From contig NZ_JAUYUS010000083.1 of the NCBI RefSeq assembly GCF_030694575.1, positions 1 to 57,338 of the forward strand: DNA of 57,338 nucleotides. The letters run 5' to 3'. Of the stretch, positions 1-57,338 are shown in pieces (the stretch's first letter is position 1; every line of letters starts with the position of its first letter). Under the pieces are notes generated by a model, which saw only the letters and a list, made by a program, of their open reading frames with translations, was not told the DNA's origin and did not search any database. This DNA comes from Parvibaculum sp. Lineage in GTDB: Bacteria > Pseudomonadota > Alphaproteobacteria > Parvibaculales > Parvibaculaceae. The translations under genes and the position numbers were made by a program.

Positions 1-159
1 TGCTTCCAGCACCTTTGCGACCGTGAAGACGCCGAGCTTCTTCGCCGGGTCTTCCACGCCTTCGACCTCGAGGCCGAGCATGGTCAGGCGTTCGACGATC
101 TGGTCGAGCGTTGCTTCCGTTTCGAGCGGCTGTTTCAGCCAGGACAGCGTGAACTTCAC
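1..159 (-). CDS. pheT: Phenylalanyl-tRNA synthetase beta subunit, N-terminal part (cut by window edge)
   Basis: Partner of PheS in the alpha2-beta2 enzyme that charges tRNA-Phe in the cytoplasm. Reading the minus strand gives (M)[19 protein letters not shown], the typical PheT opening; only about 53 residues lie in the window. The start is GTG at 159. Its first bases overlap the pheS stop as GTGA (159-156), so the two subunits are probably translationally coupled, which suits a fixed subunit ratio. The rest of the gene lies beyond position 1. Confidence 0.93.
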
Positions 160-1241
160 GACGAGAGCCCTCCCGCCAGTGTCGGCACATCGAGCGCGGA
201 GAAGCCGTAATGGCGCAGCCAGCGCAGATCGGCCTCGAAGAAGGCACGGAGGTCCGGGATGCCGTATTTCAGCATCGCGATGCGGTCGATCCCCATGCCG
301 AAGGCGAAGCCCTGATATTTTTCCGGGTCGATGCCGGCGGCGCGCAGCACGTTCGGGTGGACCATGCCGCAGCCGAGAATTTCCAGCCAGTCATCGCCCT
401 CGCCGATGCGGATTTCATTGCCAAGGCGTGCGCAGCGCACATCGACTTCCATCGACGGCTCGGTGAAGGGGAAGAAAGAGGGGCGCATGCGCAGTTCGAC
501 GCCGTCCACCTCGAAGAAGGCGCGCAGGAATTCCTCCAGCGTCCATTTCAGATGGCCCATATGCGTCGTCTCGTCGACGACAACGCCTTCGATCTGGTGG
601 AACTGCGGCGTGTGCGTCTGGTCGCTGTCGTTGCGATAGGTGCGGCCGGGGCAAATGAAACGAAAGGGCGGCTTGCCCGCTTCCATGGTGCGCACCTGCA
701 CCGGGCTCGTATGCGTACGCAGCAGCATGCGCGAACCGTCCGCCTTCGGCTCGAAATAGAAAGTGTCGTGCATTTCCCGCGCGGGATGTCCGTCCGGGAA
801 ATTCAGCGCGCCGAAATTATAGTGATCCGTCTCGATGTCCGGACCCTGCTCCACGGCGAAGCCCATGTCGGCGAAGATCGCGACAACTTCGTCCCAGACC
901 TGGCTGAGCGGATGGATGCGGCCCGTCTCCAGCGCGTTCTCGCGCGCGGGCAGGGTCACGTCGATCTTTTCGCCCGCCAGCCGCGCTTCCAGCGCCTGTT
1001 CGTGCAGCGCCTGCTTGCGGGCGGCCAGCGCGTCCGTCAGCCGGTCTTTCAGGCCGTTGAGCTTCGGGCCCATCTCCTTGCGCTCGTCCGGCGACATGGA
1101 GCCGAGACCCTTCATCAGGTCGGAGACGCGGCCCTTCTTGCCGAGCGCGGCCACGCGCACGGCTTCCAGCGTGTCGCTGTCCACCGCATCGGCGATGGCC
1201 CTCGCGAATTCCGCTTCGAGCTTTTCGAGATCGTCGGTCAT
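156..1241 (-). CDS. pheS: Phenylalanyl-tRNA synthetase alpha subunit
   Basis: Catalytic alpha subunit of phenylalanyl-tRNA synthetase, which activates Phe with ATP and transfers it to tRNA-Phe. The 361 residues match the family length. An N-terminal coiled-coil arm (about 1-90) precedes the class II aminoacylation core, with motif 2 around [20 protein letters not shown] and motif 3 around [17 protein letters not shown]. It follows rplT by about 200 bases and overlaps pheT by four bases, the common rpmI-rplT-pheS-pheT order but with infC moved elsewhere. Confidence 0.98.
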
Positions 1242-1446
1242 GGTTTCACCGGCTCAGGATCGTTTCGCGCAATCGGGTTCACTCAAACCGCCGGGCCCTG
1301 CATCTGTGCAGGCATCCCGGACCATGAGGGAAACGGCGTGCGAGCGAAGTCGACCGGCGATCCGCCTCACCCCCGAGATGCGCCCGCGCAAAATCGCGCG
1401 GGCTCTCGACGGGTGACCGGCTCTGGCGTCTCAGGCGTCGGCACTC
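1242..1446. other. rplT-pheS intergenic leader with a hairpin
   Basis: About 200 bases between rplT and pheS with no credible gene. The clearest structure is an inverted repeat at 1291-1320: outer arms CCGGG/CCCGG and inner arms CCTGCA/TGCAGG around a TCTG loop. Read on the coding (minus) strand it lacks a clean U-run, so it is more likely a leader structure or weak attenuator for pheST than a full terminator. pheST attenuation is known in enterobacteria; I see no Phe-rich leader peptide here. Confidence 0.35.
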
Positions 1447-1803
1447 TTACTGGAGTGCGGCCTGCGCCTGCGTGACCAGAGCCTTGAAGGCCTCGGGCTC
1501 ATGGGTGGCGAGGTCGGAGAGAACCTTGCGGTCCACTTCGATGCCAGCCTTGGCGAGGCCGTCGATAAATCGCGAATAGGTCAGGCCGTGCTCGCGGACA
1601 CCGGCGTTGATGCGCTGGATCCAGAGCGCGCGGAAGTTGCGCTTCCTGGTGCGACGGTCGCGATAGGCGTATTGGCCGGCCTTCTCGACGGCCTGGTTGG
1701 CTGTGCGGAAGGTATTCTTGCGACGGCCGTAATAGCCCTTCGCCTTCTTGATGATCTTGCGGTGGCGGGCGTGTGCTGTAACACCCCTTTTGACGCGCGA
1801 CAT
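1447..1803 (-). CDS. rplT: 50S ribosomal protein L20
   Basis: Early-assembly protein of the large ribosomal subunit that binds 23S rRNA. The 118 residues match the family. The basic N-terminus [19 protein letters not shown] and the segment [19 protein letters not shown] are diagnostic. It lies 29 bases downstream of rpmI and is surely cotranscribed with it; pheS follows. Confidence 0.98.
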
Positions 1804-1832
1804 GTTTTCAAATCCTCTTCAGGTGTTCCGGT

Positions 1833-2033
1833 TCACGCGTAAGGCATGAAGTTTTTGATCACGCGCGCGGCATCGGCATCAGCCATAATCGTTGTGCCGC
1901 GCTTGTTCCGGATCTGCTTGTTGGTCCGCTTGATCATCCCGTGGCGCTTGCCGGTCTGACCGCGCTTGACCTTGCCTGAAGCGGTAAGCTTGAAGCGCTT
2001 CTTGGTCCCGCTCTTGGTCTTCAGTTTGGGCAT
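1833..2033 (-). CDS. rpmI: 50S ribosomal protein L35
   Basis: Small basic protein of the large ribosomal subunit, 66 residues. The start [20 protein letters not shown] and the [18 protein letters not shown] segment identify it. A GGAGAG ribosome binding site precedes the ATG. It heads the rpmI-rplT(-pheST) operon. Just upstream, two GAATTC sites 6 bases apart (2075-2080, 2087-2092) form a small inverted repeat of unknown meaning. Confidence 0.97.
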
Positions 2034-2232
2034 TTCGCTCTCCGTGTTCTAAAGGAACCCGCGCTGAAGACCTTGAATTCGTTGAGGAATTCGAGATATG
2101 GGCGGGTCCGGGTCTTGGCATACGGGCGGCCACGGCATGCCCTACAAGCCGGGCGGCCCCGAAGGCGCGGATTTATAAGGGAAAAAGCCGCGAGGTCAAG
2201 CGGAAGGCAGCGATTTCGAGCCATCCGCATGA

Positions 2233-2269
2233 TTGACGCGCATGAGGCATGCGCATACTCTATGCGCAT
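2233..2269 (+). promoter_or_regulatory. ccdAB promoter with duplicated ATGCGCAT operator
   Basis: A sigma70-like promoter: -35 TTGACG at 2233-2238, a 17-base spacer, -10 TACTCT at 2256-2261. The self-complementary octamer ATGCGCAT occurs at 2249-2256 and again at 2262-2269, flanking the -10. CcdA-type antitoxins autoregulate by binding such sites, so this is the probable operator. The expected transcription start falls at about 2268, on the ATG of MPKKAV, so the mRNA may be leaderless. Confidence 0.6.
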
Positions 2270-2489
2270 GCCAAAGAAAGCCGTCAATCTCAGCATCGAT
2301 GCCGACCTCCTCGCCAAGGCGCGGGAGGAGGCTGTCAATCTGTCGTCCCTTTTCGAGGAAGCGCTTAAAGAGAGCATCCGGGAAAAAGAGGAACGGCGCT
2401 GGCGCGAGGAAAACAAAAAGGCCATCGACGCCTATAATGAATTCGTCGGCGAGCATGGTGTTTTCGCCGAAGGCTTCAGATCCTTCTGA
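2262..2489 (+). CDS. ccdA: CcdA-type antitoxin
   Basis: Antitoxin of a type II toxin-antitoxin pair, expected to neutralise the CcdB-like toxin next door and repress its own promoter. About 75 residues. The N-terminus KKAVNLSIDADLLAKAREEA looks like a ribbon-helix-helix DNA-binding domain; the charged C-terminus (ending FAEGFRSF) would be the disordered toxin-binding tail. Two in-frame ATGs are possible, 2262 and 2268; no well-placed Shine-Dalgarno precedes either, and the promoter geometry favours a leaderless start at 2268. The stop overlaps the toxin ATG by one base (TGATG). Confidence 0.82.
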   Translation: MRMPKKAVNLSIDADLLAKAREEAVNLSSLFEEALKESIREKEERRWREENKKAIDAYNEFVGEHGVFAEGFRSF

Positions 2490-2806
2490 TGGCGCTTTTC
2501 GACATTCATGCCAACCCCGATACCCGAACAAAAGCGGCGATCCCTTATGTCATCGAGGTGCAGGCCAATCTGCTGAGCGACCTGGGGACGAGGGTCGTCG
2601 CGCCGCTGGTACCTGCCCGGATCTTCCGTGGAGCCGTGCCCCGGCTTAATCCAACGATTCCCGTTGGTGGCGAGCCCCACGTTCTGCTCATCCAGCAACT
2701 TGCAGCCGTTCCGAAGCTCGCGCTCAACGCGCGCCCTCTCGAAAACGCGGAAGACAAGAGGTATGAGATCATCGCCGCCGTCGATTTTCTCGTGACGGGC
2801 ATCTAG
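2489..2806 (+). CDS. ccdB: CcdB-type toxin (predicted gyrase poison)
   Basis: Toxin of the pair. CcdB proteins trap DNA gyrase on DNA. The 105 residues match the family (about 100). Visible family features are the MALFDIHANPD start, GTRVVAPLVPA, PTIPVGGEPHVLLIQQLAAVP and a C-terminus ending DFLVTGI. In F-plasmid CcdB the last three residues WGI are needed for killing; here they are TGI, so gyrase poisoning is likely but not assured. Translation is coupled to ccdA by the one-base overlap. Confidence 0.85.
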   Translation: MALFDIHANPDTRTKAAIPYVIEVQANLLSDLGTRVVAPLVPARIFRGAVPRLNPTIPVGGEPHVLLIQQLAAVPKLALNARPLENAEDKRYEIIAAVDFLVTGI

Positions 2807-2816
2807 AGGAATTTTC

Positions 2817-3344
2817 ATGAGCCGCTTTTTCGGAAATGTCTGCCAGAACGGCTATGTCGTCCGAGACATCGACGCCGCCCTGAAGCACTGGACGGAAGTG
2901 CTCGGCATCGGACCCTTCTATTATATCGATCTCGTGAAATGCGACTGGTTCACCTACAAGGGCGAGCCGTCCCCCGTCGAAATGAGCATCGCGCTCGGCA
3001 ATACGGGCGACCTCCAGATCGAACTCATCCAGCAGCGCAACGACGCGCCTTCCATGTACATGGATTTCCTGAATGCGGGCCGCGAGGGCCTGCAGCACAT
3101 GTCCTACTGGACGCAGAATTATCAGGCGGATTACGACCGCGCCCTCGCCGCCGGCTACAAGGTCGGGCATGAGGGGCAGATCGGCGGGCCGCAGGGCCGC
3201 TTCGTCTATTTCGACACCGAGACGCATCCAGGCACGGTTATCGAGATGTCCGACATCAGCGGGGCGAAGGGCAAGTTCTTCGAACATATCCGCAAGGCGG
3301 CGGTGGACTGGGACGGAAAAGATCCGGTGAGGCCCGTCCGCTGA
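2817..3344 (+). CDS. VOC (glyoxalase/bleomycin-resistance fold) family protein
   Basis: A 175-residue vicinal-oxygen-chelate fold protein of unknown substrate. The N-terminal module (NGYVVRDIDAALKHWTEVLG) and second module (GREGLQHMSYWTQNY ... GGPQGRFVYFDTETHPGTVIEM) are typical of the methylmalonyl-CoA epimerase/glyoxalase-like group, with candidate metal ligands at H in LQHMSYW and E in VIEMSD. It starts 10 bases after the ccdB stop with an AGAGGAA ribosome binding site, so it may be cotranscribed with the toxin-antitoxin genes, an odd pairing. It converges with the I78 lipoprotein gene. Confidence 0.8.
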   Translation: MSRFFGNVCQNGYVVRDIDAALKHWTEVLGIGPFYYIDLVKCDWFTYKGEPSPVEMSIALGNTGDLQIELIQQRNDAPSMYMDFLNAGREGLQHMSYWTQNYQADYDRALAAGYKVGHEGQIGGPQGRFVYFDTETHPGTVIEMSDISGAKGKFFEHIRKAAVDWDGKDPVRPVR

Positions 3345-3365
3345 CGAGCCTCACCGCAGGTCCGT

Positions 3366-3908
3366 TCAGCCGCAACGGAGAGTCGCGATTTTGCCTTCCT
3401 CGTCCAGCTCGACGTTCAACCGGCCTTCGCGAAAGTCCTGCGTGACCGCATCGCCGGGACGGATCACACGCACGGTTTCGATGCCCTGACGGGCTTCGAT
3501 CGCTTCCCGAGCTTCGTCATAAGGTTGGCCGACCCACACACCGAGTGCATCGTCACCGGTCGCGGCCTCACAATCGTTGGCGGCATTGCCCGTGCCGGCG
3601 ATCGTCTGCGGATCGGTGCCTTCGGCGGCCGCTTCCTCGCCCATCGACATGTCGCCCGCGGGCAGATTGCTGTCCGGCATCTGGCTTCCGGGCATGTCGC
3701 TCGACGGCGCCGTGTTGTCCGCCATACCGGTGTTCCCCGGCGTCGCCTGGCCCGGCTGGCTCGTCATCGGAACCGCGTTGTCCACCGCCGGCATTTCTTC
3801 CGTCGTGTTCTGCGCGGCTTCCTTGTCGTTGCTGTCGTCGCATGCCGCCACTGCCAGCAGGGCGGCGACCGCCACCGTTCCGAGCAGATGCTTGGCCGAA
3901 TACTTCAT
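3366..3908 (-). CDS. Lipoprotein with I78-family peptidase-inhibitor domain
   Basis: Probable envelope lipoprotein, 180 residues. The ATG at 3908 (MKYSAKHLLGTVAVAALLAV) is chosen because a GGGAGAG site precedes it and a signal peptide with lipobox VAAC follows. After a long low-complexity Asn/Ser/Pro/Met-rich linker (about 30-110), the C-terminal 70 residues show the I78 pattern: NDCEAATGDD, LGVWVGQPYDEA, RVIRPGDAVTQDFREGRLNVELDE, final TLRCG. I78 proteins inhibit serine proteases such as elastase. The two bounding cysteines probably form a disulfide. Confidence 0.8.
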   Translation of the reverse strand: MKYSAKHLLGTVAVAALLAVAACDDSNDKEAAQNTTEEMPAVDNAVPMTSQPGQATPGNTGMADNTAPSSDMPGSQMPDSNLPAGDMSMGEEAAAEGTDPQTIAGTGNAANDCEAATGDDALGVWVGQPYDEAREAIEARQGIETVRVIRPGDAVTQDFREGRLNVELDEEGKIATLRCG

Positions 3909-4055
3909 TGTATCTCTCCCGGTTGTCGTGAGCCTCTTCGGGCGCAAGTCTTCTCCATAAATGCACCCGCGCTGAAGTGGTTCCATGATGGCGCGGCCAT
4001 TTTGTGACGCTTTGGCGCTTCCCGCCCGAATCTTCCTGCATCTGCGGGCTCCGTC

Positions 4056-4089
4056 TTGATCTCCCTTCTTTTAGTGTATATACACTAAA
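4056..4089 (+). promoter_or_regulatory. Promoter overlapped by a perfect 20-bp palindromic MarR-type operator
   Basis: -35 TTGATC at 4056-4061, a 17-base spacer and -10 TATACA at 4079-4084. The -10 lies inside a perfect 20-base palindrome at 4070-4089 whose core is GTGTA-TA-TACAC. The same core, GTGTA-GA-TACAC, covers the -10 of the nearby marR gene (5940-5955). A MarR dimer bound here would block RNA polymerase, so the downstream Fe-S/SCP2 gene is probably in that regulator's regulon. Confidence 0.72.
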
Positions 4090-4113
4090 CATGCGCAATC
4101 CCGGGAGATGGAC

Positions 4114-5481
4114 ATGGCACACGATCTGGCGGCAGGCACGGACGAGCACCCCGATGTGGCGCGCTATCGCGCCGGGCGGGCCATACAGGATAACGGCCCG
4201 CTCGCGGCCTCCTTCCTCCGCGAGCTGATGCTCGATTGCGGCGCGGACGATTGCGGCTTCGTCGCCGTCTCCGATCCTGCCATCGCAGACCAGCAGGCAT
4301 GGATCGGCGCGCTGCTCCCCGGCGCGAAGTCGCTCGTCAGCTTCGTCTGCCGGATGAACCGCGACACCGTGCGCACATCCGTCCGCTCGGTCGCGAACGA
4401 GGAATTCCACCAGACCTATGACGATGTGAACATCGTGGCGCGGAAAGCCGTGCGCAGGCTGGAAGAAATGGGCCTCGGCGCCGTCAACCCCGCCGCCGCC
4501 TTTCCGATGGAGGCGCAGGCCTATCCCGCCGGGATGCGCGTCATCTCCCACAAGCCGATCGCGGAGGCGGCCGGCCTCGGCAAGATGGGGCTCCACCGCA
4601 ACGTCATTCATCCACGCTTCGGCAGCTTCATCCTGCTCGGCACCATCGTCATCGACCGCGAGGTCGACACGGTGTCGGCGCCGCTCGACTATGCGCCCTG
4701 CCTCGACTGCAAGCTCTGCGTCGCCGCCTGCCCGGTCGAGGCCATCGGCATGGACGGTTCCTTCAACTTCTCCGCCTGCTACACGCATAACTACCGCGAA
4801 TTCATGGGCGGCTTCGTCGACTGGGTGCATCAGGTCGTCGATGCGGAGGATGCCGACGATTACGACAAGCGCGTCACGCCCGGCGAAAGCGTATCGATGT
4901 GGCAGAGCCTCTCCTTCAAGCCGGGCTACAAGGCAGCCTATTGCCTCAGCGTCTGCCCGGCCGGTTCCGACGTGCTCGGGCCCTTCATCGAAGACCGGGT
5001 CGAGTACCGCAAGCGCATCCTCGATCCGCTTCTGGCGAAGCCCGAAACCGTCTATGTGCTGAAGGGCTCCGATGCCGAGGAGAGCATTCCACAGCGGCTC
5101 AAATCGAAGGAAGTGAAGCTCGTCGACTACAACATCCCGTCCGACGATCCCTTCAGCTTCCTGTTCGGCCTCACGCTTACCTTCCAGCGCCGCAAGGCGC
5201 GCGGTCTCGACGCCACGCTCGCGCTCGTCATCGAAGACAAGGGCCCGCAACCGGCGGCCATCCGCGTGCGCCAGAGCCGCGTCGAGGTGGAATTCCAGGC
5301 GCCGGAAAAAGCGGACGCGGAATTGCGTCTGACATGGGAGACGTTGCGGAGGATTTTCCGCGACGGAATGACGGTGGAGGAAGCGGTGGCGAACTGCGGC
5401 GCAACGCTGACGGGAGACGTTGCAACGGCGCAGGCGATCCGCCGCTGCTTTCCGGTCTACCGCGTGCCGGTGGACGCCTGA
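4114..5481 (+). CDS. QueG-like 4Fe-4S protein fused to an SCP2-like domain
   Basis: A 455-residue protein of unknown reaction. Residues about 25-190 resemble the cobalamin-binding domain of epoxyqueuosine reductase/reductive dehalogenases (SHKPIAEAAGLGKMGLHRNV, FGSFILLGTIV). A ferredoxin motif CLDCKLCVAACP lies near 196-207 and further cysteines (YCLSVCPAGSD) near 275. The last 110 residues (FGLTLTFQRRK ... GMTVEEAVANCGATLTGD) look like an SCP2 sterol/lipid-binding domain. Compared with the genuine queG at 14180-15331, the region of its [10 protein letters not shown] catalytic Asp is replaced (GMRVISHKP), so tRNA epoxyqueuosine reduction is unlikely. The start at 4114 has GGGAG at the right spacing; 4108 is an alternative. 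Likely repressed by the adjacent MarR. Confidence 0.8.
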   Translation: MAHDLAAGTDEHPDVARYRAGRAIQDNGPLAASFLRELMLDCGADDCGFVAVSDPAIADQQAWIGALLPGAKSLVSFVCRMNRDTVRTSVRSVANEEFHQTYDDVNIVARKAVRRLEEMGLGAVNPAAAFPMEAQAYPAGMRVISHKPIAEAAGLGKMGLHRNVIHPRFGSFILLGTIVIDREVDTVSAPLDYAPCLDCKLCVAACPVEAIGMDGSFNFSACYTHNYREFMGGFVDWVHQVVDAEDADDYDKRVTPGESVSMWQSLSFKPGYKAAYCLSVCPAGSDVLGPFIEDRVEYRKRILDPLLAKPETVYVLKGSDAEESIPQRLKSKEVKLVDYNIPSDDPFSFLFGLTLTFQRRKARGLDATLALVIEDKGPQPAAIRVRQSRVEVEFQAPEKADAELRLTWETLRRIFRDGMTVEEAVANCGATLTGDVATAQAIRRCFPVYRVPVDA

Positions 5482-5488
5482 GCGCCGT

Positions 5489-5926
5489 TCAGCTCTTCGC
5501 TATCAACTGATGCAGCGACCTCTTCACGCCCGGCCAGTTGGCGCCGAGCGCCGTCTCCACATCGTCCTGCGCCTTGCGCCAGAGCGGCAGCGCCTGCGTC
5601 AGCTTCTTCCGCCCCGCCTTCGTAAGGGCAAGCCCCAGCGAGCGGCCCTCGCCGGTCGGCGCGGCTTCGATCAGCCCCTCGTCCTCGAGAAGCTTCACAT
5701 TGCGCACCAGGCTCGAGCGCTCCAGCGCCAGAATATCCGCCAGCGCCGTCATGGATTTCGCGCGGCCTTCCGCAATCGCGATCAGCAGCGTGAACTGCGT
5801 GATCTTCAACCCGGCCGGCTTCAGCGCCTTGTCATAGGCGCGCGTGAGCTTCCGCGCCGCCATGCGCGCCCTGAGCGCCGCGCAATTCTCGCGGACTTCG
5901 GCTTCCAGTGCTGCGGTTTCGGCCAT
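5489..5926 (-). CDS. MarR-family transcriptional regulator
   Basis: A 145-residue winged helix-turn-helix repressor. The helix-turn-helix region spans KITQFTLLIAIAEG to SMTALADILALERSSLVRNVKLLEDEGLIE, the wing EAAPTGEGRSLGLALTKAG, and the flanking helices form the dimer interface. The ATG at 5926 has AGGAG 6 bases upstream. It converges with the QueG-like/SCP2 gene (7-base gap) and lies downstream of the LLM oxidoreductase on the same strand. Operators of the same sequence lie over its own promoter and over that of the QueG-like gene. The ligand is unknown. Confidence 0.88.
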   Translation of the reverse strand: MAETAALEAEVRENCAALRARMAARKLTRAYDKALKPAGLKITQFTLLIAIAEGRAKSMTALADILALERSSLVRNVKLLEDEGLIEAAPTGEGRSLGLALTKAGRKKLTQALPLWRKAQDDVETALGANWPGVKRSLHQLIAKS

Positions 5927-5939
5927 CGGAGGCTCCTTC

Positions 5940-5980
5940 TCGTGTAGATACACGATACTCAAGCCCGCGCCGCCGCGCAA
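5940..5980 (-). promoter_or_regulatory. marR promoter and autoregulatory operator
   Basis: On the minus strand, -35 TTGCGC (5975-5980), a 17-base spacer and -10 TATCGT (5952-5957). An inverted repeat TCGTGTA-GA-TACACGA occupies 5940-5955 and covers the -10. It shares GTGTA-N2-TACAC with the palindrome at 4070-4089. This is the expected layout for negative autoregulation. Confidence 0.65.
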
Positions 5981-5999
5981 CACGGAGCCGAGGTGGCGG

Positions 6000-7247
6000 C
6001 TACTCCGCCGCGCTCGTCTGGTTGACCTGTGCCTGTTTCACAGACGCCTTCACCACCGGCACCTCGTCCCGCTCCAGCGGACGCATCCAGTTTTTCCGCT
6101 TCAGGGCAGCCTCGATGTAAGGCGCAAGTTCCGCCTGCTTCTTCGCTTCGCGCGCGGCCGCTTCCTTCTTGAACTCCGGCATCACCTTGGCCGCGAAGAG
6201 TTCCAGCGACTCGCAGATGTCCGAATGCTTGTTGCGGCCGGCTTGCTGCATGAAGATCACCTGGTCGACGCCCGCATCCTGGAATGCACGAAGATGGGCG
6301 CGCATGTCGTCCGGCGTGCCGATGCCGGTCGCGATGGCCTCAGCGCGTTTCGCGGCGTCGATCACTTCCTGCGTGCGGTTGCCGCGCGCCTTGATGTAGT
6401 CGCCCCACATGTCGGTACGGCCGGGCACCGTGTCGTGCGCGACCAGCGCGTTCAGCGCATAACCGAAGAACTCGAAGCCCTCATGGCCGCGGCGGATCGC
6501 CTCCGCGCGGTCTTCGTGCAGCGAGAAGTTCGACACCATCGCGATATTGGCGTTCACCGTATGGCCGATCGGCTTGCACTCGTCCGATTTGATGATGCCG
6601 TAATAGATTTCCGACCAGGCCTTCGCCTCTTCCGGATCGACAAAGGAGAAGGCGAGCGCGCCGACGCCGAGCGACGCGGCCACGCGGATCGTGTCGCGAT
6701 TGGTGCAGGCCATCCACATCGGCGGATGGGGGCGCTGCACCGGCTTCGGCAGCACGTTGCGGCAGGGCATGGAGAAATATTTGCCCTCGAAGCCGGGATA
6801 AGGCTCATGCACCATCATGTTGGCGATCTGCTCGCCGGCCTCGATGGCCATGGCGCGCTTTTCCTTCGCGGGAATGTTGAAGCCGCCAAGCTCCAGCCGC
6901 GTCGCGCCTTCGCCGATGCCGAATTCGACGCGCCCGTTTGACATGATGTCGAGCGTTGCGAGGCCTTCGGCCGTTCGGGCTGGGTGATTGTAGTTCGGGA
7001 TGACCTGGCGGATGCCGTGACCGAGGCGGATGTTCTTCGTCACCGACGCGGCGGCGGCGAGAAAAACCTCCGGCGCGGAGGAGTGCGAATATTCGTCGAG
7101 GAAATGATGCTCGACTTCCCATGCGTGGTCGTAACCGAGCCGGTCTGCGAGCACGATCTGCTCAAGCGCCTCGTGGAAAAGCCTGTGCTCGTCGCCTTCG
7201 TTCCACGGCCTCGGCAATTGCAGCTCGTAAAATACTCCGAACTTCAT
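6000..7247 (-). CDS. LLM-class flavin-dependent oxidoreductase
   Basis: A bacterial-luciferase-like monooxygenase of 415 residues that would use reduced FMN/F420-type flavin and O2. Family signs are MKFGVFYELQLPRPW, the HAWEVEHHF segment, the IRLGHGIRQVIPNYNHPARTAE strand and SNGRVEFGIGEGATR. The long C-terminal tail (from about 365) is rich in Lys/Ala. Substrate unknown; relatives act on alkanes, aldehydes or xenobiotics. A GGGGAGAGAG site precedes the ATG. It is on the same strand as, and upstream of, the MarR gene, which has its own promoter; no GTGTA-N2-TACAC box is visible upstream of this gene. Confidence 0.88.
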   Translation of the reverse strand: MKFGVFYELQLPRPWNEGDEHRLFHEALEQIVLADRLGYDHAWEVEHHFLDEYSHSSAPEVFLAAAASVTKNIRLGHGIRQVIPNYNHPARTAEGLATLDIMSNGRVEFGIGEGATRLELGGFNIPAKEKRAMAIEAGEQIANMMVHEPYPGFEGKYFSMPCRNVLPKPVQRPHPPMWMACTNRDTIRVAASLGVGALAFSFVDPEEAKAWSEIYYGIIKSDECKPIGHTVNANIAMVSNFSLHEDRAEAIRRGHEGFEFFGYALNALVAHDTVPGRTDMWGDYIKARGNRTQEVIDAAKRAEAIATGIGTPDDMRAHLRAFQDAGVDQVIFMQQAGRNKHSDICESLELFAAKVMPEFKKEAAAREAKKQAELAPYIEAALKRKNWMRPLERDEVPVVKASVKQAQVNQTSAAE

Positions 7248-7353
7248 GGCGCACTCTCTCCCCGTATTTATTTTTTATTTGGACCAGTATGCCCCCGGCG
7301 CGGCCGGGGACAAGGCTGAAATCCTGAGGGGGAGAGGTGACGCAGGGGCACGC

Positions 7354-7608
7354 TTAGTGTTGCAGGCCCGGCTGCATGTGGCCGTGACGGCGCGCGTTAC
7401 GGTTCGCGAGTTCCTGCTCGGCCGCCTGCCGGCGGAGCGTGCTGCTGTCGGTTTCGAGCACGCAATGAAGCTCCTCGTCCGACAGGAGACGCATGTCCAC
7501 CGGACCCGTCGATTCGACGGCGCGCCGCATGACTTCCTGAGACTCGAAAAAGGAGCGTCTGCGACGTTTGCGGCTCGTAAGCCGTCGCCATAGCGTTGAG
7601 AGTGTCAT
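7354..7608 (-). CDS. Small Arg-rich hypothetical protein
   Basis: An open frame of 84 residues starting MTLSTLWRRLTSRKRRRRSF. No family recognised. The N-terminus is strongly basic, the middle (LLSDEELHCVLETDSSTLRRQAAEQELANRNARR) is predicted helical. The frame extends further upstream to 7842 without a stop, but that part has no protein-like character. Codon use is acceptable but support is thin. It could be a real cytosolic small protein or chance. Confidence 0.4.
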   Translation of the reverse strand: MTLSTLWRRLTSRKRRRRSFFESQEVMRRAVESTGPVDMRLLSDEELHCVLETDSSTLRRQAAEQELANRNARRHGHMQPGLQH

Positions 7609-7937
7609 TTCATTCACCGGTCTGTCACGGACACCAATTGCGTCTTCGTAATCCGGCGTTTCGACCCTGCTTGCCGGAGAGAGCTTTGCACCATCCCCAA
7701 CGGCTGAATTGTCGACCAAAACCAAGGTTACAATAAGGCGAAGAGCTTCGCCAGACGCCGACATATACAAACTACGAAGACACACCGACGTTATGATGAC
7801 GAAGCGCGCGGCGCGACGCTTGTTGAGACCGAAATGGGGCAAACCCGCGCGATAGACGGCGGCGCGGCGCGGCGGCTAGGCTTGTTTCAACCGATTCCGG
7901 TACGAACGGTGTCGAATTTGTCGCAGGGAGAAAGATC
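7609..7937. other. Gene-free stretch upstream of the glycerophosphodiesterase
   Basis: About 330 bases without a supported gene. It contains a short hairpin GGCGAAG-AG-CTTCGCC (7737-7752) and a locally AT-richer patch around it. The right end carries an AGGGAGAA ribosome binding site for the next gene. I see no clear consensus promoter. Confidence 0.4.
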
Positions 7938-8894
7938 ATGACGAAGCCGCTTCAGGTGGCGCATCGCGGCGGAGCGGGGCTCTGGCCGGAAAACACGATG
8001 GCGGCGTTCGAACGCGCGATCGGCGCGGGCGCGGACGGCATCGAACTCGATGTGCATCTGACGCGGGACGGCAAGCTCGCCGTGCATCACGACGAGAGCC
8101 TCAAGCCCGCGATCGCGCGCGGGCCCGACGGACAATGGCTGACGCGGCCGACGCCGCTTCTCAAGGACCTCACCGCCGCGGAACTCGCTGCCTACGATGT
8201 GGGCAGGCTGAAGCCCGGCGCCGGCTACAGCGCGCGCTATCCCGACCAGATGCCCGCCGACGGCGCGCGCGTGCCGCTCCTCGCCGAGGTCTATGATCTG
8301 GTCAAGGCGCGCGCGAAGCCCGGCTTCCGTCTCTATGTGGAACTCAAGACCGCGCTCCTCGATCTCAGCCAGTCGGCCGATCCCGTGGAACTCGCGGATG
8401 CCGCCGTCGCACTCACGCATGAATACGATCTGGCCGGCACCGTCACCTTCGTCTCCTTCGACTGGCGGGCGCTGGCCCGCGCGAAGGAAATCGCACCGCA
8501 CATCCTCAACGCTTTCACGACCCTGCCCTTCTTCCATCTCGATCCCGAAGACCCCGCCGCCGCGCAGGACAAGCCGGGCTCGGAGGACGAGGCCTATCGC
8601 CGCGCCTCCGCCTCGGGGGCGCCCTGGGTTGCCGGTTTCGACTGGCGGGCGCAGAAGGGCGCCACATTCGCGGAGCGGATGCTGCGTGCCATCGCCGCCG
8701 CGCCGGCGGACGGCTGGTTCGCCTGGCATGGCGACGTGACGCCGGAGAGTGCCGCGCTGGCGCGCGAACTCGGCCTTGCCGTCTCCTGCTGGACGGTCGA
8801 CGAGGAGGCGGAAATGGAACGGCTGGCGGCGCTCGGCGTGGAAGCCATCCTCACCGACCGGCCGGACCGCCTCTCGAAGCTCTTCGCAAAATGA
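7938..8894 (+). CDS. Glycerophosphodiester phosphodiesterase
   Basis: Hydrolyses glycerophosphodiesters to glycerol-3-phosphate and an alcohol during phospholipid turnover. 318 residues, TIM-barrel GDPD family. Catalytic HRGG at the N-terminus, PENTMAAF, and the metal-binding ELDVHLTRDG with VHHDE are all present; the C-terminal SCWTVDEEAEMERLAALGVEAILTDRPD is typical. No signal peptide, so cytoplasmic (UgpQ-like) rather than periplasmic GlpQ. It converges with infC over a shared terminator. Confidence 0.93.
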   Translation: MTKPLQVAHRGGAGLWPENTMAAFERAIGAGADGIELDVHLTRDGKLAVHHDESLKPAIARGPDGQWLTRPTPLLKDLTAAELAAYDVGRLKPGAGYSARYPDQMPADGARVPLLAEVYDLVKARAKPGFRLYVELKTALLDLSQSADPVELADAAVALTHEYDLAGTVTFVSFDWRALARAKEIAPHILNAFTTLPFFHLDPEDPAAAQDKPGSEDEAYRRASASGAPWVAGFDWRAQKGATFAERMLRAIAAAPADGWFAWHGDVTPESAALARELGLAVSCWTVDEEAEMERLAALGVEAILTDRPDRLSKLFAK

Positions 8895-8896
8895 AA

Positions 8897-8928
8897 AAGG
8901 CCCGGTGGAGAACCATCGGGCCTTCTTT
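8897..8928. terminator. Bidirectional terminator between GDPD gene and infC
   Basis: Stem AAGGCCCGGTGG / CCATCGGGCCTT (one G-T type mismatch) with loop AGAA at 8909-8912, followed by TCTTTCT on the plus strand; on the minus strand a run of T (complement of the A-run at 8894-8898) follows the stem. It can serve both convergent genes. Confidence 0.8.
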
Positions 8929-8948
8929 CTCGTCGAATGCGGCGGCCG

Positions 8949-9485
8949 TTATTTCGGCGCCAGCACCATGATCATCTGGCGGCCTTCGAGCCGGGGGTAA
9001 AGCTCGACCTTCGCGATCGGCTCGACCTCTTCCTTGACCTTGTTCAGAAGCAGCATGCCCAGCTCCTGATGCGCCATTTCGCGGCCGCGGAAGCGCAGGG
9101 TCACTTTCACCTTGTCGCCTTCCTCGAAGAAGCGAAGCATCGCGCGCATCTTCACCTCATAATCATGGGTGTCGATGTTCGGGCGCATCTTGATTTCCTT
9201 GACCTCGACGGTCTTCTGTTTCTTGCGCGCCTCGTTGGCCTTTTTCTGGGCCTGGTATTTGAATTTCCCGTAGTCGAGAAGCTTGCACACGGGAGGCTTC
9301 GCGTTCGGCGATACCTCAACCAGATCGAGGCCGGCCTCCTCGGCCATCCTCATCGCTTCATCGGTGGGAATGACGCCGCGCTTTTCGCCCTCGGCATCAA
9401 TGAGCAACACGGTCGGCTCATCGATCATGTCGTTTATGCGCGGGCCCTCTCTGGTGGGCGGCGCCTGCATCGGTCTGCGAGCTAT
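8949..9485 (-). CDS. infC: Translation initiation factor IF-3
   Basis: Binds the 30S subunit and proofreads start codon/initiator tRNA pairing. N-domain and C-domain are complete ([66 protein letters not shown]-like end). An upstream ATG at 9518 is in frame, but the best ribosome binding site, AAGGAG, sits 8 bases before an ATA codon at 9485, giving [18 protein letters not shown] and 178 residues, the usual length. Non-AUG starts allow IF-3 to repress its own synthesis, as known for the AUU start of E. coli infC. The gene is detached from rpmI-rplT. Confidence 0.93.
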
Positions 9486-9572
9486 GAACTCTTCTCCTTC
9501 TGATGGTCCGGCCGCCATAATCGGCGACGGAAGCCAGCGGGCCCCCTGCCGGACATTGTCCGTTCCAGCACA

Positions 9573-9601
9573 GCTATAGATTTGAAGTCGGCCGCCCGCA
9601 A
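9573..9601 (-). promoter_or_regulatory. infC promoter
   Basis: On the minus strand, -35 TTGCGG (9596-9601), a 17-base spacer and -10 TATAGC (9573-9578). The leader to the proposed ATA start is about 80 bases and contains a small GGAC/GTCC hairpin. Confidence 0.5.
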
Positions 9602-9602
9602 G

Positions 9603-9962
9603 TCAAGAAAGGCGGCGGCTTTCGGCGGAGGGATGCCGTTCCTGCCTCATATAGTGCCATTGTGGCCTTGGCCACACACACAGGCGGAGAAACCGCGTCG
9701 CGAGGTTCCCTTCCAGGTCGTAAATATGCGCGGGAGAGGCCCAGGACAAGCGCCGGGCCCGTGCGAGGAAGGCCGAAGCGCCCTTCACCGCGCCGTCCTC
9801 CCATGTTTCATCGGCTAGGGCGCGGTGCGGCCCGGCTGCCTTCAGGCTTGTCAGGAGGATGAGCCGCGCGGCGGGATGGCGGCTACGGATCGCCGCGAGC
9901 CCCGCCGCCGCATGAGCCTCCCCCCCGGCGCCGAACCAGATCGCGATGACGGTTTCGCTCAC
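9603..9962 (-). CDS. Glycosyltransferase family 9 (heptosyltransferase)-like N-terminal fragment
   Basis: A 119-residue protein starting at GTG (VSETVIAIWFGAGGEAHAAAG). The pattern of strand, glycine loop, helix, then RSRHPAARLILLTS and a later AHIYDLEGNLATRFLRL resembles the N-terminal domain of ADP-heptose transferases, but the whole C-terminal nucleotide-sugar-binding domain is missing. The GTGA overlap with the upstream glycosyltransferase stop implies coupled translation, so it is expressed rather than debris. It could be a decayed transferase or a reduced partner subunit. Confidence 0.55.
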   Translation of the reverse strand: MSETVIAIWFGAGGEAHAAAGLAAIRSRHPAARLILLTSLKAAGPHRALADETWEDGAVKGASAFLARARRLSWASPAHIYDLEGNLATRFLRLCVWPRPQWHYMRQERHPSAESRRLS

Positions 9963-11137
9963 GCCGCCCCTCGGTTGCGCGCGATCAGCCGCGCATAGAT
10001 CGCCAGCGTCGCGTCGCACATGGCGCCGACCGAATAATGCGTAGCGGCGTTCGCGTAGCCGCGAGCCCCCATGGCCGCACGCGCTTCGCCGCCCATCGCG
10101 ACCAGGCGGGCCATCGCATCGGCAAGCGCCGCCGCGTCGTTCGGGGCCACGCGAAAGCCCGTCTCGCCCTCGATGACGGTCTCCTGCTGCCCGCCCGCGT
10201 CGCTCACGATGACGGGCCGCGATGCCGCCTGCGCCTCCACGGCCGTCCGGCCGAAGGGTTCGGGCTCTATCGACGGCGACAGCACGGCATCCGCCAGCGC
10301 ATAGGCCGCCGCCATGTCCTCGCCATGGCCGACCAGCCGCACGCGGGCGCCGAGCCCCGCATCGGCAATCGCCTTTTCCAGTTCCGCCTTGTAATTGTCG
10401 CGGCCCTGCGCGTCGCCAGCGAGCAGCAGCGTGAAATCCGTCATGCCCCGCGCCGACAGCAGCCGCGCCGCTTCCACCGAGATCCCCTGCCCCTTCCAGC
10501 GCGTCAGCCGCGCCGGATGCAGGAACACGGTGCCCGCGCCCGCATCGACGCCCCAGCGCGCGCGCAACGCCTCGACACGCGCCGGCGTCACCGCCGCGAA
10601 TTTCGCGATATCGATGCCGCGCGGCACGGTGAAGATGCGCGCTTCGTCGGGCGCGTGAACGGTGCGGATGTTTCCGGCGGTATATTTCGAATTGGCGATC
10701 ACGGCGTCGCCGCGCACCATCACCGAATTGTAGAAGACCTTGAGGCGCGGCCTGGTGTGAACGCGCGAATGATAGGTCGTGACGAAGGGCACGCCCGCGC
10801 GGCGCGCGGCGGCAAGCGCGCTCCATGCCGGCGCACGGCTCCGCGCATGGACGAGATCGGCCTTCTCCCGCTCGACGATACGCGCCAGCCGTTCGACATT
10901 GAGCGCCATCACCACCGGGTTCTTCGACTGCATCGCCATTTCGATATGCAGCGCGCCCGAATCGAGAAGCTCCGGCACCATGCGCCCGCCCCGGCTCGCG
11001 ACGATGGCGCGTCCGCCCGCCGCCACCACGGCGCGCGCGACATCGAGCGTGGTGCGCTCCGCACCGCCCGTTTCAAGCGCCGGCACGACCTGCAGGATGG
11101 TCGGCTTCGGCGAGAGATTTTCGAAAGGATTGGACAC
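9959..11137 (-). CDS. Glycosyltransferase family 4 protein
   Basis: A 392-residue retaining GT-B glycosyltransferase, probably acting in LPS or capsule synthesis at the inner face of the membrane. The N-domain has the GGAERTT loop (QVVPALETGGAERTTLD); the C-domain has FLHPARLTRWKGQ, LLLAGDAQGRDNYKAEL and the E-x7-E type motif EPEPFGRTAVEAQ. The GTG at 11137 (VSNPFENLSPKP) is chosen because it begins just before the Rossmann strand and does not run through the divergent hydrolase gene. It overlaps the GT9-like gene at its stop. Confidence 0.87.
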   Translation of the reverse strand: MSNPFENLSPKPTILQVVPALETGGAERTTLDVARAVVAAGGRAIVASRGGRMVPELLDSGALHIEMAMQSKNPVVMALNVERLARIVEREKADLVHARSRAPAWSALAAARRAGVPFVTTYHSRVHTRPRLKVFYNSVMVRGDAVIANSKYTAGNIRTVHAPDEARIFTVPRGIDIAKFAAVTPARVEALRARWGVDAGAGTVFLHPARLTRWKGQGISVEAARLLSARGMTDFTLLLAGDAQGRDNYKAELEKAIADAGLGARVRLVGHGEDMAAAYALADAVLSPSIEPEPFGRTAVEAQAASRPVIVSDAGGQQETVIEGETGFRVAPNDAAALADAMARLVAMGGEARAAMGARGYANAATHYSVGAMCDATLAIYARLIARNRGAA

Positions 11138-11186
11138 GCGGCGTATCTCTGTTGGATGTATGTCGGGACTGCAGGGAACACAGACA

Positions 11187-11981
11187 ATGACCGACAGCAC
11201 AACGCCCCGCAAGCTCGACCGTCCCGGCCATGACGGCAGCGCGGGCGAAAGCCTCGCCTGCCTCGTCGACGCGCCGCGAAACCTGTCCGGCCCGACCGGC
11301 CTCACCTGGCTCGGCGGCTTCAAGTCCGAGATGACGGGCACCAAGGCGACGGCGCTGGCGGATTGGGCGCGGGCGGTGAACCGGCACCTCACCCGCTTCG
11401 ATTATTACGCGCATGGCGCCTCATCCGGCGAGTTCACCCGCGCCACCGTCACGCGCTGGCTGGACGATGCGCTCTGTGCCATCGACACGCTCGCGCAAGG
11501 CCCGCAAATTCTCGTCGGCTCGAGCATGGGCGGCTGGATGGCGCTTCTTGCCGCGCTGGCGCGCCCCGAACGCGTGAAGGCGCTCGTCCTCATCGCGCCC
11601 GCGCCGGACTTCACCGAAGAGCTCATGTGGAAGGGTTTTTCGGACGAGATAAAAGCCGCGCTCGCGCGTGACGGCGTCTACCGCGAACCGTCCGCCTACG
11701 GCGACGAGCCCTACGAGATCACCATGCGGCTGATCGAGGACGGGCGGAACCACCTTCTCCTCGGCAATCGGATACCGCTCACCATGCCCGTCCGCATCCT
11801 GCAGGGCATGGCCGACCCCGACGTCCCCTGGCAACACGCGATGCGTCTCGTCGAGGCGCTGGCAAGCGATGACGTCACCATCGGCTTGAGCAAATCGGGC
11901 GACCACCGGCTTTCAACACCCGCCGACCTCGCAAGGCTGACGGAGACGATCGAGACGCTGCTGAAAGAAATCGAGACCTGA
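11187..11981 (+). CDS. Alpha/beta hydrolase
   Basis: A 264-residue cytosolic serine hydrolase of unknown substrate. The nucleophile elbow GSSMGGWMALL, a probable acid in GMADPDVPWQ and the catalytic His in KSGDHRLS are in the expected order, and the oxyanion region GFKSEMTG is near the N-terminus. The size and the GGFKSEMTGTKA segment recall palmitoyl-thioesterase/ABHD10-like hydrolases. ATG 11187 follows AGGGAA; ATG 11160 is an in-frame alternative. Divergent from the GT4 gene with about 50 bases between. Confidence 0.85.
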   Translation: MTDSTTPRKLDRPGHDGSAGESLACLVDAPRNLSGPTGLTWLGGFKSEMTGTKATALADWARAVNRHLTRFDYYAHGASSGEFTRATVTRWLDDALCAIDTLAQGPQILVGSSMGGWMALLAALARPERVKALVLIAPAPDFTEELMWKGFSDEIKAALARDGVYREPSAYGDEPYEITMRLIEDGRNHLLLGNRIPLTMPVRILQGMADPDVPWQHAMRLVEALASDDVTIGLSKSGDHRLSTPADLARLTETIETLLKEIET

Positions 11982-11986
11982 CGCTA

Positions 11987-12022
11987 TTCTTCCCACCCTC
12001 CCCAAGGGGAGGGTGGGAAGAA
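11987..12022. repeat. Perfect 17-bp-arm palindrome (REP-like element or terminator)
   Basis: Left arm 11987-12003 and right arm 12006-12022 are exact reverse complements, separated by AA; the arms are pyrimidine-rich (TTCTTCCCACCCTCCCC) and purine-rich. It lies between two convergent genes. There is no U-run on either side, so it fits a dispersed palindromic repeat at least as well as a classical terminator. Confidence 0.75.
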
Positions 12023-12033
12023 GAAACCGCAAA

Positions 12034-12432
12034 TCAATCCAGTTGCGGCAGCATCCGGTCCGCCTTGCGGAAATAGGCCTTGGCGTAGTTCAGCAATTCG
12101 CCGTCGCGCGGATGGTCGACCGTCTCGATGCCGACGACATGATCCGCCACCGGGCCATGCTTTGCCTGCAGCCGCTTCAGGAAGCCGAGCTTCGCATTGG
12201 CCGGGCCGACGATCAGGATTTCGCCGATGCCGTCGAGCTTCGCCGCAACCTCGTCGAAGAAGCCCGCATCCTCGGAGGCGCGCCAGCTCGAATGTCCGGA
12301 GAATTGTGCATGTTTGCGCGTCGCCGAATGCTTCAGCGTTACCTTGTCCGCCTTCGCGTCGTCGGCGTTGAATTCGAGAATGCGCGCCTCGTGATGGTCG
12401 ATCCAGACGACGGCGTGGAAATGATGGCTCAT
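12034..12432 (-). CDS. Translational machinery protein (eRF1-like fold), hypothetical role
   Basis: A 132-residue protein beginning MSHHFHAVVWIDHHEARILEF. The VWIDHHEAR start, the middle SGHSSWRASEDAGFFDEVAAKL and ILIVGPANAKLGFLKRL match a proteobacterial family named translational machinery protein, related to archaeal/eukaryotic release-factor and pelota-type domains. Biochemical function is not established. It converges with the alpha/beta hydrolase over the palindrome at 11987-12022. Confidence 0.75.
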   Translation of the reverse strand: MSHHFHAVVWIDHHEARILEFNADDAKADKVTLKHSATRKHAQFSGHSSWRASEDAGFFDEVAAKLDGIGEILIVGPANAKLGFLKRLQAKHGPVADHVVGIETVDHPRDGELLNYAKAYFRKADRMLPQLD

Positions 12433-12503
12433 GAAACCTCCCGTGAAACCGGCGGCATTATACGAAGTGTAACGATGCAAGACCTGCGGCAGAATGGCCT
12501 GCG

Positions 12504-13379
12504 TCACAGCGTCTCCAGCAGCGCCCGCAAACCCTCGCGATAGGTCGGATAGCGCAAATCTACACCGAGTTCCTCGTGAATGCGCGCGTTGGAAACGCGG
12601 CGCGAGGCGGCATAGAAGCTCCGCGCCATCGGCGTCAGATCGGCCTTCTCGTAAGGCACTTCCGGCGGCGGTTCGCGGCCGAGCAGCTCCGCCGCATAGG
12701 CCACGACTTCATGCGCGGGCGCCGGCTCGTCGTCGCAGACATTGTAGATCGCGCCCGGATTGGGCCGCGCCATCGAGGCTTCCAGCACGTTTGCGATGTC
12801 CTCGACATGGATACGCGAGAATATCTGCCCCTCCTTCACGATCCGCTTCGCCGTGCCGCCGATCACGCCCTGGAGCTGGTTGCGGCCCGGCCCGTAAATG
12901 CCGGAGAGACGGAAGATGTGGAGAGGCAGTCCCGTCTCGCGTGCGAAGGCCTGCCAGGCGGCTTCCGCGGCCGCGCGCCGGTCGCTCCGCGCCACCGCCG
13001 GATCGAGCGGCGTCTCCTCGGTCACCCAGCCGCCCTGCCGGTCGCCATAGACGCCCGTCGTCGAGAGATAGCCCGCCCATTCGATTTCGGGCACCAGCGC
13101 GCGCAGCGTGTCGCCATGCGCCAGCAGAACCGGATCGCCTTCTTCCACCGGTGGCGTCGAGATCAGGAGATGCGTCGTGCCCGCCAGCGCCTCTGCCGCG
13201 TTCTCCAGCGGCCTGCCGCCGTCGAACAAGAAACTTTCGATGCCCGCCTCGCGCAGCCGCGCCGCCTTGTCCTCGCTCCGGCAGGTGCCCGCCACCGCGA
13301 ATCCCCGCCCGGCAAGCCGCCCCGCGAAAATTCGCGCGCTGTAGCCGCAGCCGAAGCAGAAAAGCCGTTTACCACGCAT
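12504..13379 (-). CDS. SDR-family NAD-dependent epimerase/dehydratase-like protein
   Basis: Atypical extended SDR of about 291 residues (YeeZ-like group). Starts MRGKRLFCFGCGYSARIFAG, with a CGCGYSA glycine loop in place of GxxGxxG. Further landmarks are LISTPPVEEGDPVL, YLSTTGVYGDRQGGWVTE, FRLSGIYGPGRN and IHVEDIANVLEASM. The strict YxxxK pair is not obvious, so activity is uncertain. An upstream in-frame ATG at 13412 is possible. Divergent from the TPR gene. Confidence 0.82.
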   Translation of the reverse strand: MRGKRLFCFGCGYSARIFAGRLAGRGFAVAGTCRSEDKAARLREAGIESFLFDGGRPLENAAEALAGTTHLLISTPPVEEGDPVLLAHGDTLRALVPEIEWAGYLSTTGVYGDRQGGWVTEETPLDPAVARSDRRAAAEAAWQAFARETGLPLHIFRLSGIYGPGRNQLQGVIGGTAKRIVKEGQIFSRIHVEDIANVLEASMARPNPGAIYNVCDDEPAPAHEVVAYAAELLGREPPPEVPYEKADLTPMARSFYAASRRVSNARIHEELGVDLRYPTYREGLRALLETL

Positions 13380-13436
13380 GCCGTCTATCCATTCTTTCAC
13401 TTGCAAGAGCATCGGCGCTGGCGGAGTTTATGCCAC

Positions 13437-14195
13437 ATGAAACACAGCGCCCACGTCTTTCCCGCCCTTTTCGCTCTTGCCATCGCCCTCGCAGCCGGAA
13501 CGGCGCGCGCGGAGGAGGAGACGAGCTACGACGCCTGCATCGGCCTCGTCGCGGACGATCCCGCCGCCGCGCTCAACATGGCGCAGAACCTGAAGCTCAA
13601 GGGCGGCGGCGACGAGGCGGGCGGCATGCATTGCGAGGCGCTGGCCCTGATGGGGATGGGCCGCGCCGGCGAAGCGGGCAGCGCCTTCTTCGATCTCGCC
13701 GAGCGGATGCTGAATGCGGACGACGCCATGCGTTCGGAAATCTATGCGCAGGCGGGCGACGCATGGGCGATTGCCGGTTCTCCGAAGCTCGCCATCCGCG
13801 CCTATGACAATGCCATCGCGCGGATGCCGGAAGACGCCACCTATTATGCGGGCCGCGCGCGCGTGAAGGCGATCGCGAAGGACTGGACCGGCGTGCGCGA
13901 CGATGCCGCGGAGGCGCTCGCGCTCGATCCGCATTATCCCGAGCCGATGCTTCTCCGTTCCGCCGCCAACCGGACGCTCGGCTATCCGCGCGCCTCGCTG
14001 GTCGATGCGAACCACGCGGTCGAACTCCGCCCGCACAGTCTCGACGCGCTGCTCGAACGCGGCCTCGTCCACAAGGCGCTGGGCGACAAGCACAGCGCCT
14101 GGGGCGACTGGAACACGCTGCTGCGCTACGCGAAGCAGACCGGGCAGGAAAACCATCCCGCCGCCGTCGCCGCGCGGGACTATCTCAAGCAATAG
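13437..14195 (+). CDS. Exported tetratricopeptide-repeat protein
   Basis: A 252-residue secreted protein. A signal peptide ends near TARAEEE. After it, repeated helix pairs ([95 protein letters not shown]) are TPR units. Such proteins scaffold protein contacts in the periplasm; the partner is unknown. Its 3' end overlaps that of queG by 16 bases on the opposite strand. Confidence 0.85.
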
Positions 14196-15331
14196 TCCCA
14201 CTCTTCCCGCACGCCCTCGTCCGTTTCCGTTCGGAGCGCGGCCTGTGCCTGCGCGCGCAACGCATCGCCCTCTCCGAGACGGGAAAGCGCCCAGATCGCC
14301 ATGGCGCGCACGAGCGGCGAGGCATCATCGAGCAGCGGCAGCGCAACGGGCACGAGCGATTTCTCGCCCGAATTGCCGATCGCTATCAGCACGTTCCGCA
14401 CGAAACGGTCGCGGCCGATGCGCTTGATCGGCGAGCCCGAAAAGAAAGCGCGGAACGACGGGTCGTCGAGCCGCGCAAGGTCCGCCAGCAGCGGCGCGCG
14501 CAGTTCGTCGCGCGGATGAAACGCATCTTCCCGCGCGAGGCTCGCGAACTTGTTCCAGGGGCAGACGGCGAGGCAGTCGTCGCAACCATAGATGCGGTTG
14601 CCCATCGGTGCGCGGAATTCGCGCGCAATGTGCCCCTTGTGCTCGATGGTGAGATAGGAGATGCAGCGCCGCGCATCGAGTTCATAAGGCGCGGGGAAGG
14701 CTTTCGTCGGACAGACGTCGAGGCAGCGGCGGCACTCGCCGCAGCGGTCGTCATGCCTCTCGTCGGCCTCGAACTCCAATGTCGTGAAGATAGAGCCGAG
14801 AAAGAACCACGAGCCGAGATTGCGCGAGACGAGGTTCGTGTGCTTGCCCTGCCAGCCGAGACCGGCGGCTTCCGCCAGCGGCTTTTCCATCACGGGCGCC
14901 GTATCGACGAAGACCTTCACCTCCGCGCCGCTCGTCTCCGCCAGCCAGCGCGCCACCTGTTTCAGCCGCTTCTTGACGAGGTCGTGATAGTCGCGGTTCT
15001 GCGCGTAAGCGGAGATCGCCGCGCGGTCGCGCTGTTCCAGAATTTTCAACGGATCGGTATCCGGCCCGTAATTCATCGCCAGCATGATGACGGATTTCGC
15101 CTCGGGCCAGAGTGTCGCCGGCGCCGCGCGCCGCGCCGCCGTCTCCGCCATCCAGTCCATGCCGCCGTGGCGGCCCTGCTTCAGCCACTTGTCCAGCCGC
15201 GCCGGCAGGTCGTCCCGCGCATCGGCGCGCGCGATGCCGGCATCGTCGAAGCCCGCCTCCTTCGCGCGGGCGAGAAGCTCGCCGCGCAATGCGTTCAGCT
15301 CTTTCGGGCGGTCAGAAATCGAGATTGGCAT
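14180..15331 (-). CDS. queG: Epoxyqueuosine reductase
   Basis: Last step of queuosine synthesis: cobalamin-dependent reduction of epoxyqueuosine to queuosine at position 34 of tRNAs. 383 residues. The catalytic Asp sits in [18 protein letters not shown]; two 4Fe-4S clusters are given by [12 protein letters not shown] and CDDCLAVCP (with [11 protein letters not shown] between); the C-terminal 90 residues form HEAT-like repeats. The ATG at 15331 ([12 protein letters not shown]) overlaps the 3' end of the GST gene by 20 bases. Last gene of the NDUFA9-cueR-gst-queG set. Confidence 0.96.
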
Positions 15332-15992
15332 AGAGCTTGGGCGGCGGCATTCCGGCCACGTGATCGGCGAGCAATTGCCGGAAGCCCGGACGCGATTTGA
15401 TCCGGACATACCAGTCCTTCGCACCCTGGTACTGCGCCCAGGGCACGTCGCCGACATAGTCGAGGCAGGAGAGATGCGCGGCGGCGGTGAGGTCGGCCAG
15501 CGTCATTTCCTCGCCCGCGAGCCAGTTCCGCTCCTCCATCAGGAAACAGATATAGTCGAGGTGATAACGCAGGTTATGAAGCGCGGCGCGGACCACCACC
15601 ATGTCGGGGGCGCCGCCGCCTTCGGCCGAACTCAAAAAGCGCCGCGTCACCTTTTCGAAGATCAGCCCGTCGGAGACTTCCACCGCGAACTTGCGGTCGA
15701 ACCAGTCGATGAGACGCCGCATCTCCGCGCGCGCATGCGGGTCCGACGGCATCAGCTTCATCTCCGTCGAGGTCTCCTCCAGATATTCGACGATCGCGGT
15801 TGCGCCGGAGATCGGCTCGGCCCCGTCTTCCACCAGCACCGGCACTTCGCCCGCCGGGTTCAGCATCAGGAATTCGCGGCGGCGTTCCCAGTCGCGCTCC
15901 TCCACCAGCTCGAAGTCGAGGTTCTTTTCCGTCAGCGCGAGGCGCACCTTGCGGCAGGCGGGAGAGATCGGCATGTGGTAAAGCTGGCGCAT
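15312..15992 (-). CDS. Glutathione S-transferase family protein
   Basis: A 226-residue cytosolic GST-fold protein. Thioredoxin-like N-domain ([46 protein letters not shown], where the ExVPVL cis-Pro and the (E/D)S/G site bind glutathione) and an all-helical C-domain ([24 protein letters not shown]). Substrate unknown. The cysteine in SPACRKVR suggests an omega/beta-like class. Start chosen at the domain boundary; the frame is open further upstream into cueR. Lies 29 bases after cueR. Confidence 0.88.
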
Positions 15993-16021
15993 GAACTCGC
16001 GTTTCTGTTTGTCTTTTTCTT

Positions 16022-16432
16022 CTATCTGTTTTTTCCGGCCGCCGCTCCGGTGGCAAGCTCGTCGATGATCGGACAGTCGGGCCTGTCGTCGCCGTGGCAT
16101 TTGCGGGTCAGCGTGGCGAGCGTTTCGCGCATGGCGCGCAGGCCGTCGATCTTGCCGTCGATCTCCTCCATGTGCATTTCCGCGATCGCCTTCACGTCGG
16201 CGCTGGAGCGGCTCCGGTCGCGGTAGAGCGCGAGGAGGTCGCGGCATTGCGCCACCGTGAAGCCGAGCGAGCGGGCGCGCGCGACGAAGCGCAATGTGTG
16301 GACGTCGTCATCCGAATAGGAGCGGTAGCCGTTGGCGCTCCGGTCCGCGCTTTCGATCAGCGCGATGTCCTCGTAATACCGAATGGTCTTGGCGGGCACG
16401 CCGGAGCGTGCCGCCGCCTCGCCGATATTCAT
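16022..16432 (-). CDS. cueR: Cu(I)-responsive MerR-family regulator CueR
   Basis: A 136-residue MerR activator of copper efflux genes. N-terminal winged helix (MNIGEAAARSGVPAKTIRYYE), long dimerisation helix, and the metal loop KCHGDDRPDCPI. The metal cysteines fall at positions 112 and 120 and a serine at 77, the same numbers as in E. coli CueR, which selects monovalent Cu/Ag/Au. No copper ATPase or multicopper oxidase is in the window; instead it starts 10 bases after the NDUFA9-like gene and precedes a GST. Confidence 0.93.
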   Translation of the reverse strand: MNIGEAAARSGVPAKTIRYYEDIALIESADRSANGYRSYSDDDVHTLRFVARARSLGFTVAQCRDLLALYRDRSRSSADVKAIAEMHMEEIDGKIDGLRAMRETLATLTRKCHGDDRPDCPIIDELATGAAAGKNR

Positions 16433-16442
16433 GGCTTCGCCT

Positions 16443-17450
16443 TCAACTCGCGTTGACGTTCTCGAACTGTCCCGTACGCCGGAAGCGGTAGAGATAGGTC
16501 GGCACCACGACGTCGGCCGATGTCGGCGCGATGCCGAGGCCCTGCAGCGTGCGGCCTTCCGCCTTCGCTTCCTCGCTCACCACATTGTCGATGGCGAGGA
16601 GGCGCACCTGGTCCGGCGTCAGCGGCGGATTGGGGATGAACTGCGTCACCGACGCCATCGCCTTCGCCGCCCATGCCGGCATCGGCAGCAGCAGCGCCCT
16701 GCGGCCGATCTCGCGCAGGACCAATTCCATCAGCTCACGGAAGGTCAGCACTTCCGGTCCGCCGAATTCGTAAACCTTGCCGCCCGCGCCGTCGCGTTCG
16801 AGAATGCGGGCGATACCTTCGGCGAGGTCCTTCACGTAAACGGGCTGCAGCCGCATCGTGCCGCCGCCGATCAGCGGCAGGACGGGCGACAGGCGCGCCA
16901 GCGCCGCGAAGCGGTTGAAGAAACCGTCTTCCGGTCCGAACACGATCGAGGGGCGGACAATGGTCGCGCCGGGCACGGCAGCGCGCACGGCCGTCTCGCC
17001 CGCCGCCTTGGCGCGCGCATAATGCGAGGCGCTCTCCTCGTCCGCGCCGATCGCCGAGACGTGGATGAACGAGGCGACGCCCGCTTCCGCCGCCGCGCGC
17101 GCGACGCGGGCCGCGCCTTCGGCCTGCACGGCGTCGAATGTCTGCTTGCCGCTCTCATGGAGAATGCCGACCAGGTTGATGACGCCGGCCGCGCCCGCCA
17201 CCGCCGCGCGCACCGAGGCGTCGTCGCGGATATTGGCCTGGATGGGCTCCACCTGCCCGACCACGCCCATCGGGCGCAGGAACATCGCGTCGTTGGGGCG
17301 GCGCACGGCGACGCGGACGCGGTAGCCGCGCCTTGCCAGCGCCTGCACGATATGGCGGCCGAGGAAGCCCGAGCCGCCGAACACCGTGATCGTGCTCGCC
17401 CTTGGCAGCGCGCGTCCGCCCGCCTGCCCGTTCCCGGTTTCCGTGCCCAT
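16443..17450 (-). CDS. Complex I NDUFA9-subunit family protein (atypical SDR)
   Basis: A 335-residue NAD(P)-binding Rossmann protein of the family that includes the mitochondrial complex I accessory subunit NDUFA9, typical of alphaproteobacteria. Glycine motif TVFGGSGFLGRHIVQAL; then VINLVGILHESGKQTFDAVQAEG, FIHVSAIGADEESASHYARAKAAGE and IVRPSIVFGPEDGFFNR. The YARAK supplies a YxxxK pair. Often linked to ubiquinone biosynthesis or complex I stability, but no direct evidence here. Leads the run cueR-gst-queG. Confidence 0.9.
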   Translation of the reverse strand: MGTETGNGQAGGRALPRASTITVFGGSGFLGRHIVQALARRGYRVRVAVRRPNDAMFLRPMGVVGQVEPIQANIRDDASVRAAVAGAAGVINLVGILHESGKQTFDAVQAEGAARVARAAAEAGVASFIHVSAIGADEESASHYARAKAAGETAVRAAVPGATIVRPSIVFGPEDGFFNRFAALARLSPVLPLIGGGTMRLQPVYVKDLAEGIARILERDGAGGKVYEFGGPEVLTFRELMELVLREIGRRALLLPMPAWAAKAMASVTQFIPNPPLTPDQVRLLAIDNVVSEEAKAEGRTLQGLGIAPTSADVVVPTYLYRFRRTGQFENVNAS

Positions 17451-17481
17451 ATCGTCTCGCCTTTCGCTCCAGCCCGTGCCT

Positions 17482-17499
17482 GGGGCCCCCGGGGGCCCC
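17482..17499. repeat. Perfect G/C-only palindrome
   Basis: An 18-base perfect palindrome made only of G and C runs (GGGGCCCCC GGGGGCCCC) in the upstream region of the NDUFA9-like gene. It could form a very stable hairpin in that gene's leader. Confidence 0.6.
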
Positions 17500-17553
17500 C
17501 TTCCGGCTCTCTTGATAGCCTATGCGGGCGGCGCGGCAAAGAGCGTGGGGCGC

Positions 17554-17597
17554 CGTCTTCCCCGCCGTCTTCCCCATCGTCTTCCCCATCGTCTTCC
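17554..17597. repeat. Tandem 12-base repeat (about 3.7 copies)
   Basis: Copies of CGTCTTCCCC(G/A)(C/T): starts at 17554, 17566 and 17578, with a partial fourth from 17590 (CGTCTTCC). It ends 2 bases before the -35 of the tRNA-Leu promoter. Confidence 0.75.
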
Positions 17598-17598
17598 A

Positions 17599-17627
17599 TT
17601 GACAATGCGACGTGCCCTATTTAAGCA
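17599..17627 (+). promoter_or_regulatory. tRNA-Leu promoter
   Basis: -35 TTGACA at 17599-17604 (perfect consensus), a 17-base spacer and a weak -10 TAAGCA at 17622-17627, placing the transcript start about 7 bases before the mature tRNA. Confidence 0.5.
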
Positions 17628-17638
17628 ACACGGCACGT

Positions 17639-17725
17639 GCCCAGGTGGCGGAATTGGTAGACGCACCAGCTTCAGGTGCTGGCGCTCGCAAGGGCGTGGA
17701 AGTTCGAGTCTTCTCCTGGGCACCA
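17639..17725 (+). tRNA. tRNA-Leu (anticodon CAG)
   Basis: 87 bases with encoded 3' CCA. Acceptor stem GCCCAGG / CCTGGGC (17639-17645, 17715-17721), discriminator A, D-loop GGCGGAATTGGTAGACGC, anticodon stem CCAGC/GCTGG around loop TTCAGGT (anticodon CAG), a long class II variable arm (GCGCTCGCAAGGGCGT) and T-loop GTTCGAGTC. The long variable arm and anticodon identify leucine. Confidence 0.97.
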
Positions 17726-17784
17726 CTCTTTTCTCGCGGCGGCCGCTGCCGCTGCCGCCCTTCGGGGCCAAGCGGAGCCGGAAC

Positions 17785-18396
17785 ATGGCGGTCACGCTGC
17801 ACAGGGGCGATCTTCCCGAGGGGCTTTCCTTCGGCACGAGCGTCGCGGTCGATACCGAGACGATGGGGCTCAATCCTCAGCGCGACCAGCTCTGCCTGGT
17901 CCAGCTCTCGGCCGGCGACGGCAACGCCCATATCGTGCAGCTCGACCGGGGCACCTATAATGCGCCGCGGCTCAGGGCGCTGATGGCCGACCCCGCCGTG
18001 CTCAAGATTTTCCATTTCGCGCGTTTCGACGTCGGCATGCTGCAGCGCTATCTCGGCGTCGTCACGGCGCCGGTCTACTGCACCAAGATCGCCTCCAAGC
18101 TCGTGCGCACCTATACCGACCGCCACGGGTTGAAGGACCTCGCGCGGGAACTGGTCAACATCGACATGTCGAAGCAGCAGCAAAGCTCGGACTGGGGGGC
18201 GGACAAGCTCTCCGAAGCCCAGCTCGCCTATGCCGCCTCCGACGTTCTCCATCTCCACGAGATCAAGTCGGTGCTCGACGCCATGCTCGCCCGCGAAGGC
18301 CGCACGGAACTCGCCAAGGCCTGCTTCGCCTTCCTCCCCATCCGCGCCGCGCTCGATCTTGCCGGCTGGCCGGAAGAGGATATCTTCGCCCATTGA
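17785..18396 (+). CDS. RNase D-like 3'-5' exonuclease
   Basis: A 203-residue DEDDy exonuclease, the short form of ribonuclease D without HRDC domains, typical of alphaproteobacteria. Exo I VAVDTETMGL, Exo II FHFARFDVGML, Exo III YAASDVLHLHEI (YxxxD). Expected to trim 3' ends of tRNA precursors or other RNA, and it follows a tRNA gene closely (59 bases). The ATG at 17785 starts the MAVTLHRGDLPEG typical of the family. Confidence 0.9.
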   Translation: MAVTLHRGDLPEGLSFGTSVAVDTETMGLNPQRDQLCLVQLSAGDGNAHIVQLDRGTYNAPRLRALMADPAVLKIFHFARFDVGMLQRYLGVVTAPVYCTKIASKLVRTYTDRHGLKDLARELVNIDMSKQQQSSDWGADKLSEAQLAYAASDVLHLHEIKSVLDAMLAREGRTELAKACFAFLPIRAALDLAGWPEEDIFAH

Positions 18397-18520
18397 CGTT
18401 GGCCGGGATGCCCAGCGGGACGCCCGCCGGCAAGCGGCCGGTCAAGCGGAGGGCGCCTTCGTTGACGCATTATGGAGCTTCCGCGCATACTGCGCGCGGG
18501 GTGGATGTGGAGCGAGAGGC

Positions 18521-19240
18521 ATGAGCGAGGGTACCGGCGACGATCCGTCCGGCGGCGATCCGGCCACGGGGCGGAGGCGGCCCGCTCCGCGCATTGCCAC
18601 GCCGGCGCCGCCACGCGCCGTCCAGGACCGCCCCATCCACAGCCGTTACAGCCGTTTCGTCTCGCTGATGAAGTTCGTGCTGCCGCTCGGCGCGCTCGTG
18701 CTGCTCGCGGTTGTCCTTTTCTATTCCGGCGTCTTCGACAGCGACGACAAGCTCGACATCACCTTCCGCGAGATCGACACGCAACCGAACGACCTGCGCA
18801 TGGTCAGTCCGCGCCTTGCCGGCGTCACCGGCGACGGCAAGCCCTATGTCGTCACCGCCGACAACGCGACGCAGGATCCGGCGAGCCCTCACTTCGTCAC
18901 GCTCGACAACATCCATGCCGACATCAAGTTCAACGAGGAAGAGGACTGGCTGTCGCTGACCGCGACGAGCGGACGGTACAATTCCGAGGCGCAGACGCTC
19001 GACCTCACGCAGCGGATCGATATCTTCACCACCTGGGGCTATGAGTTTCACGGCGAGGAAGCGACGCTCGATTTCGAGAGCGATACGCTCATGAGCGAAA
19101 AGGAAGTGACGGGGCAGGGACCTCTCGGCACGCTCCGCGCGGACCGCATGCGCGCCAATCACGCGACGCAGGTGCTGCGCTTCGACGGCAACGTAAAAAT
19201 GCTGATCCTGCCGGATCAGCCGAGCGAAGGGGACGAATGA
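18521..19240 (+). CDS. lptC: LPS export periplasmic protein LptC
   Basis: Bitopic inner-membrane protein that takes LPS from LptB2FG and hands it to LptA. 239 residues. A cytoplasmic Pro/Arg-rich N-terminus, one membrane segment (FVLPLGALVLLAVVLFYSG) and a periplasmic beta-jellyroll (MVSPRLAGVTGDGKPYVVTAD ... GYEFHGEEATLDFESDTLMSE). Its stop overlaps the lptA start (ATGA). First gene of the lptC-lptA-lptB-rpoN-hpf-ptsN cluster. Confidence 0.92.
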   Translation: MSEGTGDDPSGGDPATGRRRPAPRIATPAPPRAVQDRPIHSRYSRFVSLMKFVLPLGALVLLAVVLFYSGVFDSDDKLDITFREIDTQPNDLRMVSPRLAGVTGDGKPYVVTADNATQDPASPHFVTLDNIHADIKFNEEEDWLSLTATSGRYNSEAQTLDLTQRIDIFTTWGYEFHGEEATLDFESDTLMSEKEVTGQGPLGTLRADRMRANHATQVLRFDGNVKMLILPDQPSEGDE

Positions 19241-19824
19241 TGGGCTGGGCAGGTTTCACGTCGGCGCGCGCGGGCGTCGCAGCACTCGCACTTATCTTCA
19301 CCGCTCCCGTGTTCGGGGGGGTCGTCTTCCCGGCGCCGGCCATGGCCCAGGCCGCCGGCGGCGCGCTTGGCGGCTTCCGCACCGATCCGAACAAGCCGAT
19401 CGAGATCGAGGCGGATTCGCTCGAGGTCGAGGACGCGAAGCAGACCGCCACCTTCATCGGCAATGTCCGCGTCGTGCAGGGCGACATCCGCATGAAGGCG
19501 GACCGGCTCACCGTCTTCTATGCGCAACGCCAGAGCAGCGGCTCGCGAATCGAGAAAATCGCCGCCACCGGCAATGTCCTCGTCTCCTCGCCCGACCAGC
19601 AATCGGCGAGCGGCGAATGGGCGAATTACCTCATCGCGACGCGCCAGATCGAGATGGGCGATGCGGTCGTGCTCCGCCAGGGCGAGAACGTGATCCGGGG
19701 CTCGAAACTCTTCGTGGACCTTAACAGCGGCCGTGCCCGCGTGGTCGGCGGCGGGCCTGCCGCAAGCGGGGAAACCGGCGGTTCCGGGCGGGTCAGAGGC
19801 CTGTTTCAACCCGGCGGAAACTGA
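19237..19824 (+). CDS. lptA: LPS transport periplasmic protein LptA
   Basis: Periplasmic bridge protein carrying LPS to the outer membrane. 195 residues with a signal peptide ending AMAQA, then the OstA-like jellyroll: NKPIEIEADSLEVEDAKQTATFIGNV, GDIRMKADRLTVFYA, KIAATGNVLVSSPDQ, VVLRQGENVIRGSKLFVDL. Four-base overlap with lptC. Confidence 0.93.
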   Translation: MMGWAGFTSARAGVAALALIFTAPVFGGVVFPAPAMAQAAGGALGGFRTDPNKPIEIEADSLEVEDAKQTATFIGNVRVVQGDIRMKADRLTVFYAQRQSSGSRIEKIAATGNVLVSSPDQQSASGEWANYLIATRQIEMGDAVVLRQGENVIRGSKLFVDLNSGRARVVGGGPAASGETGGSGRVRGLFQPGGN

Positions 19825-19916
19825 TTTCATACAAACAGGGCTTGGTTAATCCCTTCACTTCATACAATTTTAATGCCAAGTGACGTCTCATGGCATTGTT
19901 AAGAAGTGGGGATCGG

Positions 19917-20720
19917 ATGACGAGCGCGACGGGCACACAGCGGCACAGCGAGGGCACGCAGGCGGAAAACCGCGGCGGACCGCAGCTTGTCGCCGATAAT
20001 CCCGGGCTTTGGGTCGACAAGGTCGGCAAGAGCTTCAAGGGCCGTCCGGTCGTGCGCGGCGTCAGCTTTCACGTCCAGCGCGGCGAGGCCGTCGGCCTTC
20101 TCGGGCCCAACGGCGCCGGCAAGACGACCGTCTTCTACATGATTACCGGCCTCATCCAGCCCGATTACGGCATCATCTCGCTCGACGGCGACGATGTGAC
20201 GGGCCTGCCGATGTATCGCCGCGCCCGGCGCGGCATCGGCTACCTGCCGCAGGAAGCCTCGATCTTCCGCGGCATGACGGTCGAACAGAACATCCGCGCC
20301 GTGCTCGAAGTGATCGAGCCGGACCGCGACCGCCGCGAGGCCGAACTCGACGACCTGCTGGCCGAATTCTCGATCACCCATTTGCGGCGCACGCCCGCCA
20401 TCGCGCTTTCGGGCGGCGAGCGGCGGCGCGTCGAAATCGCCCGCGCCCTTGCCACGCAACCTTCCTTCATGCTGCTCGACGAGCCCTTCGCCGGCATCGA
20501 CCCGATCGCGATCGGCGACATCCGCGATCTCGTGGCGCATCTGAAGGATCGCGGCATCGGCGTTCTCATCACCGATCACAATGTTCGCGAGACATTGGAG
20601 CTCATCGACCACGCCGTCATCATTCACGACGGCACGGTGCTCATGGAAGGCGACCCATCCGCCATCGTGGGCAACGAGGATGTGCGGCGGCTCTATCTCG
20701 GCGAACGGTTCAGCCTCTAG
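19917..20720 (+). CDS. lptB: LPS export ABC transporter ATP-binding protein LptB
   Basis: Cytoplasmic ATPase that powers LPS extraction by LptB2FG. Walker A GPNGAGKTT, Q-loop YLPQEASIF, signature LSGGERRRVEIARAL, Walker B FMLLDEPFAGID and switch His in ITDHNVRETL. About 267 residues; the alpha-type N-terminal extension of roughly 25 residues is present. ATG 19917 is preferred; ATG 19890 is in frame. lptF/lptG are not in this window. Confidence 0.95.
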   Translation: MTSATGTQRHSEGTQAENRGGPQLVADNPGLWVDKVGKSFKGRPVVRGVSFHVQRGEAVGLLGPNGAGKTTVFYMITGLIQPDYGIISLDGDDVTGLPMYRRARRGIGYLPQEASIFRGMTVEQNIRAVLEVIEPDRDRREAELDDLLAEFSITHLRRTPAIALSGGERRRVEIARALATQPSFMLLDEPFAGIDPIAIGDIRDLVAHLKDRGIGVLITDHNVRETLELIDHAVIIHDGTVLMEGDPSAIVGNEDVRRLYLGERFSL

Positions 20721-20748
20721 GAATGAGAGCCGGGGGGCCGACAACAAC

Positions 20749-22296
20749 ATGGCACTAGCACCGAGACTCGAGATGCGCCAGGGGCAGTCCCTGGTCATGA
20801 CGCCCCAGCTTCAGCAGGCGATCAAGCTGCTGCAACTGTCCAATCTCGAGCTTGCCGAATATGTCGAACAGGAACTCGAGCGCAATCCGCTGCTCGAAGC
20901 GACGACGCAGGACCCTTCCGAGCGCGCGGCCGAGGAACGCACCGCGCCCGAAGCGGACCGCGAGACCGTCATCACGTCGGAAACCTCGCTCTCCCTCAGC
21001 GATGACGGGCCGCTGCCCGGCCGCGACGGCGACATCGACACCGATTACGACAATGTCTATGCGGACGAAGCCCGCGCCGACACGCAGAACGATGCGGCGG
21101 CGTCCGCCGCCGATGCGCCGGGACCGACAGGCTCCGACTGGCAGAACATGAAGGGCGGCGGCGGAAACGCGGGCGACGGCGATTACGATTTCGCCGCGAC
21201 GCTGACGCGCGAGGCGACGCTTGCCGAACATCTGACCGAGCAGATGAACACCGCCCTCAAGACCGCGGGCGACCGTCTCATCGGCGCTTACCTCATCGAC
21301 CAGGTGAACGAGGCGGGCTACATGACCGCCGACCTCGCGGAAGTCGCCGAACGCCTCGGCACCGATATCGAGGATGTAGAAGCCGTTCTGCAGGTCCTGC
21401 AGACATTCGAGCCGACCGGCATCTGCGCGCGTAATCTGAAAGAGTGCCTCGCGCTGCAGCTTGCCGAGCGCAACCGCCTCGATCCGGCGATGCAGGCCTT
21501 TATCGATAACCTCGAACTCTTCGCGAAGCGCGACTTCGATACGCTGATGAAGCTCACCGGCGCCGACCGCGAGGACATCGCGGGCATGGTCGAGGACATC
21601 CGCACCTGCAACCCGAAGCCCGGCCTCGCCTTTGGCGGCGAACCCGTCGTGCCTGTGATACCGGACGTTTTCGTGCGCTCGCGCGCGGATGGAAGCTGGA
21701 TGGTGGAAGTGAATTCCGAGACGCTGCCGCGCGTGCTCGTGAACCAGCAATATTATTCTGAGGTGACGAAGCTCTCCGGCGATCCGAGCGCCAAGGCCTA
21801 TCTCTCCGAATGCCTCAACAATGCGAACTGGCTGGTCAAAAGCCTCGACCAGCGCGCGCGGACGATCCTCAAGGTCGCTTCCGAAATCGTGCGCCAGCAG
21901 GACGCCTTCCTCGTGCACGGCATCCAGCACCTGAAGCCGCTCAACCTGAAGACCATCGCCGAAGCGATCTCGATGCACGAATCGACCGTCTCCCGCGTCA
22001 CCGCGAACAAATACATCGCGACGCCGCGCGGCATCTTCGAGATGAAATATTTCTTCACCTCCTCCATCGCCTCCTCGTCGGGCGGCGCGGCGCATTCGGC
22101 CGAGGCCGTGCGCCACAGAATCAAGGAACTGATCGACGTCGAACGGTCGGACGCGGTTCTCTCCGACGACAATATCGTCGACATTCTCAAGGGCCAGGGC
22201 GTGGACATTGCGCGGCGTACCGTCGCCAAGTATCGGGAAGCACTCAATATTCCGTCTTCGGTCCAGCGCAGGCGCGAAAAAAAGGCCTATGCCTGA
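20749..22296 (+). CDS. rpoN: RNA polymerase sigma-54 factor
   Basis: Sigma factor for -24/-12 promoters, dependent on AAA+ activators. 515 residues: region I Gln/Leu-rich MRQGQSLVMTPQLQQAIKLL, a long acidic region II (about 55-140), core-binding domain (NTALKTAGDRLIGAYLID ... EPTGICARNLKECLALQ), HTH (HESTVSRVTANKYIATPRG) and the RpoN box ARRTVAKYREALNIPSS. Starts 28 bases after lptB. Confidence 0.97.
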   Translation: MALAPRLEMRQGQSLVMTPQLQQAIKLLQLSNLELAEYVEQELERNPLLEATTQDPSERAAEERTAPEADRETVITSETSLSLSDDGPLPGRDGDIDTDYDNVYADEARADTQNDAAASAADAPGPTGSDWQNMKGGGGNAGDGDYDFAATLTREATLAEHLTEQMNTALKTAGDRLIGAYLIDQVNEAGYMTADLAEVAERLGTDIEDVEAVLQVLQTFEPTGICARNLKECLALQLAERNRLDPAMQAFIDNLELFAKRDFDTLMKLTGADREDIAGMVEDIRTCNPKPGLAFGGEPVVPVIPDVFVRSRADGSWMVEVNSETLPRVLVNQQYYSEVTKLSGDPSAKAYLSECLNNANWLVKSLDQRARTILKVASEIVRQQDAFLVHGIQHLKPLNLKTIAEAISMHESTVSRVTANKYIATPRGIFEMKYFFTSSIASSSGGAAHSAEAVRHRIKELIDVERSDAVLSDDNIVDILKGQGVDIARRTVAKYREALNIPSSVQRRREKKAYA

Positions 22297-22626
22297 AGCC
22301 GCGCCGCGGCCTTCCCAACCCCCTCATCCGGCCTATATATTATTGAAAGATAACGGGTTTCCGCTCTTTTGAGGTGCGCGGTTGACACCCATGATAGGGC
22401 CCACTAGTTTCCACGCGCTCAAACGCCCCCCGGCCGATTTCCGGGTGGTGAGGCGCTGGGTCGGGCCGCATCGGCGGCAAGTGCAATGGCAAGTTCGAAC
22501 GCCGGCTGTGGGCTCGGCGAGTGGGCCGCCCGGAAACGGCGTGCAGGGTTTCCTTAAGGGCGGAAGGCCCGGACAATGCGTCCGGCGACCGTCATTTGTA
22601 GCGTAGTGACCCCGGGAAGGTCTTTC
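22297..22626. other. rpoN-hpf intergenic region
   Basis: 330 bases without a credible gene. It contains a promoter with -35 TTGACA (22382-22387), a 17-base spacer and -10 TAGTTT (22405-22410), leaving a leader of about 210 bases before hpf, unusually long. The leader holds the inverted element CCGGACAATGCGTCCGG near 22570. No terminator with a U-run is visible after rpoN. Confidence 0.5.
22382..22410 (+). promoter_or_regulatory. hpf promoter
   Basis: Consensus -35 TTGACA, spacing 17, -10 TAGTTT. It gives hpf-ptsN transcription independent of rpoN readthrough. Confidence 0.55.
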
Positions 22627-23208
22627 ATGCAAGTTCAGGTAAGCGGACATCATCTCGACGTCGGAGATGCGCTCCGTACCCATGCGGCCGAGCGGCTCGA
22701 AGCCGCCGTGACGAAATATTTCGATCGCCCTGTCGACGGTCAGGTGACCTTCACGAAGCAGGGCTACGAATTCCGCGCCGATTGCTCGGCGCATCTCAGT
22801 TCGGGTTTGCGCGTCAATGCGCAGGGCGCGGCGAACGAGGTTTACGCCTCCTTCGATGCCGCCCTCGAACGGCTGGAAAAGCGCCTGCGCCGCTACAAGC
22901 GCCGGCTGAAGAATCACAACAACAGCAACAAGGTCGAGCTGCCGGCCGAATCCTACCCGTCCTTCGTCCTTCATCCGGGCGACGAGCACGAGGAGGAAGC
23001 GGAAGACGCGCAGCCCGTCATCATCGCCGAAGGCACCACCGCGATCCCGGTGCTGAGCGTCGGCGATGCGGTCATGCAGATGGATCTGAGTGAGGCACCG
23101 TTCGTTATGTTCCGCACGGGCAAGGCCAACGGCCTCAATCTCGTCTACCGCAGGCCCGACGGTAATATCGGCTGGATCGACACGAGCCGCGATGTTCAGA
23201 AGGCTTGA
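22627..23208 (+). CDS. hpf: Ribosome hibernation promoting factor, long form
   Basis: Binds the 30S decoding/tRNA site and drives 100S ribosome dimer formation in stationary phase. 193 residues: N-terminal beta-alpha-beta domain (MQVQVSGHHLDVGDALRTHA ... YASFDAALERLEKRLRRYKRRLKNH) and the C-terminal dimerisation domain (PFVMFRTGKANGLNLVYRRPDGNIGWID) that marks the long form. Between rpoN and ptsN, its usual alphaproteobacterial place. Confidence 0.96.
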   Translation: MQVQVSGHHLDVGDALRTHAAERLEAAVTKYFDRPVDGQVTFTKQGYEFRADCSAHLSSGLRVNAQGAANEVYASFDAALERLEKRLRRYKRRLKNHNNSNKVELPAESYPSFVLHPGDEHEEEAEDAQPVIIAEGTTAIPVLSVGDAVMQMDLSEAPFVMFRTGKANGLNLVYRRPDGNIGWIDTSRDVQKA

Positions 23209-23329
23209 TGCAGTGAGGGCAAAATCCAACTTGGCGGGCACAAGCCGGTCGAGTACCGGAACGGCCCGGTCCGTACAGACAGGCGCATCGCAGGTGCATC
23301 TGGCGGCTTCGCAACACAGGATTCGGATT

Positions 23330-23794
23330 ATGGAGCTTGAAGATCTGGTGCAGCCGGAGGGCGTGATTGCCCACCTGAAAGTCACCAGCAAAAAGCAGGC
23401 GTTGCAGGAGATGTCCGAGCGCGCGGCCAAAATGACCGGACTTTCCGAACGGGCGATTTTCGAAACGCTGCTGGAGCGCGAGCGCCTCGGTTCGACCGGC
23501 GTCGGCCAGGGCATCGCCATTCCGCATGGCAAGCTCGCGGACATCGACCGTCTTCACGGTCTCTTCGCGCGGCTCGACACGCCGATCGATTTCGAATCCG
23601 TCGACGATCAGCCCGTCGATCTCATCTTCCTGCTGCTCGCGCCGGAATCGGCGGGCGCGGATCACCTGAAGGCACTGGCGCGCATTTCGCGCCTGCTGCG
23701 CAACCCCACCGTGGTCGAAAAGCTGCGTGCCTCGGAAGACGCCTCCGCCCTCTTCGCCATCCTCACGGAACCGGCAGCCACGAACGCCGCCTGA
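23330..23794 (+). CDS. ptsN: PTS IIA-like nitrogen regulatory protein PtsN (EIIA-Ntr)
   Basis: Phosphorylatable regulatory protein of the nitrogen PTS; controls potassium transport and stress pathways by phosphorylation state. 154 residues. The phospho-acceptor His66 lies in GQGIAIPHGKL. Starts MELEDLVQPEGVIAHLKV. No EI-Ntr or NPr gene is in the window. The gene ends at a strong terminator. Confidence 0.95.
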   Translation: MELEDLVQPEGVIAHLKVTSKKQALQEMSERAAKMTGLSERAIFETLLERERLGSTGVGQGIAIPHGKLADIDRLHGLFARLDTPIDFESVDDQPVDLIFLLLAPESAGADHLKALARISRLLRNPTVVEKLRASEDASALFAILTEPAATNAA

Positions 23795-23814
23795 TCCTCC
23801 GGACACTGAAAAAC

Positions 23815-23844
23815 AAAAGCCCCGCTCTCCCGAGCGGGGCTTTT
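23815..23844. terminator. Bidirectional terminator after ptsN
   Basis: Perfect 13-base arms (AAAAGCCCCGCTC / GAGCGGGGCTTTT) with loop TCCC. The arms supply a U-run in both directions, fitting the convergent ptsN and DUF1150 genes. Confidence 0.92.
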
Positions 23845-23866
23845 CCGTTTGTCGTGTCATGCGCCT

Positions 23867-24172
23867 TTAGTGGACGCTGAGCGGTTCCAGGTCATACTGG
23901 CGGGCGCCCGCGAAGGCGGCGTCGCGGTCGTCGAGCACGGCCATGCGTTGGCCGTTGGCGGCGTGGACCGCGAAGAGGCGCGTGTCGGCGGGGACGTCGA
24001 GTTCCGAGCCGAGTTCGCCGGCGAGTTCGCCCGCGAGCACCTCGCGCACATAGACGACGTTCGGGACGCCGACGTTGGCGAACATTTCGGGCGTCAGCTT
24101 GCGAAAGTCCTTCACGCCCCAGCCCGTCTTCTCATCGCCGTTCCCGGCGGCATCGAATTCGGATTCGTTCAT
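23867..24172 (-). CDS. DUF1150 family protein
   Basis: A 101-residue alphaproteobacterial protein of unknown function (MNESEFDAAG start; KLTPEMFANVGVPNVVYVREV; C-terminal FAVHAANGQRMAVLDDRDAAF). The ATG has AAAGGAG 7 bases upstream. It follows hsp20 by 67 bases on the same strand, the usual arrangement, so it is probably induced with the heat-shock gene. Confidence 0.85.
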   Translation of the reverse strand: MNESEFDAAGNGDEKTGWGVKDFRKLTPEMFANVGVPNVVYVREVLAGELAGELGSELDVPADTRLFAVHAANGQRMAVLDDRDAAFAGARQYDLEPLSVH

Positions 24173-24239
24173 GATCTTACTCCTTTCAAGCCCTTCCTCG
24201 TTACACGGGAGCAAAGGGCCAACTCCGTCGTCCGGGATT

Positions 24240-24686
24240 TCAGTCCGCGCTGCGGGACAAGGGCTCCGGCGCCGCCTCGGAAATGTCGATGGTGCGCGTC
24301 GTCCGTTTGGGTTCGGGCTTTTCGAGATCGATCATCAGCAGACCGTTCTCCAATGTCGCGCCTCGAACCACTATCCCGTCGGCCAGCACGAAGGACCGCT
24401 GGAACTGGCGCGCCGCGATGCCGCGATGGAGATAGGTGCGGTCGGTTTCCTCGCGCTGCCGGCCACGGATGACGAGCTGGTTTTCCTCCACCGTGACGGA
24501 AAGTTCGTCGCGGGAAAAACCGGCCACCGCCAGCGTGATCCGGAGCCGTTCGCCCGTTTCCGCCGAGACCTGCTCGACATTGTAGGGCGGGTATCCGTCC
24601 GACGCCTTCGCCACTCTTTCGAGCAGCCGCTCCATTTCGTCGAAGCCCAGGAGGAAAGGGCTGTTGAACTGCATCACTCGCGTCAT
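24240..24686 (-). CDS. Hsp20/alpha-crystallin small heat-shock protein
   Basis: ATP-independent holdase chaperone, 148 residues, IbpA/HspH-like. N-terminus MTRVMQFNSPFLLGFDEMER, alpha-crystallin domain (YNVEQVSAETGERLRITLAVAGF ... LVIRGRQREE, YLHRGIAARQFQRSFVLADG, ATLENGLLMIDL). The C-terminal I-x-I anchor appears as TRTIDIS. The leader carries an RpoH-like promoter and a hairpin over the Shine-Dalgarno. Divergent from the SOD gene. Confidence 0.94.
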   Translation of the reverse strand: MTRVMQFNSPFLLGFDEMERLLERVAKASDGYPPYNVEQVSAETGERLRITLAVAGFSRDELSVTVEENQLVIRGRQREETDRTYLHRGIAARQFQRSFVLADGIVVRGATLENGLLMIDLEKPEPKRTTRTIDISEAAPEPLSRSAD

Positions 24687-24689
24687 TTC

Positions 24690-24716
24690 CAAAGTCCTGT
24701 GTCTCGAGCGACTTTG
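24690..24716 (-). promoter_or_regulatory. Possible RNA thermometer in the hsp20 leader
   Basis: On the transcript, CAAAGTC (from 24716) pairs perfectly with GACTTTG (ending at 24690) around a 13-base loop. The second arm begins inside the ribosome binding site AGGA (24698-24695), which is 8 bases from the ATG. Melting at high temperature would free the site, as in ROSE or fourU elements of other rhizobial small heat-shock genes. Confidence 0.45.
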
Positions 24717-24753
24717 CCAATCGCGGCCCTTAACCGGCGCCGCCTCGGTATCC

Positions 24754-24782
24754 ATGTGGGGATTGCGTGACACTGTTGCAAG
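24754..24782 (-). promoter_or_regulatory. RpoH (sigma-32)-like promoter of hsp20
   Basis: On the minus strand, -35 CTTGCA (24782-24777), a 15-base spacer and -10 CCCCACAT (24761-24754), close to the heat-shock consensus CTTGAA / CCCCAT. It predicts a leader of about 60 bases. Confidence 0.6.
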
Positions 24783-24918
24783 CAGCAGGGTCACACGGCC
24801 GGAAACCCTTCATTTCCCGGCGGTTACGAGGCGGAAATTGCCTCGCGGCCTTGAAATGAACACCCCGCAGGTCGAAGTCAGAGAGGGAGGCGGACCCAAG
24901 CGAAAGGACGACCGAACC

Positions 24919-25533
24919 ATGCTCGAACTTCCTCCCCTTCCCTATTCCCAGGACGCCCTTGCGCCGCATGTCTCCGCGGAGACGCTTTCCTTTCACTACG
25001 GCAAGCATCACAAGGCCTATGTCGACAAGGCCAACGGGATGATCGAGGGCACCGATCTCGACGGTCTCGGCCTCGTACCGCTGATCCGCAAGGTGGCGGG
25101 CGACGCTTCGAAGAAGTCCCTCTTCAACAACGCCGCGCAGGTCTGGAACCACGATTTCTATTGGCATTCCATGTCGCCCAAGGGCGGCGGCAAGCCGAAG
25201 GGCGCGCTCGCGGACCGGATCGAAAGCGATCTCGGCGGTTACGACAAATTCGCGGAAACCTTCAAGGACACCGCCATGGCGCAGTTCGGCTCGGGTTATT
25301 GCTGGCTCGTCCTGTCGGACGGCAAGCTGAAGGTCTACAGCACCGCCAATGCCGAGACGCCGATCGCGGCCGCGAAGGACGTGCCCCTCCTCACCACCGA
25401 TGTCTGGGAGCACACCTACTACCTCGACTACCAGAACAAGCGGCAGGACTATCTCGACGCCTTCCTGAAGAACCTCGTCAACTGGGAGTTCGCGGAAGCG
25501 AATTTCGAGAAGGCGGATCTCCAGACCGCCTGA
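24919..25533 (+). CDS. sodB: Superoxide dismutase [Fe]
   Basis: Converts superoxide to H2O2 and O2 in the cytoplasm. 204 residues. Metal ligands: H in LSFHYGKHHKAYV, H in QVWNHDFYWHSM, and D/H in DVWEHTYYLDYQNKR. AQFGSGYCWLV with the Gln/Gly context points to Fe rather than Mn. The ATG (MLELPPLPYSQDALAPHVS) follows an AAAGGA site at a slightly long distance. Close to iron uptake genes. Confidence 0.94.
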   Translation: MLELPPLPYSQDALAPHVSAETLSFHYGKHHKAYVDKANGMIEGTDLDGLGLVPLIRKVAGDASKKSLFNNAAQVWNHDFYWHSMSPKGGGKPKGALADRIESDLGGYDKFAETFKDTAMAQFGSGYCWLVLSDGKLKVYSTANAETPIAAAKDVPLLTTDVWEHTYYLDYQNKRQDYLDAFLKNLVNWEFAEANFEKADLQTA

Positions 25534-25671
25534 CCTCCGGTCCGGGCGAACGAATAATGACCGGGGACAAGCCCGGCGCCTGTTTCGACGTCGAAATAGA
25601 AATCCTCACCCGCGAAAATGGCGCGTGCGATTCTCGCCTGACGATTCGCGGGGGAGCGCCGGACATGCAAA

Positions 25672-25698
25672 ACCGGGGACAAGTTTTTTGTCCCCGGT
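25672..25698 (-). terminator. Terminator of the ferric-binding protein gene
   Basis: Arms ACCGGGGACAA / TTGTCCCCGGT with a 5-base loop; on the minus strand the stem is followed by TTTTGC. It lies 62 bases past the stop of the substrate-binding gene and may also stop sodB readthrough. A second exact copy of ACCGGGGACAA sits at 25560-25570. Confidence 0.75.
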
Positions 25699-25710
25699 CT
25701 GCATCGGTCC

Positions 25711-25740
25711 TCATGACATTTTTATGACATTCTCGTGACA
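25711..25740. repeat. Three 11-bp-spaced TGACA repeats (Pho-box-like array)
   Basis: T(C/T)(A/G)TGACA occurs at 25711, 25722 and 25733, exactly 11 bases apart. On the minus strand this reads TGTCA(C/T)-N5 repeats, the layout of PhoB boxes. It lies just 3' of the ferric-binding protein gene, with no obvious target gene downstream on the minus strand. Confidence 0.55.
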
Positions 25741-25759
25741 GCCGGCCGTTTCGGGCTGT

Positions 25760-26785
25760 CTATTTCCAGCCGGCGCGGTCGAAAATCCGTACGGCTTCCG
25801 CCTGATTTTCGCCGAGCGCGCTCGCGTTCAGCTCGTCTTCCTTGAAATCGTCCGTACCCGGAACAGGCGATATTTCCGTGATGCCGGGCACTGCCGTGTA
25901 TTCATGGTTCTGTTCGGTAAAGGCGTGCTGCGCCCAGTCGCTCGACAGGAACTCTATGAATTTAATGGCGTTTTCGCGGTTCGGCGCATGCTTCAGGACG
26001 CCCGCGCCGCTCAGGTTCACATGTGTGCCGCGGCCGTTCTGGTTCGGAAAGATGAGGCCGACCTTCTCCGCCGCCGCGCGATCCTGCGCATTGTCCGAGC
26101 CGAGCATGCGTCCGACGTAATAGGTATTCACCAGCGAAACCCGGCATTCTCCCGCCGCGACGGCCTTCACGTTCGAGGTATCGTTGCCCTCCGGCTGCCG
26201 CGCAAAATTCGCAACGACGCCTTTCGTCCATGTTTCCGCTGCTTCCTTTCCTTCGTGTTCGATGATCGAGGCGAGCAGCGAGACGTTGTAGATGTTGGAC
26301 GAAGAACGCATGCACAGCATGCCTTTGTTCGACGGGTCGGCGAGATCGGCATAGGTTTCCAGTTTGTCCGGACGCCCCATTTCCTTGTTGTAGATGATGA
26401 TGCGCGCGCGCTTCGAGAGGCCAAACCACAGGCCATCCGGGTGGCGCAGATGCGCGGGGATGCGCGTCTCCAGCACCTCCGACTTCACGGGCGAGAAAAG
26501 GTTCTTCTCTTCCGCGCGCCACAGCCGCCCCGCATCGACCGTGATCAACAGGTCCGCCGGGCTCTGCTTTCCTTCGCGTTCGATGCGCGCAATCAGTTCA
26601 TCGCTGTCGCCTTCGATCAGGTTCACGCGAATACCCGTCTGCTCGGTGAACCTGTCGTAAAGCTCGAGGTCGGTGTCGTAGTGACGGGCCGAGTAGATGT
26701 TGACTTCCTTCGTCTCCGCCCGCGCGCCGACGGCAACGGTGAGAGCGAAAGCGACGAAGAGGACAGCAGCGAACAGGCGATGCAT
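25760..26785 (-). CDS. Fe(3+) ABC transporter substrate-binding protein
   Basis: Periplasmic ferric iron-binding protein of the FbpA/FutA/IdiA type, 341 residues with a signal peptide ending VGARAET. Key features: EVNIYSARHYDTDLELYDRFTEQTG, LLITVDAGRLWRAE and the paired iron-ligand tyrosines in LVNTYYVGRM. The ATG at 26785 (MHRLFAAVLFVAF) is chosen for the signal peptide. A Fur-like box lies just upstream. It is cut off from the permease gene, which is divergent beyond the ATPase gene. Confidence 0.93.
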   Translation of the reverse strand: MHRLFAAVLFVAFALTVAVGARAETKEVNIYSARHYDTDLELYDRFTEQTGIRVNLIEGDSDELIARIEREGKQSPADLLITVDAGRLWRAEEKNLFSPVKSEVLETRIPAHLRHPDGLWFGLSKRARIIIYNKEMGRPDKLETYADLADPSNKGMLCMRSSSNIYNVSLLASIIEHEGKEAAETWTKGVVANFARQPEGNDTSNVKAVAAGECRVSLVNTYYVGRMLGSDNAQDRAAAEKVGLIFPNQNGRGTHVNLSGAGVLKHAPNRENAIKFIEFLSSDWAQHAFTEQNHEYTAVPGITEISPVPGTDDFKEDELNASALGENQAEAVRIFDRAGWK

Positions 26786-26802
26786 GATGCGACCGTGGTT
26801 AT

Positions 26803-26817
26803 TGATAACGATTTTCA
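26803..26817. promoter_or_regulatory. Fur-like iron box
   Basis: TGATAAC-G-ATTTTCA matches the 7-1-7 inverted Fur pattern TGATAAT-N-ATTATCA with two mismatches. It lies 17 bases upstream of the ferric-binding protein ATG, as expected for iron repression. Irr or RirA could use a related site in this class. Confidence 0.65.
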
Positions 26818-26878
26818 ATTGCACCCTAGCGGGGCCGCCTCGCCTGCGCAAGTGAGGGAATCCGCGCTTTCTGTCGCA

Positions 26879-27919
26879 TCAGGCAGCGAAGACAAACGTC
26901 CCGCAGGGGTCGAAGCGCACGGCGACGGTCGTGTCGATCGCTATGCCTTCGAGGCTGGTCACGCGCGCGCGAAGCGGTTCGAGGGCGGGAAAATCGCTGC
27001 TCGTCAGCAGCACCAACCAGTCGCGGCCGAGAAAGCGGACGTCGGCGATGCGAAAGGCTTCCTCCGCCTGGCCCGCCGGCGCCAGCGTCACCGCTTCCGG
27101 CCGCACGATCACTTCCACCTGCGTCCGCTCCGCGAAATCGCTGGCCGGAATAGAGCCATAGGCCGTCACCGCTTCGCCGTTGCCGATGGTCGCCGGAAAA
27201 CGCTGAGCCTCGCCAAACAGCGACGCGACGAGCGCGCTTGCCGGCCGCGCATAGAGTTCTTCCGGCGTCGCACATTGTGCGATCCGGCCGCCTTCCATCA
27301 CGGCGATCCGGTCCGCTATTTCCATCGCCTCCACGGGATCGTGCGTGACGACGAGCGTTATGACGCCTGCCGCTTTCAGGGCGCGCCGCGCCTCCTCGCG
27401 CAAGGCGCGCCGCCGCGTGACGTCGACGCTCGCGAAAGGTTCGTCGAGCAGCATCGCGGCGGGCGACGGCGCCAATGCGCGCGCCAGCGCCACGCGCTGC
27501 TGCTGGCCGCCCGAAAGCGTATGCGGGTAACGATCCTCGAAGCCCGTAAGGCCGACTGCCGCCAGCCTTTCCGCCACGATGGCGCGTATCCGCTCCTTCG
27601 GCTGCCCCGCGACACCGAAAGCGATATTCTCCGCGACCGTCAGATGGGGAAACAGCGCGTGGTCCTGAAAGACCATGCCGAACGACCGTTTTTCCGGCGG
27701 TACGTCGCGTCCCGGCGCCGCCAGCAGCGCCCCGCCCAGGTCGATCGTGCCCTCCTGCAGCGCCTCAAGGCCCGCAGCAAGCCGCAGCAACGTCGTCTTG
27801 CCGCTGCCCGACGGTCCCAGCAAGCACAGGATTTCACCCTGCCGCGCCTCAAGCGAGACCCCGGACAGCACCCTGTGGGCACCGAAACTGTGTCCGACGT
27901 TCCGAAACGTCAGGGCCAT
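26879..27919 (-). CDS. Iron ABC transporter ATP-binding protein
   Basis: ATPase of the ferric uptake system (FbpC-like), 346 residues. Walker A GPSGSGKTT, Q-loop MVFQDHALFPHLTVAENIAFG, signature LSGGQQQRVALARAL, Walker B AAMLLDEPFASVD, switch VVTHDPVEAMEIAD. The C-terminal TOBE domain (VEVIVRPEAVTLAPAG ... AVRFDPCGTFVFA) is present. 93 bases upstream of the substrate-binding gene; divergent from the permease. Confidence 0.92.
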   Translation of the reverse strand: MALTFRNVGHSFGAHRVLSGVSLEARQGEILCLLGPSGSGKTTLLRLAAGLEALQEGTIDLGGALLAAPGRDVPPEKRSFGMVFQDHALFPHLTVAENIAFGVAGQPKERIRAIVAERLAAVGLTGFEDRYPHTLSGGQQQRVALARALAPSPAAMLLDEPFASVDVTRRRALREEARRALKAAGVITLVVTHDPVEAMEIADRIAVMEGGRIAQCATPEELYARPASALVASLFGEAQRFPATIGNGEAVTAYGSIPASDFAERTQVEVIVRPEAVTLAPAGQAEEAFRIADVRFLGRDWLVLLTSSDFPALEPLRARVTSLEGIAIDTTVAVRFDPCGTFVFAA

Positions 27920-28013
27920 GACTACCTCGCAAACCGCGCTACAAGCTGACGCACCTGCAAATGCGTAGCAAAATTACTTTGCCGCCAAGGGCGGTATTTG
28001 TCACAACTGCGCC
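27920..28013. promoter_or_regulatory. Divergent control region between iron ATPase and permease genes
   Basis: 94 bases containing two inverted repeats: GCAAA-N5-TTTGC (27968-27982) and CCGCC-AAG-GGCGG (27982-27994). One may be an iron-responsive operator shared by both directions; no canonical Fur box is visible here. Confidence 0.35.
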
Positions 28014-29729
28014 ATGTCAGTCACGGAAAAAAATCGGTTGCTCCCCGTCCTGACACTTGGGGAGCGGATGAGGCTGCGCTTCGGCTCAGGCTGGACGCTG
28101 GCGGCGCTTGCCGTGGCGCTGGTGGCGCTTGCGCCGTCGCTGACCGTGCTTTGGAGCCTGACGGCCCCCACGAGCGAGAACTGGGCGCACCTGAGCGCGA
28201 CCGTGCTGCCCACCTATATCGGAAACACGCTGAAGCTAATGGCGCTGGTGGCCGTCCTCACGGCGGTCATCGGCGTCGGTACCGCGTGGCTCGCCGTTTC
28301 GACGCGCTTTCCCGGCCAGCGCATTCTCAACTGGGCGCTGGTGCTGCCTCTCGCGACGCCCGGTTACATCGTCGCCTATGTGTACACGGACCTGCTCTCC
28401 TTTGCGGGGCCGGTGCAGACGGCACTGCGTGGCGTGACCGGATGGAGCGCCGCCGACTATTATTTTCCGCCCGTGCGGTCGCTGCCGGGCGCGGCGGTCA
28501 TGCTCAGCCTCGTGCTCTACCCTTACGTCTATCTCCTCGCGCGCACCGCCTTTCAGCGTCAGTCGGCGGCGCTTTTCGACGCAGCGCGGATGCTCGGCGC
28601 GCGGCCATGGCGCGCCTTCATCCGCGTGGCGTTGCCCTGCGCGCGGCCCGCTATCGCCGGCGGACTGGCGCTCGTGCTGATGGAAACCATTTCCGATTTC
28701 GGCGTCGTCGACTATTTCGCTGTGCCGACGCTCACCACCGGCATTTTCCGTACCTGGTTCAATCTCGGCGACGTGCTTGCAGCGGCACAGATAGCGGCAT
28801 GGCTCTTCGTCTTCGCTCTGGCGCTCGTCTTCATCGAGATGGTGAGCCGCCGGGGCCGCGTCGCCAATCCGCTCTCGCGCGATCTGGCGGCGCAGCCGCG
28901 AAAGCTCAAGGGCCTGCGAGCCGCCGGTGCGCTCGCCGCTTGTGCGCTGCCTGTCATCCTCGGCTTCGTCATTCCCGCCCTGGTGCTTCTGCGTTATGCG
29001 ATCATCGAGGGAGATCCGCTGTTCGGCCGGCGTTTCCTCGATTTCGCGTGGAACAGTCTCTCGGTCGCGGCGGTCGCGGCGGCTCTCACGACCGTGCTCG
29101 CCCTTCTTCTCGCCTATGGCGAGCGGTTGCATCCGACGAAATTCAACCGCGTGTCGATCCGGCTCGCGACACTCGGCTATGCGCTGCCCGGCGCCATGAT
29201 CGCCATCGGCATCCTGACGCTTTCGACCGATATCGACCGGGCGTTCGCTGCTTTCGCGAATAAAAGTCTGGATTTCTCGCCCGGTCTTGTTCTCACAGGC
29301 TCCATCGCCGGGCTCGTCTTCGCCTATGTCGCGCGCTTTCTCACCGCGGCCTTCAACGCCACGCATAGCGGGCTCGAGAAAATCCATCCGACGCTCGACG
29401 CCGCGGCGCGGAGTCTCGGTGCGGCACCCAAACGGGTTCTCAGTGCGATCCACGTTCCGCTGCTGCGCGGCGCGCTTGCAAGTGCGGCACTCATCGTTTT
29501 CATCGATGTGATGAAGGAACTTCCGGCGACACTGCTTCTCAGGCCCTTCAATTTCGAAACGCTCGCAACGCGTACCTATCGACTTGCTTCCGACGAGCGG
29601 CTCGCCGAGGCCTCTACGGCCGCGCTTGCCATCGTGGCTTTCGGCCTTGTGCCGACCATCCTGCTCAGCCTGTCCCTCTTCCGCAGCAGCACTCCATCCG
29701 TCCTGGTGCCGAACTACACGGAAAAGTGA
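28014..29729 (+). CDS. Iron ABC transporter permease
   Basis: Inner-membrane permease of the ferric uptake system (FbpB-like), 571 residues made of two fused permease halves with about 12 membrane segments. Each half has an EAA-type loop for the ATPase: AARMLGARPWRAFIRVALP and AARSLGAAPKRVLSAIHVPL. The late FIDVMKELPATLLLRPFNFETLATRTY is typical of the family. Divergent from the ATPase and binding-protein genes. Confidence 0.93.
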   Translation: MSVTEKNRLLPVLTLGERMRLRFGSGWTLAALAVALVALAPSLTVLWSLTAPTSENWAHLSATVLPTYIGNTLKLMALVAVLTAVIGVGTAWLAVSTRFPGQRILNWALVLPLATPGYIVAYVYTDLLSFAGPVQTALRGVTGWSAADYYFPPVRSLPGAAVMLSLVLYPYVYLLARTAFQRQSAALFDAARMLGARPWRAFIRVALPCARPAIAGGLALVLMETISDFGVVDYFAVPTLTTGIFRTWFNLGDVLAAAQIAAWLFVFALALVFIEMVSRRGRVANPLSRDLAAQPRKLKGLRAAGALAACALPVILGFVIPALVLLRYAIIEGDPLFGRRFLDFAWNSLSVAAVAAALTTVLALLLAYGERLHPTKFNRVSIRLATLGYALPGAMIAIGILTLSTDIDRAFAAFANKSLDFSPGLVLTGSIAGLVFAYVARFLTAAFNATHSGLEKIHPTLDAAARSLGAAPKRVLSAIHVPLLRGALASAALIVFIDVMKELPATLLLRPFNFETLATRTYRLASDERLAEASTAALAIVAFGLVPTILLSLSLFRSSTPSVLVPNYTEK

Positions 29730-29811
29730 GGACCGGCACGGGCCCTAACTTCCGGTCCTGCTTGGAAATTTTCCGATGAGCGGTCAAACTGACATATCGT
29801 CATAAATCTGC

Positions 29812-29840
29812 CGGGAGATCGCGCCATTATCTCCCGTTTT
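29812..29840 (+). terminator. Terminator after the iron permease gene
   Basis: Arms CGGGAGAT / ATCTCCCG with a 9-base loop, followed by TTTT. It separates the iron permease from the RND pump genes, 83 bases after the permease stop. Confidence 0.75.
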
Positions 29841-29864
29841 GAAGCTGTCACTGCCGGAGCCCTT

Positions 29865-30923
29865 ATGCGCCGTCTGCTAGCCGTTCTTTTTGCGAGTGCT
29901 GCACTCTGCGCGCCGGCTTTTGCCGAGGAAGCGCCGCAAAACGTCATCGTCGCGCCTGCCGTCTCCGATCGTTTTGTCGACCGGGTCGAGGCGCTGGGCA
30001 CGACCTTCGCCAATGAGAGCGTTGCCATTACGGCCAATGTTTCCGACAAGATTACCGAAATCCACTTCGACGACGGCCAGCAAGTCGAGAAGGGCCAGCT
30101 TCTCGTCGCCTTGCAGCGCGACGAACAGCGCGCGGCACTGGCGGCCGCGGAAGCGGTGCTCTCGGAGCGGCGGACCGCCTACGAGCGGGCCCGCGAACTG
30201 GAAAAGCGCCAATACACGCCGACGGCGCAACTGGAAGAGCGGCGAGCGGCTCTGCGCGAAGCGGAAGCCAATCGCGATGCCGCCGCATCGCGGCTCGCCG
30301 ACCGTGAAATCCATGCGCCTTTCGAGGGCGTGGTCGGCCTCCGCACCATCAGCCTCGGCATGCTGGTGACACCGGGCGACGTCATCACGACACTTGACGA
30401 TCTCGACCCGATCAAACTCGACTTCACCGTACCCGCCGCCTATCTCTCGACGATCCGCCCCGGTCTCGAAATCGTCGCCACCACGACCGCCCTTCCCGAC
30501 CGGACATTCCACGGCGAGATCCGCAGCGTTTCGACGCAGGTGGACCGGGTCACGCGCTCGATCACGGCACGCGCGCTGATCGAGAACAAGGATCATGTCC
30601 TGAAGCCCGGCCTGCTGATGGTCCTGCAGCTTCTGAAGAATCCGCGCGAGGCCACCGTCATTCCCGAAGAAGCGCTAGTGCCGTCCGGCACGCGCAACTT
30701 CGTTTTCGTGGTCAACGGCGATGTCGCGGCACGGCGCGAGGTGACGACCGGCGCGCGACGGCCGGGCGAGGTGGAAATATTGAGCGGGCTGGCACCCGGC
30801 GAGCGTGTCGTCACGCATGGCACGATGCGGCTGCGCGACGGGCAGAAGGTCAGCATCGTCCGGGAGGAGACGGGGGAACGCGCGCTTGGCCGCGTTCTCG
30901 ACGAAACCACGACGGTGCGGTAA
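29865..30923 (+). CDS. RND efflux periplasmic adaptor (system 1)
   Basis: Membrane fusion protein linking an RND pump to an outer-membrane channel. 352 residues with a cleavable signal (LCAPAFAEE). Lipoyl half-motifs ITEIHFDDGQQVEKGQLLVAL and ADREIHAPFEGVVGLRTISLG flank a coiled-coil hairpin (AAAEAVLSERRTAYERAREL ... EANRDAAASRL); beta-barrel and membrane-proximal domains follow. No outer-membrane TolC-type gene is nearby. 15 bases before the pump gene. Confidence 0.92.
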   Translation: MRRLLAVLFASAALCAPAFAEEAPQNVIVAPAVSDRFVDRVEALGTTFANESVAITANVSDKITEIHFDDGQQVEKGQLLVALQRDEQRAALAAAEAVLSERRTAYERARELEKRQYTPTAQLEERRAALREAEANRDAAASRLADREIHAPFEGVVGLRTISLGMLVTPGDVITTLDDLDPIKLDFTVPAAYLSTIRPGLEIVATTTALPDRTFHGEIRSVSTQVDRVTRSITARALIENKDHVLKPGLLMVLQLLKNPREATVIPEEALVPSGTRNFVFVVNGDVAARREVTTGARRPGEVEILSGLAPGERVVTHGTMRLRDGQKVSIVREETGERALGRVLDETTTVR

Positions 30924-30938
30924 CGGAGATATTTTGGC

Positions 30939-33900
30939 ATGAAGCTCTCCGACATCTCGGTGACGCGGCCCGTCTTCGCCGCTGTTATCAGCCTCCTCCT
31001 CGTCGCTTTCGGGCTCGTCGCCTTCGACCGTCTGCCGCTGCGCGAGTATCCCGATATCGACCCTCCCGTGGTTTCGATCACGACCGACTATCGGGGCGCG
31101 GCGGCTGCGGTCGTGGAAACCCGCATCACGGAACGCATCGAAGAACGCATCGCCGGCATTGAGGGCATCGCCTTCATCCAGTCTTCCAGTCAGGACGGCC
31201 GTTCGCGCATCACGATCGAATTCAACCCCGGGCGCGACGTCGACGCCGCGGCGAACGATATTCGGGACCGCGTGTCGGGCATTCTCGATGACCTGCCCAC
31301 CGAAGCCGATCCGCCGGACATCCAGAAGGTCGATTCAAGCGACGACGTCATCATGTGGCTCAACGTCGTGAGCGACCGCATGAACGTGCTCGAACTGACG
31401 GACTATGCCGAGCGGCATCTCGTCGACCGTTTCTCGACGCTCGACGGCGTTGCGCGGGTCCGGCTCGCCGGTGCGCGCAGCTATGCGATGCGCATCTGGC
31501 TCGACCGGACGGCACTTGCCGCGCGCGCGTTGACGGTCGGCGATGTCGAGCGGGCGTTGCTGGCGGAGAACATCGAGCTGCCGGCTGGGAACATCGAGTC
31601 CACGCAACGCCAGTTCACCGCACGCGTCGAGCGGACCTATCGCACCGCGGAGGATTTCGGCCAGCTCGTGCTGGGGCAAGGCGCGGACGGCTATCTGGTG
31701 CGGCTCGGCGATGTCGCCCGCATCGAGCGCGCGGCGGCGGAAGACCGGACCTTCTTCCGCGGCAATGAAATGCCGATGATCGGGCTCGGCATCATCAAGC
31801 AATCCACGGCCAACACGCTCACCGTGACGGACGGCGCCAAAGCCGAGGCCGCCCGGCTCGCCCCGTCGCTGCCGGAAGGGCTTGAATTCAAGCAGAGCTA
31901 CGACAGCAGCGTCTTTATCGAAGGGGCGATTTCGGAGGTCTACAAGACGCTTGGCATCGCCATCGTGCTCGTCGTGCTGACGATTTTCGTCTTTCTGGGC
32001 AGCGCGCGGGCAACGCTGGTGCCGGCCGTCACCGTACCGGTATCGATCATCGCCACGTTTCTCGTCCTTTACGTGGCGAGCTTCTCGATCAACCTGCTGA
32101 CGCTGCTGGCGCTCGTGCTTGCGATCGGCCTTGTCGTGGACGACACGATCGTCGTGCTGGAGAATATCTACAGACGGATGGAAGAAGGCGCGACGCCGCT
32201 TGTCGCCGCCTATTACGGAGCGCGGCAAGTCGGATTCGCGGTTATCGCGACCACCATTGTCGTGATGGCGGTGTTCGTTCCGCTGACCTTCATAGAGGGC
32301 GAAGTGGGCCGTCTCTTCTCCGAGTTCGCCATTACCATGGCGGCAGCCGTCGGCTTCTCCAGCATCGTCGCGCTTACCCTGTCGCCGATGCTGGCATCGA
32401 AAATTCTGAAGCCGACATCCAATCATACGAAGTTCAACATCTGGGTGGACAAGACTTTCGACAAGACCAAGGAGATTTACGCCCGCGCTCTCAACCGGAC
32501 CCTGGCGCATCCCCTTCCCGTCTTTGCCGTCTTCGCCGTCCTGATGGTTTCCGCCTATGGTCTATTCACCGTCATTTCCTCGGAATATGCGCCGCGCGAG
32601 GATCGCGGCACGTTTTTTGTGATGGTGAATGCGCCGGAAGGTTCTTCCTACGCCTACATGGAAGCCTACATGACGGAGATCGAGAAGCGCCTGATGCCTC
32701 TGGTGGAGGGCGGCGAAATAAGCCGTTTGCTCGTCCGCGCGCCGCGCTCCTTCGGAACCACATCGACCTTCAACGACGGCATCGCCGTGGTCGTGCTCGA
32801 AGACTGGGGAAAGCGGCGATCCGCCTGGGACATCATGAACGACATCCGCGCGCGCACCGGCGATTTGCCCGGCGTGACGGTTTCGCCGGTGATGCGGGCC
32901 GGGTTCGGCGGCGGCATCTCGAAGCCGGTTCAGTTCGTGATCGGCGGCGGCACATATGACGAACTGCGGGACTGGCGCGACACGCTGCTGGCCGCAATCG
33001 ACGAGGATAATCCGGGTCTCGTCAACATCGATCACGACTACAAGGAGACGAAGCCACAGCTGCGTGTGGAGATCGACCGGAACAGCGCCGGCGATCTCGG
33101 TGTCACGGTCGAGAACGTCGGGCGGACGCTTGAGACGATTTTCGGTTCGCGCCTCGTCACCACCTATATCGAGAATGGCGAGGAATACGACGTCATTCTC
33201 GAAGGCGAGCGCTCCAGCCAGCGCACGCCGAGCGACATGAGCAACGTCTTCGTTCGTTCGGAGCGGTCCGGACAGCTTATCCCCATTGCCAATCTCGTGA
33301 CGGTCAGCGAAATGGCGGGCCCGGCGAGCCTCAACCGCTACAATCGGGTGCGTTCGATCACCATCGAAGCGGAACTGGCGGATGGCTATGCGCTTGGCGA
33401 CGCCCTCAACTATCTCGAGGGGCTGGTGCGCGAGAAGCTGCCGCCGGGCGTGACCATCGACTACAAGGGGCAATCTCTCGATTTCATCGACTCGGGCAGC
33501 GCGCTCGCCTTTGTTTTCATCCTCGGCGTCGTCGTCGTTTTCCTCGTGCTCGCGGCGCAGTTCGAGAGCTTCGTGCACCCGGTCGTCATCATCACCACGG
33601 TACCGCTCGCCATCACCGGCGGATTGCTTGGCATCTGGCTCACCGGCGGCACGCTCAACCTCTACACACAGATCGGTCTCATCATGCTGGTCGGCCTTGC
33701 CGCCAAGAACGGCATCCTGATCGTCGAATTCGCCAACCAGCTACGCGACGAAGGACAGGAATTCCGGGAAGCGCTGGTGGAGGCCGCCGGCATCCGGCTT
33801 CGGCCAATCCTCATGACCGCGATCACCACGGCGGCGGGCGCCATTCCACTCATTCTTTCATTCGGTCCCGGCGCGGAGACGAGAGCCGCAATCGGCGTCG

Positions 33901-34064
33901 TCATCTTCTCGGGCGTCATCGCCACCACCGCCTTTACCCTCTTCGTCGTCCCCGTCGCCTATCAGGCGCTTGCGCAGCGCACGGGCTCGCCGGGGGACAC
34001 GCAGCGGAAGCTGGAAAGGGAAATGGGGCAGCGCACGCTGCGGCCGATGGAGGGCGCGGAGTAG
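30939..34064 (+). CDS. RND efflux pump, inner-membrane transporter (system 1)
   Basis: Proton-driven HAE1-type exporter, 1041 residues, 12 membrane segments and two large periplasmic loops. Starts MKLSDISVTRPVFAAVISLL; the TM4 proton-relay pair is intact (LAIGLVVDDTIVVLENIYRR), and the second half has GLAAKNGILIVEFANQLRD. Substrates unknown; likely hydrophobic toxicants or drugs. Forms a two-gene unit with the adaptor upstream. Confidence 0.95.
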   Translation: MKLSDISVTRPVFAAVISLLLVAFGLVAFDRLPLREYPDIDPPVVSITTDYRGAAAAVVETRITERIEERIAGIEGIAFIQSSSQDGRSRITIEFNPGRDVDAAANDIRDRVSGILDDLPTEADPPDIQKVDSSDDVIMWLNVVSDRMNVLELTDYAERHLVDRFSTLDGVARVRLAGARSYAMRIWLDRTALAARALTVGDVERALLAENIELPAGNIESTQRQFTARVERTYRTAEDFGQLVLGQGADGYLVRLGDVARIERAAAEDRTFFRGNEMPMIGLGIIKQSTANTLTVTDGAKAEAARLAPSLPEGLEFKQSYDSSVFIEGAISEVYKTLGIAIVLVVLTIFVFLGSARATLVPAVTVPVSIIATFLVLYVASFSINLLTLLALVLAIGLVVDDTIVVLENIYRRMEEGATPLVAAYYGARQVGFAVIATTIVVMAVFVPLTFIEGEVGRLFSEFAITMAAAVGFSSIVALTLSPMLASKILKPTSNHTKFNIWVDKTFDKTKEIYARALNRTLAHPLPVFAVFAVLMVSAYGLFTVISSEYAPREDRGTFFVMVNAPEGSSYAYMEAYMTEIEKRLMPLVEGGEISRLLVRAPRSFGTTSTFNDGIAVVVLEDWGKRRSAWDIMNDIRARTGDLPGVTVSPVMRAGFGGGISKPVQFVIGGGTYDELRDWRDTLLAAIDEDNPGLVNIDHDYKETKPQLRVEIDRNSAGDLGVTVENVGRTLETIFGSRLVTTYIENGEEYDVILEGERSSQRTPSDMSNVFVRSERSGQLIPIANLVTVSEMAGPASLNRYNRVRSITIEAELADGYALGDALNYLEGLVREKLPPGVTIDYKGQSLDFIDSGSALAFVFILGVVVVFLVLAAQFESFVHPVVIITTVPLAITGGLLGIWLTGGTLNLYTQIGLIMLVGLAAKNGILIVEFANQLRDEGQEFREALVEAAGIRLRPILMTAITTAAGAIPLILSFGPGAETRAAIGVVIFSGVIATTAFTLFVVPVAYQALAQRTGSPGDTQRKLEREMGQRTLRPMEGAE

Positions 34065-34120
34065 ATTGTGGCCACCTCCCCAAGCTTGACTTTCGCCGCC
34101 GGCGACCAAGTTTACTGCGC

Positions 34121-36394
34121 ATGGACTGGAAGGAAGCAAGGCGCAACTATCTGACGCGGCCGATTTTCGGCTGGGCAAGCCGCGTGCTGCCCAGCATGTC
34201 GGAGACGGAGCGCGAGGCGCTCGAGGCGGGTGACATCTGGTGGGAAGCCGATCTTTTCACTGGCGATCCCGGCTGGGAAAAGCTGCTGGCGACACCGAAA
34301 CCGCAGCTTTCCGAGGAGGAGCAGGCCTTTATGGATGGGCCGGTCGAAGAGCTGTGCGACATGCTCGACGACTGGAAGATCACCTGGGAGGATGGCGACC
34401 TTCCCGAGGACGCATGGGACTTCATCAAGGCGAACCGCTTCTTCGGGATGATTATCCCGAAGCGATATGGCGGTCTTGAATTTTCAGCCTTCGCTCATTC
34501 GGAAGTCATCCGCAAGTTGTCGAGCCGCTCGGCGGCCGGCGCCGTCACCGTGATGGTGCCGAACTCGCTCGGACCCGGCGAACTGCTCATGCAGTTCGGG
34601 ACGGAAGAGCAGCGCGAATACTGGCTACCGAGGCTCGCCGCCGGCGAGGAAATTCCCTGCTTCGGCCTTACCAGTCCCGAAGCCGGGTCCGACGCCGCGG
34701 CGATGGTGGATCGGGGCGTCGTCTGCCGGGGCACTTTCAACGGCATGGAAGTGGTCGGCATCCGGCTGAACTGGAACAAGCGCTACATCACGCTGGCGCC
34801 CGTGGCGACGGTGCTCGGCCTCGCATTCAAGCTCAGCGATCCGGACCGTCTCCTCGGCGGCGATGAAGAGCCTGGCATTACCGTTGCGCTGGTGCCGGCC
34901 GATCTGCCGGGCGTCACCACGGGACGTCGGCACCTGCCCTCCTTCCAGATGTTTCAGAACGGACCGACCCAGGGCGACGATGTTTTCATTCCCCTCGACT
35001 ATGTGATCGGCGGGGCCGCGCAAGTCGGCAAGGGCTGGAAGATGCTGATGAGCGCGCTGGCCGCGGGACGCGGTATCTCCTTGCCGTCTCTTTCGGCGGC
35101 GGCTGCGGCCTTCTCCGCCCGCACCACCGGCGCCTATGCGCGCGTGCGTGAACAGTTCAATCTTCCCGTCGGCAAGTTCGAAGGCGTGCAGGCGCGGCTC
35201 GGTCATATCGCGGGCACGGCCTATCTGCTCGATGCCGGCCGGCGGCTCACCTGTGCCGGGCTCGATGAGGGCCGAAAGCTCGCCGTCATTTCGGCCATCA
35301 TGAAAATGCAGGCTACGAACCGGATGCGGACCGCCGTGAACGATGCCATGGACATCCACGCCGGCAAGGGCGTGATCGATGGACCGTCCAACTATCTCGG
35401 CAACCTTTATCGGGCTGTGCCTGTCGGCATAACGGTTGAAGGAGCCAACATCCTGACGCGCAACCTCATCGTCTTCGGGCAAGGTGCGATCCGCAGCCAT
35501 CCGCACCTCCTGAAGGAAATGGAAGCGCTGGAGGAAGAAGACCGCGACGTGGCTTTGGCGAAGTTCGACGAGGCGTTCTGGCGTCACGTCGGCCACAGCA
35601 TGAAGACGATGGGCCGCGCCTGGCTGCGCAACTGGACGGGCGGTCTCGTCTCCCCCGCGCCGGGCGCCGGCAAGGCAACGCGCTACTACCGCCAGCTTTC
35701 GCGCCATGCCGCGGGCTTCGCGCTTGTTGCCGATCTCGCGCTGCTTACGCTTGGCGGCGGCCTGAAACGCAAGGAGATGCTGTCGGCGCGGCTCGGCGAC
35801 ATTCTGTCGGAACTCTATCTGATGTCGGCCGTCCTGAAGCGTTGGGAGGACGAAGGCCGGCAAACGGAAGATCTCCCGCTCGTTGCTTATTGCGCGGAGG
35901 AGAGCTTCGCGACGATCGATCTGCGTTTTGCAGAAGTGTTCGCGAACCTGCCGAACCGCTTTGTCGCCGCCCTCGCCAAACTCATCGTGCAGCCGCTTGG
36001 GCCCCGGCGGCGCGGGCCGAAGGACAGGCTTGCGATGCAATGCGCCGAACTCCTGCTTGCGCCTTCCGCGACCCGCGACCGGCTCACATCCGGCTTGCAT
36101 CTCGGCCGAAGCGGCGATGCGGTCGCGACGCTCGAACAAGCGTTCAGCCTTTCGGTCCTGACGGAGAAGGCGCGGGAAAAAATGCGTGCGGCGAAGATCG
36201 GCAACCCCGAAGTGGCACTCGCGAGCGGCTATATCACCGCCGAGGACGTGGCCATGATCGCCGAACTGAAGGACGCCGTGGCGAAAGTTGTCGCCGTCGA
36301 CGATTTCGCGCCGGAAGACCTCGCCCTCCACACAACGGCAGCCACGCCCGGCGACGACGCGAATATGTCGCCGCCGCAACTTGCCCGGATGTGA
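34121..36394 (+). CDS. fadE: Acyl-CoA dehydrogenase (FadE type)
   Basis: FAD enzyme for the first step of fatty acid beta-oxidation, introducing the 2,3-trans double bond. 757 residues, the long FadE form. N-domain with NRFFGMIIPKRYGGLEFSAF; substrate/flavin segments CFGLTSPEAGSDAAAM and GIRLNWNKRYITLAPVA; the MDIHAGKGVIDGPSNYLGN and VEGANILTRNLIVFGQGAIRSHP region matches FadE. The C-terminal 250 residues are the family-specific DUF1974-type extension. 79 bases before an acetyl-CoA hydrolase gene. Confidence 0.94.
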   Translation: MDWKEARRNYLTRPIFGWASRVLPSMSETEREALEAGDIWWEADLFTGDPGWEKLLATPKPQLSEEEQAFMDGPVEELCDMLDDWKITWEDGDLPEDAWDFIKANRFFGMIIPKRYGGLEFSAFAHSEVIRKLSSRSAAGAVTVMVPNSLGPGELLMQFGTEEQREYWLPRLAAGEEIPCFGLTSPEAGSDAAAMVDRGVVCRGTFNGMEVVGIRLNWNKRYITLAPVATVLGLAFKLSDPDRLLGGDEEPGITVALVPADLPGVTTGRRHLPSFQMFQNGPTQGDDVFIPLDYVIGGAAQVGKGWKMLMSALAAGRGISLPSLSAAAAAFSARTTGAYARVREQFNLPVGKFEGVQARLGHIAGTAYLLDAGRRLTCAGLDEGRKLAVISAIMKMQATNRMRTAVNDAMDIHAGKGVIDGPSNYLGNLYRAVPVGITVEGANILTRNLIVFGQGAIRSHPHLLKEMEALEEEDRDVALAKFDEAFWRHVGHSMKTMGRAWLRNWTGGLVSPAPGAGKATRYYRQLSRHAAGFALVADLALLTLGGGLKRKEMLSARLGDILSELYLMSAVLKRWEDEGRQTEDLPLVAYCAEESFATIDLRFAEVFANLPNRFVAALAKLIVQPLGPRRRGPKDRLAMQCAELLLAPSATRDRLTSGLHLGRSGDAVATLEQAFSLSVLTEKAREKMRAAKIGNPEVALASGYITAEDVAMIAELKDAVAKVVAVDDFAPEDLALHTTAATPGDDANMSPPQLARM

Positions 36395-36473
36395 GGCGAG
36401 GAATGCTGCATTGAAGCGGGCCGGCTGATAGGATGGGCGGCGCGCCCCTTTCCCAACCGGTGGTAAATCCGTC

Positions 36474-38309
36474 GTGGCTCCCCAACCGAAAACATTCGAC
36501 GATGCCGCGGCACTGGCGGACGCCATTATAGCCAGGACCGGGAAGAAGATCGTTCTCGCGCTGCCGCTCGGCCTCGGCAAGCCGGTGCATCTCGTCAACG
36601 CCCTTGTCGAGCGGGCGACAGCAGACCCCGGCATTTCTCTTCGCATTTTCACCGCTCTGACGCTCGAAGTGCCGAAGCCATCGAGCGATATCGAGCGCCG
36701 CTTCATGGGGCCGGTAATCGAGCGGCTCTTTGCTGGCTACCCCGGCCTGACCTACGCGGCGGCACTGCACAAGGGAACGCTGCCGCCCAACATCCAGGTG
36801 AACGAGTTCTTTATGCTTGCCGGGCGCTGGCTCAACTCGCCGCGCCAGCAGCAGAACTACATTTCCGCGAACTACACCCACGCGCTTCGCTACATATTGG
36901 AAGCCGGCGTCAATGTCGTGGCACAGCTGGTCGCGCCCTCCCGGACGCGCAGCCATTTCAGCCTGAGCTGCAACCCGGATATCTCGGTCGATCTTTTCGA
37001 AGCGCGGCGGCAGGGCCGGGCCGATTTCATTGTCGCGGGCGAGACGAATTTCGACCTGCCCTATATGGGTGGCGATGCGGAAGTGGATGCCGGAGAACTC
37101 GATTTTCTTCTCGACAGTCCGAAGCTGCAAATTCCGCTCTTCGCTCCGCCGCGCGAAGCCGTATCGCCGGCGGACTATGCCATCGGCCTTCACACCGCGG
37201 CGCTGATCCCGGATGGTGGCACGTTGCAGATCGGTATCGGCTCGATCGGAGACGCAATAGGCAAGGCGCTGGTGCTTCGCCATGGCAACAACAAGGCATT
37301 CGCCGCCATAGCCGATCATCTGCGCGTGAGCGGAACGGAGCGCGGCATATTCGAAGCCGGGCTATACGGCGCAAGCGAAATGCTCGTCGAGAGCTTCGTC
37401 GACCTCATCGAAGCGGGCGTCCTGAAGCGCGAGGTGGATGGGAAACTCATTCACGCCGGCTTCTTTCTCGGCTCGCGCGCCTTCTATGAGAAGCTGCGCG
37501 GGATGCCGGAGGAGCTGCGGGCGAAGATTGCGATGGTACCCGTCGCCTATGTGAACGAACTCCATGGCGATGAAGAGCGCAAGCGCGCGGCGCGGCAGAA
37601 GGCACGCTTCATCAACACAGCCATGATGGCGACGCTGACAGGCGCGGTCGTATCGGACGGGCTCGAAGACGGGCGTGTGGTCAGCGGCGTCGGCGGGCAA
37701 TACAACTTCGTCGCCCAGGCCTTCGCGCTCGAAGATGCCCGGTCCATCATCGCGGTACGCGCCACGCGGAACAAGGACGGCAAGGCGGCTTCCAACATCG
37801 TCTGGTCCTATGGCCATACGACCATCCCCCGGCATCTGCGCGACATCGTGGTGACGGAGTACGGCGTTGCCGATCTTCGCGGCAAGACAGATGGCGACGT
37901 CGTCGCGGAGATGCTGTCGGTGGCGGATTCGCGGTTCCAGCCGGCGCTGCTGGCGGAAGCCAAAAAGGCCGGAAAGATCGCCAAGGACTATGAAATACCG
38001 GCGGCACATTCGAACAATGTGCCGGCCCGCATCGAGGCCGCGCTTGCCGAGGCGAGAACGCAGGGTCTGTTGCCGCTCTTTCCGTTCGACAGCGACTTCA
38101 CGGAGACGGAACAGAAGCTCATGCCGGCGCTGGGGCGGCTCCGGAACGCCTCCCGCGGAGAACTCCTCGGGTTCATTCTCGGCAGCGGACCGGAGGATGA
38201 CGAGGCCCGCCTCTCTCTCGCACGCATGGGCCTGGGCAATCCGTCCGGCATCAGGGAACGGATTTACCGCCGCCTGCTCCTTGGAGCCATGCGCCGAAGC
38301 GCGTCGTAA
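36474..38309 (+). CDS. Acetyl-CoA hydrolase/transferase family protein
   Basis: A 611-residue CoA-transferase-fold protein starting at GTG. Landmarks: VLALPLGLGKPVHLVNAL, DGGTLQIGIGSIGDAIGKAL, the probable catalytic-Glu region GIFEAGLYGASEM, VVSGVGGQYNFVAQAF and the C-terminal VTEYGVADLRGKTD. Family members move CoA between acetyl-CoA and acids or hydrolyse acetyl-CoA. Next to fadE it may handle acetyl-CoA or short acyl-CoA from beta-oxidation; that link is inference. Confidence 0.88.
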   Translation: MAPQPKTFDDAAALADAIIARTGKKIVLALPLGLGKPVHLVNALVERATADPGISLRIFTALTLEVPKPSSDIERRFMGPVIERLFAGYPGLTYAAALHKGTLPPNIQVNEFFMLAGRWLNSPRQQQNYISANYTHALRYILEAGVNVVAQLVAPSRTRSHFSLSCNPDISVDLFEARRQGRADFIVAGETNFDLPYMGGDAEVDAGELDFLLDSPKLQIPLFAPPREAVSPADYAIGLHTAALIPDGGTLQIGIGSIGDAIGKALVLRHGNNKAFAAIADHLRVSGTERGIFEAGLYGASEMLVESFVDLIEAGVLKREVDGKLIHAGFFLGSRAFYEKLRGMPEELRAKIAMVPVAYVNELHGDEERKRAARQKARFINTAMMATLTGAVVSDGLEDGRVVSGVGGQYNFVAQAFALEDARSIIAVRATRNKDGKAASNIVWSYGHTTIPRHLRDIVVTEYGVADLRGKTDGDVVAEMLSVADSRFQPALLAEAKKAGKIAKDYEIPAAHSNNVPARIEAALAEARTQGLLPLFPFDSDFTETEQKLMPALGRLRNASRGELLGFILGSGPEDDEARLSLARMGLGNPSGIRERIYRRLLLGAMRRSAS

Positions 38310-38517
38310 TCACAGAAATCAGCGTGAAAAAAGCCCTGCCGGGCTTGTCGGTTCCCTCATCGCAACCCCACCTAACAGCGTGGCGGAGCGGCAGGGAGGC
38401 GGAATTGCTCATTTCTTACATCGGACAGCCGGTTTTGCATGTGTTACCTGCATGCCGCACTGCACAAAAAAGGCATAGGAGACCTGCGGGGTCCCTTGGC
38501 AAGTTCCATCACCCTTC

Positions 38518-38550
38518 ATATATAGGCCCGATATATCGTTCCAATATAGG
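38518..38550. promoter_or_regulatory. Probable PadR operator
   Basis: ATATAT at 38518-38523 and 38531-38536 (13 bases apart), the perfect palindrome CGATATATCG at 38529-38538, and two (A/T)ATATAGG copies around 38519 and 38543. The cluster lies 14-46 bases upstream of the padR ATG. PadR regulators bind AT-rich inverted repeats at their own pump operons. Confidence 0.5.
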
Positions 38551-38563
38551 CTCTGGCCTCTCC

Positions 38564-39097
38564 ATGCAGGTAACCACGCTTTGTCTCGGCGCACTGGTCT
38601 TCGGCGAAGCCACCGGCTACGAGATCAACAAGATGTTCGAGGACGGTCCCTTCAGCCATTTCCTCGACGCGAGTTATGGCTCGATCTATCCGGCCCTCAC
38701 GCGTCTGACCGATGAGGGGCTCGTGACCTGCAAGGCAGAGCCGCAGGAGAAGAGGCCCGACAAGAAGGTCTATTCGCTGACCGAAAAGGGCCGCCGAAGC
38801 CTGGGCGAGGCGCTGCAGCAGACGCTGGCGCCCGACAAGTTCCGTTCCGAATTCCTGTTCGCGGTCCTCTTCGCGCATCTGCTGCCACGAAGCCGGGTGA
38901 GGACGCTTGTCGACCAACGGCTGGCCGCGATGAAGGAAAAAGTCGAGCAAATGACGGATCCCGATGAAGACGATACGCCCGGTATGGACTTTGCGCGGCA
39001 GTACGGCCTCGCCGTCTACACGGCCTCCATCGATTTTCTCGAAAACAACCGACACCTGATCGAAGAGATCGCAACCGAAGAAGAAGTCCATGTTTGA
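38564..39097 (+). CDS. PadR-family transcriptional regulator
   Basis: A 177-residue winged-helix repressor with the PadR C-terminal helical domain. Typical N-terminus: LCLGALVFGEATGYEINKMFEDG, GSIYPALTRLTDEGLVTCK, KKVYSLTEKGRRSL. Its stop overlaps the start of the adaptor gene by 8 bases, so it is the first gene of a PadR-adaptor-pump operon and most likely represses it until a toxic ligand binds. Confidence 0.9.
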   Translation: MQVTTLCLGALVFGEATGYEINKMFEDGPFSHFLDASYGSIYPALTRLTDEGLVTCKAEPQEKRPDKKVYSLTEKGRRSLGEALQQTLAPDKFRSEFLFAVLFAHLLPRSRVRTLVDQRLAAMKEKVEQMTDPDEDDTPGMDFARQYGLAVYTASIDFLENNRHLIEEIATEEEVHV

Positions 39098-40223
39098 GCG
39101 GCAAAAGAATTTCGCGACGAGGATTACCGGCGGTCGCCTTCACCGCTCGCATTTTATCGCCATCGGCATCGGTGTCGCGATCCTGCTCTGGTTCATGACC
39201 GGGCTCTTCACGGGCAGCGGGCCGACCAGCACGACAACCGCCGCCGAAGAGGACGCAGCCAACGGCGTAATGCCGCGCGTTCGCGTGACGGAGTCGGTGG
39301 CCTCGCTGCGCCGCGGTTCGGTCATCATCCGAGGCAGAACGTCAGCCAAGCGCGCCGTGGAAGTGCGCGCCGAAACGCAAGGAAGCATCGCCGAACTTCC
39401 CGTCGAAAAGGGAATGCGCGTTGCCAAAGGCGATGTCCTTTGCCGCATTGCCCTCAATGCCCGCGATGCACAACTTGCCGAAGCACAAGCCCTGGTCAAG
39501 CAGCGGCGGCTCGAATACGACGCCTCGCGCCAGCTTGCGGAAAAAGGCTATCGCGCGCCGACGGTCGCAGCCGGTTCAAAGGCGGCGCATGAAGCCGCAC
39601 AAGCACGTCTGAAGCAGATGGAGATCGAGGTCGGCCAGACAAATATCGTCGCCCCGTTCGACGGCGTTTTCGACGACCGGCCGGTGGATGTCGGCGACTA
39701 CATGCGTGTCGGCGATGTGTGCGGGCTTGTGGTGGAACTCGATCCGCTGCTCATTATCGGGCAGGTTTCCGAAGATCGCGTCGGTGCGCTGCAGATCGGC
39801 GCGGCCGGCACGGCGCGGCTGGTTACCGGTGAAACGGTTGACGGCAGGATTCACTTTGTCGCAAAAACGGCGGACCCGGCGACGCGCACATTCCGGGTCG
39901 AACTCGAAGTCCCCAATCCCGATTTCGCGATGCGGGCGGGCGTAACGGCCGAAATCATCGTGCCCGGCAACGAAGTGCTCGCGCATCGCATTCCCAGTTC
40001 CGTGATCGCGCTCGACGACAATGGCGTGATCGGCGTCCGCACGGTGGACGATGAAGGCCGCGTCAAGTTCAACCGCGCGCAGCTTGTCGACGATACGCCT
40101 GAAGGTCTGTGGATTACCGGCCTGCCGCAGAAAGTGACGATCATCACCGTCGGTCAGGACTATGTGAAGGAAGGCCAGAAGGTCGAGGCCGTACCCGCCA
40201 ACCAGGTCGGAGCAGCCCTGTGA
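39090..40223 (+). CDS. RND efflux periplasmic adaptor (system 2)
   Basis: A 377-residue membrane fusion protein anchored by an uncleaved N-terminal segment (HFIAIGIGVAILLWFMTGLF). Lipoyl motif AETQGSIAELPVEKGMRVAKGDVLC, coiled coil (AEAQALVKQRRLEYDASRQLAEKGY), second lipoyl half VGQTNIVAPFDGVFDDRPVDVGDY, then barrel domains. Overlaps padR upstream and the pump gene downstream (GTGA). Confidence 0.91.
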   Translation: MFERQKNFATRITGGRLHRSHFIAIGIGVAILLWFMTGLFTGSGPTSTTTAAEEDAANGVMPRVRVTESVASLRRGSVIIRGRTSAKRAVEVRAETQGSIAELPVEKGMRVAKGDVLCRIALNARDAQLAEAQALVKQRRLEYDASRQLAEKGYRAPTVAAGSKAAHEAAQARLKQMEIEVGQTNIVAPFDGVFDDRPVDVGDYMRVGDVCGLVVELDPLLIIGQVSEDRVGALQIGAAGTARLVTGETVDGRIHFVAKTADPATRTFRVELEVPNPDFAMRAGVTAEIIVPGNEVLAHRIPSSVIALDDNGVIGVRTVDDEGRVKFNRAQLVDDTPEGLWITGLPQKVTIITVGQDYVKEGQKVEAVPANQVGAAL

Positions 40224-43200
40224 ACGCCTTTATCGAAGCCGCGCTCGGGCATTCGCGAACCATCCTGACCAGCATGGTCTTGCTGGTGGCGGCGGGCATC
40301 ATCTCCTTCATCACCATTCCGAAGGAAGCGGACCCGGATATTCCGATTCCGATTTTCTATGTCTCGATCGTCCATCAGGGTATTTCGCCCGAAGATGCCG
40401 AACGTCTCCTCATCCGTCCCATGGAAACGGAGCTGCGTTCGCTCGAGGGTCTGGAAGACATAACCTCCATCGCCTCGCAGGGCCATGCGGGCATCCTGCT
40501 CAAGTTCGACGTGAACTTCGACAAGGACGCCGCGCTGCAGGATGTGCGCGAGAAAGTGGATCTGGCGCGGGCCAAACTGCCGAACGACACCGACGAGCCT
40601 ATCGTGCGCGAGTTCAATGCCGCGCTCTTTCCGGTCCTCATCGTCACACTTTCCGGCGACGTGCCCGAGCGCGCGCTCTACAACGCCGCGCGCAAACTCA
40701 AGGACGAGATCGAAGCGGTCCCAACGGTGCTGCAGGCGGAACTCGTCGGTCACCGCGAAGAGCTTCTCGAGGTCGTGATCGACCCGGCTAAGCTCGAATC
40801 CTACAATATTTCCCAGGGCGAGCTCATCAACATCGTGTCGCTCAACAACCGCCTTGTGGCGGCGGGCAACATCGACACGGGCCAGGGCCGCTTTTCGGTG
40901 AAGGTACCCGGCCTGTTCGAGACGCGGGAAGATGTGCTCAACCTGCCGGTCAAGGTGTCCGGCGAAGGCGTCGTTACGCTCTCCGACATCGCCGATATCC
41001 GCCGGACGTTCAAGGATCCCAACGGCTACGCTCGTTTCAACGGGCATCCGGCAATCGCCATCGAGATTACCAAGCGCATCGGCACAAACATTATCGACAA
41101 CAACGACCAGGTGCGCGATGCGGTCGCGCGCTTCACCGCCGAGTGGCCGGAATCCATTCACGTCAACTACACGCTCGACGCTTCGAGCTGGATTTACCGT
41201 TCGCTCGGTTCGCTGCAATCCTCGATCATGACCGCCATCATCCTCGTCATGATCGTCGTCGTTGCCGCGCTCGGGCTCCGGTCGGCAATGCTGGTCGGCA
41301 TCGCGATTCCGACCTCGTTCATGATCGGGTTCTTTTTCCTCGCCTCCGCCGGCTACACCATCAACATGATGGTGATGTTCGGCATGCTGCTTGCCGTCGG
41401 CATGCTCGTCGACGGCGCCATCGTGGTCGTGGAGTATGCCGACCGGAAAATGTCGGAAGGTCTCGACCGCCGCGAAGCCTATATGCTGGCCGCCAAGCGC
41501 ATGTTCTGGCCCGTCGCCTCGTCGACCGCGACGACGCTTGCCGCCTTCCTGCCGATGCTGCTGTGGCCCGGTGTGAGCGGCAAGTTCATGAGCTATCTGC
41601 CGATCACGCTCATCGTGGTGCTGTCGGCGTCGCTGCTGACGGCGCTTATTTTCGTCCCCGCCATGGGTGCGCTCTTCGGCAAGGCGGAAACCGAGAACGA
41701 CGAGGTTCTGAAGCAGCTTGCCGGCGCGGAAACGGGCGACATTCGTGCGCTGCCGGGCCTCACCGGCTCCTATGTACGCATGCTCGACACGCTGGTTCAA
41801 TATCCGGGCCGCGTTCTGGCAGCCACGGGGGTTATCCTCGTCGGCACCATCATGCTCTTCAGCGCCTTCAACAACGGCGTCGAGTTCTTCGTGGACACCG
41901 AGCCGGAGCAGGCCATCGTGCTTGTCAGCGCGCGCGGCAATCTCTCGGCGCAGGACACTTTGTCGCTTGCGCGAGACGTCGAGGACATCGTCTTGCGCAC
42001 CGATGGCGTCAAGACCGTCTTTACCCGGACCGGCCCCGGCCTCGGCTCGGGTTCGTCGGGCCGCAACGATGTGCCGAAAGATCTCATCGCGCAGATGATG
42101 ATCGAACTGAAGCCTTATGAAGAGCGGCGCAAGGGCGCGGTCATACTCGAGGATATCAGGCAGCAGACGAAGTCGCTTCCCGGCATCAAGGTCGAACTGC
42201 GCAAGCAGGAGGACGGCCCGCCGACCGGCAAGGACATCCAGATCGAGCTGACGTCGACCGATTACCGGAAGATGCTCGAGACCACGGCGATGATCCGCGC
42301 GCATCTCGATACCGAGGTGAAAGGGCTGATCGACGTCGAGGATGGACGGCCGCTTCCCGGTATCGAGTGGATCATGACCGTCGACCGCGAAATGGCCGGC
42401 CGGTTCGGTGCCGACGTCACGTCGGTTGGCGCGGTGATCCAGCTTGTCACCAACGGCATCATGATCGGCGAATACAGGCCGGACGACGCTCAGGATGAAG
42501 TCGACATCAGGGCGCGTTTTCCCGACAGTTACCGTGTGCTCGACCAGCTCGATCAGTTGAGAGTACAGACGCAGCGGGGTCTGGTGCCGATCACGAACTT
42601 CGTAACGCGCGATGCGCAGCCGCAGGTGAGTACGATAGAACGCATCAACGGCTATCGCCGCATCATGCTGAAGGCCAATACGGCGATCGACCCCGCGACG
42701 GGCGACAAGATCAATGTGGACGAGAAGGTGCGTGAGATTTCCGCATGGCTCGCCAGCCAGGACATCGATCCCGCCGTCAGGGTGAAGTTCCGCGGCGCGA
42801 ACGAGGAGCAGGCGGAGTCGGCCTCATTCCTCGGCGGCGCGCTGATCGGGGCGTTGTTCCTGATGTTCATCATCCTGCTGACGCAGTTCAACAGCTTCTA
42901 TCACTCCGTGCTGACGCTCTCGACCGTCGTCCTTTCGACCGTCGGCGTCCTCATCGGCATGGTCGTGACGGGCCAACCCTTCTCCGTCATCATGACGGGG
43001 ACGGGCATCGTCGCGCTTGCGGGTATCGTCGTGAACAACTCCATCGTTCTGATCGATACCTACCAGCGGTTGCGGGAAGACGCGATGGATGCGGTGGAGG
43101 CCGTTCTCCGTACCGCGGGGCAACGGCTGCGGCCGATCATGCTTACCACCATCACCACGATGTTCGGCCTTTTGCCGATGGCCCTCCAGGTCAATCTGAA

Positions 43201-43426
43201 TTTCGCCAGTCGCGAGATCGTGCTTGGCGGTCCGGTCTCGGTGTGGTGGGTGCAGCTTTCGACGGCCATCATTTTCGGCCTCGGCTTCTCAACCTTGCTG
43301 ACGCTTGTTCTTGTGCCGGTGCTGCTCGCGGCACCGAGCGTCATCCGCTCCAGGCGGGCGGCCCGGCGGCGTGACGAGGACGACTGGAGCCAGACCGAAC
43401 CGGCAACGAGGCGCGCGGCGGAGTAG
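40220..43426 (+). CDS. RND efflux pump, inner-membrane transporter (system 2)
   Basis: A 1068-residue RND exporter with GTG start (VNAFIEAALGHSRTILTSM). TM4 carries GMLLAVGMLVDGAIVVVEYADR: one Asp where HAE1 pumps have Asp-Asp, as in several other RND branches. The second half has GIVALAGIVVNNSIVLIDTYQRL. Transcribed with PadR and its adaptor; substrates unknown. Only about 25-30 percent like pump 1 by eye, so not a recent duplicate. Confidence 0.94.
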   Translation: MNAFIEAALGHSRTILTSMVLLVAAGIISFITIPKEADPDIPIPIFYVSIVHQGISPEDAERLLIRPMETELRSLEGLEDITSIASQGHAGILLKFDVNFDKDAALQDVREKVDLARAKLPNDTDEPIVREFNAALFPVLIVTLSGDVPERALYNAARKLKDEIEAVPTVLQAELVGHREELLEVVIDPAKLESYNISQGELINIVSLNNRLVAAGNIDTGQGRFSVKVPGLFETREDVLNLPVKVSGEGVVTLSDIADIRRTFKDPNGYARFNGHPAIAIEITKRIGTNIIDNNDQVRDAVARFTAEWPESIHVNYTLDASSWIYRSLGSLQSSIMTAIILVMIVVVAALGLRSAMLVGIAIPTSFMIGFFFLASAGYTINMMVMFGMLLAVGMLVDGAIVVVEYADRKMSEGLDRREAYMLAAKRMFWPVASSTATTLAAFLPMLLWPGVSGKFMSYLPITLIVVLSASLLTALIFVPAMGALFGKAETENDEVLKQLAGAETGDIRALPGLTGSYVRMLDTLVQYPGRVLAATGVILVGTIMLFSAFNNGVEFFVDTEPEQAIVLVSARGNLSAQDTLSLARDVEDIVLRTDGVKTVFTRTGPGLGSGSSGRNDVPKDLIAQMMIELKPYEERRKGAVILEDIRQQTKSLPGIKVELRKQEDGPPTGKDIQIELTSTDYRKMLETTAMIRAHLDTEVKGLIDVEDGRPLPGIEWIMTVDREMAGRFGADVTSVGAVIQLVTNGIMIGEYRPDDAQDEVDIRARFPDSYRVLDQLDQLRVQTQRGLVPITNFVTRDAQPQVSTIERINGYRRIMLKANTAIDPATGDKINVDEKVREISAWLASQDIDPAVRVKFRGANEEQAESASFLGGALIGALFLMFIILLTQFNSFYHSVLTLSTVVLSTVGVLIGMVVTGQPFSVIMTGTGIVALAGIVVNNSIVLIDTYQRLREDAMDAVEAVLRTAGQRLRPIMLTTITTMFGLLPMALQVNLNFASREIVLGGPVSVWWVQLSTAIIFGLGFSTLLTLVLVPVLLAAPSVIRSRRAARRRDEDDWSQTEPATRRAAE

Positions 43427-43430
43427 CCTT

Positions 43431-44288
43431 TCAGGCCTCATTCACGATCGGGTTCGAGAGAAGGCCGACACCTTCGATCTCGATCTCGATCGTGTCGCCC
43501 GCCTTCATCCAGATCGGCGGTGTCCGTGCAAATCCGACGCCGGCCGGCGTTCCCATCACGAGGACATCGCCCGGCTCCAGCGTCATGCAGTCGCTGAGCA
43601 GCGCGATCGTCTCGTCAACGGGGAAAATCATGTCGCGCGTATTGGCGCTCTGCATGACCTGGCCGTTGAGACGGGATTCGATTTTCAGGCCAAACGCACC
43701 GGCGGGCAATTCATCGGCCGTCACGAAGACCGGGCCAAACGGGCCGGTGGCGTCGAAATTCTTTCCGATCGTCCATTGCGGCGTCCGCCGCTGATAGTCG
43801 CGGACAGAGGCGTCGTTGAAGCAGGCATAGCCGGCAACGTGTGCGAGAGCGTCCTTCTTCGCCACATGGCGCGGCACCCGGCGTCCGATCACCGCCGCAA
43901 GCTCTGCCTCGAAATCGAGCTGCTCCGACACGCGCGGGCGGAGGATGGGCTGGCCATGGCCGAGGAGCGATGTTGCGCAGCGCATGAAGAAGTTCGGGTA
44001 GTCCGGCTTTTCCCGCCCTCCTTCAGCGGCGTGTTCCGCGTAATTGAGGCCGAGGCAGATAATCTTGCCCGGACGCGGAAGGACGGGAAGAAATTCAAGT
44101 CCGGCGAGCGGCAGGCGAGGCGCGGACAGTGCCGCCTTCCGCACTGCCGCGGTCCCTTCGTCGCCCGCAAGGATGAGCGCGTGGAGCGATTGGGGCACGT
44201 CGGACGCGGCGGAGAGGTCGGCGACCTCCTGCCCTTCGACCAGGCCGAGCTTCGCGGCACCGTTTCTTCCGAAAGTGACAAAGCGCAT
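43431..44288 (-). CDS. Fumarylacetoacetate hydrolase (FAH) family protein
   Basis: A 285-residue cytosolic metal-dependent hydrolase/isomerase/decarboxylase of aromatic or sugar-acid catabolism. KIICLGLNYAEHAAEGG is the active-site loop; metal ligands include the Glu pair in LDFEAELAAVIG and Asp in CFNDASVRDYQ; the end is DVLVMGTPAGVGFARTPPIWMKAGD. Substrate unknown. Convergent with pump 2 (4-base gap). Confidence 0.9.
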   Translation of the reverse strand: MRFVTFGRNGAAKLGLVEGQEVADLSAASDVPQSLHALILAGDEGTAAVRKAALSAPRLPLAGLEFLPVLPRPGKIICLGLNYAEHAAEGGREKPDYPNFFMRCATSLLGHGQPILRPRVSEQLDFEAELAAVIGRRVPRHVAKKDALAHVAGYACFNDASVRDYQRRTPQWTIGKNFDATGPFGPVFVTADELPAGAFGLKIESRLNGQVMQSANTRDMIFPVDETIALLSDCMTLEPGDVLVMGTPAGVGFARTPPIWMKAGDTIEIEIEGVGLLSNPIVNEA

Positions 44289-44408
44289 TTCAATCTCCCG
44301 CCGTGCATGGTCTTCTCAGTCAGGTTCAGTCTATTACAGCCCTTCGGCGGAAAGCGGAATATGAGAGAAATTCACGCTTTGATTTACAGCCCGCCGGTGA
44401 CATGCCAA

Positions 44409-44431
44409 TATTGACACTAATTGTGTCAATA
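44409..44431. promoter_or_regulatory. Perfect palindromic operator
   Basis: Exact 9-base arms TATTGACAC / GTGTCAATA around TAATT. It lies 41 bases upstream of the double DsbA-like gene and 120 bases upstream of the divergent FAH gene. Shape and size suit a TetR- or GntR-type dimer; no such regulator gene is adjacent. Confidence 0.65.
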
Positions 44432-44471
44432 CTATCGGGCGTCGAAAACGCCCGGATCGTGGGAGAAGCGA

Positions 44472-45629
44472 ATGCGGGCATTGTTGGGGCAGGCCGTCGC
44501 CAGTCTGATTGTGAGCCGCAGGCTCCGCACGCTGCAGCGCCGGCGGCACGCGCTTGTTCGCCGGCTGCTTTGGCGCCGGCCAACGATCCATTTCTTTCAT
44601 CAGGCCGACGATCCCTACAGCGTCCTCGCCATCCAGGCCGTCCCGCTTCTGAAGCAGCGATACGACATTGAGGTGAAAGTCCATCCGGTTTCGGCACCGG
44701 ACACGGCGGCTGCGCCGGAGCCCGACATGCTCGTCGCCTACAGCCGGCGGGATGCCGCGCTACTGGCCCGGCAAACCGGCTTCAGTCTGGACAGGAACGC
44801 CATCTCCGGGATCGAGCCGGAGAGCGACCCGGCGGCTCTGGCGGCGGGCGATGCGCTGCGTACAAAGCTTGGCCATTATCTCGCAGCGACTTTCTATTTC
44901 GAAGGCGAGTGGTACTGGGGCCTCGACCGGCTGAGCTTTCTCGAAGAGCGCCTCCTCCCGTTCCGGCAGCCAGGGACGCCCCAGGATTTCATCGCGCCGC
45001 GCCGCGAGGTGACCCTTGCGCCGGTCAAGTCCGCGCAACAGCCGCCTCTCTTCGAAGCCTTCATCTCGTTTCGAAGCCCTTACACCTATCTCGCCATCGA
45101 ACGCGTGACCCGGCTCGCGGCGCATTACGGCGCCGATCTCCAATTGAGATTCGTCCTGCCCATGGTCATGCGCGGGCTGCCTGTTCCCCTCGCGAAGCAA
45201 ATCTACATTGTGCGGGACTGCAAGCGCGAGGCAGAACGTCTCGGCCTCAGGTTCGGCCGCGTCGCCGATCCGGTCGGCATCGGCGCCGAAAGGGGCCTGT
45301 CGGTGCTGCATCATGCCATTCGCGACGGTCTGGGACCGCAATTCGCCGCCTCGTTTCTTCAAGGCGTATTCGCGGACGGCATAAACGCCGCTTCGAACGG
45401 GGGTCTGATGCGTATGGCCAAGAGAGCCGGCCTCAGCCGCACTCAGGTCAGAGCAGCGCTGCGAGATGCGTCGTGGCGCGATGTCGCCGAGAAAAATCGG
45501 GCCGACATGTTCGCTGGCGGCGTCTGGGGTGTGCCTGCCTTTCGCGTGGAAGGGGGCGATATATTATGGGGTCAGGATCGGCTATGGGCTATCGAGGAAC
45601 AGCTTCGCGCGGCTTGCGAGAACAGCTGA
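44472..45629 (+). CDS. Protein with two DsbA/HCCA-isomerase-like thioredoxin-fold domains
   Basis: A 385-residue cytosolic protein. Domain 1 (about 35-190) begins PTIHFFHQADDPYSVLAIQA; domain 2 (about 195-380) begins FEAFISFRSPYTYLAIERV and ends GVWGVPAFRVEGGDILWGQDRL. Domain 2 has the SPYTYLA hallmark of 2-hydroxychromene-2-carboxylate isomerases (kappa-class GST), whose catalytic Ser is followed by Pro; domain 1 is more diverged (DDPYSVLA). No CxxC pair, so not a disulfide oxidase. Probably glutathione-dependent; substrate unknown. Confidence 0.8.
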   Translation: MRALLGQAVASLIVSRRLRTLQRRRHALVRRLLWRRPTIHFFHQADDPYSVLAIQAVPLLKQRYDIEVKVHPVSAPDTAAAPEPDMLVAYSRRDAALLARQTGFSLDRNAISGIEPESDPAALAAGDALRTKLGHYLAATFYFEGEWYWGLDRLSFLEERLLPFRQPGTPQDFIAPRREVTLAPVKSAQQPPLFEAFISFRSPYTYLAIERVTRLAAHYGADLQLRFVLPMVMRGLPVPLAKQIYIVRDCKREAERLGLRFGRVADPVGIGAERGLSVLHHAIRDGLGPQFAASFLQGVFADGINAASNGGLMRMAKRAGLSRTQVRAALRDASWRDVAEKNRADMFAGGVWGVPAFRVEGGDILWGQDRLWAIEEQLRAACENS

Positions 45630-45646
45630 GCCAATTGGCCGAACCC

Positions 45647-46507
45647 TTACCCCGCGCGAAGGCGTATATCCGCATCATCGGGACCATGTTCCTGTGCCAA
45701 TCCGAACAGACCCCGTTCGCCCGCGAGAATGCGAAATGCCGTCGAGATGCCGACGACCGTTTCCGCACCGCCAAGGCAAAGATAGCCCCAGGGACGGAGA
45801 ACCCGCGCCAGTCCCGAGAATACGCGGCGGCGCGTATCCTCATCGAAATAGATAAGCACGTTACGGCAGAATATGATGTCGAAGGGCCCGAGCCCGTTGG
45901 CTACCGGATCGTCGAGCAGGTTGTAACGGCGAAAGGTGACCATGTCGCGAATGCGTTGCTTGACCCTCCAGCCGTCTCCGTCGGGCTCGAAGTACCTGTG
46001 CAGCATCGGTTCCGGCAAACCTCGCGACACCTCGAAAACGGAGTAGCGGCCCGCCTCTGCCCGGGCGAGCATCGCATCGGAAATGTCGGTGGATACGATT
46101 TCGACCTGCCATCCGGCAAGTGCCGCACCCATCTCCGCAATCGTCATCGCAAGCGAGTAAGGTTCTTGCCCGCTCGAGCATGCAGCGCTCCATATCCGAA
46201 CGCGGCGCGACGTTTTGGTCATTGTCATGATTTCCGGAAGCAAGCTCGAGCGAAGGCGCTCGAACGGCCAGCTGTCGCGGAAAAACAACGTTTCGTTCGT
46301 TGTCATGGCATCCACGATCTGGGCGAGTACGGCCTCGTCGCGGGTTTTGCGGATCTGCTCGATAAGCTTCTCCACATTCTCCACACCACGCCGGCGCGCG
46401 ATGGGCATAAGCCGGCTTTCGATGAGGTATCCCTTGTCGGGCGTCACGATCAAGCCGGAGCGCTCATAGAGCGTCTGCTTCAGATAGTCGAATTCAAGCT
46501 TGTTCAT
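45647..46507 (-). CDS. cheR: Chemotaxis protein-glutamate methyltransferase CheR
   Basis: Methylates glutamates of MCPs using SAM. 286 residues. N-domain MNKLEFDYLKQTLYERSGL; SAM-binding RIWSAACSSGQEPYSLAM; EIVSTDISDAML; active region FDIIFCRNVLIYFDEDTRR. The ATG overlaps the cheB stop by 4 bases. Last gene of the che cluster. Confidence 0.96.
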   Translation of the reverse strand: MNKLEFDYLKQTLYERSGLIVTPDKGYLIESRLMPIARRRGVENVEKLIEQIRKTRDEAVLAQIVDAMTTNETLFFRDSWPFERLRSSLLPEIMTMTKTSRRVRIWSAACSSGQEPYSLAMTIAEMGAALAGWQVEIVSTDISDAMLARAEAGRYSVFEVSRGLPEPMLHRYFEPDGDGWRVKQRIRDMVTFRRYNLLDDPVANGLGPFDIIFCRNVLIYFDEDTRRRVFSGLARVLRPWGYLCLGGAETVVGISTAFRILAGERGLFGLAQEHGPDDADIRLRAG

Positions 46508-47652
46508 CTTCCGTCTCCCCCCGCAATGCGCGCGATGGCCGAACCGATCTGCGTCAATGGCAATATCTCGTGGCTGAACCCTGCTTGCGCTACGGCACCC
46601 GGCATACCCCAGACCACGCTCGTCTCCTGGTCCTGCACGAGTACCGTGCCTCCCTCCGCCACAACCTCCTCGCAGCCCTTGAGACCGTCGCACCCCATGC
46701 CTGTGAGGATCACGACGAGCAGTCTCTCCTTGTAGATACGGGCAAGGCTTCGCAACATCGGGTCGACGGCCGGCTTGCACGAATTTTCCGGTGGCCCGTC
46801 GTCGAGCGAGATCATGACGCCACCTGCGGCGCGCTGTTCGACGATGAGATGCTTGCCCCCCGGTGCAATGTAGATGCGGCCCGGCGCCAGCACTTCTCCC
46901 TCGCGCGCTTCCGCTGCCTCGCGGCCCGAGTATCGGCTCATGTGCTCGGCCAGAAGCGCCGTGAACGTCGCCGGCATGTGCTGCGTGATGAGGATCGGCT
47001 GCCGCACGCTCCGGTCGAGTTCCTTCAGCACTTCGGCAAGAGCTTGCGGACCGCCCGTCGAGGAACCGATTGCAATAACATCGGGGCGTATCGTCTTCTT
47101 GCGCGCGCTCGGCCGTCCGGTTTTGGCTGGTGCGGCGGGAACTGCAACCGGTTTTGGCGGACGTTCCGGCTTCCGCGCTGCCGGAGAAAGCTTCCCGGGA
47201 GCGCTATGCGCTTTCACCTTCGCAATCAGTTCCTCTCTGAAACTTTCTGCGCCGCCCAGGCCGGTACTCGGCTTCGGGATGTAGTCGACCGCCCCGAGCG
47301 CCATCGCTTTCAACGCAATGTCCGCGTCCGTCTGGCTGGCGGACGACACCATGATGATCTTCAGGTTCGGGTTGGCCGCCAGCAGTCGCGGGAGCGCCGC
47401 CATTCCGTCGAGCGCGGGCATTTCGATATCGAGTACCACGACATCGATGTCGTGCGTTCCCACGGCCTTGAGTGCCATCAGCCCGTTCGGTGCGGAAGCT
47501 TCCACCCTGATGCCCGGCTCTTCGTCCAGCGTGCGCGTGACGATGCCGCGCGCGACGGCGGAATCGTCGACAACCAGCACTCTGCACACGCCGTCGTCGC
47601 TGTGTTTTCCGCTTCGATCGGCCTTTGCACCTTTCCGGTTCGGCTCACTCAT
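46504..47652 (-). CDS. cheB: Chemotaxis protein-glutamate methylesterase CheB
   Basis: Response-regulator methylesterase that removes methyl groups from MCPs. 382 residues: REC domain with phospho-Asp75 (VVVLDIEMPALDG), a Lys/Pro/Ala-rich linker (about 150-195), and the esterase domain with Ser in IGSSTGGPQAL, His in ITQHMP and Asp in LTGMGCDGLKG. Four-base overlaps with cheZ and cheR. Confidence 0.96.
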   Translation of the reverse strand: MSEPNRKGAKADRSGKHSDDGVCRVLVVDDSAVARGIVTRTLDEEPGIRVEASAPNGLMALKAVGTHDIDVVVLDIEMPALDGMAALPRLLAANPNLKIIMVSSASQTDADIALKAMALGAVDYIPKPSTGLGGAESFREELIAKVKAHSAPGKLSPAARKPERPPKPVAVPAAPAKTGRPSARKKTIRPDVIAIGSSTGGPQALAEVLKELDRSVRQPILITQHMPATFTALLAEHMSRYSGREAAEAREGEVLAPGRIYIAPGGKHLIVEQRAAGGVMISLDDGPPENSCKPAVDPMLRSLARIYKERLLVVILTGMGCDGLKGCEEVVAEGGTVLVQDQETSVVWGMPGAVAQAGFSHEILPLTQIGSAIARIAGGDGR

Positions 47653-48155
47653 CGCGCTTTGCGACCTGTGGCGAGCAAACGGTCCACCGCATCCTGTTCA
47701 AGTCCGTTACCCGGAAGTGCCGGGCCGTTGAGCAGGGACGCCGCAGCGGGCTCGCGCGCCGCACCCGTCCAGTAGTCGTCCAGGGCGTCCAGCGTTCCGT
47801 CCACGGTTCCGAGGGTTCCGGTCACTTGCGACAATCGCTGACCCGTGATGTCCTGGAAGCAACAGGCTTCCATGATCTCGCCGCAGCAATCGGCGACCTG
47901 GGCGGCGGCATGTTCCGGGTTCGTGAAATCGAGCGCCATCATCCGTTCAACGGCATTCATGATCCTGTCGACCGCGGATTCCATTTCCTGCGTCGCCGTC
48001 CGCTGCTCCTCCACGGCTCGCCGGAGCGCGCCGGTGCGAAACGCCGGGTCCAGCAGCTTCTCCACGTGCGGGCGGACTCTCTGAAGTATCCGGTAAAGCT
48101 CCTCGCATTCATCCGCCAGGCGCTTCACGAGGTCGAGGCTGTTCGCGCCCTCCAT
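47649..48155 (-). CDS. cheZ: CheZ-like CheY-P phosphatase
   Basis: A 168-residue, mostly helical protein. The segment CCFQDITGQRLSQV holds the CheZ signature D-x3-Q, here Asp102 and Gln106, matching the catalytic Gln of CheZ (Asp143/Gln147 in E. coli). Predicted to dephosphorylate CheY-P. Shorter than enterobacterial CheZ and lacking an obvious C-terminal CheY-binding peptide. It starts on the last base of cheY and overlaps cheB by 4 bases. Confidence 0.8.
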   Translation of the reverse strand: MEGANSLDLVKRLADECEELYRILQRVRPHVEKLLDPAFRTGALRRAVEEQRTATQEMESAVDRIMNAVERMMALDFTNPEHAAAQVADCCGEIMEACCFQDITGQRLSQVTGTLGTVDGTLDALDDYWTGAAREPAAASLLNGPALPGNGLEQDAVDRLLATGRKAR

Positions 48156-48541
48156 CAGAACTCTCCCAGAACGGTCTTCAGCTTCGCCTTCAGCACCTCG
48201 GCGCTGAAAGGTTTGATGATGTAGTTGTTGACGCCTGCCTGCCGCGCCGCGACCACGTTCTCCGCCTTCGACTCGGCCGTGACCATCACGAACGGAAGTT
48301 TGGCCAAGGCCGTGTCTCCGCGCACCGCCTTCAGGAGCTCGTAGCCCGTCATCGGCTGCATGTTCCAGTCCGAGATCACGAGGCCGTAACTGCGACCGCG
48401 CAATTTCGCCAATGCCTCGGTGCCGTCCATCGCCTCGTCGATATCGGAGAAGCCGAGTTTGTTGAGCAGGTTTCGGACGATCCGCAGCATTGTCCGGTAA
48501 TCGTCCACGATCAGAATTGGCATCTTCATATCGACGGCCAT
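48155..48541 (-). CDS. cheY: Chemotaxis response regulator CheY
   Basis: Single-domain response regulator, 128 residues, which carries the signal to the flagellar motor. Acidic pocket ILIVDDYRTM, phospho-Asp58 in LVISDWNMQPMTG, Thr in FVMVTAESK and Lys in NNYIIKPFS. Downstream of cheW by 34 bases. Confidence 0.96.
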   Translation of the reverse strand: MAVDMKMPILIVDDYRTMLRIVRNLLNKLGFSDIDEAMDGTEALAKLRGRSYGLVISDWNMQPMTGYELLKAVRGDTALAKLPFVMVTAESKAENVVAARQAGVNNYIIKPFSAEVLKAKLKTVLGEF

Positions 48542-48575
48542 TTTTAACTCTCCCTATTCTGGAACTCGGTCGGTA

Positions 48576-49076
48576 TCAGATTGAATCCGTGCGGATCGTG
48601 CGCAGAACGTCGGCGACGCCGAGCACGATCAGAAGCCGGTCGTCGAGCCTGTAGATGCCCTGCGTCACGTCGCGCCAGCGCGCGTCGAGCGTGGCCGGCA
48701 CAGCCTCGCGGCGGGCGCTCTGCAGACTGAGAACTTCTCCCACTTCGTCGACGAGCAGGCTGAACGGTTCGTCCTCATGCTCGACGACGACGGCCATCGC
48801 CGTCGCGACGAAGTTCTCGGACGGCAGTCCCAGACGCTTGCGCATGTTGACGGCCGTCACGATCCGTCCGCGCAAATTGAGCGAGCCGGCGATCTCCTCG
48901 GGCGCCAGCGGCACGCGGGTGATGTTCTGGGGGCCCAGCACGTCGCGGACGTTGAGAACCGGGATGCCGAAGGTCTGCCCTCCGATACCCATCGTCACGT
49001 AGTCCTCGGAGGTCGATTCGGCGCCCGCAATTGCGCCCGGCACCGTGTCGTCGCGGAGTTGACCTTCGTTTCTCAT
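48576..49076 (-). CDS. cheW: Chemotaxis coupling protein CheW
   Basis: SH3-like adaptor joining MCPs to CheA. 166 residues with an N-terminal extension of about 25; core YVTMGIGGQTFGIPVLNVRDVLG, GSLNLRGRIVTAVNMRKRLG and FSLLVDEVGEVL. The ATG overlaps the cheA stop by four bases. Confidence 0.95.
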   Translation of the reverse strand: MRNEGQLRDDTVPGAIAGAESTSEDYVTMGIGGQTFGIPVLNVRDVLGPQNITRVPLAPEEIAGSLNLRGRIVTAVNMRKRLGLPSENFVATAMAVVVEHEDEPFSLLVDEVGEVLSLQSARREAVPATLDARWRDVTQGIYRLDDRLLIVLGVADVLRTIRTDSI

Positions 49077-52006
49077 GCCGCCAGCTCCTTGTGTGCGAAA
49101 CCCGTCGAGGCAACGCGCGACAGCGCCGCCAGCAATGCCTTCGGATCCAGTTTTGTGACGTAGTCGGTGAAGCCGGCATCCAGCCCGCGCTCGATGTCCC
49201 TGGCGTTCGCATGCGAGGAGAGTGCGATGATCGGCATCTCCCCCATGCTCTCATCGGCGCGCAGCATGCGCACGAGGTCGAAGCCCGAGAGGCCCGGCAT
49301 CTCGATGTCGGAGACAATGATGTCGAAGCTGTTCTTCTCCTTGCAGAGTTCGACCGCCGCTTCACCGTGCTCCGCCACGACCACCCGGTATCCGGCGAGC
49401 GTCAGCATCGGCATGAGCAGGTTGCGGAAGAAAGCGCTGTCCTCGACGAGAAGGACATTGCGCTGATCCTCGGCGCCGAACGGCTTTTCCGTCTCGACGT
49501 TGAACCAGTCCTCGTCGCCCTGGCGGAGGTAGTGCACCGTGTCCACGATATCGGTCGCGGCGCCGGCAATGATCGCGCTGCCGAGAATGCCGGGCCGGGC
49601 GCTGCCGGCAAGCTGGAGGTCCAGCGGCGCGTCGATGATGTCCACGACGCTGTCGACCACGAGGCCGAGCATGCGCGGTCCGTCGACGAATACGAGGATG
49701 GGATGCTTGCCCGCCCGTGCCGCCGGATTGCCGTTTATGTCGAGCAGCGGCATCAAGCCGTTCCGGTATTGGAGCACCGTCCGGCCGCCGGTTACTTCGG
49801 CCTTCGTCAGATCGGCTTCCTCGAGGCGCGCCACCAGCGATAGCGGAACCGCCTGCGGGCCGCCGTCGCCCGCCCGGAAGACGAGCATGGACATCGCTTC
49901 GCGTCCGCCCGCGATACGGCCGCCCGCCGCCGCCTTTCCGACCGCCTCGACATGAGGCGATGCGGAAACGGCGGATGCAAGGCCGTTCGGGTCGAGGATC
50001 ATTATCACGCGGCCGTCGCCGAGGATGGTGGTTCCCGAGAAACACGGAATGTGGCGCATGATGCGCGAGACGGGTTTGACGACGATTTCCTCGGTGTCGA
50101 ATACCTTGTCGACGATGATGCCGAAGATCAGTGCGCCCACCTGCGATACGACGACATAGGTGCTGTCGGCACTCTCTCCATCTTCGCCAGGCACTTTGTC
50201 CGATTTGGGGAGGTCCAGGATTTCGCTCAGCGAGGCAAGCGGCAGCAGCCGGTCGCGCAGGCGATAGACGGGACGTCCATTTATGTTCTCGAGGCCCTTG
50301 GCGGAGGTGCGGCTGATACGGACCAGTTCGACCACGCTGTTCTGAGGCATCGCAAACCGTTCGCCTTCGCACTCCACGATGAGCGCGGAAACGATGGCGA
50401 GCGTCAGCGGAATCTTGATGACGAAGCGCGAACCGGCGCCCTCCGTCGACTGGAACTCGATGATGCCGCCGATCTTTTCGATATTGTTTCGCACGACGTC
50501 CATGCCGACGCCGCGGCCGGAAACACTCGTTACGGCTGCTGCGGTGGAGAAGCCGGGGCGGAATATGAACTGCTGTATCTGCTGTTCGCTCATGGCGTCG
50601 AGCTGCGCTTCCGTCGCGAGCCCGTTCGTCAGCACTTTCTCGCGAATCCGCGCCATCGGCAGGCCGCGTCCGTCGTCCGACACCAGCACGACGATATGAC
50701 CGCCTTCATGGCGCGCGGACAGGTGGATCGTGCCGTGCGGTGTCTTGCCCGCGGCAACACGTTCGGCCGATGTCTCGATGCCATGATCGGCGGAGTTTCG
50801 GACCATGTGAGTGAGCGGATCGCGGATCGATTCCAGAATTTGCCGGTCGAGTTCCGTGTCGGCGCCCGTCATCACGAGGTCGATCTTCTTGTCGAGTTCC
50901 TGGCCCAGGTCCCGCACCAGTCTCGGCAGTTTGCTCCAGGCGTTGCCGATCGGCTGCATGCGCGTCATCATCACGCTTTCCTGCAGCTCGGTCGTCACCT
51001 GGTTCAGGCGCTGCAGCGGCGCGAGGAAGGGGCTGTCGCCGTAACCGCGCAGGATCTGCAGGAGCTGGTTGCGCGTCAGCACCAGCTCGCTCACCATCGT
51101 CATCAGGTCTTCAAGAACGTTGATGTTGACCCTCAGCGTCTGGGCCTGTCCCGCGCCCGCGTCGTGCTTTTCGGCGGCGGCCACCGGCGGTGCCGGCTGG
51201 CGCGCGGGCTTTTCCTCTTCGGCCGGCTGTGCGACAGGTGCCGGCGCCGGATCGGCTTCTTCATATTTCAGATGGGCGAGCAGGGCCGCGACGTCCTCGC
51301 TGTCCAGGCCCAGCTCCGAAAACGCCTTGCCGATTTCCGAACCCAGAACATCGATATCGCGTTCGGTCCAGCCGTTGTCGCGGAGGCAGATCAGGACGTC
51401 GGCGATATTGATTCCGGGCTTCTGCTGCAGCGCGACGGCAAGAGCGGCCGCCAGCGCGAGTTGAAGCTTCAGCATGTCCGGTTCGAGCGCGGCCCGTTGC
51501 TCCGACTGGGCAAGAAACGCGTTGCACGCCATTTCGCACGCGGTGTCTATTCCGGAAACGCCGCCTGCACGATCGAAGAGGGACCCTGCCTTCTCCACCG
51601 CCGGCTTCGCCGCAGGCCCGGCGGCGCTTTCGCCCTCCGCGAGGCGGCGAAGCGACCCGATCAACTCGGCGTCGCTGCCGGCCGGTTCGCTGCCGCCGGT
51701 TTCCAGCGCCGCAACCAGTTCCTTGATCCTGTCCAGCGCCGCGAGTACCAGCGAGACAACGCCTTGCGATATCTCAAGCTGTCCGTCGCGGACCCGGCCG
51801 AGCACGTCTTCCGCGGCATGCGCCACCGATTCCAGGCGCGGCAGGCCGAGAAAGCCGCACGTTCCCTTAATCGTGTGCATGATCCTGAATATGCTGCCGA
51901 CAAGCGCGGGGTCGCCCGGCTGCTGCTCCAGCTCCACAAGCTCGCTGTCCAGCACATCGAGAGATTCCTGGGTCTCGGCAAGAAATTCTTTAAGGAGATC
52001 GTCCAT
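49073..52006 (-). CDS. cheA: Hybrid chemotaxis histidine kinase CheA with two CheW-like domains and a receiver
   Basis: A 977-residue kinase. Hpt domain with phospho-His44 (HTIKGTCGFLG); an unassigned helical segment (about 145-250); a Pro/Ala linker; dimerisation domain (LRVNINVLEDLMTMVSELVL, about 290-340); ATPase domain with N-box LTHMVRNSADHGIE and GRGVGMDVV; CheW-like domain 1 (about 515-660); a second CheW-like domain (about 690-825); and a C-terminal REC (about 848-970) with phospho-Asp in IIVSDIEMPGLSG. Standard CheA is about 650-700 residues, so the second CheW and REC are additions. The REC may be a phosphate sink. Confidence 0.94.
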   Translation of the reverse strand: MDDLLKEFLAETQESLDVLDSELVELEQQPGDPALVGSIFRIMHTIKGTCGFLGLPRLESVAHAAEDVLGRVRDGQLEISQGVVSLVLAALDRIKELVAALETGGSEPAGSDAELIGSLRRLAEGESAAGPAAKPAVEKAGSLFDRAGGVSGIDTACEMACNAFLAQSEQRAALEPDMLKLQLALAAALAVALQQKPGINIADVLICLRDNGWTERDIDVLGSEIGKAFSELGLDSEDVAALLAHLKYEEADPAPAPVAQPAEEEKPARQPAPPVAAAEKHDAGAGQAQTLRVNINVLEDLMTMVSELVLTRNQLLQILRGYGDSPFLAPLQRLNQVTTELQESVMMTRMQPIGNAWSKLPRLVRDLGQELDKKIDLVMTGADTELDRQILESIRDPLTHMVRNSADHGIETSAERVAAGKTPHGTIHLSARHEGGHIVVLVSDDGRGLPMARIREKVLTNGLATEAQLDAMSEQQIQQFIFRPGFSTAAAVTSVSGRGVGMDVVRNNIEKIGGIIEFQSTEGAGSRFVIKIPLTLAIVSALIVECEGERFAMPQNSVVELVRISRTSAKGLENINGRPVYRLRDRLLPLASLSEILDLPKSDKVPGEDGESADSTYVVVSQVGALIFGIIVDKVFDTEEIVVKPVSRIMRHIPCFSGTTILGDGRVIMILDPNGLASAVSASPHVEAVGKAAAGGRIAGGREAMSMLVFRAGDGGPQAVPLSLVARLEEADLTKAEVTGGRTVLQYRNGLMPLLDINGNPAARAGKHPILVFVDGPRMLGLVVDSVVDIIDAPLDLQLAGSARPGILGSAIIAGAATDIVDTVHYLRQGDEDWFNVETEKPFGAEDQRNVLLVEDSAFFRNLLMPMLTLAGYRVVVAEHGEAAVELCKEKNSFDIIVSDIEMPGLSGFDLVRMLRADESMGEMPIIALSSHANARDIERGLDAGFTDYVTKLDPKALLAALSRVASTGFAHKELAA

Positions 52007-52145
52007 GTCGGAATGCCTTTGTTCTATGTTCGGCTTCCGATTAGAGTAAATATTCTGGATTTAAAGAATAATAACCAGATTGAATATTGTTGTTATATAT
52101 ACGGTAACTTGTTCAGCCTGGTTATACTTGGGTATATGCGCCACC
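52007..52145 (-). promoter_or_regulatory. AT-rich cheA upstream region
   Basis: 139 bases between the sensor kinase stop and cheA, far richer in A/T than the flanking genes. It holds an inverted pair ATAACCAG (52071-52078) and CTGGTTAT (52118-52125). This gap probably carries a separate promoter for cheA-cheR; I cannot fix one -35/-10 pair with confidence. Confidence 0.4.
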
Positions 52146-54875
52146 CTATCGAACAGCCCGCGCGCGCATGGCGAGGGGCTGGACGACACGCCCGGCCGGG
52201 AAGCGGATATCGACGCGGGTGCCCTTTCCGGGCTCGCTGTCGATCTCCAGCTCCGCACCATGAAGTTGCGCGAACTGGCTGGTCAGAGCCAACCCGAGAC
52301 CGACTCCGTCGAAGCGGCGGGAAAGATGGCTCTCCACCTGCATGAAAGGCTCCGTTACACGCTCTATGTCGGCCTTCGAAATGCCGATGCCGGTGTCGCT
52401 TACGGAGAATAGGAAGCTGCCATCCGCCTCAGGCGTTGCAGCGAGGCGGACCGTCCCGCCGGAAGGCGTGAACTTGAGCGCGTTCGAGAGCAGGTTGAGC
52501 AACATCTGTTTGAGGAGACGAGCGTCGGCGCGGAGCATAGGCAGATCGGGGTGGAATTCCTGCTCGAGCGCAAGACCGCTATCGAGGGCGCGCGCATGCA
52601 CGGTCCGGATGCAGGCCCCGACGAGTTCGCTCACGACAATGTCGGACTCATCGAGTTCCGTGACGCCGATTTCAATCCGGCTCAGATCGAGAATGTCGTT
52701 CACGATTGCCAGGAGGTGAAGGCCGCTGTCGTTGATGTCCTTGGCGTAGGCCTTGTATTGGGCTGTCTCCATCGGTCCCATGATGTCGCTCGCCATCAGC
52801 TCCGAGAAGCCGATGATCGCATTCAGCGGCGTTCTGAGTTCGTGACTCATATTGGCGAGAAACTGCGACTTGGCCCGATTGGCAAGGTCCGCTCGGTTGC
52901 GGGCGGCGCGAAGTTCCTCTGTCGCAATCTGCAAATCGGTAATGTCGAGAATGGTGCCGATCAGTCGGACTATCCGGCCATCGGCATCGCGCACCGGCTC
53001 CGCCTCGCTGCGGACAAACCTGATCGAGCCGTCGGAAAGCACGATCCTGTGTCCGCTTGCCTGCATTATGCCGGTCTCCATCGCGATGGCGATCGCCCGC
53101 GTCACCCGCGGGCGGTCGGCGGGGTGGACGCGCTCGAGATAGAGCGGCAACGTCACAGCCTTGCTTCGCGGTTCGTCGCCGAAAATTCTGAAGGTCTCGT
53201 CGGAGCCGACGATCGCGCCCGATGCAACATCCAGTTGCCAGCTTCCCAGATGGGCAATGCGTTCGGCTTCCGCCAGACTGTGGGCGCTCTTGCGCAGCGC
53301 CTCGAGCGCGCGGCGACGGTCGGTCACATCGTAACAGCCGACAAGCGTCACGCCTTCGCCGGCCATGTTCATGGCGACGGCAGATACCATGCACCAGATG
53401 GATTTGCCCGTGGCCGTCCGCGCTTGCGTTTCCACCCCGGCCATGCTGCCGTCGGCGGTCGAATTGTCGAGCAGTCCCGCAACGAGCTCGCCGTCGAGAA
53501 ATTCTCCGATGTGGTGGCTCGCGGCTTCGGGTCGGTCGGTCTCCATCAGCGCGGCGAAGGCGCCATTGAAGAAGAGAATTTCGCCGTCGCTTTGCCGCGA
53601 GATGGCCAGGCCGAAAGGCATGGCCTCGACGATCATGCGCATCTGGCGTTCTCGGGCGTATAGCGCCTTTTCGGCCTCTCGCAGCGCGGTCAGATCCCGC
53701 ACGACTGCCGTATACACGACTTCATTATCGATCGTTACGCGCGAGATCGATGCTTCGGCAGGGAATTCCGAACCGTCCTTGCGGCGGCCCTTCACTTCCG
53801 GCCTGCGGCCCATGAGTTTTGTCGAGGTCTCGCCCTTGCTGAAACGCGCCACATGAGCACGATGGCTGGCTCGCGCATTCTCAGGCAGCAGAATGTTGAT
53901 CTGCTGCCCGATAACCTCTTCAGCCGAATATCCGAAAACCAGTTCCGCCTGCTTGTTGAAGACGCTGATCCTGTGCCCGGCGTCCATCGCCACGATGGCG
54001 TCGCCCGCGGTCGCGAGCAGTTCATCGAGATGTTTGCGCGCGGCGGTCATCTCCTCCGCATGGACACGGCATTTGAGCGCCATGCCGAGACGGTCGGAGA
54101 CGCCGTCAAGCACTTGCAGCGTCAGACGATCCCGTGCTCGCGCGCGCTCGAACTCGAACAACAGAACGGCGACGACTTCGTCGTTCGCCTTCAGCGGCAG
54201 GGCGAGGAAGCCGTTGCCGCTTTCCTCTCCCGCCGAAGGCACATAGCTAAAATCGCCGCTCCGCCAGGCTTCGCCGACAATGCCCCCGTCTTCTCCGTTG
54301 GAGGAGATAGGCGCAATTTGCGCGGTCTTGCTTCTGAATGACGAGAACGTTCCGCCGGAGTAAAGGCGGCATTTTTTCCGGACAAGCACCCCGTCCTTCG
54401 GTAGCCATACTTCCGCGTAAGGCCAGCCCGCATAGAGACAGGTCGTACGCAAAAGCACTTCGAGCGCATCGCCGAGCGTTCCCGGCTTCATCAGCCGGTC
54501 GATGATGGACTGGGCAAAACGAAGTTGCCGGTGTTCCTGGACCGCACTGGTGATGTCGGTGGCGATCAGAATGGTATTCGAGCCCGGCGCCCAGATGCGC
54601 GTGAGCGCGAATTCGCTCCCGTCGGGCCGCCGGCAGCGCCGGCGGAGTTCGTAGTTCATCTCGCCCGCGTTCTGAGCCGCACCCGGCAAGGCGGTCGTCC
54701 TGCCCCCGGCGGTGAGGAGACGTTCCACCGCCGAGAGCGTGAGGCGTTCGACGGCGTCGCCGCCCAGCGTTGCAAGAAGGCCGACGGCGCCCGGATTGTG
54801 CGACATCAGCTGGCCCGTTGCCGAGTCGAAGACGAATACGGCTGGGACACTGAGTGGCGCCGACGTATGCGGCAT
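52146..54875 (-). CDS. Soluble PAS/GAF sensor histidine kinase
   Basis: A 909-residue cytosolic kinase with no membrane segment. Order: PAS-like (about 1-115), GAF (about 120-275), PAS (285-400, GDAIVAMDAGHRISVFNKQAELVFGYSAEEVIG), PAS (405-530), PAS with PAC (545-655), HisKA with phospho-His in NMSHELRTPLNAIIGFSELM, and HATPase with N-box LLNLLSNALKF and DTGIGISKADIERVTEPFMQ. No receiver domain. GTG 54878 is an alternative start. It begins 14-17 bases after the globin MCP stop, so the two are cotranscribed. The cognate regulator is not identified. Confidence 0.92.
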   Translation of the reverse strand: MPHTSAPLSVPAVFVFDSATGQLMSHNPGAVGLLATLGGDAVERLTLSAVERLLTAGGRTTALPGAAQNAGEMNYELRRRCRRPDGSEFALTRIWAPGSNTILIATDITSAVQEHRQLRFAQSIIDRLMKPGTLGDALEVLLRTTCLYAGWPYAEVWLPKDGVLVRKKCRLYSGGTFSSFRSKTAQIAPISSNGEDGGIVGEAWRSGDFSYVPSAGEESGNGFLALPLKANDEVVAVLLFEFERARARDRLTLQVLDGVSDRLGMALKCRVHAEEMTAARKHLDELLATAGDAIVAMDAGHRISVFNKQAELVFGYSAEEVIGQQINILLPENARASHRAHVARFSKGETSTKLMGRRPEVKGRRKDGSEFPAEASISRVTIDNEVVYTAVVRDLTALREAEKALYARERQMRMIVEAMPFGLAISRQSDGEILFFNGAFAALMETDRPEAASHHIGEFLDGELVAGLLDNSTADGSMAGVETQARTATGKSIWCMVSAVAMNMAGEGVTLVGCYDVTDRRRALEALRKSAHSLAEAERIAHLGSWQLDVASGAIVGSDETFRIFGDEPRSKAVTLPLYLERVHPADRPRVTRAIAIAMETGIMQASGHRIVLSDGSIRFVRSEAEPVRDADGRIVRLIGTILDITDLQIATEELRAARNRADLANRAKSQFLANMSHELRTPLNAIIGFSELMASDIMGPMETAQYKAYAKDINDSGLHLLAIVNDILDLSRIEIGVTELDESDIVVSELVGACIRTVHARALDSGLALEQEFHPDLPMLRADARLLKQMLLNLLSNALKFTPSGGTVRLAATPEADGSFLFSVSDTGIGISKADIERVTEPFMQVESHLSRRFDGVGLGLALTSQFAQLHGAELEIDSEPGKGTRVDIRFPAGRVVQPLAMRARAVR

Positions 54876-54892
54876 CACAAGAACCTCGACTA

Positions 54893-56239
54893 TTAGGCGG
54901 CGCGCGCCCGGGCAAGGAATGTGTCTACCTGCTGGCGAAGAGTTTCCGCCTGCCGTGCGAGAACGTCGGACGAGCCGGATATCTGCGCGGCGGCCGTGCC
55001 GGTTTCGGCGGCAGCTTCGGCGACAGCCACGATGTTCGAGGAAACGTCCTGCGTTCCGCGAGCCGCTTCCTGAACATTGCGCGCAATTTCGTTCGTCGCC
55101 GCATCCTGTTCGTCGACCGCGGCGGCGATCGACGTCGCGATCTGGTTCATCTCCGTAATGGTCTTCTCGATCGACTTGATCGCCTCGACGGATTCCTGGG
55201 TCGCGCTCTGCATCGTCTTGATCTGCTCGGCGATTTCCTCGGTCGCCTTCGCCGTCTGGTTGGCGAGGCTCTTCACTTCGGACGCAACGACCGCGAATCC
55301 CTTGCCGGCTTCACCGGCACGGGCCGCCTCGATGGTGGCGTTCAGGGCGAGCAGATTTGTCTGTGCCGCAATGTCGTTGATGAGCGTGACGACGTCGCCG
55401 ATCTTCTGCGCGGCGTCGGCCAGCCCCTGCACCTTGTCGTCGGTGCGATGGGCCTCCTGCACGGCCTGGCTTGCGATCTTGGTCGACATCGAAGCCTGCC
55501 GCCCGATTTCGGCGATGGAGCTCGACAGCTGTTCGCTTGCGGACGCGACGGTCTGCACGTTGGTCGAAGCTTCCTCCGAAGCCGCCGCGACAGTCGTCGT
55601 CTTGGCGCTGGTCTGCTCCGCCGTCACACTCATGGCCTGCGCCGAGGCCTGCAGTTCGGTCGCGGCGGAAGCGACGGACTTGATGATCTCGTTGGCCGCA
55701 ACGTCGAAATCGGCAATGGCGCCTTCCAGTGTCCGCTGCCGCCCGGCACGCTCTTCCACCATCGCGTCCTGATAGGCGGAGATCGCGAGATCCATGTCGA
55801 GCAGAACCGCCGTGTTGAGCGCGCCGATCACTTCGGCAAGCCGCGCCGGCGTCCAGCGATATTTCTTCACGGCGATATCCACGAGCCGGTTCATCACGAA
55901 TTTGTAGCCGCCGATATACCAGCGCGGCTCCAGCCCGATCCGGTTGTGCGTGAGACCGATCGTATGAACGCTCTGCATATAGGCGTCGTCGAAACGGCCC
56001 GAGAACAGGCGCCCCCAATGCGTTCCCTGCGCCTGCTTCAGCCTCGGCGTCTGCGTGCCGACAAGCTTGGCAAGGTCGGGCACCGCCCCCAGATGCGCGT
56101 AGAAGCTGTCGAGAATATCCGGCAGGTGCGGCTCGATTACCTTCCAGAAATCGCGCAGGGCCTCGCCCGTCGCTTCCGACACTTCCATAAAGCGCATGCG
56201 CCCATCGCGGTCGACCGCCGATACCTGATCTTTCGTCAT
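54893..56239 (-). CDS. Globin-coupled methyl-accepting chemotaxis protein (HemAT-like)
   Basis: Soluble heme-based oxygen chemoreceptor, 448 residues, no membrane segments. The N-terminal protoglobin domain (about 1-165) contains [17 protein letters not shown], whose His (about residue 98) is the expected proximal heme ligand. The C-terminal MCP signalling domain has the tip [33 protein letters not shown]. No C-terminal CheR-docking pentapeptide. The ATG at 56239 ([13 protein letters not shown]) is used; the frame is open further upstream. Expected to mediate aerotaxis through the Che proteins downstream. Confidence 0.93.
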
Positions 56240-56576
56240 AAATCCCCCACCCGGAATGAGCCGGCGTCGCCGGCCTTCAAAATTCGCTCCACCGGGCGAC
56301 ACAGAGCCTGCGACTCTATGTCCCGGAGAATCAGCGATATTGGTGTTGATTTTATATTTCGACTTGAAATAAATGGTTAATATTAAAGTATTCGTTGTTA
56401 TATATTTTATAATACTTGTTTATATACTGCATTTATAATGCATGTAATAAAATTGCCGTTCTTTATTCACACTGGAAAAAATAATCAGGACGCGATACCC
56501 CAAGTCGAAGCAGCGACGAGGATGACCGGTCAAGGCCGCCAGTCCAAAATGACCGTTTCGGCACAGAAGGTATGGC
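56240..56576. other. AT-rich divergent region between globin MCP and fnr-like gene
   Basis: About 340 bases with no credible gene. The centre (roughly 56335-56460) is very A/T-rich against a GC-rich genome. It holds an inverted repeat TGCAT-TTATA-ATGCA (56428-56442). No canonical FNR box (TTGAT-N4-ATCAA) is visible. It must contain the promoters for both directions; the A/T bias suggests DNA bending or a nucleoid-protein site. Confidence 0.5.
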
Positions 56577-57338
56577 GTGAATACTGGCAATAAAACCGCC
56601 CCTATATTGCCGGGCGGCGCTGTCGCACGACAGGGCGACGGCTCGCTTGAAGATTGCGACATCTGTCCTTTCCGTCATATCGGATTCTGTGCAGCTGTTC
56701 TCGGCTCCTCCATGGGCGGGGGCCCGATCCGGAAGCTTGAGGGAACCGCCCGTATCCGTCAGCACATCTACAGGCCCGGCGACGCGCCGGGCCGGGTTGT
56801 CGTGCTGCGGGAAGGATGGGCGATAAGGTTCGTGCTTACGCCGGACGGGCGGCGGCAGATACTCTCCATCCTCATTCCGGGCGACATGGTCGGTGGCGAA
56901 GCTCTGATACGCGACAAGGTGCAGACTTCGCTGCAGGCGCTTACGCCGCTTACCTATTGCGCGTTCGATGTGACCGAACTCAAGAACATCGCGGAGAGCG
57001 ATCCGGGTCTCGTCTGGACATTCGTTGACATCTGTTTTGCCGGGCGCGAGGCCAGCGAGGCGAGGATCGTCGATCTCGGCCGCCGCAATGCCGAGCAGCG
57101 GATCGCCCGGCTGGTTCTCGACCTCTACCGCCGGTTGGACGAACGGGGTCTCGCGGAGGGGCTCACCATTCCCTTTCCGCTCCGCCAGCAGACGATCGCC
57201 GACGCGCTCGGGCTCACGCAGGTCCATGTCAGCCGCACCATGACGGCGCTGCGTCAGGCCGGCGCGATGCACCTGCAGGCCGGCGTTCTCGAGATTCTCG
57301 ACCTGCAGGTCCTCTCCGACATCGCGGAAATCCCGCGC
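56577..57338 (+). CDS. Crp/Fnr-family regulator, Fnr-like (cut by window edge)
   Basis: Starts at GTG (VNTGNKTAPILPGG) after AGAAGG; an in-frame stop at 56550 rules out a longer N-terminus. At least 254 residues are in the window. The N-terminal motif CDICPFRHIGFC (C-x2-C-x7-C) matches the alphaproteobacterial FnrL-type iron-sulfur ligands, with a possible fourth Cys in LTYCAFDV. Then a cyclic-nucleotide-like barrel (RPGDAPGRVVVLREGWAIRF, LIPGDMVGGEAL) and an HTH (PLRQQTIADALGLTQVHVSRTM). Predicted oxygen-labile 4Fe-4S regulator, divergent from the oxygen-sensing globin MCP. Confidence 0.88.
   Translation, partial: MNTGNKTAPILPGGAVARQGDGSLEDCDICPFRHIGFCAAVLGSSMGGGPIRKLEGTARIRQHIYRPGDAPGRVVVLREGWAIRFVLTPDGRRQILSILIPGDMVGGEALIRDKVQTSLQALTPLTYCAFDVTELKNIAESDPGLVWTFVDICFAGREASEARIVDLGRRNAEQRIARLVLDLYRRLDERGLAEGLTIPFPLRQQTIADALGLTQVHVSRTMTALRQAGAMHLQAGVLEILDLQVLSDIAEIPR

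Follow-up and report, generated by a model that had tools for sequence, protein, structure and literature searches.

A protein family that joins a QueG- and reductive dehalogenase-like scaffold to an SCP2-fold domain, encoded beside a putative MarR switch

The stretch of DNA that we analyzed, hereafter the window, is a 57,338-nucleotide contig from Parvibaculum sp. An ORF call on the window placed the gene under study on the plus strand at 4108-5481, stop codon included, with a predicted product of 457 amino acids. Two in-frame ATG codons are present at 4108 and 4114. Because GGGAG was seen by eye at 4103-4107, ATG 4114 is the likelier start, and the gene is given here as 4114-5481 on the basis of the ORF and of profile and fold matches; residue numbers count from ATG 4108. 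Along the protein, fold comparison and residue counts delimited an N-terminal domain of the cobalamin-binding, nitroreductase-like type (residues ~31-196; 4198-4695, plus strand), which holds E99-F100-H101 and AGLGxMGxHR. A ferredoxin segment containing C198, C201, C204, C208, C224, C279 and C283 (residues 198-284; 4699-4959, plus strand) was assigned by alignment, in a region where the predicted structure is of low confidence, and fold comparison and Pfam identified an SCP2-fold domain with a near-invariant Cys447 (residues 345-449; 5140-5454, plus strand). The AEAAGLGKMGLHRN motif and the CLDCKLCVAACP that the original prediction had ascribed to this protein are both present in the ORF, and the genuine queG that it had reported in the same window is there as well, at 14180-15331 (TIGR00276, 459.5 bits vs a cut-off of 200).

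A MarR-family repressor gene occupies 5489-5926 on the minus strand (PF12802, E 3.8e-9). Its ORF opens at 5983, and by eye translation probably begins with the ATG of MAETAAL, at 5926. A motif search revealed a perfect 20-bp palindrome, TTTAGTGTATATACACTAAA, at 4070-4089, which is a putative MarR operator of the enzyme gene, and a second operator-like copy, TCGTGTA-GA-TACACGA, upstream of marR at 5940-5955. No sigma-70-like promoter was found in 3950-6100. On the other side of the enzyme gene, and divergent from it, lies a gene for a small peptidase-inhibitor I78 protein (3366-3986, minus strand; PF11720 E 7.2e-18), and the window also contains a Glyoxalase/VOC-superfamily gene (2817-3344, plus strand; PF13669 E 2.8e-20) and a chromosomal CcdA/CcdB toxin-antitoxin pair (2268-2806, plus strand; PF07362 E 2.6e-27, PF01845 E 8.1e-24).

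TIGR00276 (QueG) was the best named NCBIfam model for the QueG-like/SCP2 protein, matching residues 146-225 with 52.2 bits, under the equivalog cut-off of 200, and the reductive dehalogenase model TIGR02486 gave 28.9 bits against a cut-off of 160.35. QueG_DUF1730 (PF08331) and the C-terminal HEAT model, both of which match true QueG, had no match in the protein at E<=1. A PDB sequence search matched QueG 5d6s with E 5e-8 for the single sequence and 9e-11 for a 26-member profile, and a profile-profile alignment with QueG gave E 6.6e-12. Two AlphaFold2 models of the protein, with mean pLDDT values of 65.9 and 69.5, agreed in their fold matches. When the predicted structure was compared by VIA-align, residues 31-204 superimposed on QueG 5d6s with Z 12.6 (rmsd 3.3 over 156 positions) and on NpRdhA 6zy0 with Z 12.3 (rmsd 3.0 over 162 positions). 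Across both models, Z was 12.3-12.7 for NpRdhA, 12.2-12.6 for QueG, and about 10.6-12.7 for RdhA structures including PceA. These matches bore out the cobalamin/Fe-S type of redox scaffold that had been predicted. The order that marks class III cobalamin enzymes, in which a ferredoxin segment comes after a nitroreductase-like cobalamin-binding fold, is found here, with the ferredoxin part read from its Cys motifs only. That part was poorly predicted (pLDDT mostly below 50 within 199-237 and 256-290), and because both models leave most of it unresolved, Cys447 and the cofactors could not be placed. With QueG (TIGR00276; 5d6s, 5d08) the family shares the N-terminal fold, the AGxGxxG segment, CxxCxxCxxxCP and a later CxxxCP; with RdhA (TIGR02486; NpRdhA 6zy0, PceA 4uqu) it shares the domain fold, the Fe-S motif and the lack of the QueG Asp.

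The SCP2 model PF02036 matched residues 362-447 of this protein with E 0.0021 and 18.8 bits, below the Pfam cut-off of 21.3. At E<=0.01 it matched 22 of 26 family members, this protein included, with a best E of 2.2e-12, and a Priestia member reached 42.7 bits. By VIA-align on the predicted structure, residues 345-449 matched the Pisa1 alkylsulfatase 2yhe with Z 15.6 and rmsd 1.7 (104 positions) and MFE-2 1ikt, in its SCP2-like domain, with Z 12.4 and rmsd 2.8 (106 positions). The profile search across the family and the fold match thus sustain the C-terminal SCP2 domain of the original prediction. Its closest known relatives, the C-terminal domain of Pisa1 (2yhe) and the MFE-2 SCP2L domain (1ikt), share the fold over ~105 residues; unlike them, the domain studied here carries a near-invariant Cys at its last helix and is fused to a redox domain.

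The gene was found in 19 of 40 genomes within the same taxonomic family (E<=1e-30), in 7 of 398 genomes of a phylum sample (E<=1e-20), where all matches came from the window's own class, and in 13 of 385 genomes of a class sample (E<=1e-20). It was also present in 5 of 188 genomes from the phylum of Nannocystis, Myxococcota, and in 4 of 199 from that of Geothrix, Acidobacteriota (both at E<=1e-40); the query or centre genome is included in every one of these counts. Three of 72,556 plasmid records matched (E<=1e-20), one in Nostoc sp. C052 and two in Priestia megaterium, and viral contigs scanned with two peptide patterns yielded no family member. In all we collected 46 distinct members: 19 from the same-family genomes, 6 new ones from the phylum sample, 7 from the class sample, 4 from a further search, 4 from the Nannocystis phylum, 3 from the Geothrix phylum and 3 from plasmids. 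Residue counts were made on 35 of the 46, excluding a contig-end fragment (L042), a sequence with no open frame containing the motif (L084) and nine close same-family relatives; near-duplicates within the 35 are L116/L117, L058-L060 (one genus) and L050/L051/L054.

In a midpoint-rooted FastTree tree of the shared region, these 35 members clustered with one another and separately from the 3 QueG and 28 dehalogenase-like sequences included (29 were fetched, and L097 was dropped because it had no motif). Support for the family node was low (0.316), and L048 and L080/L081 branched near the family base. The original description of the protein as a QueG paralogue that had lost a residue is not supported by this tree, in which the family has its own branch, albeit at low node support, nor by the differences described below, which affect the Tyr position and one ligand of a cluster. 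We give hardly any credence to an ordinary QueG paralogue acting in queuosine synthesis: TIGR00276 is indeed the best named model, but the score of 52.2 bits against 200, the missing QueG_DUF1730 and HEAT matches, and the presence of QueG or QueH besides the family member all speak against it. A separate QueG was found in 25 of 27 host genomes, and the remaining two (G540 and G712) have QueH, as does G634, a genome of the same genus outside the 27-host QueG search. Because the hosts carry a separate QueG or QueH, queuosine is probably accounted for by other enzymes, and we rejected a role in its synthesis. PF02310 B12-binding proteins were found in all 27 hosts, a weak test because they also occur in 12 of 14 control genomes.

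PMC4646009 assigns Cys184, 187, 190 and 243 of S. thermophilus QueG to the distal cluster and Cys194, 210, 236 and 239 to the cobalamin-side cluster. It places Asp100-Tyr101-His102 and Asp130 in the active site, describes the Tyr as common to QueG and RdhA, and gives Asn at the position of Asp130 in S. multivorans RdhA. Asp and Tyr are the two proton donors proposed for QueG. When mapped by alignment to QueG, the distal-cluster cysteines C198, C201, C204 and C283 and the proximal-cluster cysteines C208, C224 and C279 were each present in 35 of 35 members. The fourth proximal ligand falls in column 276, which is Ala in 32 of the 35 and Cys in three (L048, L080 and L081), compared with Cys in 28/28 dehalogenase-like sequences and 3/3 QueG. 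Hence, of the eight cysteines called for by two [4Fe-4S] clusters, this protein has seven in register and Ala276 in the remaining place. Cys447, which closes the SCP2 domain, was present in 32 of 35 members, the exceptions being L079, L080 and L081. A strict trade of Cys276 for Cys447 was ruled out, since L048 has both and L079 neither. The distant sister group L080 and L081, which has a longer N-terminus, E-L-Y for E-F-H, Cys276 and no Cys447, perhaps represents an ancestral form.

Both the profile-profile and the MAFFT alignments set the QueG Asp opposite Gly142, and column 142 holds Asp in 3 of 35 members, all of one genus, and another residue in the other 32. The catalytic Asp that the protein was said to have lost is therefore absent after proper alignment; speaking of a loss is not apt, because that would make QueG the ancestor, for which the data give no evidence; S. 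multivorans RdhA has Asn there. The three members with Asp (L058, L059 and L060) read 'GDTIP', which resembles 'VDTAP' of QueG; in their genus QueG was absent from the two genomes tested and QueH was present in 3/3. In the same two alignments, D-Y-H of QueG reads E99 (35/35), F100 (33/35) and H101 (32/35), but in a joint alignment with dehalogenases the QueG D-Y-H lies off columns 99-101, so that the E-F-H register is not certain. The dehalogenase Tyr falls on column 104 of the joint alignment, again in an uncertain register, and that column is Tyr in 18 of 35 members, including this protein. As aligned, the Tyr is not constant across the QueG-like/SCP2 family, whichever register is used. Glu135, Arg164, His168, His227 and Tyr229 were each conserved in 35/35, as were G156, G158, G161 and G172. 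Three other changes, namely the missing ligand of the cobalamin-side cluster, E-F-H for D-Y-H in the profile alignment and Cys447, say no less about the family than the missing Asp does.

With one cluster ligand missing and the proton donors changed, the chemistry cannot be transferred directly from QueG or RdhA and may be cobalamin-free. Site-differentiated clusters bind and reduce substrates in other enzymes of the IspG/IspH type. A cobalamin-free Fe-S enzyme on the class III scaffold, in which the substrate would occupy the former corrin site and be bound and reduced by the open iron of the cluster with three Cys ligands, is a real but minor possibility. Ala276 in 32/35, against Cys in all dehalogenase-like and QueG sequences, would suit such an enzyme, as would the changed QueG proton donors. 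So would Cys447, which is present in 32/35 and might complete the cluster or itself react with the substrate; two of the three sequences that lack it (L080 and L081) keep Cys276. Weighing against a cobalamin-free enzyme are the imperfect trade between the two cysteines (L048, L079), the ferredoxin region that the models leave unplaced, and the Gly-rich segment, which packs near the corrin in the QueG/dehalogenase fold, is common to QueG and dehalogenases and is kept in 35/35.

It seems unlikely to us that the family represents a novel type of reductive dehalogenase, aerobic and cytosolic, that handles lipophilic halogenated compounds. The structural likeness to NpRdhA (Z 12.3-12.7) equals that to QueG (Z 12.2-12.6), Tyr104 of this protein stands in the dehalogenase Tyr column, and the scattered, partly plasmid-borne distribution with a regulator alongside would agree with such a function. 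However, the protein scored 28.9 bits on TIGR02486 where 160.35 is the cut-off, column 104 is Tyr in only 18/35 members, and none of the 28 dehalogenase-like sequences grouped with the family.

The regulatory arrangement recurs across the family. Neighbourhoods were counted at 34 of the 46 loci, members on short contigs or with little flank being excluded. A MarR gene lay within 130 bases of the enzyme gene in 23 of the 34, and L041 had one more at 2 kb. Among the 11 loci that lack an adjacent MarR, six have another regulator beside the enzyme gene, either TetR within 440 bases (L039, L043, L072, L116 and L117) or HxlR at 7 bases (L045), whereas regulator queries at L044, L048, L049 and L115 found none next to it. 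The replacement of MarR by TetR or HxlR fits an inducible, stand-alone enzyme. One N-terminal Cys, a possible sensor thiol, was common to all 22 MarR proteins aligned.

Sequences with one mismatch at most to TGTATATACA occurred twice in the window, compared with 0.03 expected, and none of 100 shuffles had two. In the 3.8-Mb genome, TMGTGTANATACACKA with up to two mismatches occurred at three places, and only those before the enzyme gene and before marR were free of mismatches; the third, with two, is at chance level, because a control pattern matched 8 times on each strand. We then counted sites in the 150 bases ahead of the enzyme gene at 31 of the 34 neighbourhood loci, excluding the three plasmid loci. 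With a cut of four mismatches to AGTGTATATACACT that was chosen after the scores had been seen, and with a consensus derived from the window, a site was present at 17 of 23 MarR-adjacent loci vs 1 of 8 others. The latter, L049, has no MarR in the flanking stretch covered. For 16 of the 17 site-bearing loci, random stretches of the same loci reached the observed score in 0-5% of draws. The site at L053 emerged after a start correction, without a control, and the same correction at L051 produced no site. Six of the 23 MarR-adjacent loci had no site with up to four mismatches before the enzyme gene, although in one of these, L038, such a site precedes marR. The window's genus contributes loci that are not independent of each other; L050, L052-L055, L069, L070 and L073 represent other genera. 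The pairing of the genes and the palindromes before both of them form the pattern of a putative autoregulated MarR switch, and MarR looks like a dedicated on/off switch of the enzyme gene. The link to MarR in the original prediction is thus borne out by adjacency in 23/34 loci and by the common operator-like palindrome.

This was not so for the LLM oxidoreductase with which the gene had also been linked. It occurred at 6 of the 34 loci, all in the window's genus, and was absent from three loci of that same genus (L034, L035 and L049). No copy of the palindrome motif lies in front of the LLM gene, and we rejected it as a partner. The other non-regulator neighbours vary, for example NmrA-like (L041, L044), acyl-CoA dehydrogenase (L036) and SDR (L049, L071) genes, and in the lineages compared, with some of the neighbour genes run against Pfam, we saw no common catabolic neighbour that would name a substrate. 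At L050-L054, which belong to one genus of the same family (e.g., L051:9844-11132), a further gene follows the enzyme gene and marR, and in L050 it matches CDP-alcohol phosphatidyltransferase (PF01066 E 4.6e-6). The tight regulator pairing (23/34) and the changes at known catalytic residues might also suggest a non-catalytic or sensory partner of MarR, lipid- and redox-binding, that titrates the MarR inducer. We consider this very unlikely, because Cys, His, Glu and Arg positions are strictly conserved over several phyla, and the replacement of MarR by TetR or HxlR speaks for an enzyme with exchangeable control.

We tentatively favor, as a reading that falls a little short of probable, an undescribed class-III-cobalamin-like reductase under the control of its own repressor that would act on a hydrophobic, probably electrophilic substrate; its cofactor, substrate and reaction are inferred. 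The enzyme is probably inducible, because the neighbouring MarR looks like its dedicated switch. In this compact two-gene system, the MarR repressor would bind two TGTATATACA-centred palindromes, one in front of each gene, a step well supported by the sequence, and a small molecule or a modification of the conserved N-terminal Cys would release it. Once induced, the soluble enzyme would accept a hydrophobic molecule into its SCP2 domain. Judging from the fold and the conserved motifs, which also underlie the proposed presence of cobalamin, base-off cobalamin in the QueG/RdhA-type domain could reductively attack the substrate with electrons fed by two Fe-S clusters, for example to strip a halogen or oxygen from a chain or ring that bears an epoxide, halide or hydroxy group. 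Against a class III reading, neither QueG proton donor is kept (Asp is absent in 32/35, and the Tyr is Phe100 in the QueG register or, in the dehalogenase register, falls on a column that is Tyr in 18/35) and the proximal cluster is one Cys short. The family would accordingly differ from QueG in its candidate acids (Glu99, Glu135, His168 and His227, each 35/35) and, with three Cys ligands instead of four at the proximal cluster, would stand as a third branch alongside QueG and the reductive dehalogenases. That the fourth ligand of this cluster in such a third class III branch is open or unusual, possibly supplied by Cys447 from the SCP2 domain so that substrate delivery is coupled to cluster chemistry, is decidedly unlikely in our estimation.

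Two kinds of class III cobalamin enzyme, QueG and RdhA, are counted in the accessible parts of PMC4646009 and PMC10463259. The family is set apart from QueG by the absence of a DUF1730 match, HEAT and the Asp, by E-F-H for D-Y-H in the profile alignment, by the shortage of one proximal-cluster Cys, by the added SCP2 domain and by the MarR alongside. It differs from RdhA in scoring far below the TIGR02486 cut-off, in the missing cluster Cys, in its SCP2 domain and in its own tree branch. The scaffold and the SCP2 domain are already known; what appears to be new is their joining, together with the altered cluster and a switch that looks dedicated to the enzyme. No description of a QueG-like or dehalogenase-like fusion with SCP2 was found in the part of the open-licence PMC literature that the searches returned to us. 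If the reading of a third branch is true, the chemistry known for this scaffold would become broader, through a branch that has a built-in domain for lipid binding, an unusual cluster and a switch of its own. The MarR switch would also provide a handle on the substrate, as the molecule that releases the repressor is likely to be the substrate or a lookalike, and the 20-bp operator and two-gene design would lend themselves to a simple screen for that molecule.

The NCBI entries WP_098239721.1 and WP_256875308.1, named 'SCP2 sterol-binding domain-containing protein', are family members, 45-47% identical over 96-97% of the protein, and the name covers the C-terminal domain only. Two papers that use this name list such a gene by locus tag. 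The plasmid records give the family member the same name. On the two Priestia megaterium plasmids (L116 and L117), the gene lies beside genes for TetR, an ABC transporter permease, SDR, fabF and MaoC.
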